Below, in pieces: positions 1-64,000 of a stretch of DNA of 64,000 nucleotides. This stretch comes from Terricaulis silvestris (GTDB taxonomy: Bacteria > Pseudomonadota > Alphaproteobacteria > Caulobacterales > Aquidulcibacteraceae), in NCBI RefSeq assembly GCF_009792355.1, contig NZ_CP047045.1, forward strand, positions 1,886,501 through 1,950,500, in the 5' to 3' direction. The notes under the pieces were generated by a model, which searched no databases, was not told where the DNA came from, and saw nothing but the letters and a program-made list of their open reading frames with translations. Within the stretch, counting starts at the first letter, position 1; every line of letters begins with the position of its first letter. The position numbers and the translations under genes were made by a program.

Positions 1-1
1 G

Positions 2-637
2 CAGCTGACAGCGATCATGGTGCGCGAAGCGCGCGATGAAGCCGCATACGCCCAAGCAGCACGCATAGCGCGCGCGCTCGTCATAGGTCCCGCCTTCGGC
101 ACGAGCGATGATCACTATAAGCTCTTGCTCGCGGCGATCGGCGCCGAACCACGCGCGCCGCTCGTGCTCGATGCGGACGCGCTCACGCTGCTCTCGCCCA
201 TCACGCACGGCTTCACATCGCGCGACGTGCTGACGCCGCATGTCGGGGAATTTCGCCGCGCGTTTCCGGGCATCTGGTCGAGTTCGAGCAATCGCATCGA
301 CGCCACACGCGCCGCGGCCGCCTACGCACGATGCGTCGTGTTGCTGAAGGGACCAGACACGGTGATCGCGGCGCCCGACGGGCGAGCCATCGTCAACACC
401 ACGGGCTCACCGTTCCTCGCGACCGCCGGCTCGGGTGACGTGCTCGCGGGGCTGATCGCAGCTCTGATATCGCAGGGCATGGAAAGCTTCGAGGCCGCCG
501 CCGTCGCCGTCTGGTTGCATGGCAAAGCAGGAGAACGGCTCGGCCCTGGCCTCATCGCTGAGGATGTGACTGAGATTTTGCCCGCTATCCTCAACGATTT
601 GGCGCCGATGGACCTCAAGGCCGCCCTCAACGGTTGA
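2..637 (+). CDS. nnrD: ADP-dependent NAD(P)H-hydrate dehydratase domain (NnrD/YjeF C-terminal), 5' end outside window
   Basis: The reading frame is already open at base 2, so the N-terminus lies upstream; 211 residues are visible. The sequence matches the ribokinase-like carbohydrate-kinase domain that dehydrates damaged NAD(P)HX with ADP. Visible marks are the LVLDADAL block, the TPHVGEF block, a LLKGPDTVI strand and the NTTGSPFLATAGSGDVLAG nucleotide-binding/catalytic segment, whose Asp is the expected catalytic base. In many bacteria this domain is fused behind the NAD(P)HX epimerase; whether that holds here cannot be seen. The ATG at 17 is internal and is probably not the true start. Confidence 0.9.
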   Translation, partial: QLTAIMVREARDEAAYAQAARIARALVIGPAFGTSDDHYKLLLAAIGAEPRAPLVLDADALTLLSPITHGFTSRDVLTPHVGEFRRAFPGIWSSSSNRIDATRAAAAYARCVVLLKGPDTVIAAPDGRAIVNTTGSPFLATAGSGDVLAGLIAALISQGMESFEAAAVAVWLHGKAGERLGPGLIAEDVTEILPAILNDLAPMDLKAALNG

Positions 638-708
638 TCGGACCTGTTTCAACACGGTCTTTTGGGTTAACCCTGGAGCCGGGACGTACGCTCGAAGAGG
701 GGTCGGTT

Positions 709-1431
709 ATGGTTTGGTGGTGGTGGATTATCCCGGGCGTGGTCGGCGTGATCGGTTTGGCGATTGCGTTGAGCGGGCTTGGTTGGATGTTCCGCGGCCG
801 TCCCTTTAAGGGCGGGCGTGGCGTTCTCGGCGGTGGTGTGTTCTTGGCGATCGGCGCCATTGTCGCGCTCATCGGCCTCAACATTCAGACCTATCACCGC
901 CTCGGCGAAGCGCAGCGCCAAGTTGCGACTATCAGCTTCGAGAAAGTGCAGGGCACCGAGCGCACCTATGATGTGACGCTGACCGAAATCGTCGACGGTT
1001 CTCCGGGCGCGACGCACACATTCCAAGCGACCGGTGATGATTGGATGATCAGTTCGCGCGTGATCCGCTGGAAGTCATGGGCAACGGTGCTCGGACTCGA
1101 CGCGCAGTATCGCTTGGATCGCTTCGATAGCCGCTATCGCGATATCACCACGGCGCAAACGACGCCGCCGTCCGTGTACGATTTGCGCCCCGCGCGCCGT
1201 ACCGGTGTGGATTTCCTGCCGATCGTGCGAGCAACAGGCGATCGCTTGCCGCTCGTCGATACGCCAGAGCACGGCCAAGCCGTGTATTGGCCGATGGCGG
1301 ATGGCGCCTCCTATCGCATCGACATTACCGCTCAGGGCCAGCTGCTCCCGGATGAGGTCAACGAGGCCGCCGCCGAGGCTGTCGCGACGTGGGGCACCAC
1401 ACGCGTCGCCAACGAGCAGCCCGCCGACTAA
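709..1431 (+). CDS. membrane protein of unknown function with two N-terminal TM helices
   Basis: The frame opens with a TTG at 634 overlapping the previous stop, but the ATG at 709 is preceded by a GAGG sequence and begins directly with a hydrophobic helix, so 709 is preferred (240 residues). Residues about 2-22 and 40-65 form two transmembrane helices separated by a short basic loop; the remaining 170 residues are soluble and rich in beta-type sequence. Similar small proteins are sometimes labelled multidrug efflux pump, but nothing in the sequence supports transport. Function unknown. Confidence 0.75.
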   Translation: MVWWWWIIPGVVGVIGLAIALSGLGWMFRGRPFKGGRGVLGGGVFLAIGAIVALIGLNIQTYHRLGEAQRQVATISFEKVQGTERTYDVTLTEIVDGSPGATHTFQATGDDWMISSRVIRWKSWATVLGLDAQYRLDRFDSRYRDITTAQTTPPSVYDLRPARRTGVDFLPIVRATGDRLPLVDTPEHGQAVYWPMADGASYRIDITAQGQLLPDEVNEAAAEAVATWGTTRVANEQPAD

Positions 1432-1531
1432 CAGCGGCCCACCCCTGCGCCCGAAGGACGCAAGGTCGACCACAACTTGGGGTTAGGGCGTGGACGAGGG
1501 GCTGCCGGGTCTCTAAACGGGGCGCCCAATT

Positions 1532-1616
1532 GCGGACGTGGCGGAACTGGTAGACGCACCAGATTTAGGTTCTGGCGCCGAGAGGCGTCCGGGTTCGAGT
1601 CCCGGCGTCCGCACCA
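1532..1616 (+). tRNA. tRNA-Leu (anticodon UAG)
   Basis: An 85-base cloverleaf with a long variable arm. The acceptor stem GCGGACG pairs with CGTCCGC, and the 3' ACCA is encoded. The anticodon stem CCAGA/TCTGG (1559-1563, 1571-1575) encloses a loop with TAG at 1566-1568. The T-arm carries GGTTCGAGTCC. Confidence 0.97.
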
Positions 1617-1827
1617 TCCTACGCTCGCCAAGCCCGCGTCCGAGGCCCTGGCGTAGGAGAGGACAGCGCTCTCGACACCTGAGCTTCGGTGGCTTCGCCA
1701 CGCGCCTTTTGGGGCGTCGTCGGCGCGTGGACAGCCCATTTCGCGCGTGCCATAAGCCCGGCTTTCCCGAATAGACGCCGTCGGCAGAGGATTTGCAGCG
1801 ACGGCGCGCATGTTGAAAGCACGCCCA
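1617..1827. other. spacer between tRNA-Leu and tig
   Basis: About 210 bases with no credible gene. A small GTGGC/GCCAC hairpin (1689-1701) followed by a short T-run (1707-1710) could end the tRNA transcript, but it is weak. The tig promoter presumably lies in the second half; no clear -35/-10 pair can be assigned. Confidence 0.4.
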
Positions 1828-3219
1828 ATGCAGCTCACCGAGCGCCGTTCTGAAGGTCTTTTGCGCGTTTACGACGTTGTCGTCCCGGCCTCGGAACTGC
1901 AGCAGAAACTCAACGCCAAGATTGCTGAAGTGCAGCCGAACGTGCGCCTTAACGGCTTCCGTCCCGGCAAAGTGCCGGTCAGCCACATCCGCAAGGTGTA
2001 CGGCCCGTCGATGATGCAGGACATCGTCAACGAGACGGTGCAGCGCTCCGCACGCGAGAGCCTCGAGAAGGTGCGCGCCGCGTCCGAGCCGTCGCTGGAT
2101 CTGAAAAGCGACATGCAAAAGGTCGTCGACGGCACGCAAGATCTTCAGTTCGAGCTCTCGCTCGAAGTGATGCCGGATTTCGAGCCGGTCGACCTGAAGA
2201 CGATCTCGATCACCCGCCCGGTTGCGGCAGTGACCGACGCGCAGGTCGAAGAAGAACTCGCCAAAATTGCGCAAGCCAATCGCGGTTTCGAGGACAAGGA
2301 CGGTCCCGCTGCCGACGGCGACGAACTCAATATCGATTTCGTTGGCCGCCTAGGGGACGAGGCTTTCGAAGGCGGCTCAGCGCAGGGCGCACGGCTGGTC
2401 ATTGGTTCCAAGCAATTCATCCCCGGCTTTGAAGAGCAGCTCGTCGGCGCCAAAGCCGGCGAAGAGCGTGTGCTCAGCGTGACGTTCCCGGACGACTACG
2501 CAGCCGCGAATCTGAAGGGAAAAGCCGCCACCTTCGAAACCAAGATCAACGCCGTTCGCAAGCCGAAGGAAGGCGCCCCCGATGATGCATGGGCGGCGCA
2601 ACTTGGCTTCGACAGCTTGCCCGCGCTCAGAGACGCGTTGAAGCAGCGCATCGAAAACGAGCACGGCGCGCAATCGCGCGCTAAGGCTAAGCGCGCTCTG
2701 TTTGACACGTTCGACGCCCAACACGATTTCGAACTGCCGCCGCGCATGGTGGATGCGGAGTTCAACCAGATCTGGCGTCAGGTCGAAGGCGATCGCGCCG
2801 CCGGCCGCGCCGATCCGTCGGACGAAGGCAAGAGCGACGACGACCTGAAGGCCGAGTATCGCAATATCGCCGAGCGCCGCGTGCGCTTGGGGCTGCTGCT
2901 CGCCGAGATCGGACGCCGCAACAAGATCGAAGTCACCGACGAAGAAGTCGGCCGCGAGATCTCCGCGCAAGCGCGCCAATTCCCCGGCCAAGAGCGCCAA
3001 GTCATCGAAGCGTATCAGCGCAACCCGCAACTGGTCGCCCAGGTCCGCGCGCCGCTTTACGAGGAGAAGGTGGTCAGTTTCATCCTCGAGCTGATCAAGG
3101 TCACCAACAACGAAGTGAGCCGCGAAGAGCTGTTCACCGAGGACGAGCCGCCGGTCCCGCAAACCGAGGCGAAGCCCAAAAAGACCAAGAAGGCCAAGGC
3201 CGAAAAGGCCGAGGATTAA
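1828..3219 (+). CDS. tig: trigger factor, ribosome-associated chaperone
   Basis: A 463-residue protein with the trigger factor layout. An N-terminal ribosome-binding domain carries the GFRPGKVP signature near residue 46, which docks at the exit tunnel. A central FKBP-type prolyl isomerase domain spans roughly residues 150-245, and a long helical chaperone C-domain follows. The C-terminus is a Lys-rich tail. An in-frame ATG exists at 1810, but MQLTERRSEGL at 1828 matches the usual start of the family. It is followed by clpP, clpX and lon on the same strand, the typical alphaproteobacterial order, linking nascent-chain folding with proteolysis. Confidence 0.97.
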   Translation: MQLTERRSEGLLRVYDVVVPASELQQKLNAKIAEVQPNVRLNGFRPGKVPVSHIRKVYGPSMMQDIVNETVQRSARESLEKVRAASEPSLDLKSDMQKVVDGTQDLQFELSLEVMPDFEPVDLKTISITRPVAAVTDAQVEEELAKIAQANRGFEDKDGPAADGDELNIDFVGRLGDEAFEGGSAQGARLVIGSKQFIPGFEEQLVGAKAGEERVLSVTFPDDYAAANLKGKAATFETKINAVRKPKEGAPDDAWAAQLGFDSLPALRDALKQRIENEHGAQSRAKAKRALFDTFDAQHDFELPPRMVDAEFNQIWRQVEGDRAAGRADPSDEGKSDDDLKAEYRNIAERRVRLGLLLAEIGRRNKIEVTDEEVGREISAQARQFPGQERQVIEAYQRNPQLVAQVRAPLYEEKVVSFILELIKVTNNEVSREELFTEDEPPVPQTEAKPKKTKKAKAEKAED

Positions 3220-3324
3220 GCTTGGCGCTGTCGCCCGCGGGCTAACGGGGCTTGCGGGGCAGGGCCAAGCGTCAAATATGGGAGCCGCGCCGGAGCGATT
3301 CCGGCCGCTTCCCGAAAGGCCCCC

Positions 3325-3969
3325 ATGTCGACGTTCGATCCCATCGCCAGATACGCCAACCTCGTTCCGATGGTGGTTGAGCAGACCAGCCGCGGCGAAC
3401 GCGCGTTCGACATCTTCTCGCGCCTACTCAAAGAGCGGATCATTTTCGTCACCGGCGGTGTCGAAGATGGCATGGCGAGCTTGGTGACCGCGCAGCTTCT
3501 GTTCCTCGAATCCGAGAACCCGAAGCGCGAAATCGCCATGTATATCAATAGCCCGGGCGGCATCGTGACCTCGGGTCTCGCGATCTACGACACCATGCAA
3601 TACGTCCGCAGCCCGATTTCCACGGTCTGCATCGGCCAGGCCGCGTCGATGGGGTCGCTGCTGCTAGCGGCCGGGGAGAAGGGCCTCCGCATCTGCCTGC
3701 CCAACGCTCGTGTCATGGTTCACCAACCCTCCGGCGGCTTCCGCGGCCAGGCTTCGGACATCGAGCGCCACGCCGAGGACATCATCGCCACCAAGCGGCG
3801 GCTGAACGAAATCTACGTGAAGCACACCGGCCAACCGTACGAACGGGTCGAAAAGACCCTGGACCGGGATCACTTCATGACGGCCGAGGAGGCCAAGGCC
3901 TTTGGCATTATTGACCGCGTTTATGAGAAGCGCGAACTGCCCGAAGGCGGCCTCTCTGGGGCTGCTTAA
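3325..3969 (+). CDS. clpP: ATP-dependent Clp protease proteolytic subunit
   Basis: A 214-residue serine peptidase with the full catalytic triad: Ser108 in GQAASMGS, His133 in MVHQPSGG and Asp182 in LDRDHFM, spaced as in E. coli ClpP. The IYVNSPGG-type strand ([12 protein letters not shown]) and the N-terminal propeptide region are normal. It forms the tetradecameric chamber fed by ClpX, encoded next on the same strand, and by ClpA. In Caulobacterales ClpXP degrades cell-cycle regulators such as CtrA; whether it does so here is inference. Confidence 0.98.
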
Positions 3970-4306
3970 GGCACGCTAAGGGGATGCTGGCCTTGAACCG
4001 TAACGGTTTTAGAGCCACATCCGGTAGTCAAGAAGGCCCGCCAAGCCGGGTCGTATAAGAACCGGAAGCGCCCACAAACCTCGTTTCGGGGCCGCCTTCC
4101 GCCGATGGGCCGACCCAGGACCGGACCGGTCCGCTTGCGGCCCCATCCTTGCTATGATCGTATTGCCCGGCCAGGGCGGCCGGGTGGTGAACGTTTTTGA
4201 AAGGGATCGCGTTCAAGCATTCGTTAGGCAGGGTAGCAGCGGGGGCCATCAGCCCGCCGTTTTCCGAGCTAACGATTGAGCGCGTAACGCCCTCGAAGGA
4301 TCGCTT
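3970..4306. other. clpP-clpX intergenic region
   Basis: A 337-base stretch without a gene I can support; the long antisense frame running through it and clpX is a shadow. It holds a perfect palindrome GGACCGGTCC (4123-4132), a GC-rich hairpin (4166-4184), and an AAGGA ribosome-binding sequence just before clpX. The length suggests clpX has its own promoter, but none can be pinned by eye. Confidence 0.5.
4166..4198 (+). terminator. candidate terminator or attenuator hairpin upstream of clpX
   Basis: CCCGGCC (4166-4172), a five-base loop, and GGCCGGG (4178-4184) form a perfect 7-bp stem. A TTTTT run follows only after ten more bases (4194-4198), so it is not a textbook intrinsic terminator. 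It could trim clpP mRNA or partly insulate clpX. Confidence 0.3.
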
Positions 4307-5575
4307 ATGAGCAAAGGCGCCACCAGCGGAGAGTCCAAGAACACTCTCTACTGCTCGTTCTGCGGCAAGTCCCAGCACGAGGTCAGGAAGCTTATCGCCG
4401 GACCGACCGTGTTCATCTGCGATGAGTGCGTCGAACTCTGCATGGACATCATCCGCGAGGAACACAAAACCTCGCTGGTTAAGTCCAAGGAGGGCGTGCC
4501 GTCTCCGAAGGAGATCAAGGGCGTTCTCGACGATTACGTCGTCGGCCAAGAACACGCCAAGCGCGTACTCGCCGTCGCTGTGCACAATCATTACAAGCGC
4601 CTGAACCACGCCGCGAAAAACGGTGATGTCGAGCTGGCGAAGTCGAACATCCTGCTGATCGGCCCAACCGGCTGCGGCAAGACGCTGCTCGCGCAAACGC
4701 TGGCGCGCATCATCGACGTGCCGTTCACGATGGCGGATGCGACGACGCTGACCGAAGCCGGTTACGTCGGCGAAGACGTAGAGAACATCATCCTGAAGCT
4801 GCTGCAGTCCGCCGACTACAACGTCGAACGCGCTCAGCGCGGCATCGTCTATATCGACGAAGTCGATAAGATTTCGCGGAAGTCCGACAATCCGAGCATT
4901 ACACGCGACGTGTCGGGCGAAGGCGTGCAGCAAGCGCTGCTGAAAATCATGGAAGGCACAGTCGCCAGTGTTCCGCCGCAAGGCGGCCGTAAGCATCCGC
5001 AGCAGGAGTTCCTGCAAGTCGACACCACGAACATCCTGTTCATCTGCGGCGGCGCATTCGCCGGTCTCGACAAAATCATCAGCCAACGCGGCAGAGGCAC
5101 GTCGATTGGCTTTGGCGCGACTGTGCATGCCGAAGAAGATCGCCGCACCGGCGAGATTCTCCGTCAGATCGAGCCGGATGACTTGCTGAAGTTCGGCCTG
5201 ATTCCCGAATTCGTCGGCCGTCTGCCTGTGCTCGCGACGCTCGAAGATCTCGACGAACCGGCGTTGGTGACGATTCTCACCGAGCCGAAGAATGCTCTGG
5301 TGAAGCAGTATCAGCGCATGTTTGAGATGGAGAACGTGAAGCTCTCGTTCCCGGAGGAAGCGCTCCGCGCCATCTCGCGCAAGGCCATCGCCCGCAAGAC
5401 CGGCGCGCGCGGCTTGCGTTCCATCCTCGAAAGCATCCTGCTCGACACCATGTTCGAGCTGCCGACGATGAGTGGCGTGGAAGAAGTGGTCGTTTCGGCT
5501 GACGTCGTGGAAGGCCGTGCGAAGCCGCTTCAGATTTATGCCGAACGCCGTGACGGCGCGGGCGCGACCGGCTGA
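4307..5575 (+). CDS. clpX: ATP-dependent Clp protease ATP-binding subunit ClpX
   Basis: A 422-residue AAA+ unfoldase. The N-terminal zinc-binding domain has the four cysteines Cys16, Cys19, Cys38 and Cys41. The AAA+ core carries the Walker A GPTGCGKT, Walker [11 protein letters not shown], the long [19 protein letters not shown] stretch, the IGFGA loop contacting ClpP, and sensor 2 around KTGARGLRS. It recognises and unfolds substrates and feeds them to ClpP, encoded just upstream. Full length, no anomalies. Confidence 0.98.
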
Positions 5576-5676
5576 ATCCAAACTGAACGTTAGGACGAAT
5601 CGTCCGGTTCTACGCGTGGAAGCGCGCGTGGAACTTCGCGTTCGGCGTGCTTCCACAAAGCCGTGTCTGACCGGCA

Positions 5677-5707
5677 CTTGAAGCAGGGGGCAAACGCTTC
5701 CACATTT
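5677..5707 (+). promoter_or_regulatory. candidate heat-shock (sigma32-type) promoter of lon
   Basis: CTTGAA at 5677-5682 and CCACATTT at 5700-5707 are separated by 17 bases, close to the alphaproteobacterial RpoH pattern of CTTGAA and a CCCATnT-like -10. It sits about 65 bases upstream of the lon start. Assigned by eye only. Confidence 0.35.
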
Positions 5708-5772
5708 TCATTCGTTAAGGCTGGATGCGCTCGTCCGAACGGACCGAGTTTCCTCCAGCGAAGGAGCACCGA

Positions 5773-8175
5773 ATGGCCGAGAGCCGCATTCTTCCCGTTC
5801 TGCCGCTGCGCGACATCGTCGTTTATCCGAAGATGGCGGCGCCGCTGTTCGTCGGCCGCGAGAAATCCGTCCGCGCGCTCGACGAAGTCATGAAGAAGGA
5901 CAAGCAGATCGTCCTCGCCGCGCAGATCGATGCGTCGGAAGACGAGCCCTCTGCCGACCGCATCTACACCATCGGCACCGTGGCCACGGTTGTGCAGCTT
6001 CTGAAGCTGCCTGACGGCACCGTTCGCGTGCTGGTCGAAGGCGGCTACCGCGCGCGCCTCAAGAATTTCACTGACAACGCCGAGTTCTTCGAAGCTGAAG
6101 TCGAAGAGATCGCTGAGGAGAACGAGGACACTCCGGAAGCGCGGGCGATCGCGCGCGCCGTGACCGACCAGTGGGACAATTACGTCAAACTCTCACGTAA
6201 GACGCCGCCGGAAGTGCATCAGGCCATCGGCCAGATCACCGAGCCGTCGCGCCTGGCGGACTCCGTCGCCGCGCATCTCACCGTGAAGATCCCGGACAAG
6301 CAGGCGTTGCTCGAGTTGATCGACGTGCCGCAGCGTCTCGAGAAGATCATGTCGCTGATCGAAGGCGAGATCGGCATGCTGCAAGTCGAGCGAAAAATCC
6401 GTAACCGCGTGAAGCGTCAGATGGAGAAGACGCAGCGCGAATATTATTTGAACGAGCAGATGAAGGCGATCCAGCGCGAGCTGGGTGACGGCGACGAAGG
6501 CCGTGAAGATATCGCCGAACTCGAAAACCGCATCAAAAACACCAAGCTGTCGAAGGAAGGCAAGACCAAGGCTGACGCGGAGATGAAGAAGCTCCGCCAG
6601 ATGTCGCCGATGTCAGCGGAATCGACAGTGGTGCGCAATTATCTCGATTGGCTGCTCTCGCTCCCTTGGGGCAACAAGAAGAAGGTCAAAAAGGATATCG
6701 ACGCCGCGCAAGCGGTGCTCGACGAGGATCACTACGGCCTCGACAAGGTCAAAGACCGCATCCTCGAATATCTCGCCGTGCAGGCGCGCACCAACAAGCT
6801 GCGCGGGCCCATCCTGTGCCTCGTTGGCCCTCCGGGCGTCGGCAAGACCTCGCTCGGCAAATCGATTGCGCGTGCGACAGGGCGCGACTTCGTACGCATG
6901 TCACTTGGCGGTGTGCGTGACGAGGCCGAAATCCGTGGTCACCGCCGCACCTACATCGGTTCGATGCCGGGCCGCGTGATCCAGTCGATGAAGAAGGCCA
7001 AGAGCGGCAATCCGCTCTTCCTGTTGGACGAAATCGACAAGCTCGGCGCCGACTATCGCGGCGATCCGTCGGCGGCGCTGCTGGAAGTGTTGGATCCGGA
7101 GCAAAACTCCACGTTCAACGACCACTACCTCGAAGTCGATTACGATCTCTCGGACGTGCTGTTCATCACCACGGCGAACAGTCTCAACATGCCTCAGCCC
7201 TTGCTGGACCGCATGGAGATCATCCGCATCCCTGGCTACACCGAGGATGAAAAGGTCGAGATCGCCAAGCGCCACCTGTTGCCGAAGCAGTACGAGAACA
7301 ATGGCCTGAAAAAGAGCGAGTTCAGCGTTTCAGAAGACGCGCTGCGCGATCTCGTGCGCCGCTATACACGTGAAGCGGGCGTGCGTTCGCTCGAACGCGA
7401 AATCGGCAACCTCGCGCGCAAGGCCGTCCGTCAGCTTGAGCAGAAGAAGCTCGAAAAGGTCGAGATCACGGCCGCGAACCTGCCGGAATACGCCGGGGTC
7501 TGGAAATATCGCTTTGGCGAGACGGACGCGGAAGATCAGGTCGGTGTCGTTACCGGTCTCGCGTGGACGGAAGTCGGCGGCGAACTGCTGACGATCGAAG
7601 CGGTGTCGATGCCTGGCAAAGGCACGATGACTGTCACCGGCAACCTAAAGGACGTAATGCGTGAATCTATCTCGGCGGCATCGTCCTACGTGCGCTCGCG
7701 CGCGGTCCACTTCGGCGTGAAACCGCCGACCTTCCGTTCACGCGACATCCACGTGCACGTACCAGAAGGCGCTACGCCGAAGGACGGTCCGTCCGCCGGT
7801 GTAGCAATGGCGACAGCGATCGTGTCGATCCTCACCGGCAACCCCGTCCGCAAGGATATCGCCATGACAGGCGAGATCACGTTGCGCGGGCGGGTGCTGC
7901 CGATTGGCGGCCTCAAGGAAAAGCTGCTGGCGGCGCTGCGTGGCGGCGTAAAGACGGTGCTGATCCCGAAGGACAACGAAAAGGATCTGGCCGAAATCCC
8001 CGAGAACGTGAAATCGGGGCTGGAGATCATCCCTGTGGCCACCGTCGACGAGGTTCTGAGCCGAGCCCTCACGCTCCCACTCAAGCCTGTTGAGTGGAGC
8101 GAGGAGGACGAGCTCGCCGAGACCCGCCGCAACGAAGGCGGCGGCGAGGGCCGCGAAGGAGCCCGTCCGCACTAG
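5773..8175 (+). CDS. lon: ATP-dependent endopeptidase Lon
   Basis: An 800-residue LonA protease. The start at 5773 is preferred over the in-frame ATG at 5725 because AAGGAG (5761-5766) lies at the right spacing and [17 protein letters not shown] is the family N-terminus. The domains in order are: an N-terminal substrate-binding domain, a coiled-coil around residue 210-260, an AAA+ module with Walker [10 protein letters not shown] and Walker [10 protein letters not shown], and the C-terminal serine/lysine peptidase with the catalytic Ser in PKDGPSAG and Lys in [10 protein letters not shown]. It degrades misfolded and regulatory proteins; in Caulobacter these include DnaA and CcrM. Confidence 0.98.
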
Positions 8176-8204
8176 GTTCCAAGGTTGTTTCCGCACTGCA
8201 ACAA

Positions 8205-8231
8205 GGCCCGGTGGCGCTTGCGCCCCGGGCC
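8205..8231 (+). terminator. strong hairpin between lon and the HU gene
   Basis: GGCCCGG and GGCGC on the left pair with GCGCC and CCGGGCC on the right around a TT loop, giving a 12-bp stem with one bulged T. There is no U-run, so it may be a processing or stabilising element rather than a terminator. It lies 30 bases after the lon stop and 69 before the next start. Confidence 0.35.
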
Positions 8232-8299
8232 AAATTGCTCATAGCGTCCGCCGTGATGAGGCTCAAAACGAGCGATTCCACACCGTCGAGGGGGTTTGA

Positions 8300-8572
8300 A
8301 TGAACAAAGCAGAATTGGTCGCCGACGTTGCGGATCGCATGGGCGATTCCAAACAGAAGAGCGAAGAGGCCGTGAACGCCGTGTTTGAAGCCATCGTCGC
8401 CGCCCTCAAGAAGGGCGACGAAGTGCGACTGCCGGCCTTCGGCGTGTTCGACGTGAAGGACACCGCCGCCCGCACCGCACGCAACCCGCAGACGGGCGCC
8501 GAGGTCAAAGTGCCGGCCGGCAAGAAGGCCCGCTTCAAGCCGGGCAAGGCGCTCAAAGAAACGCTGAACTGA
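8300..8572 (+). CDS. hup: DNA-binding protein HU
   Basis: A 90-residue HU/IHF family protein. It begins MNKAELVADVADRMG, has the LPAFGVFDVKD beta segment, and keeps the conserved RxxRNPQTG arm (TARTARNPQTG) that inserts into the DNA minor groove. It compacts and bends chromosomal DNA. HU downstream of lon is the same order seen in many proteobacteria. A strong intrinsic terminator follows immediately. Confidence 0.96.
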   Translation: MNKAELVADVADRMGDSKQKSEEAVNAVFEAIVAALKKGDEVRLPAFGVFDVKDTAARTARNPQTGAEVKVPAGKKARFKPGKALKETLN

Positions 8573-8595
8573 GAGGCCCAGGGTCAGTTCGCAAA

Positions 8596-8620
8596 GGGCG
8601 GCCCTGGCGGCCGCCCTTTT
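8596..8620 (+). terminator. Rho-independent terminator after the HU gene
   Basis: GGGCGGCC (8596-8603), a five-base loop, GGCCGCCC (8609-8616) and then TTTT (8617-8620). This is a perfect 8-bp GC-rich stem with a short U-run, 23 bases after the HU stop codon. Confidence 0.85.
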
Positions 8621-8666
8621 CATTTATGCGGGCCTTGTGTACCGACGCCCGCGAAGAGGCAGACGA

Positions 8667-8972
8667 ATGCTGGCGAAAATCTACCGCCCCGCGAAGAACG
8701 CCATGCAGTCCGGCAAGGCGGGCGCAAAGAAGTGGCGGCTCGAATTCGTGCTGTCGGATGCGCCACGCCCAGACGTACTGATGGGCTGGATCAGCGGCGC
8801 CGACACCAACGAACAGGTGCGCATCGAGTTCGACGACAAGGACGCAGCCATCGCCTTCGCGCGCACGCACGCCATTCCGCATCAGGTCATCGACACGCCG
8901 GAGCCGGCGCGTCAGATCAAATCCTACAGCGACAATTTCGCCTTCCGCAGACGCGAACCCTGGTCGCACTGA
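8667..8972 (+). CDS. NDUFS4-like (18 kDa) NADH dehydrogenase accessory subunit
   Basis: A 101-residue protein of the ETC complex I subunit family (NDUFS4/NUYM). The start at 8667 follows a GAGG sequence; the in-frame ATG upstream at 8637 would add ten basic residues. The motif order is typical: an N-terminal RIYRPAKNAMQSG-type segment (here KIYRPAKNAMQSG), a KKWRLEF strand, the LMGW..S.D core, and a C-terminal YSDNFAFRRREPWSH. It probably associates with respiratory complex I, a trait shared by alphaproteobacteria and mitochondria. Confidence 0.92.
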   Translation: MLAKIYRPAKNAMQSGKAGAKKWRLEFVLSDAPRPDVLMGWISGADTNEQVRIEFDDKDAAIAFARTHAIPHQVIDTPEPARQIKSYSDNFAFRRREPWSH

Positions 8973-8999
8973 CAGGCCGACGTGCTAGAGCGGCGACAC

Positions 9000-9076
9000 G
9001 CGCCCATAGCTCAACTGGATAGAGCATCCGCCTTCTAAGCGGACGGTTGCAGGTTCAAGTCCTGCTGGGCGCGCCA
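9000..9076 (+). tRNA. tRNA-Arg (anticodon UCU)
   Basis: A 77-base cloverleaf: acceptor GCGCCCA/TGGGCGC, encoded CCA at 9074-9076, anticodon stem TCCGC/GCGGA with TCT at 9034-9036, and T-arm GCAGG-TTCAAGT-CCTGC. The IS-type transposase gene ends only 37 bases beyond it. Confidence 0.97.
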
Positions 9077-10045
9077 GCTCAGGCGCCTATCACCACCTGT
9101 CCCTTCCGAAAACTCATTTTGAGCGAATTCTGAAATAGCGGCGGTGCAATCCGCCGAGTACGCGGCGCGAGACAATGCGGCCGTGCGCTTCGACGGCCCG
9201 CGTTTCGGGCGCATCCTTGGCGAGGGCCAAGTGCGTGCGGTCGTCGTTGTAATAGGCGGCGTAGGCGCCGAGCACCCGGCGCAGGTGCGCGGCGTTGAAA
9301 ATGATTTGATGATCGAGGCATTCGCGCCGGATCGAGCCGATCAGCCGCTCGACGTGGCCGTTCTGCCAGGGCGAACCGGGTCGGGTCGGTCGATCGTCAA
9401 GACCAAGCGCCCGCACCTGGTCGCGAAACGCCGCGCCGTAGGCGCCGTCGTTGTCGCGGACGAGAACGCGGACGCCGCTGCCGGCGCCGAGGACCTGCGC
9501 GACCTGGGACGCCAGCCAGAGTGCTGTTGGATGAGTGGTCACCTCGATGCGCAGAATGCGGCGCCGGTCGTGCGACAGGACGACGAAGGCATAGAGGCAT
9601 TCGAACGCGAACGTCCGCACCGTGAGCATGTCAATGGCGGCGATAGCGCTGGCGTGATTGCGCAAGAACGTGATCCAGCTCTGCGCCGGGCGTCCCTTGC
9701 GCGGGATCATGTATTTGGACACGGTCGATTGGGAGAGGCGGAAGCCCAGCTTCAGCAGCTCGCCATGAAGGCGCGGCGCGCCCCAGAGCGGGTTTTCCAA
9801 GCTCATGCGGCGGATGAGGGCGATGAGCGCGGGATCGATCCGAGGCCGTCCGCCTTTGTGACGGGACCGCCATCGCCACCAGAGTCGGAAGGCTTCGCGA
9901 TGGGCGTGCAGGATCGACGCACGCAAACCGCTGACCCAGAGGCTGCGCACCAACAAGCCGCAAGCGAAGCCGAAAGCAATTCCCCATGCCACCTTATCTT
10001 AGTCGGACGAACACAGCAGAAGTTTAGGGCACACAGTGTAAAAAA
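9077..10045. mobile_element. insertion-sequence-like element next to tRNA-Arg, boundaries uncertain
   Basis: The transposase gene (9114-9992, minus) and its flanks fill the space between tRNA-Arg and an orphan gene. Reading inward from both sides, both ends show a TG..CCCT..AAACT-like string (starting near 9098 on plus and near 10037 on minus), which may be degenerate terminal inverted repeats. No convincing target-site duplication was found by eye, so the limits given are approximate. Confidence 0.4.
9114..9992 (-). CDS. DDE transposase, integrase-core family, probably N-terminally short
   Basis: A 292-residue protein with the retroviral integrase-type core found in IS481-like and IS3-like transposases. 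Visible features are the GRPRID and WGAPRLHGELLKLGF helix-turn-helix-proximal blocks, the first catalytic Asp (Asp121, AAIDMLTV), the second in VRDNDGAYG (near 180), and the Glu in GHVERLIGSIRRE, followed by YYNDDRTHLALAKDAP. Relatives I recall have an extra N-terminal DNA-binding stretch of some 60-70 residues; here the first 30 residues are a hydrophobic unrelated segment. The catalytic triad is intact, so it is not obviously dead. Confidence 0.85.
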   Translation of the reverse strand: MAWGIAFGFACGLLVRSLWVSGLRASILHAHREAFRLWWRWRSRHKGGRPRIDPALIALIRRMSLENPLWGAPRLHGELLKLGFRLSQSTVSKYMIPRKGRPAQSWITFLRNHASAIAAIDMLTVRTFAFECLYAFVVLSHDRRRILRIEVTTHPTALWLASQVAQVLGAGSGVRVLVRDNDGAYGAAFRDQVRALGLDDRPTRPGSPWQNGHVERLIGSIRRECLDHQIIFNAAHLRRVLGAYAAYYNDDRTHLALAKDAPETRAVEAHGRIVSRRVLGGLHRRYFRIRSK

Positions 10046-10064
10046 GCGGGGATACACACCCGCT
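10040..10064 (-). terminator. Rho-independent terminator reading on the minus strand
   Basis: AGCGGG (10045-10050) pairs with CCCGCT (10059-10064). On the minus strand the stem is followed by six U (A-run at 10040-10045 on plus). It lies just before the transposase start, so it would stop minus-strand transcripts from the sulfurtransferase side before they enter the element. Confidence 0.55.
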
Positions 10065-10157
10065 CTATCCATGCTCGCGTCGCGCCAACGCGCTGAAAAC
10101 AAACACTCCGCGCCAAATCAATCCGACCGACTTCACACCGCGCTCATACTCGCGCGC

Positions 10158-10652
10158 ATGCGTTTCAACGCCCCGCCCATCTCCGAGCATCGACTCAACC
10201 GGTATCACCGGTGGATGCTGCTATGGCTCACATGGTTCGCGGCGTTCCTCAAAAATGCGCGCGCCTTCGCGCCGTTCTCGGCAGAGGCCACAGCCATCGC
10301 GCATCAATGGCTCGACCGCATCGAGCGGCTGCTGACCAACATCGTCCTCCTCCGCGCCGCGCCCCACGTGCGCGTCATGAACGCGCCAAGGCACTCGTCG
10401 CGCCGCAGGATTGAAACGCACATGCGCCGCGCCATCTTCGGCTCAGCCATGCGCCGCACGTTGCGCTCGAATGATCTGAACCAGCGCATCGCAGCACTCT
10501 CGCAAGACGTCGGCGTCCTGGTTCAGTGCTTGCTGAAGCGCCTGCCGCGCGGCCTCACACGCCGGCGGCCGCATCGCGTGTGCCCTGAAGCTCGCGGCGT
10601 AGCGCGCGCCATCGCCGACGCCGAAGCCGCGCTCGCTCCCAACACGTCCTGA
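10158..10652 (+). CDS. conserved-looking hypothetical protein with one TM segment
   Basis: A 164-residue protein starting MRFNAPPISEHRLNRYH. A single hydrophobic helix (WMLLWLTWFAAFL, residues 19-31) is followed by Arg-rich amphipathic helices (AHQWLDRIERLL, AIFGSAMRRTLRSNDLNQRIAALSQDV) and a very basic C-terminus. The frame continues upstream through the IS as an antisense shadow, but the ATG at 10158 marks where a normal protein sequence begins. I do not recognise a family. It is convergent with the sulfurtransferase gene, ending 23 bases from it. Confidence 0.6.
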   Translation: MRFNAPPISEHRLNRYHRWMLLWLTWFAAFLKNARAFAPFSAEATAIAHQWLDRIERLLTNIVLLRAAPHVRVMNAPRHSSRRRIETHMRRAIFGSAMRRTLRSNDLNQRIAALSQDVGVLVQCLLKRLPRGLTRRRPHRVCPEARGVARAIADAEAALAPNTS

Positions 10653-10675
10653 TCGCGGCCGCGGGGCGCGCCGGC

Positions 10676-11524
10676 TCAGGCGCCCGTCACCACAGGCACA
10701 TCGTCCCGCGATCCCCACTCGGCCCATGAGCCGTCATAGACGGCCGCGTCCCAACGTCCGAGTCGCGCCAACGCGAGCGCGATGATCGGCGCGGTGACGC
10801 CGGAGCCGCACGTGGTGATGGCCGGCTGCGCCGGATCGGCGCCGGATTCGCCAAGAATGCGCTGCAGCTCTTCGCGAGAACGCAATGAACCATTTTCATT
10901 GACCAGTGCCGAAGAGGGAACGCTATGAGCGCCCGGCATATGGCCGCTCTTCAAGCCAGGGCGCGGCTCCGGCGCCTCGCCGCGAAAACGCGGATTGGGC
11001 CGTGCGTCCAGAATCTGCGCGCCCGCCTCAACGGCACGGCGCATGTCGGAAAGATCGCGCACCAAATCCGCACGTACACGCGGCGTGAAATGCCGCTCCG
11101 TCTTGGGTGCCGGCGGATCGGTTTCGATCGGATACCCGCCGCGTTCCCAGGCCGGCAAACCGCCGTCGAGAACAACGACATCGTCATGGCCCATGACACG
11201 AAACGTCCACCATACACGCGCCGCCGAAAAAAGCCCCTGGCTGTCATAGACCACGACACGCGCGCCATCGCCGACGCCAAGCTTCTTCATGCGCGACGCG
11301 AACTTCTCCGGCGCCGGCAGCATGTGCGGCAGGTTGGTCCCCTTGTCGGCGATCTCGTCGATGTCGAAAAAGATCGCGCCCGGAATGCGCCGCGCCGCAT
11401 AGAGCGCCTTGGCGTCGCGCGCATCCCGCGGCAAGAACCAGGTCGCGTCGATGATGCGGATATCCGGCGCGTCGAGCCGCTCCGCGAGCCACGCACAAGA
11501 GACGATCGGATCAGTGTGTTCCAT
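10676..11524 (-). CDS. sseA: 3-mercaptopyruvate/thiosulfate sulfurtransferase
   Basis: A 282-residue two-domain rhodanese. The C-terminal active-site loop reads TTCGSGVTAP, the CGSGVTA form typical of 3-mercaptopyruvate sulfurtransferase rather than plain rhodanese (CRKGVTA). The N-terminal inactive rhodanese domain ends around residue 130 (VVVYDSQGLFSAARVWWTF, VLDGGLPAW). The ATG at 11524 is chosen over the TTG at 11560. It transfers sulfur from mercaptopyruvate to thiols or cyanide in the cytoplasm. The next gene upstream, the methyltransferase, is on the same strand 70 bases away. Confidence 0.93.
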   Translation of the reverse strand: MEHTDPIVSCAWLAERLDAPDIRIIDATWFLPRDARDAKALYAARRIPGAIFFDIDEIADKGTNLPHMLPAPEKFASRMKKLGVGDGARVVVYDSQGLFSAARVWWTFRVMGHDDVVVLDGGLPAWERGGYPIETDPPAPKTERHFTPRVRADLVRDLSDMRRAVEAGAQILDARPNPRFRGEAPEPRPGLKSGHMPGAHSVPSSALVNENGSLRSREELQRILGESGADPAQPAITTCGSGVTAPIIALALARLGRWDAAVYDGSWAEWGSRDDVPVVTGA

Positions 11525-11594
11525 GGCCCGGAGGCTAAGCCCGGCGCGGCGGACCTTCAACTCCCGCCGGCGTTCAACTCACACGTCGGCAAGC

Positions 11595-12842
11595 TCAAGC
11601 TGCCGGTTTGGCGAGCGCAAGTTGGATCACATCGGTGCGCCCGGTGCGGAACCCGGCTTCGCAATAGCCCAGATAGAAAAGCCAAAGCTTCTTGAAGCGC
11701 TCATCAAAGCCCATAGCGCTGATCTCGCGCCACTTGGCGCTGAAGCGCTCCGCCCAGGCGTGCAGGGTTTCGGCGTAAGACTGACCGAACGCTTCTACCT
11801 TGCGCCAGGCCAGACCGGCATTCGCGGTTTCCTGCTTCAACCGCGCGATGCTCACAAGCATGCCGCCAGGAAACACGTAGCGCTGAATGAAATCCGCGCG
11901 TTTCCGGTAGCTCTCAAACAACCGATCCTCGATCGTGATGATCTGCAGCCCCGCGCGTCCGCCTGGCTTCAGCACTTCGGAGATCTTGGCAAAGTACGCA
12001 GGCCAATATCGCTCGCCGACGGCCTCGAACATCTCGATCGAAGCGACCTTGTCGAACTGGCCTTCGACATCGCGATAATCCTGACGCCGAATGTCCACCA
12101 GGTGTGAAAGCCCAGCCCGCTCAATCCGCGCCTGGGCGTAAGCCAGTTGTTCGTCGCTGATCGTGATGCCGGTGACGCGCGCTCCATACTCGCGCGCCGC
12201 AAATTCAGCGAAGCCACCCCAGCCGCAGCCGATCTCCAACACATGGTCGCCAGCCTTGAGTTCAAGCTGTTGCGCCAATGCGCGATACTTCTCGACTTGT
12301 GCGCCCTCCAGGTCATTGGCCTTGGCGTCGAACTTGGCGGACGAATACGTCATCGTGCGATCGAGCCACGCTTCGTAGAAGCGATTGCCCAGATCGTAGT
12401 GCGCCAGAATATTGCGGCGCGAACCCGCGCGGGTGTTGGCGTTTGTGACGTGACGCAGCCAATTCACCGCTTTGCCGATGACGTTGCCATCCATCAACCG
12501 GGTGAAGCGCTCAATGTTGTCTGCCAGCAGCGTCAGCAGCGCAGGCAGATCGCTTGTCTCCCATTCGCGCGCCATGAAGCCTTCGGCGAAACCGATGTCG
12601 CCATTGATCAGGACGCGCCGCCCAAAGCGCCAATCGCGCACAGTCATATCAGCGCGTGCTTGGCCTTCACCGAAATCGACGATGCGCCCATCCGGCAGGG
12701 TGATAGCCAGCACGCCGCCCTTGATCTGCATCAAGCCGAACAGGACGGCCTTCGCGCTGGCAGGCGCTTTGAGGCCGCTGACAAGCGCCGTCGTGGCGCG
12801 TTGTCCAGGGAAGGGCGGGGTCTCAAGCTCCATCGGCTTCAT
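11595..12842 (-). CDS. cfa: cyclopropane-fatty-acyl-phospholipid synthase family methyltransferase
   Basis: A 415-residue SAM-dependent enzyme. Residues about 1-150 form the lipid-interacting N-terminal domain of the family. The methyltransferase core follows with HYDLGNRFYEAWLD, the SAM motif VLEIGCGWGGFAE, SIEMFEAVGERYW and the FIQRYVFPGGML segment. It methylenates double bonds of membrane phospholipid acyl chains, or carries out a related lipid methylation. A second ATG (12833) gives MELETPP. It precedes the sulfurtransferase and follows the glycosyltransferase on the same strand. The exact product (cyclopropane or methylated fatty acid) cannot be decided. Confidence 0.93.
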   Translation of the reverse strand: MKPMELETPPFPGQRATTALVSGLKAPASAKAVLFGLMQIKGGVLAITLPDGRIVDFGEGQARADMTVRDWRFGRRVLINGDIGFAEGFMAREWETSDLPALLTLLADNIERFTRLMDGNVIGKAVNWLRHVTNANTRAGSRRNILAHYDLGNRFYEAWLDRTMTYSSAKFDAKANDLEGAQVEKYRALAQQLELKAGDHVLEIGCGWGGFAEFAAREYGARVTGITISDEQLAYAQARIERAGLSHLVDIRRQDYRDVEGQFDKVASIEMFEAVGERYWPAYFAKISEVLKPGGRAGLQIITIEDRLFESYRKRADFIQRYVFPGGMLVSIARLKQETANAGLAWRKVEAFGQSYAETLHAWAERFSAKWREISAMGFDERFKKLWLFYLGYCEAGFRTGRTDVIQLALAKPAA

Positions 12843-12929
12843 GTAGGCACTGCTCCAGGTGCTCCAAGCGCGTCTACGGTAACGCGCGAGGTCACACTGG
12901 GTTGCATACGCAGCGGGGACGAAGCTGGA

Positions 12930-13709
12930 TCAGTCCTCGCGCCCCTGGCGATTGCGCAGATGGATTTCCACCATCAACGCGTCCTTCATCCAGCGTCCGT
13001 GCGCCGCGATATTGGCCACCGCGAAGCCGTACCAGCCGGCGCGCCAAAGACCACGTCGGACATACTGGTTGAGGAAATAGAACGGCTTGCCGAACACGAC
13101 GCGCAGTTGCAGCAGCCAAAGCGGTTTCAGCTTTGTGTTTCGCGCGCGGCCGGCGGAGTTGCGCGTGAACTTGTCTTCCAGGTGCGCCAGATCGCGGAAG
13201 GAATAGTGCAACAGCGGAGCGCGCAATTTGCCAACCGACACCCCGCTCGGCACGTCGAACTGATCGTAGTTCGCATGGTCCGGCGCACGCACGACGCGTC
13301 GATCGTAAAGCTTCCTCCGATCTACCAAATTGAAATCACGCCAAACCGCGCCAACCGGCGGCGCCGTAGCCATCATCATCTGATACACCGACCGCTCGGG
13401 CGCGCCGTTGGCGAACAGCACCCCGATCTCGCTTGCAAGCTCCGGCGCTACGATCTCATCGGCATCCAAGTCCAGCAGCCAATCGTGCGTACAAGCGTCT
13501 TCGCCCAACCGTTTCTGCTTGCCGCCGCCCAACCACGGCGACCGCACCACGCGCGCGCCGAGCTCTTCAGCGATCTCGATCGTCTTGTCCGTCGACCCAG
13601 AATCCACCACCACGACTTCGGACACGACTTGCTGCGCGGCGCGGATCACGTCGCCGATCATGCGCTCTTCGTTCTTGGCGCGGATGAAAGCGGAGATCGG
13701 CGCGGTCAT
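12930..13709 (-). CDS. family 2 glycosyltransferase (WaaE/KdtX-like)
   Basis: A 259-residue GT-A fold enzyme. It starts MTAPISAFIRAKNEERMI, has the nucleotide-sugar strand VVVVDSGSTDKT and the metal-binding LDLDADEIV (DxD). The rest resembles the short LPS-core glucosyltransferases of the WaaE type, with KLYDRRVVRAP and a C-terminal hydrophobic patch around FYFLNQYVRRGLWR. It probably decorates LPS core or another envelope glycan. It lies 40 bases from recG with no obvious promoter gap, so cotranscription is likely. Confidence 0.88.
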   Translation of the reverse strand: MTAPISAFIRAKNEERMIGDVIRAAQQVVSEVVVVDSGSTDKTIEIAEELGARVVRSPWLGGGKQKRLGEDACTHDWLLDLDADEIVAPELASEIGVLFANGAPERSVYQMMMATAPPVGAVWRDFNLVDRRKLYDRRVVRAPDHANYDQFDVPSGVSVGKLRAPLLHYSFRDLAHLEDKFTRNSAGRARNTKLKPLWLLQLRVVFGKPFYFLNQYVRRGLWRAGWYGFAVANIAAHGRWMKDALMVEIHLRNRQGRED

Positions 13710-13749
13710 GGCGCTGGCAAACCCGAGTGCGGAGCCAAAAGCAAGCCCG

Positions 13750-15852
13750 TTAGCCCGAACGCGCCAGTTCGGCCGCGTCAGCGTAGCCGAAGAGCTTCAG
13801 CACCAGGCGGATCGCCTCGCCGCGCGATGTCGCCAAATCCGGATCGCGCTCGATGGCCAGCCGCGCTTCTTTGTCCGCGGCGCCTAGCATGTCCGCATGC
13901 GCCTCGGGCGAGACCAGCCGGAACGGCGGCAGACCAGATTGCTGCGTGCCCAGCATGTCGCCGGCACCGCGCAGCCGGAAATCGATCTCCGCGATGGCAA
14001 AGCCGTCATCGTTCCGCCGAACCGCGTCCAGCCGCTCCTTCGCGTTCACGCCCAATGGGGGCTTCCAGAGCAGCACGCACGAGCCCTGCTTGTCGCCCCG
14101 ACCGACGCGACCACGCAACTGGTGCAGCTGCGCCAGGCCAAAGCGCTCGGCGTGCTCAATCACCATGATCGTCGCTTCCGGCACGTTGACGCCCACTTCG
14201 ATCACCGTCGTCGCCACCATCAGAAACGACTCGCCCGAACGAAACCGCTCCATCGCCGCTTCACGCTGCGTCGGCGAGATGCGCCCGTGCACGATCTCCA
14301 CGCCCTTGCCGAAATACGCCTTCAGCTCTTCGTATCGATCATCGACCGCCGCGAGATCGACCGCTTCGCTCTCTTCGATCAGCGGGCACACCCAATACGC
14401 TCGCTCACCGCGTTTTGCGGCGTCCGCGATCGCTTCAATCACCTCGCTCATCCGCGACGTCGGCATCGTCGCCGTCTTGATGATCTGGCGCCCCGGCGGC
14501 TTCTCATCCAGCACTGACAAGTCCATGTCGCCATGGATCGAGAGCGCCAACGTGCGCGGGATCGGCGTTGCGCTCATCACCAGCACGTGCGGCGAATATC
14601 CCTTCGCCACCATGCGCGCGCGGTCGGACACGCCAAACCGGTGCTGCTCATCGATGACAATAAGACCCAAATCCTTGAACGCGACATCGTCCTGGAAGAG
14701 CGCGTGCGTGCCGATCACAACCGAAAGGTCGCCCGACGCCATGCGCTCAAGGATCACCTTGCGCTCCTTGGCCTTGTCGCGCCCCGTCAGCACTGCCATT
14801 GCAATACCGGCGGCTTCCAGCAACGGCGCCAATGTTTGTCCATGCTGTCGCGCCAACAAATCCGTCGGCGCCATCATCGCGCTCTGAAAACCAGCCTCGG
14901 CGGCCCGTGCCATCGCCAGCGCCGCGACCAATGTCTTGCCGGAACCCACGTCGCCCTGCAGCAAACGCAACATCGGCGCTGGCTCGGCCATGTCGGCGTA
15001 AATCTCCTTAATCGAGCGCAGTTGCGCGCCGGTTTGTGCGAACGGGAGACTATCGATGATCTTCTGTGCGAACCGTCCGTCGCCAACCACCGCGCGCCCT
15101 GGTTCCTTACGTCGATGCTGACGCCGCAAGCGCAACGCGCACTGGCGCGCGAACAATTCGTCGTAGGCTAACCGCGTGCGAAACGGGCCCTCGGGCAGCA
15201 CGTCCTCCGGTGAAGCGGGCCGATGCAGGTGTTCGAGCGCCGTACGGAAGTCCGGCCAATCATGCGCCTTCACCGTTGTCGCCTCGAGCCACTCCGGTGC
15301 TTCAGGCACGCCATCCAAGCCCGCGAGAATAGTGCGTGACAACGTGCGTCCGAACAGCCCCTGTGTCAGCGGATACACAGGCTCGACCGCCGGCGGCGCT
15401 TCGCCTTTCTCCGGATCGACGACGTGATCGGGGTGCAGCATCTGGCGCATGCCGTCATACATGCCGATCTTACCGCTCACGAGCCGCGTCTGGCCTACCG
15501 GCCACATCCGCTTCAGCATCTCTTCGTTGCCGCGGAAGTAAGCGACAGTGAGAAACCCAGTCTCGTCGCGCAGCCTGATCCGATGCGGCAAGTTTTTGTA
15601 GGCGGCCATGTGGCCATCGATCTCGGCCTCTATGGTGGCGATGTCGCCGTCGTTCGTCTCCGCGATAGGCACGCGCAACCGCCGATCAATCGCCGAGTTC
15701 GGCGGCAGGAACACGACGTCCCGCACGAGCCGCCCGCCCGCGACTTTTTCGATCAGATCCATCGTCTCCTTACGCGCGCCCTTAGGCGCCCGCGCCTCGG
15801 TGAGCAGCGCGGCTTCGATGGCCGTGGGGGAAGGGGACGTTCCGTCGCTCAT
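13750..15852 (-). CDS. recG: ATP-dependent DNA helicase RecG
   Basis: A 700-residue superfamily 2 helicase for fork reversal and branch migration. An N-terminal wedge/OB domain (about residues 60-160) precedes the helicase lobes with Walker A LLQGDVGSGKT, a DEQH box (VIDEQHRFG), motif [14 protein letters not shown], and motifs V/VI ATTVIEVGVNVP and QLRGRVGRG. The C-terminal wedge-contact TRG region is present (FRLRGAGDMLGTQQSG). It is divergent from sdhE, sharing an 83-base upstream region. Mfd, encoded next door, is the closest structural relative. Confidence 0.97.
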   Translation of the reverse strand: MSDGTSPSPTAIEAALLTEARAPKGARKETMDLIEKVAGGRLVRDVVFLPPNSAIDRRLRVPIAETNDGDIATIEAEIDGHMAAYKNLPHRIRLRDETGFLTVAYFRGNEEMLKRMWPVGQTRLVSGKIGMYDGMRQMLHPDHVVDPEKGEAPPAVEPVYPLTQGLFGRTLSRTILAGLDGVPEAPEWLEATTVKAHDWPDFRTALEHLHRPASPEDVLPEGPFRTRLAYDELFARQCALRLRRQHRRKEPGRAVVGDGRFAQKIIDSLPFAQTGAQLRSIKEIYADMAEPAPMLRLLQGDVGSGKTLVAALAMARAAEAGFQSAMMAPTDLLARQHGQTLAPLLEAAGIAMAVLTGRDKAKERKVILERMASGDLSVVIGTHALFQDDVAFKDLGLIVIDEQHRFGVSDRARMVAKGYSPHVLVMSATPIPRTLALSIHGDMDLSVLDEKPPGRQIIKTATMPTSRMSEVIEAIADAAKRGERAYWVCPLIEESEAVDLAAVDDRYEELKAYFGKGVEIVHGRISPTQREAAMERFRSGESFLMVATTVIEVGVNVPEATIMVIEHAERFGLAQLHQLRGRVGRGDKQGSCVLLWKPPLGVNAKERLDAVRRNDDGFAIAEIDFRLRGAGDMLGTQQSGLPPFRLVSPEAHADMLGAADKEARLAIERDPDLATSRGEAIRLVLKLFGYADAAELARSG

Positions 15853-15935
15853 TCTGTGCTCTGGGCGGCGCTGACAGCGTCTCCCATATGGGTTATAGCG
15901 CGGCCCCGCTTAAGCCGCCTGCCTCCCCAGGGATC

Positions 15936-16199
15936 ATGGACGACCGCCGCAAGAAGCTACAATTCCGCGCGTGGCGTCGGGGATTTCGGGAGATTGACTT
16001 GATTCTAGGCGGCTTTGCCGACCGGAAACTTGACCTTCTCGACGAAACCGCTGTGGACGCCTTCGAACGGTTGCTCGATGCCTCTGACCAGGACGTCTAC
16101 GAGTGGATCACTGAGCAGGCGCCCGCGCCCGCTGAACACAACACGCCAACCCTCGCGCTGATTCGCGCGTTCCGCTTCGAGATGTCCAAACCCGCCTGA
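15936..16199 (+). CDS. sdhE: FAD assembly factor SdhE (succinate dehydrogenase assembly factor 2)
   Basis: An 87-residue protein of the SDHAF2/SdhE/YgfY family, with the RGxxE motif (RRGFREIDLILGGF) that promotes covalent flavinylation of SdhA. The start at 15936 (MDDRRKKLQFRAWRRG) is preferred; the frame extends upstream to an ATG at 15888. The stop overlaps the mfd start as TGATG, so sdhE and mfd are translationally coupled, a common alphaproteobacterial arrangement. Confidence 0.93.
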   Translation: MDDRRKKLQFRAWRRGFREIDLILGGFADRKLDLLDETAVDAFERLLDASDQDVYEWITEQAPAPAEHNTPTLALIRAFRFEMSKPA

Positions 16200-19100
16200 T
16201 GAAAGACCCAGCTCTCTCCCCGCGTCTGATCGAGACGCTGGCGAAGTCGAAGGACGCGCTGGTTGTCACCGGCGCGCCGGAAGGTGTGGACGCGGCGGGG
16301 TTGGCCGAAGCCGCGAGCCTGCGCGGCGGCGTGACTTTGTTCGTGGCGCGCGATGAAACGCGGGCGTCGCAGTTTGAAGCCGCCGCACGCTTCTTCGCAC
16401 CAGAGCTGGCGACGTTACGTCTGCCGGCTTGGGACACGCTGCCCTACGATCGCATCTCGCCAGCGGCCGCTGGCGCTGCACAACGATGCGCGGCGCTCAC
16501 TCAACTTGCACGCCGCACTGACCGCGAGTCAGCGCTGCTCGTCATCGCGACGGCGTCCGCCGTTGCCCAGCGCGTGCCGCCACGCGCACGCATGGGTGAC
16601 GCGGCGCTGCTTGCTGCCGCCGGCGAAGAAGCCTCCATGGAGGTGTTCGAGGGCTATTTCGGCGTCAACGGCTACAATCGCGCCTCGACCGTCCGCGCGC
16701 CCGGCGAGTTCGCGGTGCGCGGTGGCCTGATCGACGTGTTTCCTCCTGGCGCGGCCGAGCCACTCCGGTTCGATTTCTTCGGCGACACGCTGGAGACGAT
16801 CCGCAGCTTCGATCCAGAAACGCAAATCTCGAAGGCCAAGCACAAGAACGCACTGCTGACGCCAGTCAGCGAGGTGTTGCTTGATGAACTGACGGTTCTC
16901 CAGTTCCGCCGCCGCTTCAACCAAGCGTACGGCGCCGTCAGCGATGCGATCTACGACAGCGTCAGCGCCCGCATCCGCCGCCAGGGCGTCGAACAATTCT
17001 TGCCGTTCTTCTACGAGCGCCTCGAAACCGTGTTCGATTATGCCGGCGCCGATGCGCTAATCGCGTTTGACGCCTTGGCGGAGGAAGCGATCAAGGAACG
17101 CGTCGAAACCGCCCGCGATCACTACGATTCCCGCAAAACCGCGCCGGTCGCGCGCGGTGGATCAGTGTTCCGCGCGCCCGAACCAGATTTACTCTACCTC
17201 AATGACGATGCACTTCGCGCCGCGATCGGCGCACGCGCGCAGCGGCGCTTCACGCACTTCGACACCGACGCCAAGAAACAACTCGACCTCGGCGCCCGCC
17301 CAGGACGCGACTTCGCCACCGAACGCCAAACCGCCGACGCCAACGTCTTCGAAGCTGCCGCAAAGCATGTCGAAGCGCTGAGCAAAGCCAAGAAGCGCGT
17401 CGTCATCGCGGCATGGTCTGACGGTTCAGCCGAACGCCTTGCCGGCGTCTTGGCCGATCACGGCGTCGAAGGCATTGGCCGCGTAGAGACTTGGCGGCAC
17501 GCAGCGGCGCTGCCGAAAGCCGCCCACGCACTAGCGGTGCTGCCGATCGAGCATGGCTTCGAAACCGACGCGCTCGCCTTCATCGCCGAACAGGACATCC
17601 TCGGCGATCGCCTCGCGCGTCCGCGCAAGCGCCGCAAGGCCAGCGCGTTCATCGCCGAAGCCGCCGCGATGAGCCAAGGCGATCTCATAGTCCACCAAGA
17701 TCACGGCGTCGGCCGCTACGAAGGCTTGAAGACGCTCGACGTTGCCGGCGCGCCGCACGATTGCTTGGATCTGACCTACTCCGGCGGCGACAAATTGTAT
17801 TTGCCGGTGGAGAACATCGAACTCGTGTCGCGCTACGGTGCCGAAGACGCCGAAGCGCAACTCGACAAGCTCGGCGGTGTCGCCTGGCAAAGCCGGAAGG
17901 CGCGCGCCAAGCAGCGTCTTCGCGATATGGCGGAAGAACTGCTCCGCATCGCCGCGCAACGCGTCACCCGCACCGCCGAACCCGTCGCGCCGCCGGAAGG
18001 CTTGTGGGACGAGTTCTGCGCGCGCTTTCCGTACGAAGAAACCGACGATCAGCTCACGGCAATCGACGATGTGGTCGGCGATCTCGCCGCCGGGCGCCCG
18101 ATGGATCGCCTGATCTGCGGCGATGTCGGCTTCGGCAAAACTGAAGTTGCACTCCGCGCCGCTTTCCTAGTGGCCATGACAGGCAAGCAAGTGGCCGTAG
18201 TTGCGCCGACAACGCTGCTCTGTCGCCAACACTATCGCACCTTCACCGAACGCTTCCGCGGCCTGCCGATACGCGTCCGTCAGCTCTCGCGCCTCGTTAC
18301 CGCCAAGGAGCAAGCCGAGACGAAGGTGGGCCTCACCGCGGGCACGGTGGAGATTGTCATCGGAACGCACGCGCTGCTGTCGAAGACCGTCAAGTTCTCC
18401 GATCTCGGGCTCATGATCATCGACGAAGAACAGCATTTCGGCGTGAAGCACAAAGAGCGCCTGAAGGATATGCGCGCCGAAGTTCACGCGCTCACGCTCT
18501 CCGCCACGCCGATCCCGCGCACGCTGCAGCTCGCGTTGGCCGGCATCCGCGAGATGAGCCTCATCACCACGCCGCCGATCGACCGCATGGCGGTGCGCAC
18601 CTATGTGACGCCGTTCGACAATATGACCGTGCGCGAAGCGTTGTTGCGCGAGAAGTATCGCGGCGGGCAGAGCTTCTTCGTCTCGCCGCGCATTTCCGAT
18701 CTGGATGAAGCCGCAAACTTCCTGCGCCGCAACGTGCCGGAAGTGACGTTCGCTATTGCGCACGGCCAAATGGCCGCCGGCAGCCTCGATGAGATCATGA
18801 CGAGCTTTTACGACGGCGCTTACGATGTGCTGCTCTCCACCAGCATTGTCGAATCCGGTCTCGACATTCCACGCGCCAATACGCTCGTCGTGTTCCGCGC
18901 CGACATGTTCGGCCTGGCGCAGCTCTATCAGCTGCGCGGCCGGGTAGGGCGCTCGAAAGTGCGCGCGTATGCGTATCTCACCACTGCCGCCGAACAGGCG
19001 CTCACCGTAAGCGCCGAAAAGCGGCTTAAGATTCTATCGTCGCTTGATAGCCTCGGCGCAGGTTTCACGCTGGCAAGCCACGATCTCGACATGCGCGGCG

Positions 19101-19690
19101 GCGGCAATCTGTTGGGTGAGGAGCAATCCGGCCACATCCGCGAAGTCGGCGTCGAGCTTTATCAGTCCATGCTCGAAGAAGCGGTCGCCGCCTTGCGCGA
19201 CGGGCACGAGGATGAAGCCAACGAAAAGTCCTGGTCGCCGCAGATCAATGTCGGCGCGTCGGTGCTCATTCCTGAAGCCTACGTCGCCGATCTCAACGTG
19301 CGACTTTCGCTCTATCGCCGCTTGGCCGATCTGGATTCCGATCAAGAGCGCGAAGCGTTCGCCGCCGAGCTGATCGATCGCTTTGGCCCGCTGCCTGCGG
19401 AAGCGGATCAGCTCATCGCGGTTGCTGCGTTGAAAGCGCTCTGCCGTCGCTGCCTAATCTCGAAACTCGACGCTGGTCCAAAGGGGGCTGTGCTCACGTT
19501 CCGAGATGGCGGTTTCCCGGATCCGATGGCGCTGGTGCGTCACGTTCAGGAACGCCCGGACGATTACAAGATGCGACCGGACGGCAAGCTCGTGGTGCAG
19601 GGCGGTTGGCCGGAAGCGACGCAAAGGCTGAAGGCGTTGCGCGCGGTGCTGGAAGCGTTGTCGCGGATCGCGATGAAGAAAGCGGCTTAA
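16199..19690 (+). CDS. mfd: transcription-repair coupling factor
   Basis: A 1163-residue Mfd. The N-terminal UvrB-like module (about residues 1-330) contains [10 protein letters not shown] and the [11 protein letters not shown] block. It is followed by the RNA polymerase interaction domain ([12 protein letters not shown], near 500) and the RecG-like translocase with Walker [13 protein letters not shown], a DEEQ box ([10 protein letters not shown]), [18 protein letters not shown] and QLRGRVGRS. The C-terminal regulatory domain follows. It removes stalled RNA polymerase and recruits UvrA. Its stop codon overlaps the convergent PopA-like gene by four bases. Confidence 0.97.
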
Positions 19691-20994
19691 GCCGGGATCG
19701 CTTCGACTTCGAGTGCCCGCATCGCGCGCGCTAGCATCGCGGCGCCACTTTCGCCCGGCTGCATCTCAACAGCGCTCTGTTCGAACACCAGCGGGCCGGC
19801 GCCGCCTTCGCCCGACGCGAACGCTGTGCACTCCGAAACGGATGCAATCCGCTCAGCCGTCCGGCGCGCGCCCTTCAGCACGCTGGCCGGCATCGCGACC
19901 GCGATGAAGTCACGGCCGATCGCCGTGCCGCAATCGGCGTCGCGCATCAGACGGCCAGCAAGGCTCGCAATCTCGTTGAAGCCGCGCTTCCACACCGCGT
20001 CGCTCGGTTCGCGCGACCCCGGCGCCGGCAACACTCGCAGCACGGCCAGCGAAAGCGGCCGGCCGCTGACGTGATGGTCGCTGGCGAGCCGAGTCAAATG
20101 GGCATCGAACGCGGCACGCTTGAACAAGCCGGTGCGTGAATCGCCCATTCGATCGCGCAGCGCGCGGATATCGTGCTCAGCGGCCCGGCGGCGGCGTTCG
20201 CGGCGAACCGCTTCGAATAACCACCCTAAGCTCGGCCCACATGGCGCATTGGCTTCCGCGACCGCCGATGCGCCGCGCGCGATTGCCGCAGTCGCCGTCG
20301 CAATATCGCCGGGCGCCGTCACTAGCATCGTCGGCAAGTGGTAGAGCGACGCATTCCGGCGCAGCGCGGCGCAGAGCGAAATCGCGGTGCTTGCGTCCTG
20401 CGCACCGTTGAGCACCACTGCGTCGAACGGTTCATCGTGCAGGTGGTCGAAGCCGGCGTATGAGGAGAAGGCCGCAGCGACCAAGCCGCCCTGATCGGCC
20501 AGCACACGCTCCAGCGCCAAGAACATCGTGCTCGGCGCGCCAATATAGAGCGCCTTCAGCTTGCGCCGCTCCTGCGGCTCCACAGGAGCTACGCCATACT
20601 CCGCAGCCGTCAACACGCGCCGCGCGCGTTCTTCTTCCGCGATCGCAACGCGGGTGCATGCTTCGACTTGCGCGGACAACAGCTTCGACGGCGCATCGAG
20701 AGCGATTGCGCTCGTGAACACGCTCGCTGGCCCCAGCCCCAACGCCGGCGGCGATCCGCTCTTCAGCCCGATCAAGCGCGCCAACGGCGCAGGCTCCGCC
20801 GCCAGCGACGTAACGGCAAGGCGCGCGACGTCATCGACGTCGCCGCTCATCGCCGCGAAAATGGAAATGTCTTCGCCATCGGGCGCCGCACGGTAAGCGC
20901 CGGGCAGAGCAGCGGCCTCAACGCCCGCGGTTGCGAGTAGCGCTTGCGCATCGCGCGCAAGGCGGGCGTCATGGGCTCGCACGACAATGCGCAA
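19687..20994 (-). CDS. PopA/PleD-like protein: two receiver-type domains plus degenerate GGDEF domain
   Basis: A 435-residue protein. Residues 1-130 and about 147-260 look like two receiver folds; the second has LKALYIGAPSTMFLALERVL and FDAVVLNGAQ, where an Asn sits in place of the phospho-accepting Asp. The C-terminal 150 residues resemble a GGDEF domain (DSRTGLFKRAAFDAHL), but the signature itself reads IGRDF, so cyclase activity is unlikely. An RDAD sequence just upstream fits an RxxD c-di-GMP binding I-site. This layout matches Caulobacter PopA, a c-di-GMP effector that helps deliver CtrA to ClpXP. The identity is inferred from architecture, not from close sequence recall. Confidence 0.65.
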   Translation of the reverse strand: MRIVVRAHDARLARDAQALLATAGVEAAALPGAYRAAPDGEDISIFAAMSGDVDDVARLAVTSLAAEPAPLARLIGLKSGSPPALGLGPASVFTSAIALDAPSKLLSAQVEACTRVAIAEEERARRVLTAAEYGVAPVEPQERRKLKALYIGAPSTMFLALERVLADQGGLVAAAFSSYAGFDHLHDEPFDAVVLNGAQDASTAISLCAALRRNASLYHLPTMLVTAPGDIATATAAIARGASAVAEANAPCGPSLGWLFEAVRRERRRRAAEHDIRALRDRMGDSRTGLFKRAAFDAHLTRLASDHHVSGRPLSLAVLRVLPAPGSREPSDAVWKRGFNEIASLAGRLMRDADCGTAIGRDFIAVAMPASVLKGARRTAERIASVSECTAFASGEGGAGPLVFEQSAVEMQPGESGAAMLARAMRALEVEAIPA

Positions 20995-21091
20995 AGGTTA
21001 ACGCTCCGCACCCGCCCGCCACAGGGAGGTCTGTTGCAACTATGGCCCGTTCGCGCGACGAAGCAAACGCACAAGGTAAACGAGGAACACG

Positions 21092-22198
21092 ATGGCGTCG
21101 GGACCGCTTGATGGCGTGAAGGTGGTGGAGTTCGCCGGCATTGGCCCGGGGCCGTTTTGCTGCATGCTTCTATCGGACATGGGCGCCGACGTCGTGCGCA
21201 TCGACCGCAAGGGTGGGCGCCCTTCCTTCAAGAACGACATTCCCGCGCGCGGCCGCCGCCACGTCGCGCTCGACCTCAAGGATGCGAACGACGTTAACGT
21301 CGCACTGGCGATGATTGAGAAGGCGGACGTGCTGATCGAGGGCTTCCGCCCGCAAGTGATGGAACGCTTAGGCCTTGGCCCCGACGTCGCGCTAGCGCGC
21401 AATCCGCGTCTCATCTACGGGCGCATGACGGGTTGGGGCCAGACTGGGCCGCTTGCGGAAGTCGCCGGCCACGACCTCAACTACATCGCCCTCTCCGGCG
21501 CCCTCCACGCGATGGGTCGCAGGCACGACGCGCCAGCGCCGCCGCTTAACCTCGTCGGCGATTACGGCGGCGGTTCACTCTATCTTGCGATGGGTGTGTG
21601 CGCGGCGCTCTTCGAAGCAAGCAAGTCGGGGAAGGGGCAGGTGATCGATGCGGCGATCACCGATGGCGCCGCGTCGCTGATGAGTGTCATTTACGGTTTG
21701 CGCGCGTCCGGCATCTGGAGCGATGAGCGCGACGCCAATCTTTTGGATGGCGGCGCACACTTCTACGACGTGTACAAGACCAGCGACGGCAAGTTCGTCT
21801 CCATCGCGTCGCTCGAACCGCAATTCTACGCCCTGCTCCTGGAGAAAACGGGCCTGAAGGACGATCCCGCGTTCGCCGCTCACATGGTGAAGCCCGAATG
21901 GTCAGCGCTTTCAGAGAAAGTCGGGGCGCTCATCGCCACCAAGACCCGCGACGAATGGACGGCGCTCATGGAGGGCACCGATGTCTGCTTCGCGCCCGTC
22001 CTATCCATGGCTGAAGCGCCGACTCACGCTCACAACGTCGCTCGCGGCACGTTCGTCGAGGTCGACGGCCTCACCCAGCCTGCGCCAGCCCCGCGCTTCT
22101 CGCGCACCCCCTCCGCCGTTCAGGGACCGCCAGGCGGGATGGGCGCGGATGCTGTTAAAATCCTGTCTGACTGGGGAATTTCGGCCCGTCCCAGCTGA
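21092..22198 (+). CDS. CaiB/BaiF family III CoA-transferase (alpha-methylacyl-CoA racemase-like)
   Basis: A 368-residue enzyme with the family hallmarks [32 protein letters not shown], the [11 protein letters not shown] block, and [14 protein letters not shown] followed by [13 protein letters not shown]. The His and Asp in the last two blocks correspond to the catalytic His/Asp pair of alpha-methylacyl-CoA racemases, whereas formyl- or carnitine-CoA transferases use an Asp elsewhere. So racemisation of 2-methyl-branched acyl-CoAs is the best guess. A GAGGAA ribosome-binding sequence precedes the start. It stands alone, divergent from the PopA-like gene. Confidence 0.88.
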
Positions 22199-22318
22199 TT
22201 TATTCGTTCAGCGGGGGTTCAACCGGGGTTTGGTTATATCCTCCCCGGTTCCGGACGATTTTCGTCCCTCGCTCGTACCGGGGCCAGGTTCTCGATCCAC
22301 CTCAGGATCGAAGCGAAA

Positions 22319-22347
22319 GCGCCGGTGGCCGGCTCAGCCACCGGCGC
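22319..22347 (+). terminator. hairpin upstream of the CoA-transferase operon
   Basis: GCGCCGGTGGC (22319-22329), a seven-base loop, then GCCACCGGCGC (22337-22347): a perfect 11-bp stem, followed by AATCGTTT. It lies 121 bases after the racemase-like gene and 72 before the next start. It may terminate the former or act as a leader element of the latter. Confidence 0.5.
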
Positions 22348-22418
22348 AATCGTTTCTGCACACCACTCTGCCGTCTCGGCATGTTGCGCCGCAGCGCCGC
22401 GCTCCGTAAACGGACGTC

Positions 22419-23126
22419 ATGGCCAACAAAGTTTACAAGGACGCCAAGTCCGCGCTCGAAGGCATGACCTTCGACGGTATGACGGTGATGAGCGGCGGCT
22501 TCGGTCTCTGCGGCATCCCCGAGAACCTCATCATCGCGCTGCGCGATAGCTGCGTTAAGGACATCACGGTCATTTCCAATAACGCCGGTGTCGATGGCTG
22601 GGGCCTCGGGCTGCTGTTGGAGACTAAGCAGATCAAAAAAATGGTCAGCTCGTACGTCGGCGAGAACAAAGAGTTCGCGCGCCAGTATCTCGCGGGCGAA
22701 CTCGAGCTTGAATTCAACCCGCAGGGCACGCTCGCTGAGCGCTGCCGGGCAGGGGGCGCGGGCATCGCCGGCTTCTATACGAAAACGGGCGTCGGCACGC
22801 TCGTCGCCGAAGGCAAAGAGACCAAGACGTTTAACGGCGAGGAATGCGTGCTCGAAACCGGCCTGGTCGCCGACCTCTCTATCGTCAAAGCCTGGAAGGG
22901 TGACAAGGAAGGCAACCTGATCTTCCGCAAAACCGCGCGTAACTTTAATCCGATGATGGCGACGGCCGGCAAGAAGTGCGTCGCCGAGGTCGAGATCCTG
23001 GTCGAAACCGGCGACCTCGATCCCGACGCGATCCACACGCCAGGCATTTACGTCGATCGCATCGTGCAAGGCGCGTTCGAGAAGCGTATCGAGCAGCGAA
23101 CCATCACCAAGCGGGAGAATGTGTGA
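22419..23126 (+). CDS. scoA: 3-oxoacid CoA-transferase subunit A
   Basis: A 235-residue family I CoA-transferase alpha subunit, with SGGFGLCGIPENLI (CoA binding), the SNNAGVDGWGLGLLL block, GTLAERCRAGGAGIAGFYT and the C-terminal TPGIYVDRIVQG. With subunit B it moves CoA from succinyl-CoA to acetoacetate or a related 3-oxoacid. The family usually places subunit B directly behind subunit A; here an 87-codon gene intervenes, starting inside the stop codon of this gene. Confidence 0.95.
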   Translation: MANKVYKDAKSALEGMTFDGMTVMSGGFGLCGIPENLIIALRDSCVKDITVISNNAGVDGWGLGLLLETKQIKKMVSSYVGENKEFARQYLAGELELEFNPQGTLAERCRAGGAGIAGFYTKTGVGTLVAEGKETKTFNGEECVLETGLVADLSIVKAWKGDKEGNLIFRKTARNFNPMMATAGKKCVAEVEILVETGDLDPDAIHTPGIYVDRIVQGAFEKRIEQRTITKRENV

Positions 23127-23386
23127 GGTTTCGAGTGGTTCAGCAGGTGGGCGGCGCCGATCGCGTCCTGCAGGATCAGAAAGTGCCCAAAGAACTGAGA
23201 GCGAGGTTTCTTGAGCAGATGGAGCGCTTTCAGCGGGAGCTGAACAAGCACCCGCCGTCCGACGAACCGCTCCTGTTCACATTTGGCGACTTCAGCGTGT
23301 CTGGATGGTCGCGCGGGATCGAGCATACAAGCGAGAACGGCGAGCCGATCGTCATTCTCCGAGTTACGGACGTGTTTCCGTATTGA
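23123..23386 (+). CDS. small hypothetical protein inserted between the CoA-transferase subunit genes
   Basis: An 87-residue frame beginning with GTG at 23123, which overlaps the scoA stop (GTGA), with GGGAG seven bases upstream. The product starts VRFRVVQQVGGADRVLQDQ and continues with a charged helix (VPKELRARFLEQMERFQRELNKH) and a C-terminal beta-type half (LLFTFGDFSVSGW, IVILRVTDVFPY). There is no signal peptide or TM segment. I recognise no family. The coupled start, the normal codon use and the 16-base gap to the next gene support it as real. Confidence 0.65.
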   Translation: MRFRVVQQVGGADRVLQDQKVPKELRARFLEQMERFQRELNKHPPSDEPLLFTFGDFSVSGWSRGIEHTSENGEPIVILRVTDVFPY

Positions 23387-23402
23387 ACGGATGGAGAGCT
23401 AG

Positions 23403-24050
23403 TTGGCCTGGACCCGTGATCATCTGGCGCAACGCGCTGCTAAAGAACTGCGCGACGGCTTTTATGTTAATCTCGGCATCGGCATCCCGACTTTGGTGGC
23501 GAACTACATTCCCCAAGGCATGGAAGTCACGCTGCAGTCGGAAAACGGCATGCTGGGCATGGGCCCCTTCCCGTTCGAGGAAGACATCGACGCCGATCTG
23601 ATTAACGCGGGTAAACAAACCATCACGGCGCTGAAGAAGACGTCTTACTTCTCGTCATCGGACTCGTTCGCCATGATCCGCGGCGGCCACATCGATCTTT
23701 CCATCCTCGGCGCCATGGAAGTGAACGAACGCGGCGACCTCGCCAACTGGATGGTGCCCGGCAAGATGGTGAAGGGCATGGGTGGCGCCATGGATCTCGT
23801 CGCCGGCGTCAAACGCGTGGTCGTCGTGATGGAGCACACGTCCAAAGACGGCGCTTCGAAGCTGTTGAAGCAGTGCACGCTGCCGCTGACCGGCGTGAAC
23901 GTGGTTGATCTCGTGATAACCGATCTCGGCGTGTTCGAAATCGACAAGCATGGTTCACAACCAATGAAGCTGCTTCAACTTGCTGACGGCGTGACGCTCG
24001 AAGAGATCACGGCGAAGACGGAAGCAACCTTCGTGAACGCATTGCGCTAA
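23403..24050 (+). CDS. scoB: 3-oxoacid CoA-transferase subunit B
   Basis: A 215-residue beta subunit. It starts at a TTG with GGAGAG five bases upstream. NLGIGIPTLVANYIP is followed by the catalytic Glu47 in LQSENGMLGMGP, and GGHIDLSILGAMEVN and HTSKDGASKLLKQC are typical. The active-site glutamate forms the covalent glutamyl-CoA intermediate. Together with scoA it would let the cell use acetoacetate or acyl-acetoacetates. Confidence 0.95.
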   Translation: MAWTRDHLAQRAAKELRDGFYVNLGIGIPTLVANYIPQGMEVTLQSENGMLGMGPFPFEEDIDADLINAGKQTITALKKTSYFSSSDSFAMIRGGHIDLSILGAMEVNERGDLANWMVPGKMVKGMGGAMDLVAGVKRVVVVMEHTSKDGASKLLKQCTLPLTGVNVVDLVITDLGVFEIDKHGSQPMKLLQLADGVTLEEITAKTEATFVNALR

Positions 24051-24053
24051 GCA

Positions 24054-24103
24054 ACCACTCCCCCGGCTCTCGTCGCCGTGGCGCCTATCGGCAGGGGAGT
24101 GGT
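24054..24103. repeat. inverted repeat downstream of scoB
   Basis: ACCACTCCCC (24054-24063) and GGGGAGTGGT (24094-24103) are perfect 10-base arms enclosing a 30-base loop that itself contains a small CGCC/GGCG hairpin. It starts three bases after the scoB stop and has no U-run. It may stabilise the 3' end of the mRNA or be a repeat unit. Confidence 0.5.
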
Positions 24104-24115
24104 GCAAGGCCATAA

Positions 24116-24280
24116 AGTTCTCACACAGATGACCGACAGGTGAAATGGAGCGGCGCCCTGCAGTTTGGCATGAGCTTCCGCGCCAGCGAGCGGCTCACGC
24201 TCTCCTCCAGTGTGGATGTCGGCGTCACCGCGGACGCCCCAGACGTCCGGGTTTCCTTCCAAACCCCGTTCCGCTGGTAA
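24116..24280 (+). pseudogene. probable 3' remnant of an outer-membrane beta-barrel gene
   Basis: A frame open from 24116 to the TAA at 24278 has no ATG, and an in-frame stop lies just upstream. From the GTG at 24140 it encodes 46 residues beginning MKWSGALQFGMSF, and ends SFQTPFRW. The alternating pattern and terminal aromatic residue are those of an outer-membrane barrel's last strands; the DAPDVRVSFQTPF ending resembles the phenol-degradation MetA-type transporter family. An intrinsic terminator follows, as for a real gene end. Inferred to be a decayed gene tail. Confidence 0.4.
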
Positions 24281-24290
24281 GCAAACAGCA

Positions 24291-24318
24291 AAAAACCCGG
24301 CCAAAAGCCGGGCTTTTT
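24291..24318. terminator. bidirectional Rho-independent terminator
   Basis: CCCGGC (24296-24301) and GCCGGG (24307-24312) are flanked by an A-run on the left and TTTTT (24314-24318) on the right, so it can work on both strands. On the minus strand it ends the tRNA-Ser transcript; on the plus strand it ends anything running out of the CoA-transferase operon. Confidence 0.8.
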
Positions 24319-24323
24319 CTTTG

Positions 24324-24413
24324 TGGCGGAGGGAGTGGGATTCGAACCCACGGTGGACTTTCATCCACGCTAGTTTTCAAGACTAGTGCCTTAAACCACT
24401 CGGCCATCCCTCC
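24324..24413 (-). tRNA. tRNA-Ser (anticodon UGA)
   Basis: A 90-base class II tRNA on the minus strand. It begins GGAGGGATGGCCGAGTGG, has the anticodon stem CTAGT/ACTAG with loop CTTGAAA (anticodon TGA; plus-strand bases 24377-24379), an extended variable arm, GGTTCGAATCC in the T-loop and an encoded CCA. Confidence 0.97.
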
Positions 24414-24578
24414 GGAACGGAGCCCGATATCAGCGTGCGGCATTTCCTGCAATGCGACAGCCGAGCATGGTGAACGCGCGTTATTGGTAAAACTGAAAAA
24501 AGGATAAAAGCTTACGCGCCCTAAAGACCGGCGCGCGTATTAAGGACGCTATCGCATTCACTGCGTTGGGGTCGTCCT

Positions 24579-25757
24579 TTGAAATTTCGCCAAGCGTCTC
24601 GCGCACTCGCTCTTTCGTGCGCCGGCCTGATCGCCTTCGCGAGCGCCGCCTCCGCGCAGCACGCACCGATCGTGTACGCCGGGCAGGGCAGTGGTTCTGT
24701 GTCTGCGGCCACGCCGGCAGAAACCGCGGCGCTCGCCGGCGGTGGTGACAATTCTTATGGCTATGGTTCGACTGCACGCCGCGATCGTCCAGGCGCAGTG
24801 ATCGATCTGCGCCGTGCGGGCGCTGTGCGCGTCACGCCTGTGGTGTTTCAAGAAGCCGCCGCCGAAGAAGACGACGTTGCCGAAGTCGCGTCGCCCGCTC
24901 CGGCCACCGCGCCTGCCGCCGCTGAACCTGCACCGGCGACGGAAGAGGGCGCTCAGCCCTGGCTCGAGCGTGAGCGCGTCGGCCCGCCATACCAGGCGAA
25001 CGGCCAATGGTATGTTCCGACACCGGAGCCCGGTTACGCGCAAACCGGCACGGCTTCGTGGTACGGTTCGCAATTCCATGGCCAGCGCACCGCCAGCGGC
25101 GAAGTGTTCGATCAACAAGCACTCACCGCCGCGCATCCCACGTTGCCGATCCCGAGCCTCGTGCAAGTCACCAATCTCGAAAACGGCCGCGAGGTCATCG
25201 TGCGCGTCAACGACCGTGGACCGTTCGTGGGCGAACGCGTGATCGATCTGTCGCGCGGCGCAGCGCAAGCGCTCGACTTCGAAGGCGCTGGCCACGCCCG
25301 CGTTCATGTCCGCTACCTCGGCCCGGCGCCGCGCCGCGTTAACGCGGATGGCAGCCAAGCCCCCGCCTCACCGCCCTCACCGCCCTCTGCTGTGCCCGCG
25401 CAAGCGGACCAGGAGGAGGGGCCCCGCTCCCTGCTCCCGCCCTCTTCCGGCACTGACCTCGCCGGCGCGCCTGTGGACAACCCGCCCTACGCCGCGCCGC
25501 AGCCGGCCTACTCGGCCCCGGTTTCCGGCGGCTATTTCGTCCAAGTCGGCGCCTTCTCCGACCTCTCCAACGCCCACCGCGTCCGCGACACAATAGGGGC
25601 GGCGGGTCCGGTGGTTGTGGATGTCCGGCAGACCGCCTCCGGCGCCGAGTTGTTCCGGGTCCGGGTTGGGCCTTACGTCAGCCGCGAGGAGGCCGATGCC
25701 GCCCGCCGTACGCTGTCATCGATGGGCTACGGCGAGACCATTGTGGCCTCGCGCTAA
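24579..25757 (+). CDS. rlpA: RlpA-like septal lytic transglycosylase with SPOR domain
   Basis: A 392-residue exported protein. A TTG start fits because a signal peptide follows at once (MKFRQASRALALSCAGLIAFASAASAQ, cleavage after residue 26 or so). A low-complexity Ala/Pro region precedes the double-psi beta-barrel RlpA domain (about residues 155-250). Its active-site-type residues are visible: Glu in TASGEVFD, His in AAHPTLPI, Asp in RVNDRGPF. A Pro-rich linker leads to a C-terminal SPOR domain (GGYFVQVGAFSDLSNAHRV) that binds denuded peptidoglycan at the division septum. It lies upstream of a D,D-carboxypeptidase gene. Confidence 0.92.
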   Translation: MKFRQASRALALSCAGLIAFASAASAQHAPIVYAGQGSGSVSAATPAETAALAGGGDNSYGYGSTARRDRPGAVIDLRRAGAVRVTPVVFQEAAAEEDDVAEVASPAPATAPAAAEPAPATEEGAQPWLERERVGPPYQANGQWYVPTPEPGYAQTGTASWYGSQFHGQRTASGEVFDQQALTAAHPTLPIPSLVQVTNLENGREVIVRVNDRGPFVGERVIDLSRGAAQALDFEGAGHARVHVRYLGPAPRRVNADGSQAPASPPSPPSAVPAQADQEEGPRSLLPPSSGTDLAGAPVDNPPYAAPQPAYSAPVSGGYFVQVGAFSDLSNAHRVRDTIGAAGPVVVDVRQTASGAELFRVRVGPYVSREEADAARRTLSSMGYGETIVASR

Positions 25758-25841
25758 ACGCCGGTTTGTTGACGTGAAAGCGCCGCGCCGGTCTGCTTAA
25801 ACACCAAGGCGCAAGACGCGCGGACGATTCGGCGGGACGGA

Positions 25842-27023
25842 ATGAAACTCCAACGCGCGCTCTGCGCGATCACACTAATAGCAGCCATGGCGCTCGCGCC
25901 GACCGCGGACGCGCAACGCCGCCGCGTCCGCACACCCGCGCCGCCACCACCGCCTGCCGTCGCCCAGCACGTCACCATCATGGACGGCGCGTCAGGCGCG
26001 CTCCTCGACTGCGAGAACTGCAACGAACCGATCCCGCCGGCTTCGATGGCGAAGCTGATGACGGTGCTGGTCGTGCTTGAGGAGCTGCAATCCGGCCGCA
26101 TCACCTACAACACCCGCTACACCGTCAGCGAATACGCCTGGCGTGAACACGGCGCGATGTCGTCTGGCTCGCATATGTTCTTGCCGATCAACGAAAGCGT
26201 TGCGGTGCGTGACTTGATCCAAGGCGCGGTTATCGTCTCCGCCAACGACGCCTGCGTGGTTCTCGCCGAAGGCATCGCTGGCTCCGAAGAAGCCTTCGTC
26301 GCGCGCATGAACCGCCGCGCCCGCGAACTCGGCCTTACCACCGCGCGCTTCCGGAACGTCACCGGCCTCGACGATCCCGAACAGCGCATCAGCTCGTCCG
26401 ACCTCGCGCGTCTCGCTCGCCACCTGATTGTGAATTATCCAGCCTTTTATCGCGTCTACGGCCGGCGCGAGTTCACGTACAACAACCACACGCAGTCGAA
26501 CCGCAATCCGCTACTCGGCGCCTATCCCGGCGCTGATGGCATGAAGACAGGCCACACCGACGAATCCGGATACGGCCTGATCGGCTCTGCTGTGCTCAAT
26601 AACGAGCGCCGCATCATTGTATTCAACGGTCTGCCGACAATGGCCGCGCGCAATGCCGAAGCGCAGCGCCTGATGCGTAGCGGCTTCAACGATTTCGCGC
26701 TGACCACGCTCGCCGAAGCCGGCGCTGAAGTAGGCCAAGCGCAAGTACGCCTCGGCGGCCGCCGCACCGTGCCGCTGGTGGCGCAGCAGCGCATCGTCAT
26801 TGGCGGCACACGCGCAGTCCAGGCCGGCCTTACCGCGCACGTCGTCTACGACGGCCCACTCCATCCGCCGATCCGCGAAGGCGCTGAAGTGGCCCATCTC
26901 GTGGTGGAGGGGCCGGGATATGAGACGCAGCGGTTCCCGCTGGTCGCTGGACGCAATGTCGGCAAGGCCAACTGGTTCTCCCGCGCCTGGGAAGGCTTGC
27001 GCCTGACCTTCTTCGGCCCTTGA
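25842..27023 (+). CDS. dacF: D-alanyl-D-alanine carboxypeptidase (PBP5/6, DacF type)
   Basis: A 393-residue penicillin-binding protein with a Sec signal peptide ending at ADAQ (about residue 25). The serine peptidase motifs are in order: SxxK in PASMAKLM, SxN in VSANDACV, and KTG in GMKTGHTDESGYG. A C-terminal beta domain and an amphipathic membrane-anchor end (GKANWFSRAWEGLRLTFFG) complete it. It trims the terminal D-Ala from peptidoglycan pentapeptides in the periplasm. Only seven bases separate it from tmk, a frequent alphaproteobacterial pairing (rlpA-dacF-tmk-holB). Confidence 0.95.
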   Translation: MKLQRALCAITLIAAMALAPTADAQRRRVRTPAPPPPPAVAQHVTIMDGASGALLDCENCNEPIPPASMAKLMTVLVVLEELQSGRITYNTRYTVSEYAWREHGAMSSGSHMFLPINESVAVRDLIQGAVIVSANDACVVLAEGIAGSEEAFVARMNRRARELGLTTARFRNVTGLDDPEQRISSSDLARLARHLIVNYPAFYRVYGRREFTYNNHTQSNRNPLLGAYPGADGMKTGHTDESGYGLIGSAVLNNERRIIVFNGLPTMAARNAEAQRLMRSGFNDFALTTLAEAGAEVGQAQVRLGGRRTVPLVAQQRIVIGGTRAVQAGLTAHVVYDGPLHPPIREGAEVAHLVVEGPGYETQRFPLVAGRNVGKANWFSRAWEGLRLTFFGP

Positions 27024-27030
27024 TAGGGCA

Positions 27031-27639
27031 ATGGGCGCAGGCCGGTTCATCACCCTCGAAGGCGGCGAAGGCACGGGTAAATCCACGCTCGCGCGCGGAC
27101 TGGCCGAAGCGCTACGCGCTGACGGCCGCGAAGTCCTCGTCACCCGCGAGCCAGGCGGCGCGCCCGGCGCCGACGCCATCCGTGCGCTGCTTGTTAGCGG
27201 CGACGCCAATCGCTGGAGCGCCACCGAAGAAGCGCTGCTGTTCGCCGGCGCTCGGTTGAACCATCTCAATCACACCATTCGCCCAGCGATCGCACGCGGG
27301 GCCTGGGTGATCTGCGACCGCTACTACGACTCCACACGCGCCTACCAAGTCGCCGCCGGCGGCCTCGATCCAAGCGTGCTCGACACGCTCAACGCATTGA
27401 TCGATGCGCCCGCGCCCGACCGCACGTTCGTGCTCGATCTCGACGCCAATGCGGGCCTCGCACGCTCGCAAGGCAAACACATGGGCGAAGATCGCTTCGA
27501 GAAGAAGGCCGCGGACTTTCACGCTCGCGTTCGCGCGGAATTCCTGGCCATCGCCGAACGCGACCCAAAACGCTGCATCGTCCTCGACGCCAGCAAGCCA
27601 GCCGCCGACGTGCTCGCCGCCGCAACGGCAGCGCTATGA
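27031..27639 (+). CDS. tmk: thymidylate kinase
   Basis: A 202-residue P-loop kinase: Walker A LEGGEGTGKST, the TREPGG segment that binds dTMP, VICDRYYDSTRAYQ (DRY motif), and a lid region around GLARSQGKHMGEDRFE. It phosphorylates dTMP to dTDP. The stop overlaps the holB start (ATGA), so the two are translationally coupled. Confidence 0.96.
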   Translation: MGAGRFITLEGGEGTGKSTLARGLAEALRADGREVLVTREPGGAPGADAIRALLVSGDANRWSATEEALLFAGARLNHLNHTIRPAIARGAWVICDRYYDSTRAYQVAAGGLDPSVLDTLNALIDAPAPDRTFVLDLDANAGLARSQGKHMGEDRFEKKAADFHARVRAEFLAIAERDPKRCIVLDASKPAADVLAAATAAL

Positions 27640-28640
27640 AAGCCGAGAAGGCCGCCCCCGAAACTGACAAAGAGCCAGAAGCCCCGCACCCGCGTGAAAC
27701 GTTCTCGTTCGTCGGCCACGATGCCGAGGAGCAAGCGCTGCGCGACGCACTGCATGGCGCGCGCATGCATCATGCTTGGCTGCTCGCCGGCGCCAAGGGC
27801 CTCGGCAAAGCCACGCTCGCCTACCGCTTCGCCCGCATCGCGCTTGGCGCCAAGCAGATCGGCGCACGCCCGCTCGATGTCGATCCCGAAGACCAAGTCG
27901 CGCGCCGCATCGCCGCGCAATCGCATCCCGATCTTTTCATCCTGCGCCGCGGCCTCAACGATCGCGGCAAACCACGCCGCGAGATCGCCGTCGACGACGC
28001 ACGTGAGCTTGGCCAGTTCTTCTCGCTCGCGCCCAGCGAAGGCGGCATGCGCATCGCCATCATCGACGCTGCCGATGATCTGAACAACAACTCCGCCAAC
28101 GCGATTCTGAAAACGCTGGAAGAGCCGCCCGCGCGCTCCGTCTTGCTGCTCGTCTGCCACGCGCCCGGCGCGATCCTGCCGACGATCCGCTCACGTTGCC
28201 GGCGCTTGGCGCTTCGGCCTGTGAGCGACGATCTCGTCCGCCAAGCCCTCGGTGGCGCCAAAGGCGACGACGCGCTGATCGATCTCGCCAAGGGCCGCCC
28301 AGGTCGCGCCATCGCGCTCAAAGCCCAAGGCCTCGACGCCGGCAGCGCCGATCTGCGCCGCGCGCCGGCGTCGATCGCGCGTGGCGAAGCCGCGTCCGTA
28401 CTCAATCCGCTCTACGATCAGATGAGCGGCGAACCGTTCGAGCGCCTCGCGGCCGTACTCGAACTCGCGGAAGAATGGACGAGGGCGCAGGGGGCAGGCG
28501 AGGGCGGTGAGCCGTGGGCGGAAGCCTGGTCGCAACTCGAAACGCTCCGCACCGAAGCCGAGGGCCTCGACATGGATCCGCGCCACGCGCTCGCCCGCGC
28601 TGTCGGCGTGCTTGATCGCGCAGCAGCGGCGCGGCGATGA
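27636..28640 (+). CDS. holB: DNA polymerase III subunit delta'
   Basis: A 334-residue clamp-loader subunit. The N-terminal AAA+ domain has the P-loop-like GAKGLGKATLAYRFA, the basic SARE-equivalent NSANAILKTLEEPP and the IRSRCRRLALRP sensor region. It lacks the four-Cys zinc module seen in tau/gamma and in some delta' proteins. It overlaps tmk upstream and tatD downstream with ATGA junctions; tmk-holB-(metG)-tatD is a conserved cluster, here without metG. Confidence 0.93.
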   Translation: MKAEKAAPETDKEPEAPHPRETFSFVGHDAEEQALRDALHGARMHHAWLLAGAKGLGKATLAYRFARIALGAKQIGARPLDVDPEDQVARRIAAQSHPDLFILRRGLNDRGKPRREIAVDDARELGQFFSLAPSEGGMRIAIIDAADDLNNNSANAILKTLEEPPARSVLLLVCHAPGAILPTIRSRCRRLALRPVSDDLVRQALGGAKGDDALIDLAKGRPGRAIALKAQGLDAGSADLRRAPASIARGEAASVLNPLYDQMSGEPFERLAAVLELAEEWTRAQGAGEGGEPWAEAWSQLETLRTEAEGLDMDPRHALARAVGVLDRAAAARR

Positions 28641-29428
28641 CGTTGCTGATCGACAGCCACGTGAACCTGCATCACCACGCGTTCGCGGAAGATCGCGAGC
28701 AGGTGATCCAACGCGCACGCGAGGCCGGCGTCGGCCGCATGATCACGATTTGCGATAAGATCGAAAACTTCGCCGACGTCATCGCCATCGCCGAACAACA
28801 CGACGACATCTACGCCAGCATCGGCGCGCATCCGCACTACGCCAAGGATCACCTCGATCTCACGGCGGAGAAACTCATCGAACTCGGCCGCCACGAGAGG
28901 GTGGTCGGAGTAGGGGAAACCGGCCTCGATCAGCACTACAAGTTCAGCCCCCTCGAAGATCAGGTCGCCGTTTTCCGCGCCCACGCAAAAGCCGCCCACG
29001 CGCTCGGCAAAACGCTGATCATCCACACCCGCGAAGCGGATGCCGCCATGGCGGAGCTGCTGGAGGAGGAGGCGGGAAGAGGGCCCCTACGCATCCTCAT
29101 GCACTGTTACACGAGCGGCCCAGAACTGGCCCAGCGCGCGCTCAAAATCGGCGCGTACTTTTCGTTCTCCGGCATCATGACATTCAAGAACGCCAACGAC
29201 GTCCGCGCCATCGCGCGGGAAGCGCCTTTGGACCGCGTCATCGTCGAGACCGATTGCCCATATCTGGCCCCTATTCCTTACCGCGGCCGGCGCTGCGAAC
29301 CGATGCATGTGCGCGAGGTGCAAAGCGCGTTCGCTGAGTTGCGCGGCCTCTCGGAATCCGAGTGCAGCGCCCTGCTCGCCGATAACTTCTTCCGTCTGTT
29401 TCCAAGCATCCCACGTGTGGCGTCATGA
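28637..29428 (+). CDS. tatD: TatD family metal-dependent DNase
   Basis: A 263-residue TIM-barrel hydrolase. The N-terminus reads LIDSHVNLHHHAF, the VNL variant seen in TatD itself rather than the HxH of YcfH-type members. Further ligands are visible: Glu in VVGVGETGLD, His in LIIHTREAD, His in LMHCYTSG, and the terminal Asp in VETDCPYLAP. It is a 3'-5' exonuclease linked to DNA quality control. Coupled to holB by overlap. The stop is followed by a REP-like repeat. Confidence 0.94.
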   Translation: MTLLIDSHVNLHHHAFAEDREQVIQRAREAGVGRMITICDKIENFADVIAIAEQHDDIYASIGAHPHYAKDHLDLTAEKLIELGRHERVVGVGETGLDQHYKFSPLEDQVAVFRAHAKAAHALGKTLIIHTREADAAMAELLEEEAGRGPLRILMHCYTSGPELAQRALKIGAYFSFSGIMTFKNANDVRAIAREAPLDRVIVETDCPYLAPIPYRGRRCEPMHVREVQSAFAELRGLSESECSALLADNFFRLFPSIPRVAS

Positions 29429-29445
29429 TGAGGCGCCGCTCTCGG

Positions 29446-29549
29446 CAGGTTGGAGCGCGGGCCTCCGGCCCGCATATTTCCGTCGCGCCAGATGATGTCC
29501 TTGAGTTGGCGCATAGTGCATGCGGGCCGGAGGCCCGCGCTCCAACCTG
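29446..29549. repeat. REP-like element: two 30-base palindromic units in perfect inverted orientation
   Basis: Bases 29446-29475 are the exact reverse complement of 29520-29549, separated by 44 bases. Each arm contains its own hairpin, GCGGGCC-TCC-GGCCCGC (29457-29473 in the left arm). This is the layout of a BIME: paired REP units. It sits between tatD and the MBL-fold gene, and the right arm lies just upstream of that gene's ribosome-binding site. Confidence 0.9.
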
Positions 29550-29561
29550 TGGAGGTCGCGA

Positions 29562-30383
29562 GTGAGCACGTTGCGCGTCACCGTGCTGGGCTGTGGCTCC
29601 TCCGGCGGCGTCCCGCGCGCCACTGGCGACTGGGGCGTGTGCGATCCGAACGAGCCGAAGAACCGCCGCACGCGCTGCGGGCTGTTGCTGCAGAAGTGGA
29701 GCGGGGCGCCCGCCAGCGCGGAGGAGGCGACCACCGTCCTCATCGACACCGCACCGGAACTCCGCCAGCAGCTCGCGGCCGCCGGCGCAGCCAGGCTCGA
29801 CGCCGTCATCCTCAGCCACGACCACGCTGACCAGACCAACGGCTTCGACGACGTCCGCGCCTTCTTCATCAAGCAGCGCGCGACCATCCCAGTCTGGCTC
29901 GACGCCCACACGCGCGAAACGTTCATGCGCCGCTTCGGCTACACCTTCATCTCGGACACCGGCTATCCCGCCATCGTCCGCGAAGCCGGGCGCATCACGC
30001 CGCTCACGCCGATCGTCACCGACGGCCCAGGCGGGCCGCTGGAGATCCTGCCGCTCGATCAAGACCACGGCTTCAGCCGCTCGCTCGGTTTCCGCGCCGG
30101 CCCCGTGGGCTACTCGAACGATCTCGTCGCCATGCCCGAGGAAAGCTTCGCTGAACTCGATGGCCTCGCGCTCTGGATCGTCGACGCACTGCGCGACCGC
30201 CCGCATCCCACGCACGCGCACGTCGCGCGCAGCCTCGAATGGATCGCGCGCCTCAAGCCCGCGCACGCGCTGCTGACGAACATGCACATCGACTTGGACT
30301 ACGCCGCGCTGAAGGCGAGGCTGCCGGCCGGCGTCGAACCAGCCTACGATGGCTGGGCTGGCGATTACGATATAAGCGAGTAG
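29562..30383 (+). CDS. MBL-fold metallo-hydrolase (PhnP-like)
   Basis: A 273-residue metallo-beta-lactamase-fold protein. The GTG at 29562 with GGAGG (29551-29555) is preferred; the frame could be extended to an ATG inside the REP repeat. Motifs: VLGCGSSGGVP, the Cys pair in GVCDPNEPKNRRTRCG typical of PhnP relatives, LIDTAPELR, and SHDHADQTNG, where a Gln replaces the last His of HxHxDH. It is probably a phosphodiesterase. Downstream of tatD, as in many alphaproteobacteria. Its TAG stop lies inside the left repeat of the following four-helix-bundle element, so the last residues (YDISE) may be recent. Confidence 0.88.
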   Translation: MSTLRVTVLGCGSSGGVPRATGDWGVCDPNEPKNRRTRCGLLLQKWSGAPASAEEATTVLIDTAPELRQQLAAAGAARLDAVILSHDHADQTNGFDDVRAFFIKQRATIPVWLDAHTRETFMRRFGYTFISDTGYPAIVREAGRITPLTPIVTDGPGGPLEILPLDQDHGFSRSLGFRAGPVGYSNDLVAMPEESFAELDGLALWIVDALRDRPHPTHAHVARSLEWIARLKPAHALLTNMHIDLDYAALKARLPAGVEPAYDGWAGDYDISE

Positions 30384-30406
30384 CGAATGGTGAGTAGCGA
30401 ATAGGG
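30376..30406. repeat. left short-repeat cluster flanking the four-helix-bundle gene
   Basis: GAGTAGCGAATGG (30378-30390) and GAGTAGCGAATAGGG (30392-30406) are two near-identical direct copies in a row. The first supplies the stop codon of the MBL-fold gene. Inverted copies lie on the other side of the four-helix-bundle gene. Confidence 0.85.
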
Positions 30407-30413
30407 ATTTTGA

Positions 30414-30788
30414 ATGACGATTACATCGTATCGCGACCTTAAAATCTGGCAGTTGGCGATTGATCTCGCTGAGGCGGCCTATTCGATCACGCGCGACTTC
30501 CCAAACTCCGAACTCTACGGGCTGACGTCTCAAATGCGGCGCGCGGCCGTATCGATTGCGGCCAACATTGCAGAAGGTCACGGTCGCGAAACGACCGGCG
30601 CTTTCATCCAATTTCTGCGCATTGCTCAAGGCCCACTCAAAGAGCTAGAGACCCATCTCATCATTGCCCGGCGTCTCGACCTCACGTCGTCCGACGACTC
30701 TGGCAAACTGCTTGGTCAGTGTGACGAGCTTGGGAGAATGGTGCGAGGGCTCATCCGATCTCTTCAGGAGAAGGAGGCTGCGGCGTGA
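30414..30788 (+). CDS. four-helix-bundle protein (23S rRNA IVS / Avd-like family)
   Basis: A 124-residue all-helical protein. The signature YRDLKIWQLAIDLAE, FPNSELYGLTSQMRRAAVSIAANIAEGHGR and FLRIAQGPLKELETHLIIARRL is that of the four-helix-bundle family (S23/IVS proteins), which also includes Avd from diversity-generating retroelements. No reverse transcriptase or rRNA is nearby. The gene is tightly bracketed by inverted clusters of a GAGTAGCGAAT repeat, suggesting that gene plus repeats form a small mobile unit inserted between the MBL-fold gene and mazG. The biochemical role is unknown. Confidence 0.93.
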   Translation: MTITSYRDLKIWQLAIDLAEAAYSITRDFPNSELYGLTSQMRRAAVSIAANIAEGHGRETTGAFIQFLRIAQGPLKELETHLIIARRLDLTSSDDSGKLLGQCDELGRMVRGLIRSLQEKEAAA

Positions 30789-30789
30789 G

Positions 30790-30820
30790 CCTACTCGCCA
30801 TTCGCTATTCGCTACTCACG
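30790..30820. repeat. right short-repeat cluster flanking the four-helix-bundle gene
   Basis: Read on the minus strand, the segment contains GAGTAGCGAATAGCGAATGG followed by CGAGTAGG, so it is inverted relative to 30376-30406. It starts two bases after the four-helix-bundle stop codon. Confidence 0.85.
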
Positions 30821-30853
30821 GATTGCTCATAATCTATCTTATGCGAGAACTGT

Positions 30854-31690
30854 ATGCCTGGCCAAGCTGCTGATAAGGCGATGGAAAAGAGCGCTGAGAC
30901 CCTCTCCCGCAATGCCGCCGCTACTCAGGCCGTGCTCGATGTGATGGCGCGGCTGCGCGATCCGCAGCGCGGCTGTCCGTGGGATATCGAGCAGACTTTC
31001 GCGACCATCGCGCCGTACACGATCGAGGAGGCCTACGAGGTCGCCGACGCGATCGATCGCAACGATCTGAAAGCGCTCAAGGAAGAACTGGGCGACCTCC
31101 TCTTCCAAGTCGCCTTCCACGCCCGCATGGCCGAGGAGCAAGGCGCGTTCGATTTCGCCGACGTCGCCCAGGCGCTCGCCGACAAGATGATCGAGCGCCA
31201 TCCGCATGTGTTCGGTGAAAAGGTTGAGCGTACGGCGGAGGAGCAGACGGCGGCCTGGGAGACGCTGAAGGCCGAGAAGCGCGCCGCCAGCGGCGCCTCG
31301 CTGCTGCACGACGTGCCCATGGCCCTGCCCGCCCTCATGCGCGCCGAGAAGCTCACCAAGCGCGCCGCGCGCATCAACTTCGATTGGCCGACGCCTGAGC
31401 CCGTGCTGGAGAAGCTCGAAGAAGAATTGGCCGAACTGAAGGAGGCGCGCGCCAGCGGCGATCAAGAGCACATTGCCGAAGAGATGGGCGACATCCTCTT
31501 CGTCATGGCCAACCTCGCCCGCAAGCTGAAGGTCGACCCCGAAGAAGCCCTCCGCCGCGCCAACGCCAAGTTCACGCGGCGGTTTCAGTACATCGAGACG
31601 AAGCTCGCGGAAGCGGGCCGCACCGGCCCACAGCCGCTGGACGACATGGAAGCGCTTTGGCTTGAGGCTAAGCGGGCTGAGAAGAGATAG
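30854..31690 (+). CDS. mazG: nucleoside triphosphate pyrophosphohydrolase MazG
   Basis: A 278-residue protein with two MazG domains. The N-terminal domain holds RDPQRGCPWDIEQTF and the metal-binding EEAYEVADAI...LKEELGDLLFQVAFHA (ExxE..ExxD pattern). The C-terminal domain repeats it with LEEELAELKEA...IAEEMGDILFVMANLA. It hydrolyses non-canonical or excess NTPs. The start is a choice between 30854 and an ATG at 30881; no strong ribosome-binding site decides. Confidence 0.93.
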   Translation: MPGQAADKAMEKSAETLSRNAAATQAVLDVMARLRDPQRGCPWDIEQTFATIAPYTIEEAYEVADAIDRNDLKALKEELGDLLFQVAFHARMAEEQGAFDFADVAQALADKMIERHPHVFGEKVERTAEEQTAAWETLKAEKRAASGASLLHDVPMALPALMRAEKLTKRAARINFDWPTPEPVLEKLEEELAELKEARASGDQEHIAEEMGDILFVMANLARKLKVDPEEALRRANAKFTRRFQYIETKLAEAGRTGPQPLDDMEALWLEAKRAEKR

Positions 31691-31694
31691 CGCT

Positions 31695-32023
31695 ATGGAC
31701 TGGAGCAAAGTGGCTTACGCGCTCGGCATTGTCGTTCTCATCGCCTGGATCGCGTTTTCCACTTGGATTGCCATCTTGTCGCCGCTCTACACCGTAGGCG
31801 GGGCCGATGCTGGATGGTGGCTCGTTGGCTTTCACTGGCTCGGAGCGATCTTGGCTGGCGTAGCCTTGGCGCTGACGCTGAAGCTCCGCAAAGCCAGACG
31901 CCTAACGGCGGTGCTATTGCGTGGTTGACCGCGCCGCTGAGCTACGTCGCATGGCTAGGGTTTTATGGGCTCTACAACGCTGTCCTGTTGCCCGGTGGCG
32001 GCACCGTAGGCATGCCGGTCTAG
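31695..32023 (+). pseudogene. small membrane protein gene split by a frameshift
   Basis: From the ATG at 31695 the frame gives two TM helices (IVVLIAWIAFSTWIAIL and WLVGFHWLGAILAGVALAL), then ends at 31928 after a short non-hydrophobic tail. A third TM-like segment, WLTAPLSYVAWLGFYGLYNAVLL, continues in another frame to 32023. Joining them with one base change near 31900-31905 gives a coherent three-helix protein of about 109 residues. Either a true lesion or a sequencing indel. I recognise no family. Confidence 0.55.
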
Positions 32024-32283
32024 AAACGCGATCTATCCCACACCTCCGCCCCAAAATTCCGCGCACAATCAACGCTCGGCACAAAATCTATCCCACACCC
32101 GCAAACCCGCGCGATAATGCGCTCGTCCCTCGCACGGGAGGTTCATGGGCTAGCCGAGCCACACGAGCGCGAGGGACGGGATCGAGCGTGAGAAAAACGC
32201 GGATCGCGCGCCCCGTCCTCCCATTTGCGGAGGCCACAATGATGCGAACACGGAAACGCCGCGCGTTGTCCGAACGAGACGCG
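32024..32283. other. non-coding segment with direct repeats and a long hairpin
   Basis: Holds two copies of ATCTATCCCACACC (32031-32044 and 32086-32099). A long imperfect hairpin runs from 32120 to 32188: CGCTCG and TCCCTCGC on the left pair with GCGAGGGA and CGAGCG on the right, with GGGCTAGCC in the apical loop. No protein can be supported on the plus strand; the hypothetical gene on the minus strand ends at 32284. Confidence 0.5.
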
Positions 32284-32817
32284 CTAGGCCAGTTCAAGCA
32301 CCGTGAAGCGAGGCTCACCCCAATCGAACCGCCAACGATCGTGCTTGTAGGGGCAGACGGAAGTCGCAGTCTCGAGCGGAACGTCGAAAACAAAATCAAC
32401 ACCGGGCTCTTGGCCGTCATGCTGATCTTGCTCCTTTAGTAGTCGCTCCCTGACCTGCGCAAAGGCGGCCGGTGGCGTTCCAGTTACCTCAATGTGCCGA
32501 AGGTCTTGTTGAGCGTCGTGGAGTATCGCCCATTTTTGTTGCCCCCTTTCGTACCCGTAGGACACGGCAACCATCACACCTTCGTGCACTTGGCACGCCA
32601 CCACTTCGCAATTCTCCGACAGTCTCGCCAAGCGATCCTCTGAGGCGAACGAGAAGTCGTTGGCGAACAAGGCGAACCAGCCGCCTGGAATTTCGGCTCC
32701 TGAGAAAGGCGCCTCGTTCGCTTCATCAGGCTCGCGCGTATCCACGGCGTTCAGCGAGCGCAGGGCATCTTCCTTGCTCAGGCCCCTGAATCCGATCCAA
32801 GAGATTTTGAATCCCAA
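32284..32817 (-). CDS. conserved hypothetical cytosolic protein
   Basis: A 177-residue protein beginning MGFKISWIGFRGLSKEDAL. It has a mixed alpha/beta character with two strand-rich stretches (GWFALFANDFSFA, VVACQVHEGVMVAVSYGYERG) and no signal peptide or TM segment. The N-terminal wording is one I associate with an uncharacterised family, without a named domain. It lies nine bases from the end of ldcA on the same strand, so it is probably cotranscribed downstream of it. Confidence 0.7.
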   Translation of the reverse strand: MGFKISWIGFRGLSKEDALRSLNAVDTREPDEANEAPFSGAEIPGGWFALFANDFSFASEDRLARLSENCEVVACQVHEGVMVAVSYGYERGQQKWAILHDAQQDLRHIEVTGTPPAAFAQVRERLLKEQDQHDGQEPGVDFVFDVPLETATSVCPYKHDRWRFDWGEPRFTVLELA

Positions 32818-32826
32818 AGCCGGTCC

Positions 32827-33669
32827 CTACCTCTTCAACGCCCCAAACGGCACGACCTTGTTCTCGACATCGTGTCCAATGTCCGCGCGTCCCAGATACG
32901 CAATGCCAGCCTTGGCGCACCAATAGCGCGCGATTTCTTCTTCGTTGGCGCCGAACGGCTTGTCGTTCTCCGGCACATCGGAGACGCGCCCGAGCTTAAT
33001 CCCCTTCACGCTCCGCACATTGGCGGAGGAGGTAATCTGGAAGAGGGCGCGGTCTAGCCGGTAGAGGTACTCCCCCACATCCTCCAGCATCAGCACGTGG
33101 CCTTCGAGATTTGGCTCCAGCGACGTGCCCATGATCGACTGCAGCACCGCGATGTTGAACGCAGCGGTTTTACCGTCGAACATCACCCCGAGTTCAACGC
33201 TCTCAGGGGAGCGGTCGATCAACCAAGAGAGCGCCCTCTTCACCGCGCCCTCGCCGCCTGTTCGCGTCAGGTCCACCGGGATCGGCCCGTGCGCCACGTT
33301 GGCGTAACCGCGCGCGTACAAGCCACCGAGGATCGCGCCGTTGTCGCTGTAGCCGAGATAGGTCTTGGTGCGCGACGCGCCGTTGAGCTGCGCCAGCGCC
33401 GCTTCAGCGATCCTGCACGCGCCGTAGCCGCCGCGTGCGAACCAGATCGCGTCCAGCGCCGGTTCGTTGGCGTATTCCACAAACGCTTTGAGCCGCGCGT
33501 CATCATCGCCGGCGAAATGGCCCGCGCTCAGGAAACATTGCGGGTGAACAACAATCTCCGGCGCGCGGTCGAGAAAATGGTCCGTCGCGAACGCTTTCAG
33601 TCGCTCGGCCAAGTCCCGGTCGATGCGCGTGCCGGGCGCGACAACGCCGATGCGGATCGATGGGGCCAT
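32827..33669 (-). CDS. ldcA: muramoyltetrapeptide (L,D-) carboxypeptidase LdcA
   Basis: A 280-residue peptidase of the S66 family. The ATG at 33669 (MAPSIRIGVVAPG) is preferred over the upstream ATG at 33711. The nucleophile Ser is in LGYSDNGAIL, with the Glu in LMLEDVGEYLYR and the His in DIGHDVENK completing the Ser-Glu-His triad; IWFARGGYGACR is the other family block. It removes the terminal D-Ala from murein tetrapeptides in the cytoplasm during recycling. It is divergent from the mpl-like ligase gene across only 53 bases. Confidence 0.92.
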   Translation of the reverse strand: MAPSIRIGVVAPGTRIDRDLAERLKAFATDHFLDRAPEIVVHPQCFLSAGHFAGDDDARLKAFVEYANEPALDAIWFARGGYGACRIAEAALAQLNGASRTKTYLGYSDNGAILGGLYARGYANVAHGPIPVDLTRTGGEGAVKRALSWLIDRSPESVELGVMFDGKTAAFNIAVLQSIMGTSLEPNLEGHVLMLEDVGEYLYRLDRALFQITSSANVRSVKGIKLGRVSDVPENDKPFGANEEEIARYWCAKAGIAYLGRADIGHDVENKVVPFGALKR

Positions 33670-33722
33670 TCTGCGTTCGCATCCTTGCCGGTGGCCGGCG
33701 TTTCTCTTCATAACGGGAGCCC

Positions 33723-35126
33723 ATGAGTCCGGCCAAATCCTATTTCATGAGCGGCATCGGCGGCTCCGGCATGCTGCCGCTGGCGTTGATCCTGCGCGGC
33801 AAAGGCGTGACGGTCGCCGGTTCCGACCGTTCACTTGATCAAGGCCGCTTGGGCGCGAAGTTCGAATACCTGAAAGCCCAAGGCATCGCCCTCTTCCCGC
33901 AAGACGGCTCCGGCATCACCAGCGCCGACCAGATCCTGGTGCGCTCGGCCGCCGTGGAAGACACCGTGGGCGACGTCGTCGCCGCCAAGCGCGTCGGCGC
34001 AGAAGATTTGAAGCGCCCCCAGCTGCTTGCAGAGCTGTTCAACGCCGCACCCGTGCGCATCGGCGTCGCCGGCACCAGCGGCAAGAGCACGACCACCGGC
34101 ATGATCGCTTGGCTGCTCTACCGCGCCGGCCGCGATCCCACGGTGATGAACGGCGCCGTGATGAAAAACTTCGTCACGCCGGACGCCCTATTCGCCAGCG
34201 CGCTCGTCGGCAAAGGCGATGCGTTTGTGTCTGAGGTCGATGAGAGCGACGGTTCGATCGCCCGCTACGAACCCACCATCGCCGTCGTCAACAACATCGC
34301 GCTCGACCACAAGAGCATGGACGAGCTGCGCGAACTCTTCACTGGCTTCGTCAACAAGGCCGAAATCGCCGTGCTCAATCTCGACAACGAGGAGACGGCA
34401 CACCTCGTGATCAAGGCGCGCGGCCGCACTCGAACCTACTCACTGCGCTCCGGTCTCGCCGATCTGCACTGCCCCGCCATCCGCCCAGCGCCCGACGGCA
34501 TCTCGTTCGACGTGCTGGAGAAAGACACCCGCGACACCGCCAGCGTCGAACTCAGCGTTCCCGGCGAACACAACGTCGCCAACGCGCTCGCCGCGCTCTC
34601 AGTTGCGCGTGCGTACGGCCTGTCGCTCAAAGAAGCCGCCGAAGCGCTGAAAGGCTTCTCCGGCACCAAGCGCCGTCTCGAAGTCGTCGGCAAAGCCAAC
34701 AGCGTCACCGTCATCGACGACTTCGCGCACAACCCCGACAAGATCACTGCCACGCTGGCCACGCTGCACGCGTTCCCCGGCCGCCTGCTGATTATGTTTC
34801 AGCCGCACGGCTTTGGCCCGCTGCGGCTGATGAAAAACGAGTTCATCGAGACCTTCGCCAAGCACATGGCCAGTGACGACGTCCTGATCATGCCTGACCC
34901 CGTCTATTACGGCGGCACCACCGACCGCAGCGTCACCAGCGAACACATCGTCGCCGGCGTCCGCGCCCGTGGCCTCGAAGCCATGGCCTTCGCCGAACGC
35001 AACGCCTGCGGCGACAAACTGATTGAACTGGCCGAACCCGGCGATCGCATCGTGGTGATGGGTGCGCGAGACGATACGCTTTCAGTGTTCGCGGCGGAGT
35101 TGGTTGAAAGACTGTTGCGCCGATAA
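33723..35126 (+). CDS. mpl: Mur ligase family protein, likely murein peptide ligase (Mpl-like)
   Basis: A 467-residue ATP-dependent ligase. The N-terminal UDP-binding Rossmann domain starts [18 protein letters not shown]. The central ATPase domain has the P-loop [23 protein letters not shown] and NIALDHKSM. The C-terminal domain has [12 protein letters not shown]. MurC synthesises the same type of bond, but MurC normally sits in the mra/dcw cluster. Pairing with ldcA, whose product is the tripeptide, suggests this is Mpl, which ligates recycled L-Ala-D-Glu-mDAP to UDP-MurNAc. Assignment to Mpl rather than MurC is inference from context. Confidence 0.8.
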
Positions 35127-35130
35127 TTCT

Positions 35131-35241
35131 TTCGTCATCCTGGGGCTCGCGAAGCGAGAGCCCAGGACCCAGGGGATCGTCGAACTGAGTGGTTGCCCCT
35201 GGGTCCTGGGCTCGCACTGACGTGCGCCCCAGGATGACGAA
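35131..35241. repeat. nested perfect inverted repeat between convergent mpl and hflX
   Basis: Outer arms TTCGTCATCCTGGGGC (35131-35146) and GCCCCAGGATGACGAA (35226-35241) match perfectly. Inside, an 18-base arm (35158-35175) is the exact complement of 35196-35213. The two genes end at 35126 and 35250, so the element fills the whole gap. The CGTCATCCTGG string is a frequent intergenic repeat in Caulobacterales-type genomes. It may act as a bidirectional transcription stop. Confidence 0.85.
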
Positions 35242-35249
35242 TGTGTCCC

Positions 35250-36611
35250 CTACTCGGCCGCCGGCCGGATTTCTTCGGGCAGGGGCTCCAACGGTGCAAA
35301 CCGCGCCGCATCTTCCACCAGCAGCTCAGCGCGCAACGTGATCGCGCCGGCATCGTCGCTGGATTCCTCGAGAATGCGCCCAGCCGACGCGATTTGCGCG
35401 CGCAAACGGCCGGCATCGTCTGGCGACAAGGTGAGGGTGATGACGCGCGTCGCCGAGAAGGCGGCGCGGTCGATCACCGCGAGTAGGGCGTCCATGCCCT
35501 CCCCCGTCTCGGCCGAGATCGCAACAGGGGGCAGGGCGCCCTGCCCACCTCCTTCCGCCGCCACGCTCGCCCGCCGCATACGGCCCGCGCGCGTGGCTTC
35601 GTCAAGCAGATCGATCTTATTCCACGCCTCAAGCACCGGCGGCGATTTCCCGCCGGCATCCTTCGCCAATTGCGAAAGCACCGCGAGGACATCGGCTTTC
35701 TGCTTGTCGGTGTCCGGATGCGAGATATCGCGCACATGGATCAGCAGATCGGCTTCGGTCACCGCTTCAAGCGTCGCGCGGAAGCTCTCAACCAGCTCGT
35801 GCGGCAGATCGGAGATGAAGCCGACGGTGTCGCTCATGATTACTGCGCGCCCGCTCGGCAGCTTCACTTGTCGGGCAGTCGGATCGAGCGTGGCGAACAG
35901 CATGTCCTTCGCCAACACGCCAGCCTGCGTCAGCCGATTGAACAGCGTCGACTTCCCGGCGTTGGTGTAACCCACCAGCACAACAGCCGGCAGACCAGCC
36001 CGCGAACGCGCACGCCGCTGCAGCCCACGCGTACGGCGCACGTCCTCAAGCTCGCGCTTCAAGCGGATGATGCGGTCAGCAATGATGCGGCGATCGAGTT
36101 CGATCTGCGTTTCACCAGGGCCGCCCGTCTTACCGAGACCACCGCGTTGGCGTTCCAAATGCGTCCACGTCCGCACCAGCCGCGAACGCTCGTAGCCTTG
36201 GCGCGCCAGCTCGACCTGCAGTTTGCCTTCCTTGGTCTTCGCACGAAGGCCGAAGATTTCGAGGATGAGACCCGTGCGGTCGATCACCTTTGAGCCAATG
36301 TCGGTCTCAAGATTGCGCTGCTGCACCGGCGAGAGCGCGCCATCTATGACCACAACGCCGGCGCCGAGCTCTTCAGTCTGATCCTTCAGCCGCTCAACGC
36401 GCCCCGAGCCGAAGTACGTACGCGGGCTGATCTGCCGGAGCGGCGCCGCTTCTGCGGCCGCCACATCGAGCCCCAGCGCCTGCGCTAGGCCGACGGCCTC
36501 AAGCAACCGTGCTTCGCCGTCGCGTACGCTCTCTTGCGCGCTCGCAAGCGGGCGCAGCACGATGGCTCGGTTGATATCCTTCGGTGGTGGCGTTTCAGGC
36601 GTCGGCTTCAT
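35250..36611 (-). CDS. hflX: ribosome-associated GTPase HflX
   Basis: A 453-residue protein. The frame runs further upstream through hfq in the wrong phase, so the ATG at 36611 ([12 protein letters not shown]) is chosen; it overlaps the end of hfq by 17 bases. The N-terminal HflX domain holds [15 protein letters not shown], the linker contains the basic coiled-coil and [19 protein letters not shown], and the G domain has [10 protein letters not shown] (G1), DTVGFI (G3) and NKIDLL (G4). It splits stalled 70S ribosomes. Follows hfq, the classical order. Confidence 0.96.
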
Positions 36612-36846
36612 CTGCCGCTTTGTCGATCTCGTAGAGCTGGACCGGAGCGCCCGGCATGATGGTCGAGATCGCGTGCTTGTAAACAAGCTGTACTTGGCCG
36701 TCGCGGCGCAACAACACACAGAAATTGTCGAACCAGGTAACGACCCCTTGGAGTTTGACGCCATTGACCAGGAAGATCGTGAGTGGCGTCTTGGCCTTGC
36801 GGACGGCGTTGAGAAACGTGTCCTGAAGGTTCTGCTTCTTGTCCAT
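36595..36846 (-). CDS. hfq: RNA chaperone Hfq
   Basis: An 83-residue Sm-like protein: [38 protein letters not shown] (Sm1) and the Hfq-specific [11 protein letters not shown] (Sm2, with the KH box). The start at 36846 has a GGGG-type ribosome-binding stretch; an in-frame ATG at 36858 would add four residues. It mediates sRNA-mRNA pairing. The C-terminal tail is short (DKAADEADA), as usual in alphaproteobacteria. Confidence 0.97.
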
Positions 36847-36963
36847 GGCGAGCCCCATGCAAAAGTTTTATGGCGCCGCGTCGAACCGCGCGGCTGGAGG
36901 CGAGCTATAAGGGGCGTTGGCGCCGGCGACAACCGAAACGCGAATGAGGACGCCGTTGACGGC

Positions 36964-37809
36964 TCAGGCGCCCAAATAGGCGGCGCGTAGTGCACGCGCT
37001 ACCGGTCCAGGCCAGCCTTTGCCGATCTTAGCGCCGTCAATAGCAGTTACTGGAACCGCCGGATTGCTCGCTGCGCTGATGAACGCTTCCTGCGCGGCCT
37101 TGGCCTCCTCGATCGTGAACGGCGTCTCGGACACAGTCATTTGATGTTCGCGCGCGATCCGGAGCAGCACCGCGCGCGTCACGCCGTGCAGCAGATCGTG
37201 CGAGAGGCCGCGCGTACGGATGCGGTTCTCAGCATCCACGATGAAGGCCGTCGATGACGTGCCTTCGGTGACAAAGCCGTCTTCATCCACAAACCAAGCC
37301 TCGAAGGCCCCCGCCTCTTTCGCCGCTTGGCGCGCCAGCACATTCGGGAGGAGGTTGACCGACTTGATGTCACGCCGTGCCCAACGCGTCTCGGGCACGC
37401 TGATGACTTTGACGCCAAGTTCGGCGCGCTTGGCGATCGCGCGGCGATCGAGGTTCTTGGCGGTGATGACCATGGTTGGCTTCACGCTGGCCGGCGGAAA
37501 CACGTGGTCGCGGTTGGCCACGCCTCGGCTCATTTGCAGGTAGACGATGCCGTCGCGCACGCGGTTGCGGCGCATCACTTCGTGGATCACGAGAATCAAC
37601 GCCGTCTCTGACATCGGCGCTGCAATGCGCAGTTCTTCGAGCGAGCGCTTGAACCGCGCCAGGTGTTCGACGGCGTCGTAGAGCCGGCCGTCGCGCACGG
37701 CCCAGACTTCGTAGATCGAATCCGCGAACTGGAAGCCGCGGTCCTGAATCGAGATCGCCGCCTGCGCCAGCGGCACGTATGCGCCGTTGACGTAAGCGAC
37801 GCGGCTCAT
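36964..37809 (-). CDS. dat: D-amino-acid transaminase (class IV aminotransferase)
   Basis: A 281-residue PLP enzyme: YVNGAYVPLAQAAISIQDRGFQFADSIYE N-terminus, catalytic Lys in the RRDIKSVNLLPNVLAR segment (near 145), and the EGTSSTAFIV phosphate-binding loop. It interconverts D-Ala and D-Glu with their oxoacids, supplying D-amino acids for the wall. It overlaps the end of ntrX by four bases and precedes hfq; dat between ntrX and hfq is standard in this lineage. Confidence 0.92.
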   Translation of the reverse strand: MSRVAYVNGAYVPLAQAAISIQDRGFQFADSIYEVWAVRDGRLYDAVEHLARFKRSLEELRIAAPMSETALILVIHEVMRRNRVRDGIVYLQMSRGVANRDHVFPPASVKPTMVITAKNLDRRAIAKRAELGVKVISVPETRWARRDIKSVNLLPNVLARQAAKEAGAFEAWFVDEDGFVTEGTSSTAFIVDAENRIRTRGLSHDLLHGVTRAVLLRIAREHQMTVSETPFTIEEAKAAQEAFISAASNPAVPVTAIDGAKIGKGWPGPVARALRAAYLGA

Positions 37810-39194
37810 TCGGCGCCGTCGTGTCCGTTGCGGCCCGGCGCTTCAACGCCGAGCGATTTCAACTTCCGGTGCAGCGCGGAACGCTCCATGCCGATGAAGG
37901 CCGCCGTGCGCGAAATATTGCCGCCAAAACGCGTGATCTGAACGTTCAGATACTCACGCTCAAACCGCTCACGCGCATCCCGCAAGGAAAGGCCGATGAC
38001 TTCCTGCAAGCCGTCGCGCTTCGACCCCGAAGACGGCCAGGCATCAGCTGGGAGCGAATCCACCGTCACCGGCGTATTGATGTCGCCCGTGGCCAGGATG
38101 AGGATGCGTTCGATCACGTTACGAAGCTGTCGTACGTTGCCTGGCCAATCCGCCGCCTGCAGAGCCGCCAGCGCATCTTCGCCAATCTGCCGCGCCGGCA
38201 CGCCGGACATGCCCGCGAGACGGCCAACGAAGTAGCCCGCGAGGTCCGGAATATCCTCGCGGCGCTCCGCCAAACCCGGCGCGCGCAATGGCACGACGTT
38301 CAGGCGGTGAAACAGGTCTTCGCGGAAGCGGCCTTGCTCGATGTCGCCACGCAGTTCGCGCGAGGTGGACGAGACGACGCGCACATTCACTTGCACGTCC
38401 TGCGCGCCGCCAAGGCGTTTGAAGCGCTGCTCCACCAGAACGCGCAGGATTTTGGATTGCGTCTCAAGCGGCATGTCGCCGACTTCATCGAGAAACAGCG
38501 TGCCGCCATGCGCCTGCTCGAACACGCCGATCTTGCTCGGGCGGCCATTGGCCTCCTCGCCGAATATCTCGCTCTCCATCCGCTCCGGCGCGATCGAAGC
38601 AGCGTTGATCGCCACGAACGGTCCGCCACGCGCGCTGCGCTCGTGCAGTAGCCGCGCCACTAGCTCTTTACCCGATCCAGCGGGGCCAGCGATCAGCACG
38701 CGCGAATTGGTTTGGGCGACGCGATCGATGGAGCTTCTCAACGCGCCCATGATTGCGGACGAACCGATCAGATCATCCGCGCCAGAGGATTTTGCGCGCA
38801 GCGCCGTGTTCTCGCGCTTCAGCTTCGATGTCTCCAGCGCGCGCTGCACGACCAGCAACAGGCGATCCGCCGTGAACGGCTTCTCGACAAAATCGTAGGC
38901 GCCCTTGCGGATCGCGGCGACCGCCGTTTCGATCGTGCCGTGGCCCGAGATGACCACCACCGGCAGATCTGCGTCGATCTCCTTCAGCATCGTCAGCAGT
39001 TCGAGGCCGTCGATGCGGCTGCCTTGCAGCCAGATATCCAGCACCACCATCGCTGGACTACGCCGGCGCAACGCATCGAGCGCCTCGTCGCTGTCGCGCG
39101 CGGTGCGCACTTGATGGCCGTCATCTTCGAGAATCCCCGAAACGAGATCGCGGATGTCGGCTTCGTCGTCGATGACGAGGATGTCTGAGGACAT
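37806..39194 (-). CDS. ntrX: NtrX response regulator lacking the GAFTGA sigma54-contact loop
   Basis: A 462-residue regulator. AGGAG (39202-39206 on the complement) is seven bases from the ATG at 39194 but only one from the ATG at 39200, so 39194 is chosen. The receiver domain carries phospho-acceptor Asp53 (VVLDIWLQG). The AAA+ domain keeps Walker A GPAGSGKE, Walker B FLDEVGDM and the REDLFHRLNVV arginine-finger region. Between ESEIFGEE and KIGVFEQAHGG, where family members carry GAFTGA, only ANGRPS is present. A Fis-type helix-turn-helix ends the protein (NISRTAAFIGMERSALHRKLKSLG). Cognate kinase NtrY is encoded immediately upstream. Confidence 0.95.
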   Translation of the reverse strand: MSSDILVIDDEADIRDLVSGILEDDGHQVRTARDSDEALDALRRRSPAMVVLDIWLQGSRIDGLELLTMLKEIDADLPVVVISGHGTIETAVAAIRKGAYDFVEKPFTADRLLLVVQRALETSKLKRENTALRAKSSGADDLIGSSAIMGALRSSIDRVAQTNSRVLIAGPAGSGKELVARLLHERSARGGPFVAINAASIAPERMESEIFGEEANGRPSKIGVFEQAHGGTLFLDEVGDMPLETQSKILRVLVEQRFKRLGGAQDVQVNVRVVSSTSRELRGDIEQGRFREDLFHRLNVVPLRAPGLAERREDIPDLAGYFVGRLAGMSGVPARQIGEDALAALQAADWPGNVRQLRNVIERILILATGDINTPVTVDSLPADAWPSSGSKRDGLQEVIGLSLRDARERFEREYLNVQITRFGGNISRTAAFIGMERSALHRKLKSLGVEAPGRNGHDGAE

Positions 39195-39196
39195 GT

Positions 39197-41431
39197 TCAT
39201 GCTCCTGCGCCGTGTTCTGACGGCGCCTCGGGCGGCTCTTCGCCGCGCTTGGGAAGGACAAATCGAACGACGGCGCCTGGCCCCGGTCCAGGCGCGTCGC
39301 CCAGCTCAATCAACCCCCCGTGGTCTTCAACGATACGCGCAACGATGGCGAGCCCCAGCCCGTGACCCTTCGCGCGCGTGGTGACGTACGGTTCGATCAG
39401 GCGATGACGATCCTTCTCCGGAAAGCCCAAGCCGTTATCGATCACTTCAAACTGCACGCCAAAATCGAGATCGCGCAGACGGAGCAGCACGAACCCATCC
39501 TTTGGCTCGCCATCACGCGCCCGGCGCGCTTGCACGCTTTCAGCGGCGTTCTTGATCAGGTTCAGCAGCGCTTGCGAGATCAACCGCTCGTCGCTGACCA
39601 GCCCGATCGGCTGATCCACGCCCTCGACCTCAACGCGCACATCCGCAAACGCCAAACGCTGCCCGAACACCGTTGAACGCGCGATGTCGCTCATGTCCGA
39701 GAACGCCATGCGCGGCGTCGGCATCCGCGCGAACGACGAGAATTCATCGACCATCCGGCCGATGTCGGCGACCTGACGCAGGATCGTGTCCGTGCACTTC
39801 AAGAAGGTGTCGGGATCGGATTTGATCTCGCTCGCGTACTTTTTGCGCAAACGCTCGGCCGAGAGCTGGATCGGCGTCAGCGGGTTCTTGATCTCATGCG
39901 CAATGCGGCGCGCCACGTCTTTCCACGCTTCCTGACGCTGCGCCGAGATGAGCTTAGTCATGTCGTCGAACGTCAGCACGAGGCCACCTTCCGCGTCGGG
40001 GCTCATGCGCACGCTCAGATTCACCGAACCGCCTTCGCGCACAAGATCGACGCGTTGAGATGCCGTCTCCCCTGTCGGGGCAGGTTGGTTCAGCAACTCA
40101 GAGAATTCCGGCGCCACGTCGATCAAACGCCGGCCAACAAGCTGCGCTTCTTCCAGGCTCAGCAACTGCGCAGCGCTCCGGTTCGTCGCCGTGATGCGCC
40201 CGTTCGCGTCGAGACCCATCACGCCGGCGCTGACGCCGCCCAGCACGGCTTCTATGAAGCTTCGGCGTGTTTCGGCGTCCTCCTGCGCGGTCACCAAATC
40301 GCGCCGTTGCGTCTCAAGTTGCGCTGTCATGCGATTGAATGCGGCGCCCAGCGCATCAATCTCATCGCGCTCTTCGCCAATCGCGACGCGCGCTTTCAGA
40401 TCGCCGGATGCAACCCGACGCGCCGCGCCCACCAAGCGCCCGATAGGCTCGGCCACGCGTGTTGCGCTGGTCAATCCCACCCAGCCTGCAGCCAACAACA
40501 CGATCAGGGCGGTGCAAACGTAAGCCAGCCCAAAGAGGCCGCGCAGCGAACTCTGCTGCAGGCGCGCCGCGCGATAATCTTCGACCGATTCATCAAACGC
40601 ACGAAGCTGCGTGACCAGACCGGGCTCGATCGCCTTGGACACATAGACGTACGCGTTGTCGTAATCCGCGAGCCGATAGAGCGCGACAAGACGGTCGTTC
40701 TCCTGGTCAAACCGCAGCGACACCGAACCTTGGTCCGCCGCCGCGAACGCTTCGCGCGACGGCGGCTGCGCAGTGGCCGTGTCCGTGAAAGCGCCGCCCG
40801 CAAGCACACGGCCCGTGCCGTCGATCACGCGCGACGATGTCAGCTCTCGCCGCTGCGCTTGCAGCTGCAGGAACGCTTCGTAGCGCGTCGGATCTTCGGT
40901 CATGCCGCGCCGCGCGGCGTTCAAGTCCTCGGCCATGGCCTGAACTTCATCGCCCAGATTGCCGGACGCGAGATCGACGTAAGCGCGGCCGACGTCCGCC
41001 GCGTTCTCGATCGTGCTTTCGACACGCAAGCTGAACCAACGCTCAACACCTTGGCTGAAGGTGAAGCCCAGAAACGCAGCGACGATGATCGCCGGCGCCA
41101 AAGCCGCGAGGCTGAACAAAGTAACGAAGCGCACGTGCAAACGCGCGCCAGTCGCCGCGGCGCGCCATGCGGCGGCGACGCGGATTAGCCGATGCGCGAG
41201 AATGCCGCCCAGACCCACGCCAATGACGAGGCTCGCGATTAACAGCGTGCGGATCAGATTGTTGGCGTCGCCCGCCAGGCCTTCACCCAGCAACAGCATC
41301 ACCGTCGCGGCGGCCGTTAGGACGCCGGCGATGATCAGCCCGCCGATAAAGATCAGCGAGCTTCTGCTCTGCGGTTGATCGCTGAGAACGGCGACTTCTG
41401 CCGGCTCTCCAGCGGTAAGCGGAAGCACCAT
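39197..41431 (-). CDS. ntrY: sensor histidine kinase NtrY
   Basis: A 744-residue membrane kinase. Three or more TM helices lie within residues 25-130 (SLIFIGGLIIAGVLTAAATVMLLL and following), then a large periplasmic sensor region, a further TM near 320, a HAMP domain (RVAEPIGRLVGAARRVASGDL), a PAS domain (AGVMGLDANGRITATN), the phospho-His in RRIAHEIKNPLTPIQ, and an ATPase domain with NLIKNAAE, DNGLGF and GHGLGLAI. With NtrX it senses nitrogen or redox status in alphaproteobacteria. Overlaps the ntrX start region. A palindromic sequence precedes it. Confidence 0.96.
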   Translation of the reverse strand: MVLPLTAGEPAEVAVLSDQPQSRSSLIFIGGLIIAGVLTAAATVMLLLGEGLAGDANNLIRTLLIASLVIGVGLGGILAHRLIRVAAAWRAAATGARLHVRFVTLFSLAALAPAIIVAAFLGFTFSQGVERWFSLRVESTIENAADVGRAYVDLASGNLGDEVQAMAEDLNAARRGMTEDPTRYEAFLQLQAQRRELTSSRVIDGTGRVLAGGAFTDTATAQPPSREAFAAADQGSVSLRFDQENDRLVALYRLADYDNAYVYVSKAIEPGLVTQLRAFDESVEDYRAARLQQSSLRGLFGLAYVCTALIVLLAAGWVGLTSATRVAEPIGRLVGAARRVASGDLKARVAIGEERDEIDALGAAFNRMTAQLETQRRDLVTAQEDAETRRSFIEAVLGGVSAGVMGLDANGRITATNRSAAQLLSLEEAQLVGRRLIDVAPEFSELLNQPAPTGETASQRVDLVREGGSVNLSVRMSPDAEGGLVLTFDDMTKLISAQRQEAWKDVARRIAHEIKNPLTPIQLSAERLRKKYASEIKSDPDTFLKCTDTILRQVADIGRMVDEFSSFARMPTPRMAFSDMSDIARSTVFGQRLAFADVRVEVEGVDQPIGLVSDERLISQALLNLIKNAAESVQARRARDGEPKDGFVLLRLRDLDFGVQFEVIDNGLGFPEKDRHRLIEPYVTTRAKGHGLGLAIVARIVEDHGGLIELGDAPGPGPGAVVRFVLPKRGEEPPEAPSEHGAGA

Positions 41432-41443
41432 GGCCGGGGGATC

Positions 41444-41472
41444 CCATGTTGCAAGATGGCAACATGGTGTTG
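41444..41472. promoter_or_regulatory. overlapping palindromes between ntrC and ntrY
   Basis: CCATGTTGC (41444-41452) and GCAACATGG (41459-41467) are perfect arms around a six-base spacer; a second palindrome, CAACA-TGG-TGTTG (41460-41472), overlaps its right half. It lies 13 bases upstream of the ntrY start. A regulator-binding site is plausible, and CAA/TTG half-sites have been described for NtrX, but no regulator can be named from sequence alone. Confidence 0.5.
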
Positions 41473-41491
41473 AACCAATATCACGCTGGCG

Positions 41492-42874
41492 TCAATCGCC
41501 GCGCCCAGTTTGGAGTCCGAGGGTCTGGATCTTCTTCCGGAGCGTATTCCGGTTGATCCCCAGCACGGCGGCGGCGCGGATTTGGTTGCCGCGGGTGGCC
41601 GATAGCGCCTGCAGGATCAAAGGCCGTTCGACCTCCGCCAACAGGCGATCGTAAAGGCCCGCCTGCGGAAGACCAGGGCTGGCAGCAGCGAATTCACCGG
41701 CGAGCCGGCGCGATACTGCGCTCTCGAAGTCGTCAGTCACTTCGCCCGTCTGCACTTCTTCACGCGCGGCCTGACCAAGCTCTTCGCCAATCTCGCGCGC
41801 TGTGATGACCGACGCGGGGCTTAGTGCAGCGGCGCGCCGAAGCAGATTCTCGAGTTCGCGCACGTTACCCGGGAAGCTGTGCGCCTTCAGCCGCTCGATT
41901 GCGGCGTTGTCGATGGATTTCTCCGGCAGGCCTTCGCGCTTGGCGCGCAACAGAAACGCGCGCGCCAGATCGTCGACGTCATCGAGGCGATCGCGCAGCG
42001 GCGGCACGCGGATGGCGACGACGTTCAGCCGATAGAACAGGTCCTGCCGAAACGCCCCTTGCCGCGAGAGGGCCGCCAAGCTGCGCTGCGCCGCCGCGAT
42101 GATACGCACGTTCGGACGCGCGTTGGGATCATCAGCATGCAACAGGCCAGCAAGACGCGTCTGCGCTTCGCTCGGAAGTTCGTCGAGATCTTCGAGAAAG
42201 AGCGTGCCGCTTTGCGCTCGCGCAAATGCGCCGGACGAACCGAACAGATCTTGGTCGATTTGCGCGGGCGCCGCGCCGGCGAGGCTGACCGTAATGAATG
42301 GGTGGGCCGCGCGGCGGCCGTGTTCGTGGATCGCACGGGCAACGCGCTCTTTGCCAGTGCCGCTCTCCCCTTCGATCAGGACAGTCAGATCGGTGCCCGC
42401 GACGCGCGCCATCACGCGATAAACGTCCTGCATCGCCGCTGAGCGCCCGATCAGCGGCAAGCGCTCTTCCTTTTGCGCCTTGGTTGTTTGCGCGCGCGTT
42501 TTTGCATCCGGAGCGCCCGAGAGCGCGCGTTTTACCGCCGCCATCAGCACGTCGAGATCGAACGGCTTCGGCACATAATCGTAAGCGCCGGCGCCGGCGG
42601 CTGAGAGCGCTGTCGCCACCGTCGACTGCGCGCTCATGACGATGAATGGCAAGCTAGGGCGCGCCTGGCGCATGCCGGGCAGCGCGTCGAACACGCATTC
42701 GTCGCCCATATAGACGTCGCTCAGAACCAGATCGCCTTCGCCCTCGCGCACCCATTTTGCCAGCGTCGCAACGTTGCCTGTGGCGCGCACGTTGTAGCCT
42801 TCCTTACCGAGCGCTTGGCTCAACACGAAACGCAGCGATGAATCGTCATCCGCCAGGAGAATACGTGCGCTCAT
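41492..42874 (-). CDS. ntrC: NtrC-family response regulator lacking the GAFTGA loop
   Basis: A 460-residue protein. The receiver domain starts ILLADDDSSLRFVL with the phospho-Asp in LVLSDVYMGDE. The AAA+ domain has Walker A GESGTGKE and RQDLFYRLNVVAIR, but the region normally containing GAFTGA reads LFGSSGAFARAQSGTLF, a deletion of about 15-20 residues that removes the loop contacting sigma54. Walker B is altered to LFLEDLDELP. The C-terminal Fis helix-turn-helix is intact (NQIRAAAVLGINRNTLRKKIQTLG). Start overlaps the ntrB stop (ATGA). It probably regulates nitrogen genes without sigma54. Confidence 0.93.
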   Translation of the reverse strand: MSARILLADDDSSLRFVLSQALGKEGYNVRATGNVATLAKWVREGEGDLVLSDVYMGDECVFDALPGMRQARPSLPFIVMSAQSTVATALSAAGAGAYDYVPKPFDLDVLMAAVKRALSGAPDAKTRAQTTKAQKEERLPLIGRSAAMQDVYRVMARVAGTDLTVLIEGESGTGKERVARAIHEHGRRAAHPFITVSLAGAAPAQIDQDLFGSSGAFARAQSGTLFLEDLDELPSEAQTRLAGLLHADDPNARPNVRIIAAAQRSLAALSRQGAFRQDLFYRLNVVAIRVPPLRDRLDDVDDLARAFLLRAKREGLPEKSIDNAAIERLKAHSFPGNVRELENLLRRAAALSPASVITAREIGEELGQAAREEVQTGEVTDDFESAVSRRLAGEFAAASPGLPQAGLYDRLLAEVERPLILQALSATRGNQIRAAAVLGINRNTLRKKIQTLGLQTGRGD

Positions 42875-43953
42875 GGTGTGTCTTCCGGATCGATGGGGAG
42901 GAGGATTTTGAACGCGGTACGTCCAGGTTCGCTGTCGACCTCGATGCGCCCGTCATGGCGCGCAACGATGTCGGCCGAGACGGTGAGGCCAAGGCCCATG
43001 CCGTTGGGCTTGGTCGTGGCGAACGCCTCGAACAGGCGATCAGCGACCTCGGGATCGAGGCCTGGACCGTTGTCGACGATCTGTACTTCAAGCTGTGCGC
43101 GCGCAGCACCGCTGGCGGCAGAGCGGAATTTTACACCCGGGCGATACGACGTGCTGATGGCGATCTCGCCGTCGGCCTGGCCAGCGACCGCTTCAGCGGC
43201 GTTCTTGGCAATGTTCAAAAAAGCCTGGATCAGCTGATCCAAATCGCCACGCACCAGAGGCAAACTCGGATCGTAGCGCTCGCGGATCATCACGTCCGGC
43301 GCGCTTGAGCCCACCAGTTTGCGTACACGATCCAACGCTTCGTGAATGTTGAAGGGCTCAAACCGCGGTGGCTCGAATGCGCCAAACGGATCGATACGAT
43401 CAGTTAGACGATGGATGCGATCCACTTCATCGCAAATCAACTTTGCCAGCTCCGATGATTCCGCATCATCGTTGCGCGAGATCAGCTGCGCGGCGGCGCG
43501 AATGCCAGCGAGCGGGTTGCGCACCTCGTGTGCGAGCGTGCGCGCAGCGGAATGCCCAGCAACCGGCGGCGTTGCGCGCGGACGCGGCGGCCGCGTCAGC
43601 ACCAGCGCGATGTAGCCATTCTCCCCCACCGGGGCGGCGGCCACTGTCGCGCGGCCAAGCGCGAAGCCCGGGCCAACCAACGCAACGTCCGCTTCCGCGA
43701 CGCCGGTTGTACCCGTCAGCACACGCCGCGCCAACGCAGTCATCGGCGCATCGGGGCCAAAGATTTCATCGAGCCGCCGGCCGAGTAGCCCTCGGCCAAC
43801 GCCGGCAAGCAGTTCAGCAGCGGCAGCGTTTACAAACCGAATGCGTTCGCCGGCATCGATGCCGATCACCGGCGCCGGCAGCGCCTCTAACCAACGCTCC
43901 GCATCGGGCTGTGTCGCCCGCAACGGCAAGGGACGGACGACGCGGTCATTCAT
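42871..43953 (-). CDS. ntrB: nitrogen regulation sensor histidine kinase NtrB
   Basis: A 360-residue soluble kinase: an N-terminal PAS domain (LPAPVIGIDAGERIRFVNAAAAELL), the phospho-His in ARTLAHEVRNPLAGIRAAAQL, and the ATP-binding blocks LNIAKNAAEAV, VDNGPGLD and GMGLGLTVSADIV. It phosphorylates and dephosphorylates NtrC under control of PII. It overlaps dusB (upstream in the transcript) and ntrC with four-base ATGA junctions. Confidence 0.96.
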   Translation of the reverse strand: MNDRVVRPLPLRATQPDAERWLEALPAPVIGIDAGERIRFVNAAAAELLAGVGRGLLGRRLDEIFGPDAPMTALARRVLTGTTGVAEADVALVGPGFALGRATVAAAPVGENGYIALVLTRPPRPRATPPVAGHSAARTLAHEVRNPLAGIRAAAQLISRNDDAESSELAKLICDEVDRIHRLTDRIDPFGAFEPPRFEPFNIHEALDRVRKLVGSSAPDVMIRERYDPSLPLVRGDLDQLIQAFLNIAKNAAEAVAGQADGEIAISTSYRPGVKFRSAASGAARAQLEVQIVDNGPGLDPEVADRLFEAFATTKPNGMGLGLTVSADIVARHDGRIEVDSEPGRTAFKILLPIDPEDTP

Positions 43954-44933
43954 GCTGCGGCTGCCAAGTCAGGCGCTTCGAACAGCGCGATCAACGCCTC
44001 GCGCACTTTGCGCGGGTCCTCCAGCATGCAGACTTGCTTGCGGGTCTCCCGCGCCGCTGCGCCGAAAACGGCGTCGATGCTCCAAGCAATGTGCTTGCGC
44101 GCGACGCGGACGCCATGCGCGCCGTCATAGAACGCGAGCGAATCTTCGTAGAGCGCCAGTAGGCTTCGCAGCAGCCGATCCGGCGCAGGCGCGCTGACTT
44201 CTCCGCCATCGCGCAGCGCGCGCTCGATCGCCGCCGGAAGCCAAGGCTTGCCTTGCGCCGCACGCCCAATCATTACGCCGGCCGCGCCCGAGAGCGTCAG
44301 CGCTTCGCGGGCGTCCGCTGCGGTGGCGATATCACCGTTTGCAATCACCGGAATGCTCACAGCGTCGACGGTCGGCTTGATCGCCGCCCAGTTCGCCGTC
44401 CCGCGAAAGAACTCCGCGCGCGTGCGGCCGTGGATCGTCAGCATGCGCACGCCGGCGTCTTCGGCGCGCTTTGCCAGTTCTGGTGCATTCAAGCTCGACG
44501 CATCCCATCCCAGTCGCATCTTCAGCGTCACTGGCAACCGCGTCGCGCCCACGGTCGCTTCAATCAAGCGCAGCGCATGATCTGGGTCGCGCATCAGCGC
44601 CGAACCGCAGAGTCCGCTCGTCACGCTCTTGGCGGGACAGCCCATGTTGATGTCGATGATGTCGGCGCCTGCGGCTTCCGCGAGCCGAGCGCCCTCAGCC
44701 ATCCAGCGCGTTTCACGTCCGGCGAGCTGGATCACAAGCGGCTTGATCACGCCGGCGCCAGCGGCGCGGCGCACCATGTCGATCCGCTCGCGTGCGAGCT
44801 GATCCGACGCCACCATCTCCGAGACGCAGTAGGCGCCGCCGAACGTTTTGACCTGGCGACGAAACGGGATGTCCGTCACCCCGGCCATCGGGGCGAGCGA
44901 GACAAGCGGCGGAATTTCGTTCACATCGAACAT
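43950..44933 (-). CDS. dusB: tRNA-dihydrouridine synthase DusB (NifR3)
   Basis: A 327-residue flavoprotein. The frame extends upstream to 45524, but MFDVNEIPPLVSLAPMAGVTD at 44933 is the natural start; the extension is antisense to ispDF. FMN-binding TIM-barrel marks are SLAPMAGVTDIPFR and GDIATAADAREAL; the catalytic Cys is in NMGCPAKSV. It reduces uridines in the tRNA D-loop. First gene of the ntr cluster and divergent from ispDF with 97 bases between. Confidence 0.95.
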   Translation of the reverse strand: MFDVNEIPPLVSLAPMAGVTDIPFRRQVKTFGGAYCVSEMVASDQLARERIDMVRRAAGAGVIKPLVIQLAGRETRWMAEGARLAEAAGADIIDINMGCPAKSVTSGLCGSALMRDPDHALRLIEATVGATRLPVTLKMRLGWDASSLNAPELAKRAEDAGVRMLTIHGRTRAEFFRGTANWAAIKPTVDAVSIPVIANGDIATAADAREALTLSGAAGVMIGRAAQGKPWLPAAIERALRDGGEVSAPAPDRLLRSLLALYEDSLAFYDGAHGVRVARKHIAWSIDAVFGAAARETRKQVCMLEDPRKVREALIALFEAPDLAAAA

Positions 44934-45030
44934 CGACGCCCCGTTTGACCTGGAGCTTAAGGCGCCTAAAAAGCGGGCGCCAAGGGTTTTATGCTGCGAT
45001 GCAACAAGTTCGCGCCGGTTTCCCCAATCC

Positions 45031-46170
45031 ATGAAGGCGGCGGCGCTCATTGTAGCGGCGGGCCGGGGCGAGCGGCTAGGCAGTGATACTCCTAAGCAAT
45101 ACAGGCGCTTACGTGGGCGCCCGGTGCTGTCATGGTCCGTGGAAGCAGTGGCTGCGGCGGGCATCGAACAAATCGTCATCGCGATCGCGCCCGAGCATGC
45201 CGAACTATGCCGCAACGCAACCAAGGGTGGGCCGGCGGTTCGCATCGTCGAAGGTGGCGCCAGCCGAACGGCGTCGGTGCGGGCGGGATTGGCGGCCATC
45301 GCGGACGCCGAGGCGATCCTTATCCACGACGCCGCCCGCCCGGGTCTCTCCCCTTCCACCGTCACCGCACTGCTCGCTGCGCTCGCTAGCGCCGACGGCG
45401 CCGCGCCGGCGCTGCCGGTCGCGGATTCACTCCGTCGCATCGATGCGGATCGGCGCGTGATTGGCGAAGTCGAACGCGACGGGCTGATGCGCGTGCAGAC
45501 GCCGCAAGCCTTCCGCGCCGACATGTTGCGTGCCGCTTACGCGGCGCTTGGCGATCAGGTCATGAGTGATGATCTCGCAGTCGTGCGCGCGGGTGGCGGA
45601 CGCTGCGTGCTCATCCTGGGCGATCCGCGCTTGATGAAGCTGACATACGCGGAGGACTTCGCTGTGCTGGATCGTTTGATGGGTGAGCGCGTCACCTGCG
45701 TTGGTAATGGCATCGACGCGCATCGCTTTGGGCCTGGCGAGTTTGTCACGCTCTGCGGCGTACGTATTCCGCATGACAAGGGCCTCGTTGGCCATTCCGA
45801 TGCCGACGCCGGTTGGCACGCGCTGGTTGACGCCATTCTCGGCGCGCTCGGCGAAGGCGATATCGGCGCGCACTTTCCGCCCAGCGATCCGCAATGGAAA
45901 GGCGCTGATAGCGAGCGTTTCCTCCGCCACGCCGTGCAGCTGGCGGACGCCGCAGGCGCGCGCATTCTCCACGTCGACGTCACGCTGATCTGCGAGAAGC
46001 CCAAGATCGGCCCGCACCGCGACGCGATGCGGCAGCGCACGGCTGCGGTGCTTGGTCTGCCACTTGAGCGCGTGAGCGTGAAGGCGACCACCACAGAGCG
46101 CATGGGCTTTCTCGGCCGCGAAGAAGGCCTTGCCGCTCAAGCTACCGCGACGCTCGATCGTCCGCTTTAG
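45031..46170 (+). CDS. ispDF: bifunctional IspD/IspF (MEP pathway)
   Basis: A 379-residue fusion. The N-terminal IspD half (residues 1-220) has LIVAAGRGERLG, TPKQY and the SRTASVRAGL segment, and makes CDP-ME from MEP. The C-terminal IspF half (about 225-379) starts VGNGIDAHRF, with the zinc ligands in GIDAHRF and LVGHSDADAGWHALVDAILGA, plus KATTTERMGFLGR; it cyclises CDP-ME2P. The ATG at 45031 fits the family start. The fusion, opposite dusB, is characteristic of alphaproteobacteria. Its stop overlaps the convergent gene by four bases. Confidence 0.97.
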   Translation: MKAAALIVAAGRGERLGSDTPKQYRRLRGRPVLSWSVEAVAAAGIEQIVIAIAPEHAELCRNATKGGPAVRIVEGGASRTASVRAGLAAIADAEAILIHDAARPGLSPSTVTALLAALASADGAAPALPVADSLRRIDADRRVIGEVERDGLMRVQTPQAFRADMLRAAYAALGDQVMSDDLAVVRAGGGRCVLILGDPRLMKLTYAEDFAVLDRLMGERVTCVGNGIDAHRFGPGEFVTLCGVRIPHDKGLVGHSDADAGWHALVDAILGALGEGDIGAHFPPSDPQWKGADSERFLRHAVQLADAAGARILHVDVTLICEKPKIGPHRDAMRQRTAAVLGLPLERVSVKATTTERMGFLGREEGLAAQATATLDRPL

Positions 46171-48887
46171 GGCGCGGCCGGCGCCGTCTGTTCTGGCGCG
46201 GCCGCCGCCGGCTGCTCTTCCTGGATTGGCACGCCCGGGCATCCGGGCGATTGCCAAATTCGGCACTCTTCAACCGAACGCCCACGATCGCCGATCGGCA
46301 GGCCCTCCCACAGCGCGCGCGGCATGTTGATATAGTCGTCGGTCCAGGGGCGTCCAGGCGGCGCCTGGAAGTCGCGCCAATCGCCGCTTGGCAGCGCCAA
46401 TGTCGAGAGCACCATCGGGTCGCGCGCGACAATCATCACGCTCGCGGCAAGACCGCCATAGAACGACACGTAAGGCTGCTCGAAGCGGTCACTCAGCCTG
46501 TAGAGCGTCGGCGCGTGAAGCGACGCCGCCACGCGCGCGGCTTCCGACACCAACGCCAGATTGCGGTTCGAGAGGTGGAGCACAACGATGCCCGTCGGCT
46601 TCACCTTGCGCAGATAGAGCGCAATTGCTTCGCGTGTCAGCAGATGCGCCGGGATTGCGTCGGATGAGAATGCATCGACGACGATGACGTCATAAGCCGC
46701 ATCCGGCTCCTCCGCGATCTGCAGACGCGCATCGCCTAGCTCCACACGCGCGTGAGGCTGACATTCCGGCACATAGGTGAAGTCGCCACCAGGCATCGCC
46801 GACAAGCGCACCACGGCGGGGTCGATCTCGAAGATCGTCAGCGTGTCGCTCTCACGCATCAAGCACGCAGTAGAGCCGGCGCCGAGGCCGATCAGCGCCA
46901 GGCTCGACGGTTCATTCGTGCTCAGGCCCGCGACAATGGCTTCGCCCAGCGCCGTGCGCGGATTGTAGTAGGTCAGCGGTTGGCGCGTGAGACCTGGTGC
47001 GGCGATTTGCGCGCCGTGGATCGTGGTGCCATGCATCAGAATACGCACCGGCGGCACGCGTGGATCTTCGCTGTCAGTGATTTCACGCGTCCTCAGCACG
47101 CCGAAGAAGCTGCGTTCTTGCGTAATGATGCGCCCGTTGCGGGCGTCGTCGAGAAAGATCATCACGAACGCAATCAGCACGATCGAGGCGAGCACGTAGG
47201 GCGCGCCGCGATTGAGGAAGATCGCGAGGCCGCAAAACAAGAGCCCGACGATGATGAGCGCTTGGGGGCTGTCCATTTTGGCGCCCAGGAGAATGAGCAT
47301 CAGCAGCAGAATGGCGCTGGGCATCGCAGCGCCCAGCGCGAAATCGCCAATGCGCCTGCCGTCACGCCGCGGCTGGATGGTGCCGTGAACGGCAAAGACG
47401 ATGATCATGAAGCTGGTGATCGTGAGCAGGATGCCCCACGGCGAGACGAAATCGAGCTGCGGGCTTCCCTCCACCACTGTGCGCGAGATCGCGGTTTCGA
47501 CGTTGAACGCGATCCAGATCACCACGGCGGCGTGGGCGACGCCTGTGCCAAGAAAGCCGTACCGATAGAGCGCCGGCTTCTCGTCGTCGCTCCAGCCGGC
47601 GGCGATCATCGCCGCTGCGGCGCCGAGAGCGCCGATGATGAGCACGGTCTCCAACGGGTTCTGCGTCATCAGCAGCACTGCCATCACACCCATCGTCACC
47701 GCCGCCGCGAACGACGCGTCGCTGAGGCGCGGCATGTCCGAGTCAACACGCGGCCGGAACAGGCAAGCGGCGGCCATCGCCAGCGGGAATTCGTAGACGT
47801 TGTTGAAGATGAGCGGCGCGACGAACGCCGCGAAAGCGCCGCCGATGACGCCGCCCAACGAGACGTAGAGATAGAACTCCGTCAGCCGATCGGCGCTCGG
47901 GCGCGAACGCGAAAGCGCCAAATGGCAAATCAACGCGCTGAAGAAGAAGCCGGCGAGGATAAGCGAAATCGAAAATATCCAATTTCCGGAGGCGAAGTAC
48001 ATCGCCACCATGCAGGCAAGCGCCAATGGATGGACCAGCAGCGTCCCTGCATCCATCCGCTCGCTGCCCTTCATGAAAGCGAGCACGAACGTGGCCAGAT
48101 AGAGCGCGAGCGGGATCACCCATAGCATTGGCGCTGAAGCAACGTCGGTGGAGATGTGCAGCGTCACACCGAGCGAGAGCGCCGATGGCACCGCGGCTGC
48201 GGCGATCCAGTAGCCGCGTTCGCGCCATGTCGGCGCTGGGGCCGTGTGTTCGAGCGGCTTGGGGTCGGGCCCGTGCGCTGAGATCGCAATGGCCGCCGCG
48301 ACGATGATCAGCGCGCCGACGCCGATGTACGCCGCGGTCCAAGCTACACTCTGCGCTTGGGCGCCGAGCAGCGGCTCAATCAGGATCGGGTACGCGAGCA
48401 GCCCGCCGAAGCTGCCGAGATTGCTGGCTGCATAGAGATAGTAGGGATCGCCCGCGTCTTCGCGGCCAGTGCGGGCGAACCAGGATTGCAGCAGCGGCGC
48501 TGTTGCGGAGGCCGCCGCGAACGGCGCGCCGACTGAGAGCGTAAGCACACCGAGCAACCACATCGCCGGGTGCTCGGAGTCCGGTGGGCCGATCGCGGTG
48601 CTGACATGGATCGGCAGCACAAACCACGCGCCCGCCAACACCACCACGTGAATGGCCGCCTGCACGCGCAGGTCAGTCACGCGCTGTAACAGGTGCGCGT
48701 AGAGATAGCCGACCAGCAGCGCGCCCTGGAAGAACGCCATCGAGGCGTTCCAGACTTGTGGGCTGCCGCCCAACAGCGGCGTGACCATGCGGCCGAACAG
48801 CGGCTGCAGCACGAAGATGAGGGCGGCGCTGGAGAACAGCGCCAGCGCAAATACGGGCGCTGCGGCGCGGCGCGCTAAGGCTTGCAT
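46167..48887 (-). CDS. large membrane protein fused to a spermidine-synthase-like domain
   Basis: A 906-residue protein; the ATG at 48887 follows GGGGAGAG. The first 600 residues hold about fifteen to twenty TM helices (for example FALALFSSAALIFVLQPLFGRMV, LWVIPLALYLATFVLAFM, SAILLLMLILLGAKM). The C-terminal 270 residues are a Rossmann methyltransferase-like domain: IGLGAGSTACL, IFEIDPAVVRL, DVIVVDAFSSDAIPAHLLT and VVLHLSNRNL. The family is the fused MFS/spermidine synthase group. The aminopropyl-transfer residues are not clearly conserved, so true polyamine synthesis is doubtful. Confidence 0.88.
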   Translation of the reverse strand: MQALARRAAAPVFALALFSSAALIFVLQPLFGRMVTPLLGGSPQVWNASMAFFQGALLVGYLYAHLLQRVTDLRVQAAIHVVVLAGAWFVLPIHVSTAIGPPDSEHPAMWLLGVLTLSVGAPFAAASATAPLLQSWFARTGREDAGDPYYLYAASNLGSFGGLLAYPILIEPLLGAQAQSVAWTAAYIGVGALIIVAAAIAISAHGPDPKPLEHTAPAPTWRERGYWIAAAAVPSALSLGVTLHISTDVASAPMLWVIPLALYLATFVLAFMKGSERMDAGTLLVHPLALACMVAMYFASGNWIFSISLILAGFFFSALICHLALSRSRPSADRLTEFYLYVSLGGVIGGAFAAFVAPLIFNNVYEFPLAMAAACLFRPRVDSDMPRLSDASFAAAVTMGVMAVLLMTQNPLETVLIIGALGAAAAMIAAGWSDDEKPALYRYGFLGTGVAHAAVVIWIAFNVETAISRTVVEGSPQLDFVSPWGILLTITSFMIIVFAVHGTIQPRRDGRRIGDFALGAAMPSAILLLMLILLGAKMDSPQALIIVGLLFCGLAIFLNRGAPYVLASIVLIAFVMIFLDDARNGRIITQERSFFGVLRTREITDSEDPRVPPVRILMHGTTIHGAQIAAPGLTRQPLTYYNPRTALGEAIVAGLSTNEPSSLALIGLGAGSTACLMRESDTLTIFEIDPAVVRLSAMPGGDFTYVPECQPHARVELGDARLQIAEEPDAAYDVIVVDAFSSDAIPAHLLTREAIALYLRKVKPTGIVVLHLSNRNLALVSEAARVAASLHAPTLYRLSDRFEQPYVSFYGGLAASVMIVARDPMVLSTLALPSGDWRDFQAPPGRPWTDDYINMPRALWEGLPIGDRGRSVEECRIWQSPGCPGVPIQEEQPAAAAPEQTAPAAP

Positions 48888-48975
48888 GCTCTCTCCCCTC
48901 GGTCCGGCCCGGTCTGCCATTGGCTTCGATTCAGGGGAATGGACTTTTTCCAGCTGCGCGCGTTATCGCTGAACC

Positions 48976-49467
48976 ATGGTTTCGCTTCCGAACTACGACG
49001 CAGCAAGCGCCTTTCTCGACGACGCGAAGGCGCGTGGGCTCTCCGTTGCGACGGCCGAGAGCTGCACCGGTGGATTGATCGCGGCGTCGCTTGCGGCAGT
49101 TCCCGGTGCTTCGGCGGCGCTGGAGCGCGGGTTCGTCACCTATTCGGACGAGGCCAAGACCGAGATGCTGGGCGTGCCGGCAGCGCTGATCGATGCGCAT
49201 GGCGCGGTGAGCCGAGAGGTGGCGCTGGCGATGGCCGAGGGCGCTTTGGCGTACAGCCGCGCCAACATCGCTGTGGCGGTGACCGGCGTCGCCGGGCCTG
49301 ATGGCGGTAGCGACGTCAAGCCTGTCGGCCTGGTGCACATCGCTGCGGCGCGGCGAGGCGGCGAGACGCTACATGAGGAGAAGCGTTACGGCGATCTCGG
49401 GCGCCACGAAATCCAAGCGCAGACCGTGCTTGATGCGTTGGGGCTGCTACGCCGGCTGTTGGACTAG
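48976..49467 (+). CDS. pncC: CinA-like nicotinamide-nucleotide amidohydrolase PncC
   Basis: A 163-residue stand-alone CinA C-terminal domain: LSVATAESCTGGLIAASLAAVPG (catalytic Ser in AESCTGG), GFVTYSDEAKTEMLGV, and VAVTGVAGPDGGSDVKPVGLVHIA. It deamidates nicotinamide mononucleotide to nicotinate mononucleotide in NAD salvage. The N-terminal MoaB-like CinA domain is absent, as in E. coli YgaD. It is divergent from the large membrane gene and overlaps the convergent COQ10-like gene by 21 bases. Confidence 0.93.
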   Translation: MVSLPNYDAASAFLDDAKARGLSVATAESCTGGLIAASLAAVPGASAALERGFVTYSDEAKTEMLGVPAALIDAHGAVSREVALAMAEGALAYSRANIAVAVTGVAGPDGGSDVKPVGLVHIAAARRGGETLHEEKRYGDLGRHEIQAQTVLDALGLLRRLLD

Positions 49468-49911
49468 CCGGCGGCGCGCTTCGTTTTCGAACGCGTTCAT
49501 GATGCGGCCGGCGAGCTTGTCTTTGTTGGCGGAGATCGCAGCTTGCAGCACCGGGTTCTTGAACTCGTAGGCGATCCAGTAGCGAACGTGCGCGCCCGTC
49601 TCGTGCGGCTTGAACCACCAGCGGTTCTGTAGCGCGTGCAGCGGGCCTTTGACCAGCGCGACTTCCACTTCGCCTTTGTCCGGTTCGCAGCGCACGGCGG
49701 TTGAGAACGTCACCTTGATCGCCTGCCAGCCGACATTGGCTTCCGCCACGCCCTTCCAACCGCCGTCTGGCAGTTTCTCTTCTTTCGTGATGCGCATGCT
49801 CTGCAAGAACGGCACGAATTGGGGATAGACGCGGACATCGCCGACGAGGCGGCACAGATCATCGGGCGCGTACGGTAGGATGCGCGCGGCTTCGATGATG
49901 GTGCGGGCCAT
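49447..49911 (-). CDS. COQ10/RatA family START-domain protein
   Basis: A 154-residue polyketide-cyclase/START fold protein, starting MARTIIEAARILPYAPDDLCRLVGDVRVYPQFVPF; the alternative ATG at 49971 lies inside lipA. The VKGPLHALQNRWWFKPHE and IAYEFKNPVLQAAI blocks match coenzyme Q-binding COQ10 homologues and E. coli RatA. In alphaproteobacteria with ubiquinone the COQ10 role is more likely than the toxin role. The start is one base beyond the lipA stop, so they are cotranscribed. Confidence 0.88.
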   Translation of the reverse strand: MARTIIEAARILPYAPDDLCRLVGDVRVYPQFVPFLQSMRITKEEKLPDGGWKGVAEANVGWQAIKVTFSTAVRCEPDKGEVEVALVKGPLHALQNRWWFKPHETGAHVRYWIAYEFKNPVLQAAISANKDKLAGRIMNAFENEARRRLVQQPA

Positions 49912-49912
49912 G

Positions 49913-50878
49913 TTAGGCTTGCGTTTGCGCCAGGCGCGCGGCTTTGAGACGCGCGAAGTCTTCGCCGGCATGGTGCGAGGAGCGCGTTAGCGGGCTGGCG
50001 GATACCATCAAGAAGCCCTTGGCGTAGGCGATGGTTTCGAGCGCTTTGAACTCCTCCGGCGTCCAGAAGCGGTCGATGGCGGCGTGCTTCTTGGTCGGCT
50101 GCAGGTATTGGCCGATGGTGAGGAAATCGACGCCGGCGACGCGGAGATCGTCCATCACCTGCAACACTTCGTCCTTGGCTTCGCCAAGACCGACCATGAG
50201 GCCGCTCTTTGTGAACTGGGTCGGATCGCGCTGCTTCACGGAGTCGAGCAAGCGCAGCGATTGGTAGTAACGCGCGCCGGGGCGGATCGAGTGGTAGAGC
50301 CGCGGTACGGTTTCGAGATTGTGGTTGAACACATCGGGCTTCGCATCGATGACGCGGTCGGCCGCGCCTGGCTTGCGCAGAAAGTCAGGCGTTAGAATCT
50401 CAATTGTTGTGTCCGGCGCAGAGCGGCGGATGGCTTCGATGGTGCGCACGAAGTGATCGGCGCCGCCGTCGTCGAGATCATCGCGATCGACGCTGGTGAC
50501 GACGACGTGCTTCAGGCCCATCTGCGCTGTGGCGTAGGCGACGTTGTCGGGCTCATTCTGATCGAGCGGCAGCGGTTTGCCCGTCGCCACGTTGCAGAAG
50601 CTGCAAGCGCGCGTGCAGATGCCGCCGAGGATCATGAAGGTGGCGTGCTTTTGGCTCCAGCATTCGCCGATATTGGGGCAGCCGGCTTCTTCGCAGACGG
50701 TGTGAAGCTTTAGCTCGCGCACTAGCTCCTTGGTTTGGTGGTAGCCGAGGCTTGTCGGCGCCTTGACCCGGATCCAGTCTGGCTTCCGAGGACTAGGCGA
50801 ATCCGGCCGGCCCTCCTTTTCAGGGTGGCGGGGGCGGCTCTTCTCCCCTTCCTGGCGCAAATCAATCAGCGTCGGCAC
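49913..50878 (-). CDS. lipA: lipoyl synthase
   Basis: A 321-residue radical SAM enzyme starting at a GTG. The auxiliary cluster cysteines lie in [12 protein letters not shown], the radical SAM cysteines in CTRACSFC, and the conserved Ser ligand in the C-terminal RSSHHAG. It inserts two sulfurs into protein-bound octanoyl groups, so it activates the lipoyl domains of PdhB and PdhC encoded about 8-12 kb further on. Divergent from the acyl-CoA synthetase gene. Confidence 0.97.
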
Positions 50879-51082
50879 GGACTGAACATGACCCTCCCGG
50901 CCTTATCCCGCAACGTCCAGACCTGGATGGCGCCCTTGCGGCTTCAACGGGTTAATGGCGCCTTCACTTGCCCAGCCTTAATTGCCCCGCTAGTTTCTGT
51001 TACAGCCGTGAAACAATAATCACGGGTTGAGCGTCTCCTCCGTAGGACGCTTAGGGCGGATCAGTTCGGAGGCTTAAGTCTC
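50879..51082. promoter_or_regulatory. divergent promoter region of lipA and the acyl-CoA synthetase gene
   Basis: A 204-base gap between divergent genes. It contains an AGCGTC/GACGCT hairpin (51030-51051) near the synthetase start, and no reading frame worth annotating. No -35/-10 pair can be assigned with confidence. Confidence 0.35.
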
Positions 51083-52651
51083 ATGGCGCATCGACCGTTC
51101 GAGCTTGCGCGCACCCGCGTCACCTTGTTCGAAGCTCTGCTCAGGGCCCGCGACCAGCGCGGCGGCAAGTATCCCATTCTCGAAGATCACGAGCGCAAGG
51201 TGCTGTCGTATGACGACCTCGTGCGCGCGGCGTTCGCGTTGGGCGGCAAGCTCGATCTGCAGATCAAGAAGAACGAGACCGCTGGCGTGATGCTGCCGAC
51301 AGGCGCGGGCGCCGTGGTGACATTCTTTGCCCTGCACGCGATCGGCCGAACGCCGGCGATGCTCAACTTCACCGCTGGCGCGATGAATTTGAAGTCCGCG
51401 TGCGAAGCGGCGAATGTGAAAAAGATTCTGACCTCGCGGCTCTTCGTGAAGAAGGCCGGACTCGAAGAGCTCGCCGCCGAACTTTCGAAATTCGCGACGC
51501 TGATTTACCTCGAAGACATCCGCAAATCGATCGACTTCGGTGACAAGCTGATTGCCCTTACCAAAGGCTCGTTCCCGCGCGTGTTCGCGGCCAAGGGCAG
51601 CCCGGACGATACGGCGGTCATTCTCTTTACGTCGGGCTCCTACGGCACGCCGAAGGGCGCGGTGCTGTCGCACGCCAATCTCGTGTCGAACGTCGAGCAA
51701 GGCTACGCGCACGTGCCGTTCGAGCCGGATTGGAGCTTCTTCTCGCCGCTGCCGATGTTCCATTGTTTCGGCTTGCTGGGCGGCGTGCTGTTGCCGCTCT
51801 TCACCGGCCACAAGACTTTCCTCTTCCCCTCCCCCCTGGCTGTGAAAGAGATTCCGAAGCTGATCAAAGACACCGGCGCCAACGTCTTCTTCGCCACCGA
51901 CACGTTCGCGCAGCAATATGCGCGCAACGCCGACGACGAAGACATGAAGGGCATCCGCCTCATGGTGCTGGGCGCCGAGCGCGTGCGGCCTGAGACGCGC
52001 GAGATGTATCAGAAGCGCTTCGGCGTTGAGTTGCTCGAAGGCTATGGCGCCACCGAAGCGTCGCCGCTGATTTCTGTGAACGTGCCAGCGCGCAATCGTC
52101 ATGGCACGGTAGGCCAGTTCGTGCCGGACCTGGAGTGGAAGCTTGAGCCGGTGCCGGGCATCGAAGGCGGGCAAAAGCTTTATGTGCGCGGCCCGAACGT
52201 GATGCGCGGCTATCTCGATCCGACCAAGCCGTTCGGCATCGATCTTTTGCCGCAAGGTTGGCACGACACGGGCGACGTCGTTGACGTCGATGCCGAGGGC
52301 TACATCCGCATTCTTGGCCGCGTGAAGCGTTTCGCCAAGGTCGGCGGCGAGATGGTGTCGCTGAACGCCGTCGAGAGCTATGCGCAGCAAGTGTGGCCGG
52401 GCGCGACGCATGCGGCGATCGCGATGCCCGACTCGCGCAAGGGCGAACGCATCATGCTCTTCACCAGCCAACAGGACGCTGAATCGAGCGCATTCACGGC
52501 GTGGTGCAGGGCCAATGGCGTGGCCGACATCGCGGTGCCGAAGAAGATCGTGCCCGTGGAAGAAATTCCGCTGCTCGGCACCGGCAAGACCGATTACGTC
52601 GCGCTTGGGCGTTTGGCGGCGGACTTGGTGGCGCAGGCCGAGGCGGCTTGA
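51083..52651 (+). CDS. acyl-CoA/acyl-ACP synthetase (AMP-binding enzyme, Aas C-terminal-like)
   Basis: A 522-residue ANL-superfamily ligase. Motifs: ATP-binding loop ILFTSGSYGTPKG, the LPMFHCFGLLGG block, GYGATEASPLIS, the HDTGDVVDVD hinge-proximal motif, GRVKRFAKVGGEM, and the catalytic Lys in GTGKTDYVAL. The closest type I recognise is the acyl-ACP synthetase half of Aas, used to reactivate fatty acids or lysophospholipid acyl groups. No acyltransferase domain is present. Its TTGA junction couples it to a small lipoprotein gene. Confidence 0.9.
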   Translation: MAHRPFELARTRVTLFEALLRARDQRGGKYPILEDHERKVLSYDDLVRAAFALGGKLDLQIKKNETAGVMLPTGAGAVVTFFALHAIGRTPAMLNFTAGAMNLKSACEAANVKKILTSRLFVKKAGLEELAAELSKFATLIYLEDIRKSIDFGDKLIALTKGSFPRVFAAKGSPDDTAVILFTSGSYGTPKGAVLSHANLVSNVEQGYAHVPFEPDWSFFSPLPMFHCFGLLGGVLLPLFTGHKTFLFPSPLAVKEIPKLIKDTGANVFFATDTFAQQYARNADDEDMKGIRLMVLGAERVRPETREMYQKRFGVELLEGYGATEASPLISVNVPARNRHGTVGQFVPDLEWKLEPVPGIEGGQKLYVRGPNVMRGYLDPTKPFGIDLLPQGWHDTGDVVDVDAEGYIRILGRVKRFAKVGGEMVSLNAVESYAQQVWPGATHAAIAMPDSRKGERIMLFTSQQDAESSAFTAWCRANGVADIAVPKKIVPVEEIPLLGTGKTDYVALGRLAADLVAQAEAA

Positions 52652-53010
52652 GGCGCCACGCCGTTGCGGGACTTCTAGCGTTCGTCGGTGTTTCGGCGTG
52701 CGCTACATCGGCCAACGATCCGATTGTTGGGTGCTGGGAACGCGAAGCCGATGAAGGCAGTGTTGCGCTGATCCTCGACGGCGACGGTAACGGCGAATTC
52801 AGACTGAGCGACGAGGCCAGCGAATGGCCGGTCAGTTTCGTCTTTCCTCGCGTCCGTTGGAATCGAAGCGCCGACGGCTATGTGCTGCGCTACAGCGAAA
52901 CATCGCTGCAACGGGCGCACGTACACCTCGCAAGTATCGAACAGTCTCAGCTTTTGATCGGCGCTCAATCTGAACGTTACGTCCGCTCCGACGGCAATGC
53001 GTGCCGATAA
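52648..53010 (+). CDS. small putative lipoprotein of unknown function
   Basis: A 120-residue frame with a TTG start overlapping the previous stop (TTGA) and GAGG upstream. MRRHAVAGLLAFVGVSAC is a lipoprotein signal with a VSAC lipobox (Cys18). The mature part has GCWEREADEGSVALILDGDGNGEFRLSDE, a pattern like small secreted beta-barrel proteins that measure or bind ligands; no family named. The opposite-strand frame here is only the out-of-phase tail of a frameshifted gene. Confidence 0.65.
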   Translation: MRRHAVAGLLAFVGVSACATSANDPIVGCWEREADEGSVALILDGDGNGEFRLSDEASEWPVSFVFPRVRWNRSADGYVLRYSETSLQRAHVHLASIEQSQLLIGAQSERYVRSDGNACR

Positions 53011-53018
53011 CTGCGGTC

Positions 53019-53496
53019 TCAATCGCGGCCGTCTATCGTCATCGTGCCGTCGGCACGTGAGCATGTGACAGTCCAGGTTGCTGTCCAGAAATTTGAAGCG
53101 CGCGACGCGGCGTTCGGCGGTGTCTTCGATGATTGCCGCCGGCTGACCGAGGCTGGTTGCGGTGCTGGCGATGGTCTCCAGACACGATTCAAATGGTACG
53201 GACTGTACCATGGGTGCGTTCGGGTCGGCGCTTGCGGCTGGATCGCCTTGGAACGTGGCCGCGTACTCGGAGGCTTCCGATACGGTTGGTGAGGACGGCT
53301 GCGGTTGTTGCGCCGGCATCTCAGGCAACGAGAACTCGGGAAGACTGAATTCCGGCATCCGCCAATTGCCAAGCGCTCCACTATTTGGTCCCGTCGTCAG
53401 AACGACAATGGCGGCGACGATCACGATGAGTGCTGCACGGCCCGGCCAGCGCGGCGGTTCGTCGGCTTCATGCGTGGGTTCGGGCCATTGGCTCAT
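53019..53496 (-). pseudogene. single-TM periplasmic protein gene with a +1 frameshift near its 3' end
   Basis: From the ATG at 53496 the product begins MSQWPEPTHEADEPPRW, with a TM helix (AALIVIVAAIVVLTT), then a PEFSLPEFSLPE repeat and a soluble part (SVPFESCLETIASTATSLG, AERRVARFKFLDSNLD). The frame then runs on for 130 unlikely residues. Removing one base at 53070 gives the natural ending DVTCSRADGTMTIDGRD with a stop at 53019. So either the gene is slightly broken or the sequence has an indel. Its start overlaps the RidA-like stop by four bases. Confidence 0.6.
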
Positions 53497-53876
53497 GCGG
53501 CCGCCACCACTTCGATTTCGAGCAGCCAGGCTTCCTCGAAGATGCCGCAGATGATGACGGTGATCGCCGGCGTGCGGTCGCCCATGATTTCGTTGCGGAT
53601 GGCGCGGTTTTCGAGATTGTATTTGCGGTCGCTGAGGAACGTGGTGACCTTCACCAGATTGTCGAGCGTCATGCCGACTTCGGCGAGTTGCGCTTCGATG
53701 TTCTTCCAAATCAGGCGGGATTGGTCGGCGAAGCTTTCCGGCAGGGCGCCGTCACGCGTCGCGGGCACTTGGCCGCTGACGTAGGCGAAGCGCGTCGCGG
53801 CGGAGACCTCGACGATCTGCGCGTAGCCGCCGGTGGGTTGCGGGGCCGAGGATGCGTTGTGGGCGGTGAGCTTCAT
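53493..53876 (-). CDS. RidA/YjgF family protein lacking the usual active-site arginine
   Basis: A 127-residue protein with the chorismate-mutase-like RidA fold: FAYVSGQVPATRDG, QSRLIWKNIEAQLAEVGMTLDNLVKVTTFLSD and the C-terminal WLLEIEVVAAA. True RidA imine deaminases carry PARS with a carboxylate-binding Arg; here that stretch is RTPAITVI, with Ile in the position. Deamination of enamine/imine is therefore doubtful. It is coupled at both ends by four-base overlaps, downstream of lpd and a lipoprotein gene. Confidence 0.88.
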   Translation of the reverse strand: MKLTAHNASSAPQPTGGYAQIVEVSAATRFAYVSGQVPATRDGALPESFADQSRLIWKNIEAQLAEVGMTLDNLVKVTTFLSDRKYNLENRAIRNEIMGDRTPAITVIICGIFEEAWLLEIEVVAAA

Positions 53877-54304
53877 GACAGCGCACTTTTGCTATGGGAC
53901 GACTGAGCGGGCATCGAACTTGTGCGTCTCGTGTTGCTGAGGCGTCGCGGACATTCAAACTCACGATAATAGTCTAGTCTCGATTGAAGGATGTTTCGCC
54001 GGACTGTTGCCGCCTCTCGCAAACGGCCCTCCCGTTCATGGTGCGCAGCAAGGCTGAGAGACAGCCCGGTGTCGTCATGCAATTCCACCGGAAACTGCCA
54101 GCTACCATAGTCGAGAGCGACGAGCTCAGTTTTCAATACTTGATTGGCGCCTTGGAAGTCGCCGTTGCCAATCTTTAGCTCGGCCGCTGCGACAGAGCTG
54201 AGCCCGCGCGCCAACAACGGGTCGGTGCACTCTGCGGATGGCGCTCCACAAGCTGCGAGTGTCGCCAAGACCACTATGGCGAGAGAATTTTCAAATCGCG
54301 GCAT
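53873..54304 (-). CDS. putative lipoprotein, unknown function
   Basis: A 143-residue protein. MPRFENSLAIVVLATLAACGAPS is a lipoprotein signal (Cys19). The mature part looks like a tetratricopeptide-type helical pair (LSSVAAAELKIGNGDFQGANQVLKTEL, LSLAAHHEREGRLREAATVRRNIL). The C-terminus is short and Ser-rich. No family recognised. Its start overlaps the lpd stop (TGATG). Confidence 0.65.
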   Translation of the reverse strand: MPRFENSLAIVVLATLAACGAPSAECTDPLLARGLSSVAAAELKIGNGDFQGANQVLKTELVALDYGSWQFPVELHDDTGLSLSLAAHHEREGRLREAATVRRNILQSRLDYYREFECPRRLSNTRRTSSMPAQSSHSKSALS

Positions 54305-55713
54305 CAGACGTGCAGCACGCGACCGTACGCATCGAGCACAGCTTCGTGCATCATCTCGCTCAGCGTCGGATGCGGGAAAACCGTTTCCATGAGTTCATGC
54401 TCGGTGGTCTCCGTCTGCATCGCAATGGCATACCCCTGGATCAATTCGGTGACTTCGGCGCCGATCATGTGGGCGCCGAGGAGTTCGCCGGTCTTGGCGT
54501 CGAACACGACTTTGACCATGCCCTGATCCTCACCGAGCGCGATGGCTTTGCCGTTGCCGACGAAGGGAAAGCGGCCGACTTTGACGTCGCGGCCCTGCTC
54601 TTTCGCTTTGGCTTCGGTGAGGCCGACGCTGGCGACTTGCGGATGGGAATAGGTGCAACCGGGAATGCGCTCCTTGATCATCGGGTGCGGCTTCTGGCCA
54701 GCGATGGCTTCGATGCAGATGATGCCTTCGTGGCTGGCTTTGTGCGCCAGCCACGGCGCGCCGGTGACATCGCCGATCGCGTAGAGGCCGGCGATGTTGG
54801 TTTTCCCATAGCCGTCCGTGACGATGTGGCCCTTCTCGGTTTTGACGCTGAGCGCTTCAAGACCGAGGTTCTCGATGTTGCCGGTGATGCCGACAGCGAC
54901 GATGGCGTGGCTGGCGGTGAGCGTTTCTTCTTTGCCGTTTGAGGACACGACGGCTTCGACGCCGTTCGCCGTCGCCTTCAGTGACTTCGCTTCGGTGGAG
55001 GTGAGGATCTTCAGCCCCTCCTTCTCGTAGCGCTTCTTGGCGAAGGCTGAGATTTCTTCGTCTTCGACCGGTAGCACTCGATCGAGCAATTCCACCACCG
55101 TCGTTTTCACGCCGAACGTGGCGTAGAAGCTGGCGAACTCGATGCCGATGGCGCCGGAGCCGAACACGAGCAGCGAGTCCGGCCACGATGGCGGCGTCAT
55201 CGCATCGCGATAGGTCCAGATGCGTTTGCCGTCAGCCTTCAAGCCAGCCGCAGGAATTTCGCGGGCGCGGGCGCCTGTAGCGAGGATGACGTGCTTGGCG
55301 TCGTAAGTGGCATCTTTGCCGTCCTTGGCCTTCACGATCACCTTCGGCGCAGCACTCCCCTTCTCAAGGCGCGCCTCGCCTTCGATCACGGTGATCTTGT
55401 TCTTCTTCATCAGAAACTGGACGCCCTTCTCCATGCGTCCGGCGACGCCGCGTGACCGCTTCACCACCGCCTCAGGATCGAACTTCACGTTTTCGATGGT
55501 CAGTCCGAAATCCTTGGCGTGTTGGGCGTTGCGATAGACTTCGGCGGAGCGCAGCAGCGCCTTTGTCGGGATGCAGCCCCAGTTGAGGCAGATGCCGCCT
55601 AAGCGGTCGCGTTCGACGATGGCGGTTTTCAAACCGAGTTGCGCGGCGCGAATGGCGGTGACGTAGCCGCCGGGGCCGGAACCGATCACGATGACGTCGA
55701 AGGAGGTGCTCAT
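54304..55713 (-). CDS. lpd: dihydrolipoyl dehydrogenase (E3)
   Basis: A 469-residue FAD disulfide oxidoreductase: FAD motif VIGSGPGGYVTAIRAAQLG, redox disulfide GGICLNWGCIPTKALL, NAD-binding GSGAIGIEFASFY, YAIGDVTGAPWLAHKA, and the C-terminal His-Glu pair in FPHPTLSEMMHEAV. It reoxidises dihydrolipoyl groups of the pyruvate dehydrogenase encoded upstream, and probably those of other 2-oxoacid dehydrogenases. Last complex gene of the pdh run. Confidence 0.97.
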   Translation of the reverse strand: MSTSFDVIVIGSGPGGYVTAIRAAQLGLKTAIVERDRLGGICLNWGCIPTKALLRSAEVYRNAQHAKDFGLTIENVKFDPEAVVKRSRGVAGRMEKGVQFLMKKNKITVIEGEARLEKGSAAPKVIVKAKDGKDATYDAKHVILATGARAREIPAAGLKADGKRIWTYRDAMTPPSWPDSLLVFGSGAIGIEFASFYATFGVKTTVVELLDRVLPVEDEEISAFAKKRYEKEGLKILTSTEAKSLKATANGVEAVVSSNGKEETLTASHAIVAVGITGNIENLGLEALSVKTEKGHIVTDGYGKTNIAGLYAIGDVTGAPWLAHKASHEGIICIEAIAGQKPHPMIKERIPGCTYSHPQVASVGLTEAKAKEQGRDVKVGRFPFVGNGKAIALGEDQGMVKVVFDAKTGELLGAHMIGAEVTELIQGYAIAMQTETTEHELMETVFPHPTLSEMMHEAVLDAYGRVLHV

Positions 55714-55780
55714 GGGTCGTACTTAGCAGTCTAACCCGCCGCGTGAAGGTGGGGATTGGCGATGCTGCGATGCGAAATCG

Positions 55781-56425
55781 TTAAGCGGCGATGCCGAACA
55801 CGTTGCGGATGCCATCGACGACGAATTGCGCGGCCAGTGCGGCCAGCAGAATGCCGAAGATGCGGGTCAGCATCGAGGCGACAGTTTCGCCCATAATCTT
55901 GGACAACGGACCCGCCGCCAAGAACGCGATCAGGCAGAGCGCGAGATTGGCGCCGACACCTGCGAGGATCACGCCGCGTTCGGCGATTGCCTCGTGCTCG
56001 GCGAAGAACAGCATGATCGAGGCGATGGCGCCGGGGCCGCTGATGAGCGGGATGGCGAGCGGGAAGACGGAGATGTCGTCCTGGTGGCTCGGGTGCTGCG
56101 CCTGTTTGGCGGCGACTTCCTCTGCCCTCTCCTCCCGGCGTTCGGCGCGCTTTTCGAACAGCATGTCAACGGCGATGAGGAACAAGAGGATGCCACCGGC
56201 GATGCGGAACGCGTCGATGGAGACGTGAATCTGTTCCAAGAGCCAGGCGCCGCCGAAGGCGAACGCGAGCAAGATGCCGGTCGCGATTGCGATCGATTTC
56301 CACGCCATCGTGCGACGCCATTCGGGCGTCATGCCGGCAGTCATGGTCGTGAACATCGGCGCCATCGCCACCGGATCGATGGCGACGAAGAAGGTCACGA
56401 ACGAGGCGAGCAGCAGCGAAAGCAT
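55781..56425 (-). CDS. MarC family integral membrane protein
   Basis: A 214-residue protein with six predicted TM helices: LLASFVTFFVAIDPVAMAPMF, IAIATGILLAFAFGGAWLL, ISVFPLAIPLISGPGAIASIMLFF and others. The DPVAMAPMF and PLISGPGAI stretches are the MarC/NhaS-type hallmarks. Despite the name no antibiotic role is established. Lies between lpd and a small secreted protein gene on the same strand. Confidence 0.92.
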   Translation of the reverse strand: MLSLLLASFVTFFVAIDPVAMAPMFTTMTAGMTPEWRRTMAWKSIAIATGILLAFAFGGAWLLEQIHVSIDAFRIAGGILLFLIAVDMLFEKRAERREERAEEVAAKQAQHPSHQDDISVFPLAIPLISGPGAIASIMLFFAEHEAIAERGVILAGVGANLALCLIAFLAAGPLSKIMGETVASMLTRIFGILLAALAAQFVVDGIRNVFGIAA

Positions 56426-56605
56426 GGAGCGCGTTTAACCGATTCAGCGGGCGATTGCTTGGAATTCTGACGGGGCGTTGGCGCTTGATCGTTCGTGCGT
56501 ATGCCGGCGAGACGCTGGCGGTCCATGGGACAGCGGTCTATCCGGACAACGCTTGGCGATTATGTTTCGTGGGGTGAGCTTGACGCGGCGGTGATGGCCG
56601 AGTGA
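56426..56605. other. short gap with nothing recognised
   Basis: About 180 bases between the MarC gene and a small secreted protein gene. No frame, hairpin or RNA gene could be supported here. Confidence 0.4.
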
Positions 56606-56956
56606 TCAGGTTGGCGGCGGATCTGAAGAGCGTGTGCAATGCTGCACCGTCGGTTCTTCGCCGCGCACGCCCCAGCGATAGATCCCGACGTTGGTATCGA
56701 ATTCCTGCAGCAAATTGAGCATCTCAGTATATAAAGTGAACACGCCAGCGGTCCAACTGCACTCCGCGTAGGCATCGCAATTGTTTGGAAGCCAGCGCGG
56801 CGCCCCGCCGTCCTGCCAATGCCTGAATTCATTCGGTCCGACACGATAATAGAACGCGACGCCATCTTCCTCGCATCGAAACACCGCAGCTTCTTGCGCT
56901 TGCGCCGGTAAAGCCAGGACCGTCAGTGCGAGAAATGCCGCAACAATGACACGCAT
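56606..56956 (-). CDS. small secreted protein, unknown function
   Basis: A 116-residue protein with a clear signal peptide (MRVIVAAFLALTVLALPAQAQ). The mature part contains four or five Cys (FRCEEDG, NNCDAYAECSW, QHCTRSS), so disulfides are likely in the periplasm. GGAGGAGGGG upstream of 56956 is an unusually strong ribosome-binding site and decides the start within a much longer open frame. No family recognised. Confidence 0.65.
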   Translation of the reverse strand: MRVIVAAFLALTVLALPAQAQEAAVFRCEEDGVAFYYRVGPNEFRHWQDGGAPRWLPNNCDAYAECSWTAGVFTLYTEMLNLLQEFDTNVGIYRWGVRGEEPTVQHCTRSSDPPPT

Positions 56957-57027
56957 AGGCCCCTCCTCCCGCAAGAGGGGACGTTCGCGCCGATGCAATG
57001 CTTCGTCAATCCGCACGCGCACCGGGA

Positions 57028-57702
57028 TCACGTCGGCCGTTTGTCTTTCGCGCCTAGGATCAGGAACCACAGGCACGTGCCGAGTTCGCCGATGGCGCTG
57101 GGGGTGTGGATGTAGTCGGCGATGGGCGTTGCTTCGTAGCCGGGCGCGAAGAACGACAGGAAGAAGTGCGTGACGTAGCCGATGCAGCCGAGGATGAGGA
57201 AGATGCCGAGGATGCGCGGGATCGTGCCGCTTTTGGCGATGAGCCAGCCGAGCGGTGCGAGCCACAGGCCCCAGAAGATGCCGACGAGCGACGCGCCGCG
57301 ATTGTAGGCGTCGGTGTGTTGGGCGATGGCGGCGATCGTGTTGGCGGCGCCCTCCCCGGTTGCGAGTTGAAGGATCGCCATGTGCTCGCTGATATTGGCG
57401 AACGAGATCGGCACGCTGACGAGCGCGAAACCGAGCATCAGCAGCGCTGCGATGCGGCCGAGCGGCGCGAGCAACACGTAGAGCAGCACCGGCGTGATGA
57501 CGAAGAAGATCTGGCAGACGATGCCGGCGGTGATGCCGAGGCGGAAGAGTTGCGCCTGAGCTTGGGCGTTGGCGAACGTTGTCGCGGCGTCGGCGCCGAT
57601 GATCTCGGCGGGGACGATGAGCAGATTGAACGCGCCAGTGAGGGCTACGACGAGGTAGCTCAGGCCGGCGATGCGGGCTTGGGTGGCGTAGGAAAGGGTC
57701 AT
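57028..57702 (-). CDS. DUF4386 domain-containing membrane protein
   Basis: A 224-residue protein starting MTLSYATQARIAGLSYLVVALTGAF, with six TM helices. The QARIAGLSYLV start, the AQAQLFRLGITAGIVCQIFF block and the SLVGIFWGLWLAPLGWLI helix are as in DUF4386 proteins. Function unknown. The frame extends upstream to 57822 with sequence unlike the family. Confidence 0.85.
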   Translation of the reverse strand: MTLSYATQARIAGLSYLVVALTGAFNLLIVPAEIIGADAATTFANAQAQAQLFRLGITAGIVCQIFFVITPVLLYVLLAPLGRIAALLMLGFALVSVPISFANISEHMAILQLATGEGAANTIAAIAQHTDAYNRGASLVGIFWGLWLAPLGWLIAKSGTIPRILGIFLILGCIGYVTHFFLSFFAPGYEATPIADYIHTPSAIGELGTCLWFLILGAKDKRPT

Positions 57703-57760
57703 AACGCATTCAAACGCGCTACGATCGGGCGCGCCACCTAATTTTGGCGTGCTACGTGAC

Positions 57761-58165
57761 TTAGCCGCGCTCCTTCGCGGGCATGTAGCCCGTGATGTCT
57801 TCCGGCCACTCGAGCAAACCATGTGCTTCGAGCAGATCTACCCGACCATCCTTGATGAAGAGCACGATGCCAATATCGCGAAGCACATCATCCGGCTTGT
57901 CCGGCGGATATGCACGTCCACTGATTGGCCCGCTCGCTTGCAACACCGGAACATCAGTTGGCAGCTCAAAACTGAGAAAGAAGCCCCACCCGCTGTATTC
58001 CATGGACCCGAACGTCAGCGCCCTAACCTGAGCCGTCAGGACATCGCGGAATTCTTCTTGGTAAGTCGCGAAGAACTCAAGGGCTCGACGCGCTAGTGCT
58101 TCGTACTCTTCCCATTGGGGCCGAGGCGCCTCCTCTGGCTTCGGCGCGGTAACGATCCGCTTCAC
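57761..58165 (-). CDS. hypothetical protein coupled to pdhC
   Basis: A 134-residue soluble protein. The N-terminal half is helical ([30 protein letters not shown]); the second half has strand-like stretches ([37 protein letters not shown]). No signal peptide, TM or recognised domain. Its start overlaps the pdhC stop (ATGA), so it is translated from the pdh transcript. Confidence 0.65.
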
Positions 58166-59499
58166 AGCAACATCGCCATCGGGTCTTCCAGGAAGCTCTT
58201 GAAGGCTTTGAGGAACGCTGCGCCGAGCGCGCCATCAACGACGCGGTGATCGCACGTCACCGTGACCGTCATCATAGTGGCGATGGCGAGGGCGTCGTTC
58301 TTCACGATCGGGCGTTTTTCGCCGGCGCCGATGCTCATGATCATGCCGTGCGGTTCGTTGATGATCGAGGCGAAGCTCTTGATGCCGAGCATGCCCATGT
58401 TCGAGATCGTGAACGTGCCGCCTTGGAATTCTTCGGGCTTCAGCTTTTTGTTGCGCGCACGGTCGGCGAGATCGGTCATTTCGTGGCTGATTTGCGCGAG
58501 GCCCTTGGTTTCGGCGGCCCAGACGATCGGCGTGATTAGGCCGTGAGGGATGGCGACGGCGACGCCGATGTCGGCGTGGTGGTGCATGGCTAGCCCATCG
58601 GGCGTGTAGCTGGCGTTGGCTTCGGGCACGAGCTTTAGCGCGAGGGCGGCCGCCTTGATGCACATGTCGTTGACGGAGATTTTCACGCCGTTGTCGGCGA
58701 AGCGCTTGTTGATCTCGCCGCGGGCTTTCAGCAGCGCGTCGATTTCGAGATCGATGGTGAGCGGAAAGTGCGGCACGTCGCGGAACGAGGCCGTCATGCG
58801 CTTGGCGATGGTTTTGCGCATGAGGTCGAGCGGGACGAGATCGTAGCTTCCGGGGCGGATGCCTTGCTGTTCGAGCGACAGATGCGCCGGCGCTTGTTGC
58901 GGCGCGGGCTTGGCGACTTCGCGCGATTGTTGCGGCGCTTGGGCGGCGCGCGGGGATTTGGCGGCGGCTTCGATGTCGGACTTTACGATGCGGCCGTTGG
59001 GGCCGGAGCCGCGGAGGCCGGAGAGATCGATGCCGCCTTGCTCGGCGAGACGGCGGGCGAGTGGGGAAGCCAACACGCGCTCCCCGCCCCTTGTGGGCGC
59101 GGTTGGGGGCGGGGTAGCGGCGGTGTTCTCTCCGGATGAAGCGCCGCCCGCACCCCCCTCGCTGCCCTCCCCCACAAGGGGGGAGGATGACTGAGTTTGC
59201 GTCGCCTTCTTTTGTGCCTGCAACGTCTCTTCCTTCTTCACCGGCTTCGCCGCTTCGCCTTCACCCGCAAGCGTTGCGATCGGGGTGTTGACCTTCACGC
59301 CTTGGCTGCCCTCAGGCACCAGAATTTCCGCGATCACGCCTTCATCGACGGCTTCGACTTCCATCGTCGCTTTATCGGTTTCGATCTCGGCGATGACTTG
59401 GCCGGGTTCGATCTTGTCGCCCACCTTGACGTGCCACTTGGCGAGGTTGCCCTCTTCCATCGTGGGCGACAAAGCGGGCATGGTGATCGAAGTCGTCAT
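58162..59499 (-). CDS. pdhC: pyruvate dehydrogenase E2, dihydrolipoamide acetyltransferase
   Basis: A 445-residue acyltransferase; the ATG at 59499 ([17 protein letters not shown]) is the natural start. One lipoyl domain (residues 1-80; lipoylated Lys in [15 protein letters not shown]), a linker, a peripheral-subunit-binding domain ([35 protein letters not shown]) and the catalytic domain ending with [13 protein letters not shown] (His-Asp active site). The linker at about residues 105-150 is encoded by palindromic repeat DNA (59080-59190) and is Gly/Ser/Pro-rich. E2 forms the core of the complex with PdhA, PdhB and Lpd from the same strand. Confidence 0.95.
59080..59190. repeat. palindromic repeats inside the pdhC linker
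   Basis: Two modules lie in frame within pdhC. One is a CCCCGCCCC...GGGGGCGGGG type hairpin (about 59082-59115). The other is CCTCCCCC-ACAA-GGGGGGAGG (59166-59186), with a GGGTGCGGG-type tail. Such CCCTCCCCC/GGGGGAGGG palindromes are normally intergenic repeats. Confidence 0.75.
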
Positions 59500-59510
59500 A
59501 GTCGGTGAAC

Positions 59511-59954
59511 CTATTGCCGAACGAAGGCTTTGGAGACAATTTTCCAGACGCCGTTGATCTTCGCCAACGTGATGGCGTCGTAGTAGCGAGCCTCGTAGCG
59601 GAAGAACACGGTGGCGAGGCGGCCATCGAGAATGTGGACTTCGAGGATTTCGCCATCGCGTGCGCCGTTCGCCGGGCTTGGGCCTTCGACCCAAGTCGTG
59701 ATCACGTCGCCCATATCGCGAAACGTGCGCAGGGTATCGACGCCCTGCTGATTGGGTTGCACTGAGACCATGGTGGCATCATCGGCGGCGAACGCGCGCT
59801 CGAGCCGCTCGCGACTGTGCTCGCCCTGGCCGTGGAAATAATCGAACACGACGGCGCGGATCGCCTCTTCATCGCTGGCCGCTGTTTGTGCGCTTGCGGG
59901 CGCAGCAAAGCTTGCGAATGCAGCGAAGAAGAGGACGGCGAAAAAGCGAGGCAT
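59511..59954 (-). CDS. secreted NTF2/SnoaL-like (putative lumazine-binding) protein, copy 1
   Basis: A 147-residue protein: signal peptide [23 protein letters not shown], then an NTF2-like domain ([73 protein letters not shown]). This matches the Lumazine_bd_2 type with no assigned reaction. A second copy follows at 59967-60401; the two are about half identical. It lies directly upstream of pdhC in the transcript. Confidence 0.85.
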
Positions 59955-59966
59955 GGATCTTAAGTC

Positions 59967-60401
59967 CTATTGTCTGATGAAGGCTTTGGCGACGATGCGC
60001 CATTGGCCGTCGATCTTCATGAGCGTGAGCGCGTCGTAGAACATCGTGGTTGAGCGGAAGATCACCGTGGCGATGCGACCGTCGACGACTTGCATGTCGA
60101 GAATTTCGCCGTCGCGTCCGGGAGCGGCTGGATTGGGGTTGGCGGACCAGTTGGTGATGACTTCGTTCATGTCGCGCCAGGTGCGGAGCGATTCCGTGCC
60201 GTCCTGCGCGCGCATGAGGCCGACCATGGTGGCGTTGTCGGCGACGAAGGCGCGGTTGAGTTGCTCGGCGCTGGAGACGGTCTGCCCGTTGAAATAGTCG
60301 AACACGGCGGCGCGGATGCCTTCTTCGTCGCTGTGGTGCTGCGCCAACGCGGGCGCGGCGGGGGCGAGGAAGAGGAACAACGCGGCGATGAAGCGAAGCA
60401 T
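59967..60401 (-). CDS. secreted NTF2/SnoaL-like protein, copy 2
   Basis: A 144-residue paralogue of the neighbouring gene. GGGAG seven bases upstream of 60401 decides the start at MLRFIAALFLFLAPAAPALAQ (signal peptide). The mature part follows the same line: EEGIRAAVFDYFNGQTVSSAEQLNRAFVADNATMV to YDALTLMKIDGQWRIVAKAFIRQ. Only 12 bases separate the two copies, so a tandem duplication is likely. Function unknown. Confidence 0.85.
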   Translation of the reverse strand: MLRFIAALFLFLAPAAPALAQHHSDEEGIRAAVFDYFNGQTVSSAEQLNRAFVADNATMVGLMRAQDGTESLRTWRDMNEVITNWSANPNPAAPGRDGEILDMQVVDGRIATVIFRSTTMFYDALTLMKIDGQWRIVAKAFIRQ

Positions 60402-60415
60402 GGAAATCTCCCGGA

Positions 60416-60826
60416 TCATGTTGGTTCGGCCAGCGTCATAGGCGTCCAACGCGATGCGCGGCGCTTCAAGCGCTCTTCGACGGATTCACCTTCCAATGAC
60501 GTCAGCGTGACCGGGAGATTTTTGAGTTCGCCGATTTGAAGGCCGACGACGTTGATGACGCCGATCGCGCCGCGCTCGCTCTCCATGTGCGTGGCGACGT
60601 ATGTGCCGCAAGCGGGGCAAATGAGGTAATCCGCGGTCTTGTGGCCGAAGCGGTAGCGCGTGAGGGGCTTGGTTGCGGTGAGCTGCAGGATGCCTTCTGG
60701 GTCGCTGGCGGATTTAGCGCCGCGCGACGAGCAGAAGCTGCAGCCGTCAGCGCGGAGACGGACGGGTTGGTCCGTTTCGTACGTGGCGCTGACCACGCCG
60801 CAATGGCATGCGCCCCGGTAGATCAT
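60416..60826 (-). CDS. GFA family (glutathione-dependent formaldehyde-activating-like) zinc protein
   Basis: A 136-residue protein starting MIYRGACHCGVVSATYETD after a GGGAGG site. The zinc ligands are the CHC pair near residue 8, DGCSFC near 40, and ICPACGTYVATH near 84. The CENP-V/GFA fold is widespread; formaldehyde activation is rarely proven, so the name describes the fold only. Its start overlaps the stop of the gene before it in the transcript. Confidence 0.9.
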   Translation of the reverse strand: MIYRGACHCGVVSATYETDQPVRLRADGCSFCSSRGAKSASDPEGILQLTATKPLTRYRFGHKTADYLICPACGTYVATHMESERGAIGVINVVGLQIGELKNLPVTLTSLEGESVEERLKRRASRWTPMTLAEPT

Positions 60827-61236
60827 TGCGTGACCTCCCGCACCCGGTACCCACCTTGGCAAACGACTGAAATGCTATTCGCCATGGCAAGGATATAGAA
60901 CTCGCTTAGTCCAACGCCGTGCTCCGCGAACGCGGGTTGAATCGCCTTTCGAAAGTGATCAACACGAGGCGTTTCATCACTGCGGTAGATACGCGCCGGT
61001 CGATTGAGCTGCCCGCGCTCGGCTTGCTGACCGGACATGGCGTCGAAGAACTCGTCCGTGAAGTCAAACGCCCACACGGGAGCAAACGTGACAGAAAACC
61101 GGCGTGGAGATTTCCGCACCGACACGCCGACTTCTAACGGTCCTCCGTAGTAGGAAAAGGTCACGTTCTCGATCTCGACGAATTCAAATTCATCGAGCGG
61201 GGATTCTTCCGCATGCCAGATGGTACTTGTCGGCAT
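60823..61236 (-). CDS. hypothetical protein coupled to pdhB
   Basis: A 137-residue soluble protein beginning [25 protein letters not shown]. It is strand-rich (FSYYGGPLEVGVSVRKSPRRFSVTFAPVWAFDF) with one helical stretch (DHFRKAIQPAFAEHGVGLSEFYILAMANS). No family recognised. The start overlaps the pdhB stop (TGATG) and the end overlaps the GFA gene start, so it is embedded in the operon. Confidence 0.65.
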   Translation of the reverse strand: MPTSTIWHAEESPLDEFEFVEIENVTFSYYGGPLEVGVSVRKSPRRFSVTFAPVWAFDFTDEFFDAMSGQQAERGQLNRPARIYRSDETPRVDHFRKAIQPAFAEHGVGLSEFYILAMANSISVVCQGGYRVREVTQ

Positions 61237-62642
61237 CAGCGATACGTCACGGCTTTCACGGCATCGACGATGTCGTCCACGTTTGGCAGCGCGAGCGCTT
61301 CTAAGTTGGCGGCATATGCGAGCGGCGCGTCGACTTGGTGGATGCGGGTTGGGGGGGCGTCGAGATAGTCGAACGCTTCGCTCATGACGCGGGCGCAGAT
61401 TTCGGCGCCGACGCCGGATTGGCCCCAGCCCTCTTCCACGGTGACGAGGCGGTTGGTTTTCTTCACGCTCTCGATGATGGTCGCGCTGTCGAGCGGGCGG
61501 AGGGTGCGGAGATCGATGACTTCCGCTTCGATGCCTTGCTTGGAGAGTTCGTCGGCGGCTTTGAGGGCGTGGCCGACCATGCGCGCGTGCGCGGTGATGG
61601 TGACGTCGACGCCCTGGCGACGGACTTTGGCTTTGCCGATCGGGACGATCCAATCGGCGACGTCGGGGATTTCGAACTCGGTGCCGTAGAGCATTTCGTG
61701 TTCGAGGAAGACGACCGGGTTCGGATTTCGGATGGCGGCTTTGAGCAAGCCTTTGGCGTCAGCGGCGTCGTAGGGCGCGATGACGATGAGGCCGGGGATG
61801 TGAGAGTACCACGACGAGTAATCTTGGCTGTGCTGCGCGGCGACGCGGCTGGCTGCGCCGTTGGGGCCGCGGAAGACGATCGAGGACTTGATCTGGCCGC
61901 CGGACATGTAGAGCGTTTTGGCGGCGGAGTTGATGATGTGGTCGATCGCTTGCATCGCGAAATTCCAAGTCATGAACTCGACGATAGGCTTCAGGCCCGC
62001 CATCGCCGCGCCGACGCCGAGGCCGGCGAAGCCGTGTTCGGTGATGGGGGTATCGACGACGCGCGTCGGGCCGAACTCTTGCAGGAGTTCGCGCGTGACT
62101 TTGTAGGCGCCTTGGTACTCGGCGACCTCTTCGCCCATGACGAAGACTTTGTCGTCGCGGCGCATCTCTTCGGCCATGGCGTCACGCAACGCGTCGCGGA
62201 GCGTGATTTTAATCATCTGCGTGCCGGCTGGGATTTCGGGATCTGTTTGCGCGGTTGGGCCCCCGCCCCCTTGCGGGGCGGGGGTTGGGGGTGGGGGGCG
62301 GTCCGTCGTGCGTGTGCTTGCAGGCGTTGGCGCGTCGGAACGCCCCCCCTCACCCTGCCCTCTCCCCCGCGAGGGGGGAGAGAGTTTTTGTTGCACGGCT
62401 TCGCCTTCGCCCTGCAGCTCGGCGATCGGGGTGTTCACCTTCACACCTTGCGCGCCTTCTTCGATCAGGAGCGCCGTCACTGTGCCTTCGTCGACGGCTT
62501 CGACTTCCATCGTGGCTTTGTCGGTTTCGATCTCGGCGATGACTTGGCCGGGTTCGATTTTGTCGCCGACCTTCACCAACCACTTGGCAAGGTTACCCTC
62601 CTCCATCGTTGGAGAAAGCGCGGGCATGAGGATTTGCGTCAT
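61236..62642 (-). CDS. pdhB: pyruvate dehydrogenase E1 beta subunit with N-terminal lipoyl domain
   Basis: A 468-residue protein. Residues 1-80 are a lipoyl domain ([16 protein letters not shown], lipoyl Lys in [15 protein letters not shown]) nearly identical to that of PdhC. A long Pro/Gly/Thr-rich linker (about 88-140) follows, and residues 145-468 are the transketolase-like E1 beta ([48 protein letters not shown]). Lipoyl-bearing E1 beta is known from alphaproteobacteria. The linker DNA contains palindromic repeats. The start overlaps the MAPEG gene stop (TGATG). Confidence 0.96.
62257..62395. repeat. palindromic repeats inside the pdhB linker
   Basis: Two modules in frame: a GCCCCCGCCCCC-TTGC-GGGGCGGGGG hairpin (62259-62284), and CCCTCTCCCCC-GCGA-GGGGGGAGAG (62358-62382) with a CACCCTG tail. 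Both are of the intergenic palindrome type and encode the APQGGGGP and [13 protein letters not shown] parts of the linker. Confidence 0.8.
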
Positions 62643-63040
62643 CAGTTCAAGATCCCGAGAACGGCAAGGAAGATAAATGCGCACGCGACGATTCCAGCGA
62701 GCCAAAACAGCGGACGAATGACCGGCCAGCCGGCGAGGTAGATCACGGCGTGGCCCACGCGCGCCCAGAAGAAGAGCTGCGCGCCGAGGATTGTCCATTG
62801 GTTGGAGATGTTGGCGACGGCGGCGATGAGAACGAGCGGTACGAAGAACCAAAGGTTTTCGCGCAGGTTCTCAACGTTGCGCTTGGCGCGCGCCGGGAAC
62901 GTGTTGGACGCGGGAAGATTGTCGCGGTTGTTGGCGAGGACGAGGCCGCCGTGCTGGCGGATGTTGGCGCTGGCTTGGATCATCACGACGATGAAAAGCA
63001 GCAGGATCGAATAGGCGAGATAGGTAAGCTCCGGCGTCAT
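62642..63040 (-). CDS. MAPEG family membrane protein
   Basis: A 132-residue protein with four TM helices, starting [52 protein letters not shown] contains the FxAR..N..EN pattern of the MAPEG (membrane-associated eicosanoid/glutathione metabolism) family. A glutathione transferase activity is possible but unproven. It sits between pdhA and pdhB with overlaps at both ends. Confidence 0.9.
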
Positions 63041-63480
63041 TGTTGTTTCCCCCTGCGCGCAAGCATCATCAGCATCAGCCGCGCCATGCCGTAGTAGAAG
63101 AGCGCCACGCCGGCGGCGATGGCGAGCACTACGCCGATCATGTCGCCGATACCCATGAGCATCGCCGCCGTAGCGGGATCGAGCAGCATCACAATCGCCA
63201 TCAGCGTGCATGAGACCGTGATGGCGACGGCGACATAACCGAGCGCAAGGTTGTGGCGATCGCGGCCGGTCCATTCGCGACGCGCCGCGAAGCGGCTGCC
63301 GGCCAGGTACACGAGCGCTGCGAACACGCCGATGCCAATGCCGGTGCTAGGCAAGTCCACGCCGACGGTGCGCAACAAGTTCACGATGAAGCCGAGCAGG
63401 ATCAGCGCAACGATATACACAACCGCAAACCAGCGCAGGTTCGCGGCGACGGAGTACGTCGGTTGCGCGGCTTCGCTCAC
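63037..63480 (-). CDS. four-TM membrane protein (ABZJ_00895-like)
   Basis: A 147-residue membrane protein with four TM helices (WFAVVYIVALILLGFIVNLL, GIGIGVFAALVYLAG, VAVAITVSCTLMAIVMLL, IGVVLAIAAGVALFYYG). Length and helix spacing are like the uncharacterised ABZJ_00895 family; that match is tentative. It overlaps pdhA and the MAPEG gene by four bases each. Confidence 0.65.
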   Translation of the reverse strand: MSEAAQPTYSVAANLRWFAVVYIVALILLGFIVNLLRTVGVDLPSTGIGIGVFAALVYLAGSRFAARREWTGRDRHNLALGYVAVAITVSCTLMAIVMLLDPATAAMLMGIGDMIGVVLAIAAGVALFYYGMARLMLMMLARRGKQQ

Positions 63481-64000
63481 AGATAGATGTCCGTCATCAG
63501 CTCGGACGGATCGGGCTCTGGGCTTTGTTGCGCGAACTCGGCGCTTTCGGTGACCACGGTGCGGATGTCGCGGTCGATTTGCTTCAGTTCATCCTCGGTG
63601 GCGTGGCCGGCGTCGATCAGCAGCTTCTTCACGTGCTCGATCGGGTCGCGCTTGGACTTCTGTTCGTCCACCTCTTCCTTGGTGCGATATTTGGCGGGGT
63701 CAGACATGGAGTGGCCGCGATAGCGGTAGGTCTTCATCTCTAGCAAATACGGCCCCTCGCCCGTGCGCGCGCGTTCGACGGCGCGTCTGCCGGCTTCACG
63801 CACGGCAACGACATCCATGCCGTCCACTTCTTCGCCCGGAATGTTGAAGCTGATGCCGCGCTTGTGCAGATGCGTCTCCGAGGTTGAGCGCTGGATCGAG
63901 GTGCCCATGGCGTACTGGTTGTTCTCGATCACGAACACGACCGGCAGCTTCCAGAGCGCGGCCATATTGAAGCTCTCGTAGACTTGGCCTTGGTTGGCGG
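63477..64000 (-). CDS. pdhA: pyruvate dehydrogenase E1 alpha subunit, 5' part outside window
   Basis: The frame runs off the right edge of the window. Visible are the GQVYESFNMAALWKLPVVFVIENNQYAMGTS segment at the end of the thiamine-diphosphate-binding region, the phosphorylation-loop homologue YRYRGHSMSDPAKYRTKEE, and the C-terminal helices ending MTDIYL. With PdhB it decarboxylates pyruvate and reductively acetylates the lipoyl groups. First gene of the pdh run that can be seen here. Confidence 0.96.
   Translation of the reverse strand, partial: ANQGQVYESFNMAALWKLPVVFVIENNQYAMGTSIQRSTSETHLHKRGISFNIPGEEVDGMDVVAVREAGRRAVERARTGEGPYLLEMKTYRYRGHSMSDPAKYRTKEEVDEQKSKRDPIEHVKKLLIDAGHATEDELKQIDRDIRTVVTESAEFAQQSPEPDPSELMTDIYL

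Follow-up and report, generated by a model that had tools for sequence, protein, structure and literature searches.

Intervening sequences (IVSs) of 23S rRNA genes, as in Coxiella and Leptospira, contain an S23 open reading frame (ORF) within a loop that is closed by a terminal stem, 28 bp long in Coxiella, and the excision of rRNA IVSs from the transcript by RNase III has been shown by others (PMC4990558). The 5' region of the Coxiella IVS has heptameric repeats, with up to three GACAGAT units and one GACAGAA unit ahead of the S23 ORF. An RNase III site lies at the first GACAGAT repeat, the number of units differs among strains, and the authors considered that the S23 protein is probably not made in vivo (PMC4990558). 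IVP genes are also described in cas loci (PMC3936711) and in rRNA insertions of CPR bacteria (PMC11270868), in both cases without mention of heptads in the available text. The PF05635 family is related to Avd of diversity-generating retroelements (DGRs), and both are four-helix bundles of one fold family (PMC10053308).

Heptamers have been described separately in the Coxiella IVS (PMC4990558), in Xanthomonas and Nostoc (PMC4692102) and in Beggiatoaceae (PMC4679880). The Xanthomonas repeats (GGGAATC) are mostly arranged four per array, as single arrays or inverted pairs near stop codons, and 83% of them have the same location in two genomes; the Nostoc repeats (GGGGA(C/T)T) share the 7-bp unit, and in Nostoc 7120 few form inverted pairs and none lies on its plasmids (PMC4692102). 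In the accessible part of that description, no link with S23 is drawn for either group (PMC4692102). In the REPIN/RAYT system, gene-less inverted doublets are dispersed as hairpins and the same repeats flank one protein gene (PMC3116915). Within the openly available PMC text, we found no statement of a general link between S23 genes and heptad arms.

The element analysed here lies in a window of 64,000 nucleotides (the whole stretch of DNA that was analysed), and its features are collected in Table 1. The 124-residue S23-type gene announced by the earlier note is present: its ORF scored 127.1 bits against PF05635 (23S_rRNA_IVP; cut-off 33.8) and 125.9 bits against TIGR02436 (cut-off 24). The left arm, rich in purines on the S23 sense strand, reads AGCGAGT, AGCGAAT, GGTGAGT and AGCGAAT from 30375 to 30402. 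The ATG (30414) is located 7 bases past the end of this arm and 11 bases past the last full unit, and one base separates the TGA (30786-30788) from the start of the right arm, so that the repeats do hug the start and stop codons, as had been noticed. The inverted clusters around the gene were also described correctly, with four units per arm, but their regularity is a period of 7 and not an 11-mer. The 11-mer GAGTAGCGAAT occurs exactly at 30378 (+), 30392 (+) and 30807 (-) and with one mismatch at 30800 (-). At one mismatch or fewer, it has five matches in the window, the fifth lying elsewhere at 26506, whereas 100 shuffles average 0.87 matches and reach at most 3. The 28-nt arms at 30378-30405 and 30790-30817 are 82% complementary, and the predicted RNA fold of the entire element has a free energy of -181 kcal/mol (z -4.9). 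The insert had been placed between tatD and mazG; mazG is indeed the downstream gene, but the immediate upstream gene encodes an MBL-fold hydrolase and tatD is one gene further. The junction between the MBL-fold hydrolase gene and mazG reads TGA, then GTCG, in most relatives that lack the insert.

Table 1. Features of the S23 element and its host genes in the window
Feature	Position	Strand	Basis or remark
MBL-fold hydrolase, upstream host gene	29562..30383	+	insertion context
Entire element as folded, arms and gene	30375..30822	+	23-bp closing helix, ORF within
Left arm, four degenerate 7-bp units and AGGG	30375..30406	+	sequence, complementarity, family-wide period 7
TAG stop codon of the MBL-fold hydrolase, inside the left arm	30381..30383	+	supplied by the arm
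S23/IVP (PF05635) four-helix-bundle protein, 124 aa	30414..30788	+	profile match, AF2 model, structure matches
Right arm, same 7-bp units in inverse orientation	30790..30819	-	base-pairs with the left arm when the RNA is folded
mazG, downstream host gene	30854..31690	+	insertion context

The window copy resembles the rRNA IVSs in that complementary ends close a stem around an S23 ORF. It differs in its site, which is between the MBL hydrolase gene and mazG and outside an rRNA gene, as most other copies adjoin protein genes; a heptad rule for both arms and gene-less derivatives are absent from the IVS description in its available text (PMC4990558). The likeness to insertion sequences and MITEs lies in inverted ends and gene-less derivatives, whereas the element contains no transposase ORF (the S23 ORF is its only one, and the flanking genes are those of the MBL hydrolase and mazG), its ends are set by a period, and no target duplication signal is seen. 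For reverse transcriptases and Y1 transposases, the reported absence extends beyond the neighbourhood: the RVT_1 and Y1_Tnp profiles had no match in the whole single-contig 3.86-Mb genome. PADLOC returned no defence-system match.

The AF2 model of the window protein has four helices (pLDDT 92.8), and the structures nearest to this model are 2GSC, 2RLD and Avd in DGR ribonucleoproteins. No catalytic motif and no enzymatic activity of S23 are known to us. The 2GSC structure, the S23 protein of X. campestris, is a pentamer (PMC4990558). Both alignments have W12, P30, Q40, S47, N51, A53, E54, G55, G73 and E77 among their invariant residues. In nine of ten chosen S23 pairs the dN/dS ratio was 0.04-0.17, and it was 0.31 in the nearly identical pair L049/L052; S23 is under purifying selection.

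Period-7 inverted arms were found to mark the S23 family. Inverted arms are present at 137 of 175 distinct S23 loci and in 1 of 327 neighbouring control windows, so the proposed repeats do occur with this family elsewhere. The 175 loci combine two sets with ten of 31 plasmid records, and arms were called here at a score slightly different from that of the single sets. The first set comprised 112 loci (L001-L112) from the host genome, its relatives and public contigs, of which 111 had a located gene and 104 were scored after the removal of two duplicates and five loci with short flanks. An inverted match of at least 12 was obtained for 94 of these 104, whereas only 0.85% of the 236 neighbour windows taken with a shift did as well. 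The same score is reached in 49% of mismatched locus pairs, because many loci have a unit in common. An identity of at least 19/24 at lag 7 was seen in 64% of S23 flanks and 0.2% of neighbour flanks from the same contigs, while the fraction rounds to 0.00 at all other lags from 4 to 13 and is 0.23 at lag 14. The second set was drawn from 398 evenly sampled Pseudomonadota genomes, of which 62 had a match. Most of the new full-length matches were fetched (26 loci, 40 stretches), with fragments and a few others excluded, and 63 genes were scored, leaving 60 after subtraction of two repeats and one first-set gene. The inverted match was at least 12 in 38 of the 60, and lag-7 identity was at least 17 on one or both sides in 45. 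All ten plasmid loci (seven of them cyanobacterial) had an inverted score of at least 12, and their units differ again, AGGGAGT, AGGGTGT, AGGGAAC and CAGGTGA being among them. S23 loci of other phyla likewise carry such arms.

After clustering of the proteins at 70% identity, 51 of 77 clusters carry arms, 49 with a best period of 7 and one each with 8 and 5. The 26 clusters without arms at the threshold include several loci with a one-sided array or a broken gene, as well as the Avd-type loci L215 and L216. No clear arms were detected at 14 scored loci found with the DGR Avd profile (15 loci, one mislocated), of which six exceed the Avd cut-off; inverted scores went no higher than 12, a value seen at one locus, and a lag-7 identity of 17 was reached in 1 of 28 flanks. 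A generic array scan of the window and of two Nostoc plasmid stretches of 50 kb yielded few arrays, at a threshold that missed the window's own arms. A period of 8 in place of 7 was observed at L150 (Gemmatirosa), L163, L176, L179 and L181, with AGGGGAGT as an example, and the rhythm itself can thus shift.

The two arms are stems matched in register. In a cross-validated test, a register picked from one stem half gave a better match in the remaining half than other registers did, with 27 wins, 4 losses and 1 tie among 32 (p 1e-4) and 26 wins, 14 losses and 1 tie among 41 (p 7e-4). With shuffling of the unit order, 39 of 46 loci lie over the shuffled mean, although per locus the effect is weak (a median of 0.30 of the shuffles reach the observed value). 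The commonest stem lengths fall in the 28-34 bin, with 67 of 138 loci. Left arms of the 51 representatives have a mean purine fraction of 0.71, and stop codons in two or three frames occur in 29 of 51 left arms versus 11 of 51 on the other strand. Since a heptamer passes through all three frames, an array bearing TAG or TGA may be able to end an interrupted gene. A wobble test for selection on the sense RNA was weak, with 50 G.U against 40 A.C over the 51 representatives; the corresponding figures of 150 and 111 over 138 related loci were not counted because these loci are not independent.

The host genome (G000) has three PF05635 genes with inverted heptad arms at each, but the units differ: AGCGART in the window, CAGGTRT at L002 and CGGCART at L003, where the left array is ~100 bp from the start codon. 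At the MBL-mazG junction of 30 genomes of the genus, S23 is present in 2, the junction is short in 25 and other sequence lies in 3 (L120, L138, L139); in 7 of the 25 short junctions the gap appears long solely from a late-starting MazG hit. Fixation at this locus, which would have spoken against the cassette, is therefore not what was found. In a tree built from the 25 genomes where both proteins were of sufficient length, a single clade of the two carriers was rejected (p-AU 2.6e-5), and supported forks place empty genomes between them. As the carriers are not a clade, two gains, one transfer or several precise losses are required. Among 27 genus genomes, nuoA-nuoB is filled in one and has a lone left array without the gene in two, and nuoC-nuoD is filled in one and has a lone right array in one. 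In 17 of the 27 genomes (L249-L275), nuoC and nuoD are separated by extra sequence of another kind, 189-938 bp long, and this junction looks like an acquisition hotspot.

A scan of the genus for the unit patterns gave single matches that are mostly due to chance, the reversed control being equally frequent in most genomes. Among the matches listed, 12 array sites were fetched, ten of them chosen for close-lying matches on both strands, a choice that yields no rate. At least ten gene-less hairpins were found in three genus genomes, mostly with 3-5 units per arm, and one of them, bearing the window's unit, is in the host genome (G000:C1:2268472-2268572); the remaining two of the 12 sites are single arrays. 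One genome (G019) has three gene-less hairpins yet no PF05635 match. The loops are unrelated by eye, which argues that these hairpins are not simple copies of one another. Two gene-less heptad hairpins (L325, L331) have the same location in two genomes, immediately ahead of a tRNA-like sequence, and their arms are similar while their loops have diverged.

The placement of the elements was examined for 51 representatives with longest ORFs in place of annotation, and only upstream counts were used because downstream calls are unreliable in high-GC DNA (mazG was missed at L001). An upstream ORF was located for 47 of the 51 and is co-directional with S23 in 42 of the 47; relative to its stop codon, the left arm starts at a median of 2 bp and in 34 of 42 within -30 to +15. 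The nuoC-nuoD junction is the site of 50 of 138 arm-bearing loci, an occupancy that could be largely vertical. At L206 and L152, S23 genes lie inside bacterial LSU rRNA in sense orientation with period-7 arms; L207, a second copy in the genome of L206, has the same flanks over the part shown. These arms in LSU rRNA, taken with the Coxiella heptamers, show that rRNA IVSs and the intergenic cassette have a common architecture.

Gain and loss are also seen among Nostoc plasmids. Site A is filled in L145 and L276, is empty in L277, L278 and L281, and has gene-less inserts in L279 and L280. Site B is filled in L149, L282 and L283, is empty in L284-L287 and L289, where a stop codon, 3 bases and an ATG follow one another, and has other sequence in L288. 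Site C is filled only in L287 and is empty in the other 8. In L282, a 182-nt gene-less heptad hairpin, with the same unit as its host S23 element, interrupts the S23 gene itself. The search for repeats without the gene, proposed by the earlier note, thus gave gene-less hairpins in the genus, including the host genome, and on Nostoc plasmids. The gene-less insert of L280 has AATTCAAA repeats and, compared with the empty L281, an imperfect 8-bp duplication, AATAGTCA/AATGGTCA. Duplication-like sequence was seen by eye here and at Nostoc site B (TTCTA), and not at the nested L282 insert. Over the 51 representatives there is no signal of target-site duplication (3.33 bases versus 3.29 in mismatched pairs). 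On plasmid pANA02 of Anabaena sp. 90, the S23 cassette L147, whose arms consist of CAGGTGA units, is located between cas6 and cas4; a cassette inside a CRISPR-cas cluster may explain why IVP genes have been listed as cas-associated (PMC3936711).

The similarity of arm units tracks the identity of the proteins, also across different insertion sites. Pairs at different sites with proteins at least 60% identical share 5.83 of 7 unit bases, whereas 200 shuffles average 4.69 and reach no more than 5.05; a different site means no homologous flanking peptide within 1.2 kb, the pairs are not independent and the shuffles ignore relatedness. The element L105 at nuoC-nuoD is 79% identical to L099 at another site, whereas it is at most 69% identical to the nuoC-nuoD elements other than L174 and L060. 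The co-inheritance of unit and protein across sites and the likeness of L105 to L099 suggest jumps between sites. Searches at the sensitivity used, one of which detects close relatives only, gave no S23 relatives in phages or viral contigs.

Thus, the regularity of the arms in the S23 family is real, and the window element, judged by comparison, appears to be a mobile IVS-type cassette in a new setting. We consider it fairly probable that this is a small mobile element of the IVS type, a hairpin with inverted 7-bp units as its arms and an S23/IVP gene in its loop. As sequence comparison shows, such elements are gained or lost at defined junctions, mostly right after the stop codon of a co-directional gene and twice in 23S rRNA, and the earlier proposal that gene and repeats move as a cassette is supported by the empty sites, the family-wide arms and the co-inheritance of the units. 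The element would be transcribed within the host message and, by analogy with the rRNA IVSs, its arms would pair as an RNA stem that RNase III can cut, in which case an insert between the genes of an operon or within an rRNA loop would do little harm. More tentatively, an S23 pentamer might bind the heptad stem, whether this is RNA or single-stranded DNA, and might help new copies insert, the gene-less hairpins included, with cutting and joining by host functions and not by a reverse transcriptase or Y1 transposase.

Two other readings supply the missing enzyme in trans. Arms acting as DNA hairpins could move as single strands by a transposase, as in REPIN/RAYT, with S23 as helper or passenger. 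Inverted doublets forming dispersed hairpins, gene-less copies and some single arrays are what REPINs look like (PMC3116915), and the missing target duplication signal agrees with this mechanism. No such duplication is expected from single-strand transposition. The host genome nevertheless has three S23 copies and a gene-less hairpin in the absence of Y1_Tnp, the hairpin loops look unrelated, the gene is S23 and not a Y1 transposase, and the tandem heptamer arms vary in sequence between elements, so we regard this reading as rather unlikely; a RAYT/Y1 transposase encoded in the host genome itself was rejected by the zero matches. Mobility through RNA with a reverse transcriptase in trans, as for Avd and its reverse transcriptase in DGRs, would fit the common fold and remote homology of S23 and Avd, the mostly co-directional insertions (42/47) and the sense orientation of both rRNA cases (L206, L152). 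The host genome lacks RVT_1 and the Avd loci lack clear arms. S23 and RVT_1 are also not associated, RVT_1 being present in 20 of 62 S23 genomes (four of them under the PF05635 cut-off) and 113 of 336 others (Fisher p 0.88), and this route seems quite improbable. Membership of the window element in a DGR was itself ruled out by the absent RVT_1, an Avd equivalog score of 21.2 bits under a cut-off of 80, and the arm-less Avd-profile loci.

The remaining readings dispense with movement of the element as a unit. The arms could arise locally, by polymerase slippage of 7 bp and template switching from one inverted repeat to the other, and serve in RNA processing or termination, with S23 spread solely by ordinary transfer through homologous flanks. 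Heptamers are over-represented among simple repeats in bacteria and slippage has been proposed for them (PMC4692102, PMC4679880), the unit number varies among Coxiella strains (PMC4990558), and the Xanthomonas heptamers are mostly co-located in two genomes and generally apart from mobile elements (PMC4692102). The arms kept matched in register and the lone arrays at nuoA-nuoB, nuoC-nuoD and the single-array sites of the genus point the same way. Against this, the empty MBL-mazG junctions and three empty Nostoc sites have no arrays, the units follow the S23 lineage over unrelated sites, and period-7 arrays are rare away from S23 (the 0.2% of neighbour flanks against 64%); on balance we judge local origin unlikely. 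A fixed host gene with autoregulatory repeats and no mobility would be in keeping with the purifying selection on S23 and with arms conserved beyond synonymous saturation, since same-site arms at third-position saturation are 0.67 identical versus 0.41 when shuffled (883 non-independent pairs). This is contradicted by the empty sites, with S23 in only 2 of 30 genomes at MBL-mazG and these not a clade, and by the many different junctions and the plasmid polymorphism, and we take it to be very improbable.

If the mobile cassette reading holds, it may extend further. S23/IVP genes would then form a widespread mobile class without transposase or reverse transcriptase, in which the 7-bp period (rarely 8), and not the sequence, specifies the ends, an S23 ring reads the heptad rhythm on the paired strand, and the cyanobacterial and xanthomonad heptamers are gene-less derivatives and remains. 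The STRR of cyanobacteria are comparable heptameric repeats. This extension is possible but doubtful, weakened because the Xanthomonas repeats are mostly position-stable and few of the Nostoc 7120 repeats are paired (PMC4692102). S23/IVP has been annotated for about three decades without a function, and the period-7 arms join this family, IVS mobility and the origin of heptamers in one testable model, that of a tiny element concealed in operon junctions and rRNA loops. Should S23 aid insertion, its fold would be new among mobility proteins, as far as is known.

A second hairpin in the window, at 29452-29543, is unrelated to the S23 element and has GCGGGCCGGAGGCCCGCGCTCC in inverted copies just past the tatD stop codon. 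This sequence has 15 matches at two mismatches or fewer in the genome, 8 of them exact (0 for the reversed control), and forms four inverted pairs with a spacing of 56-70 bp.
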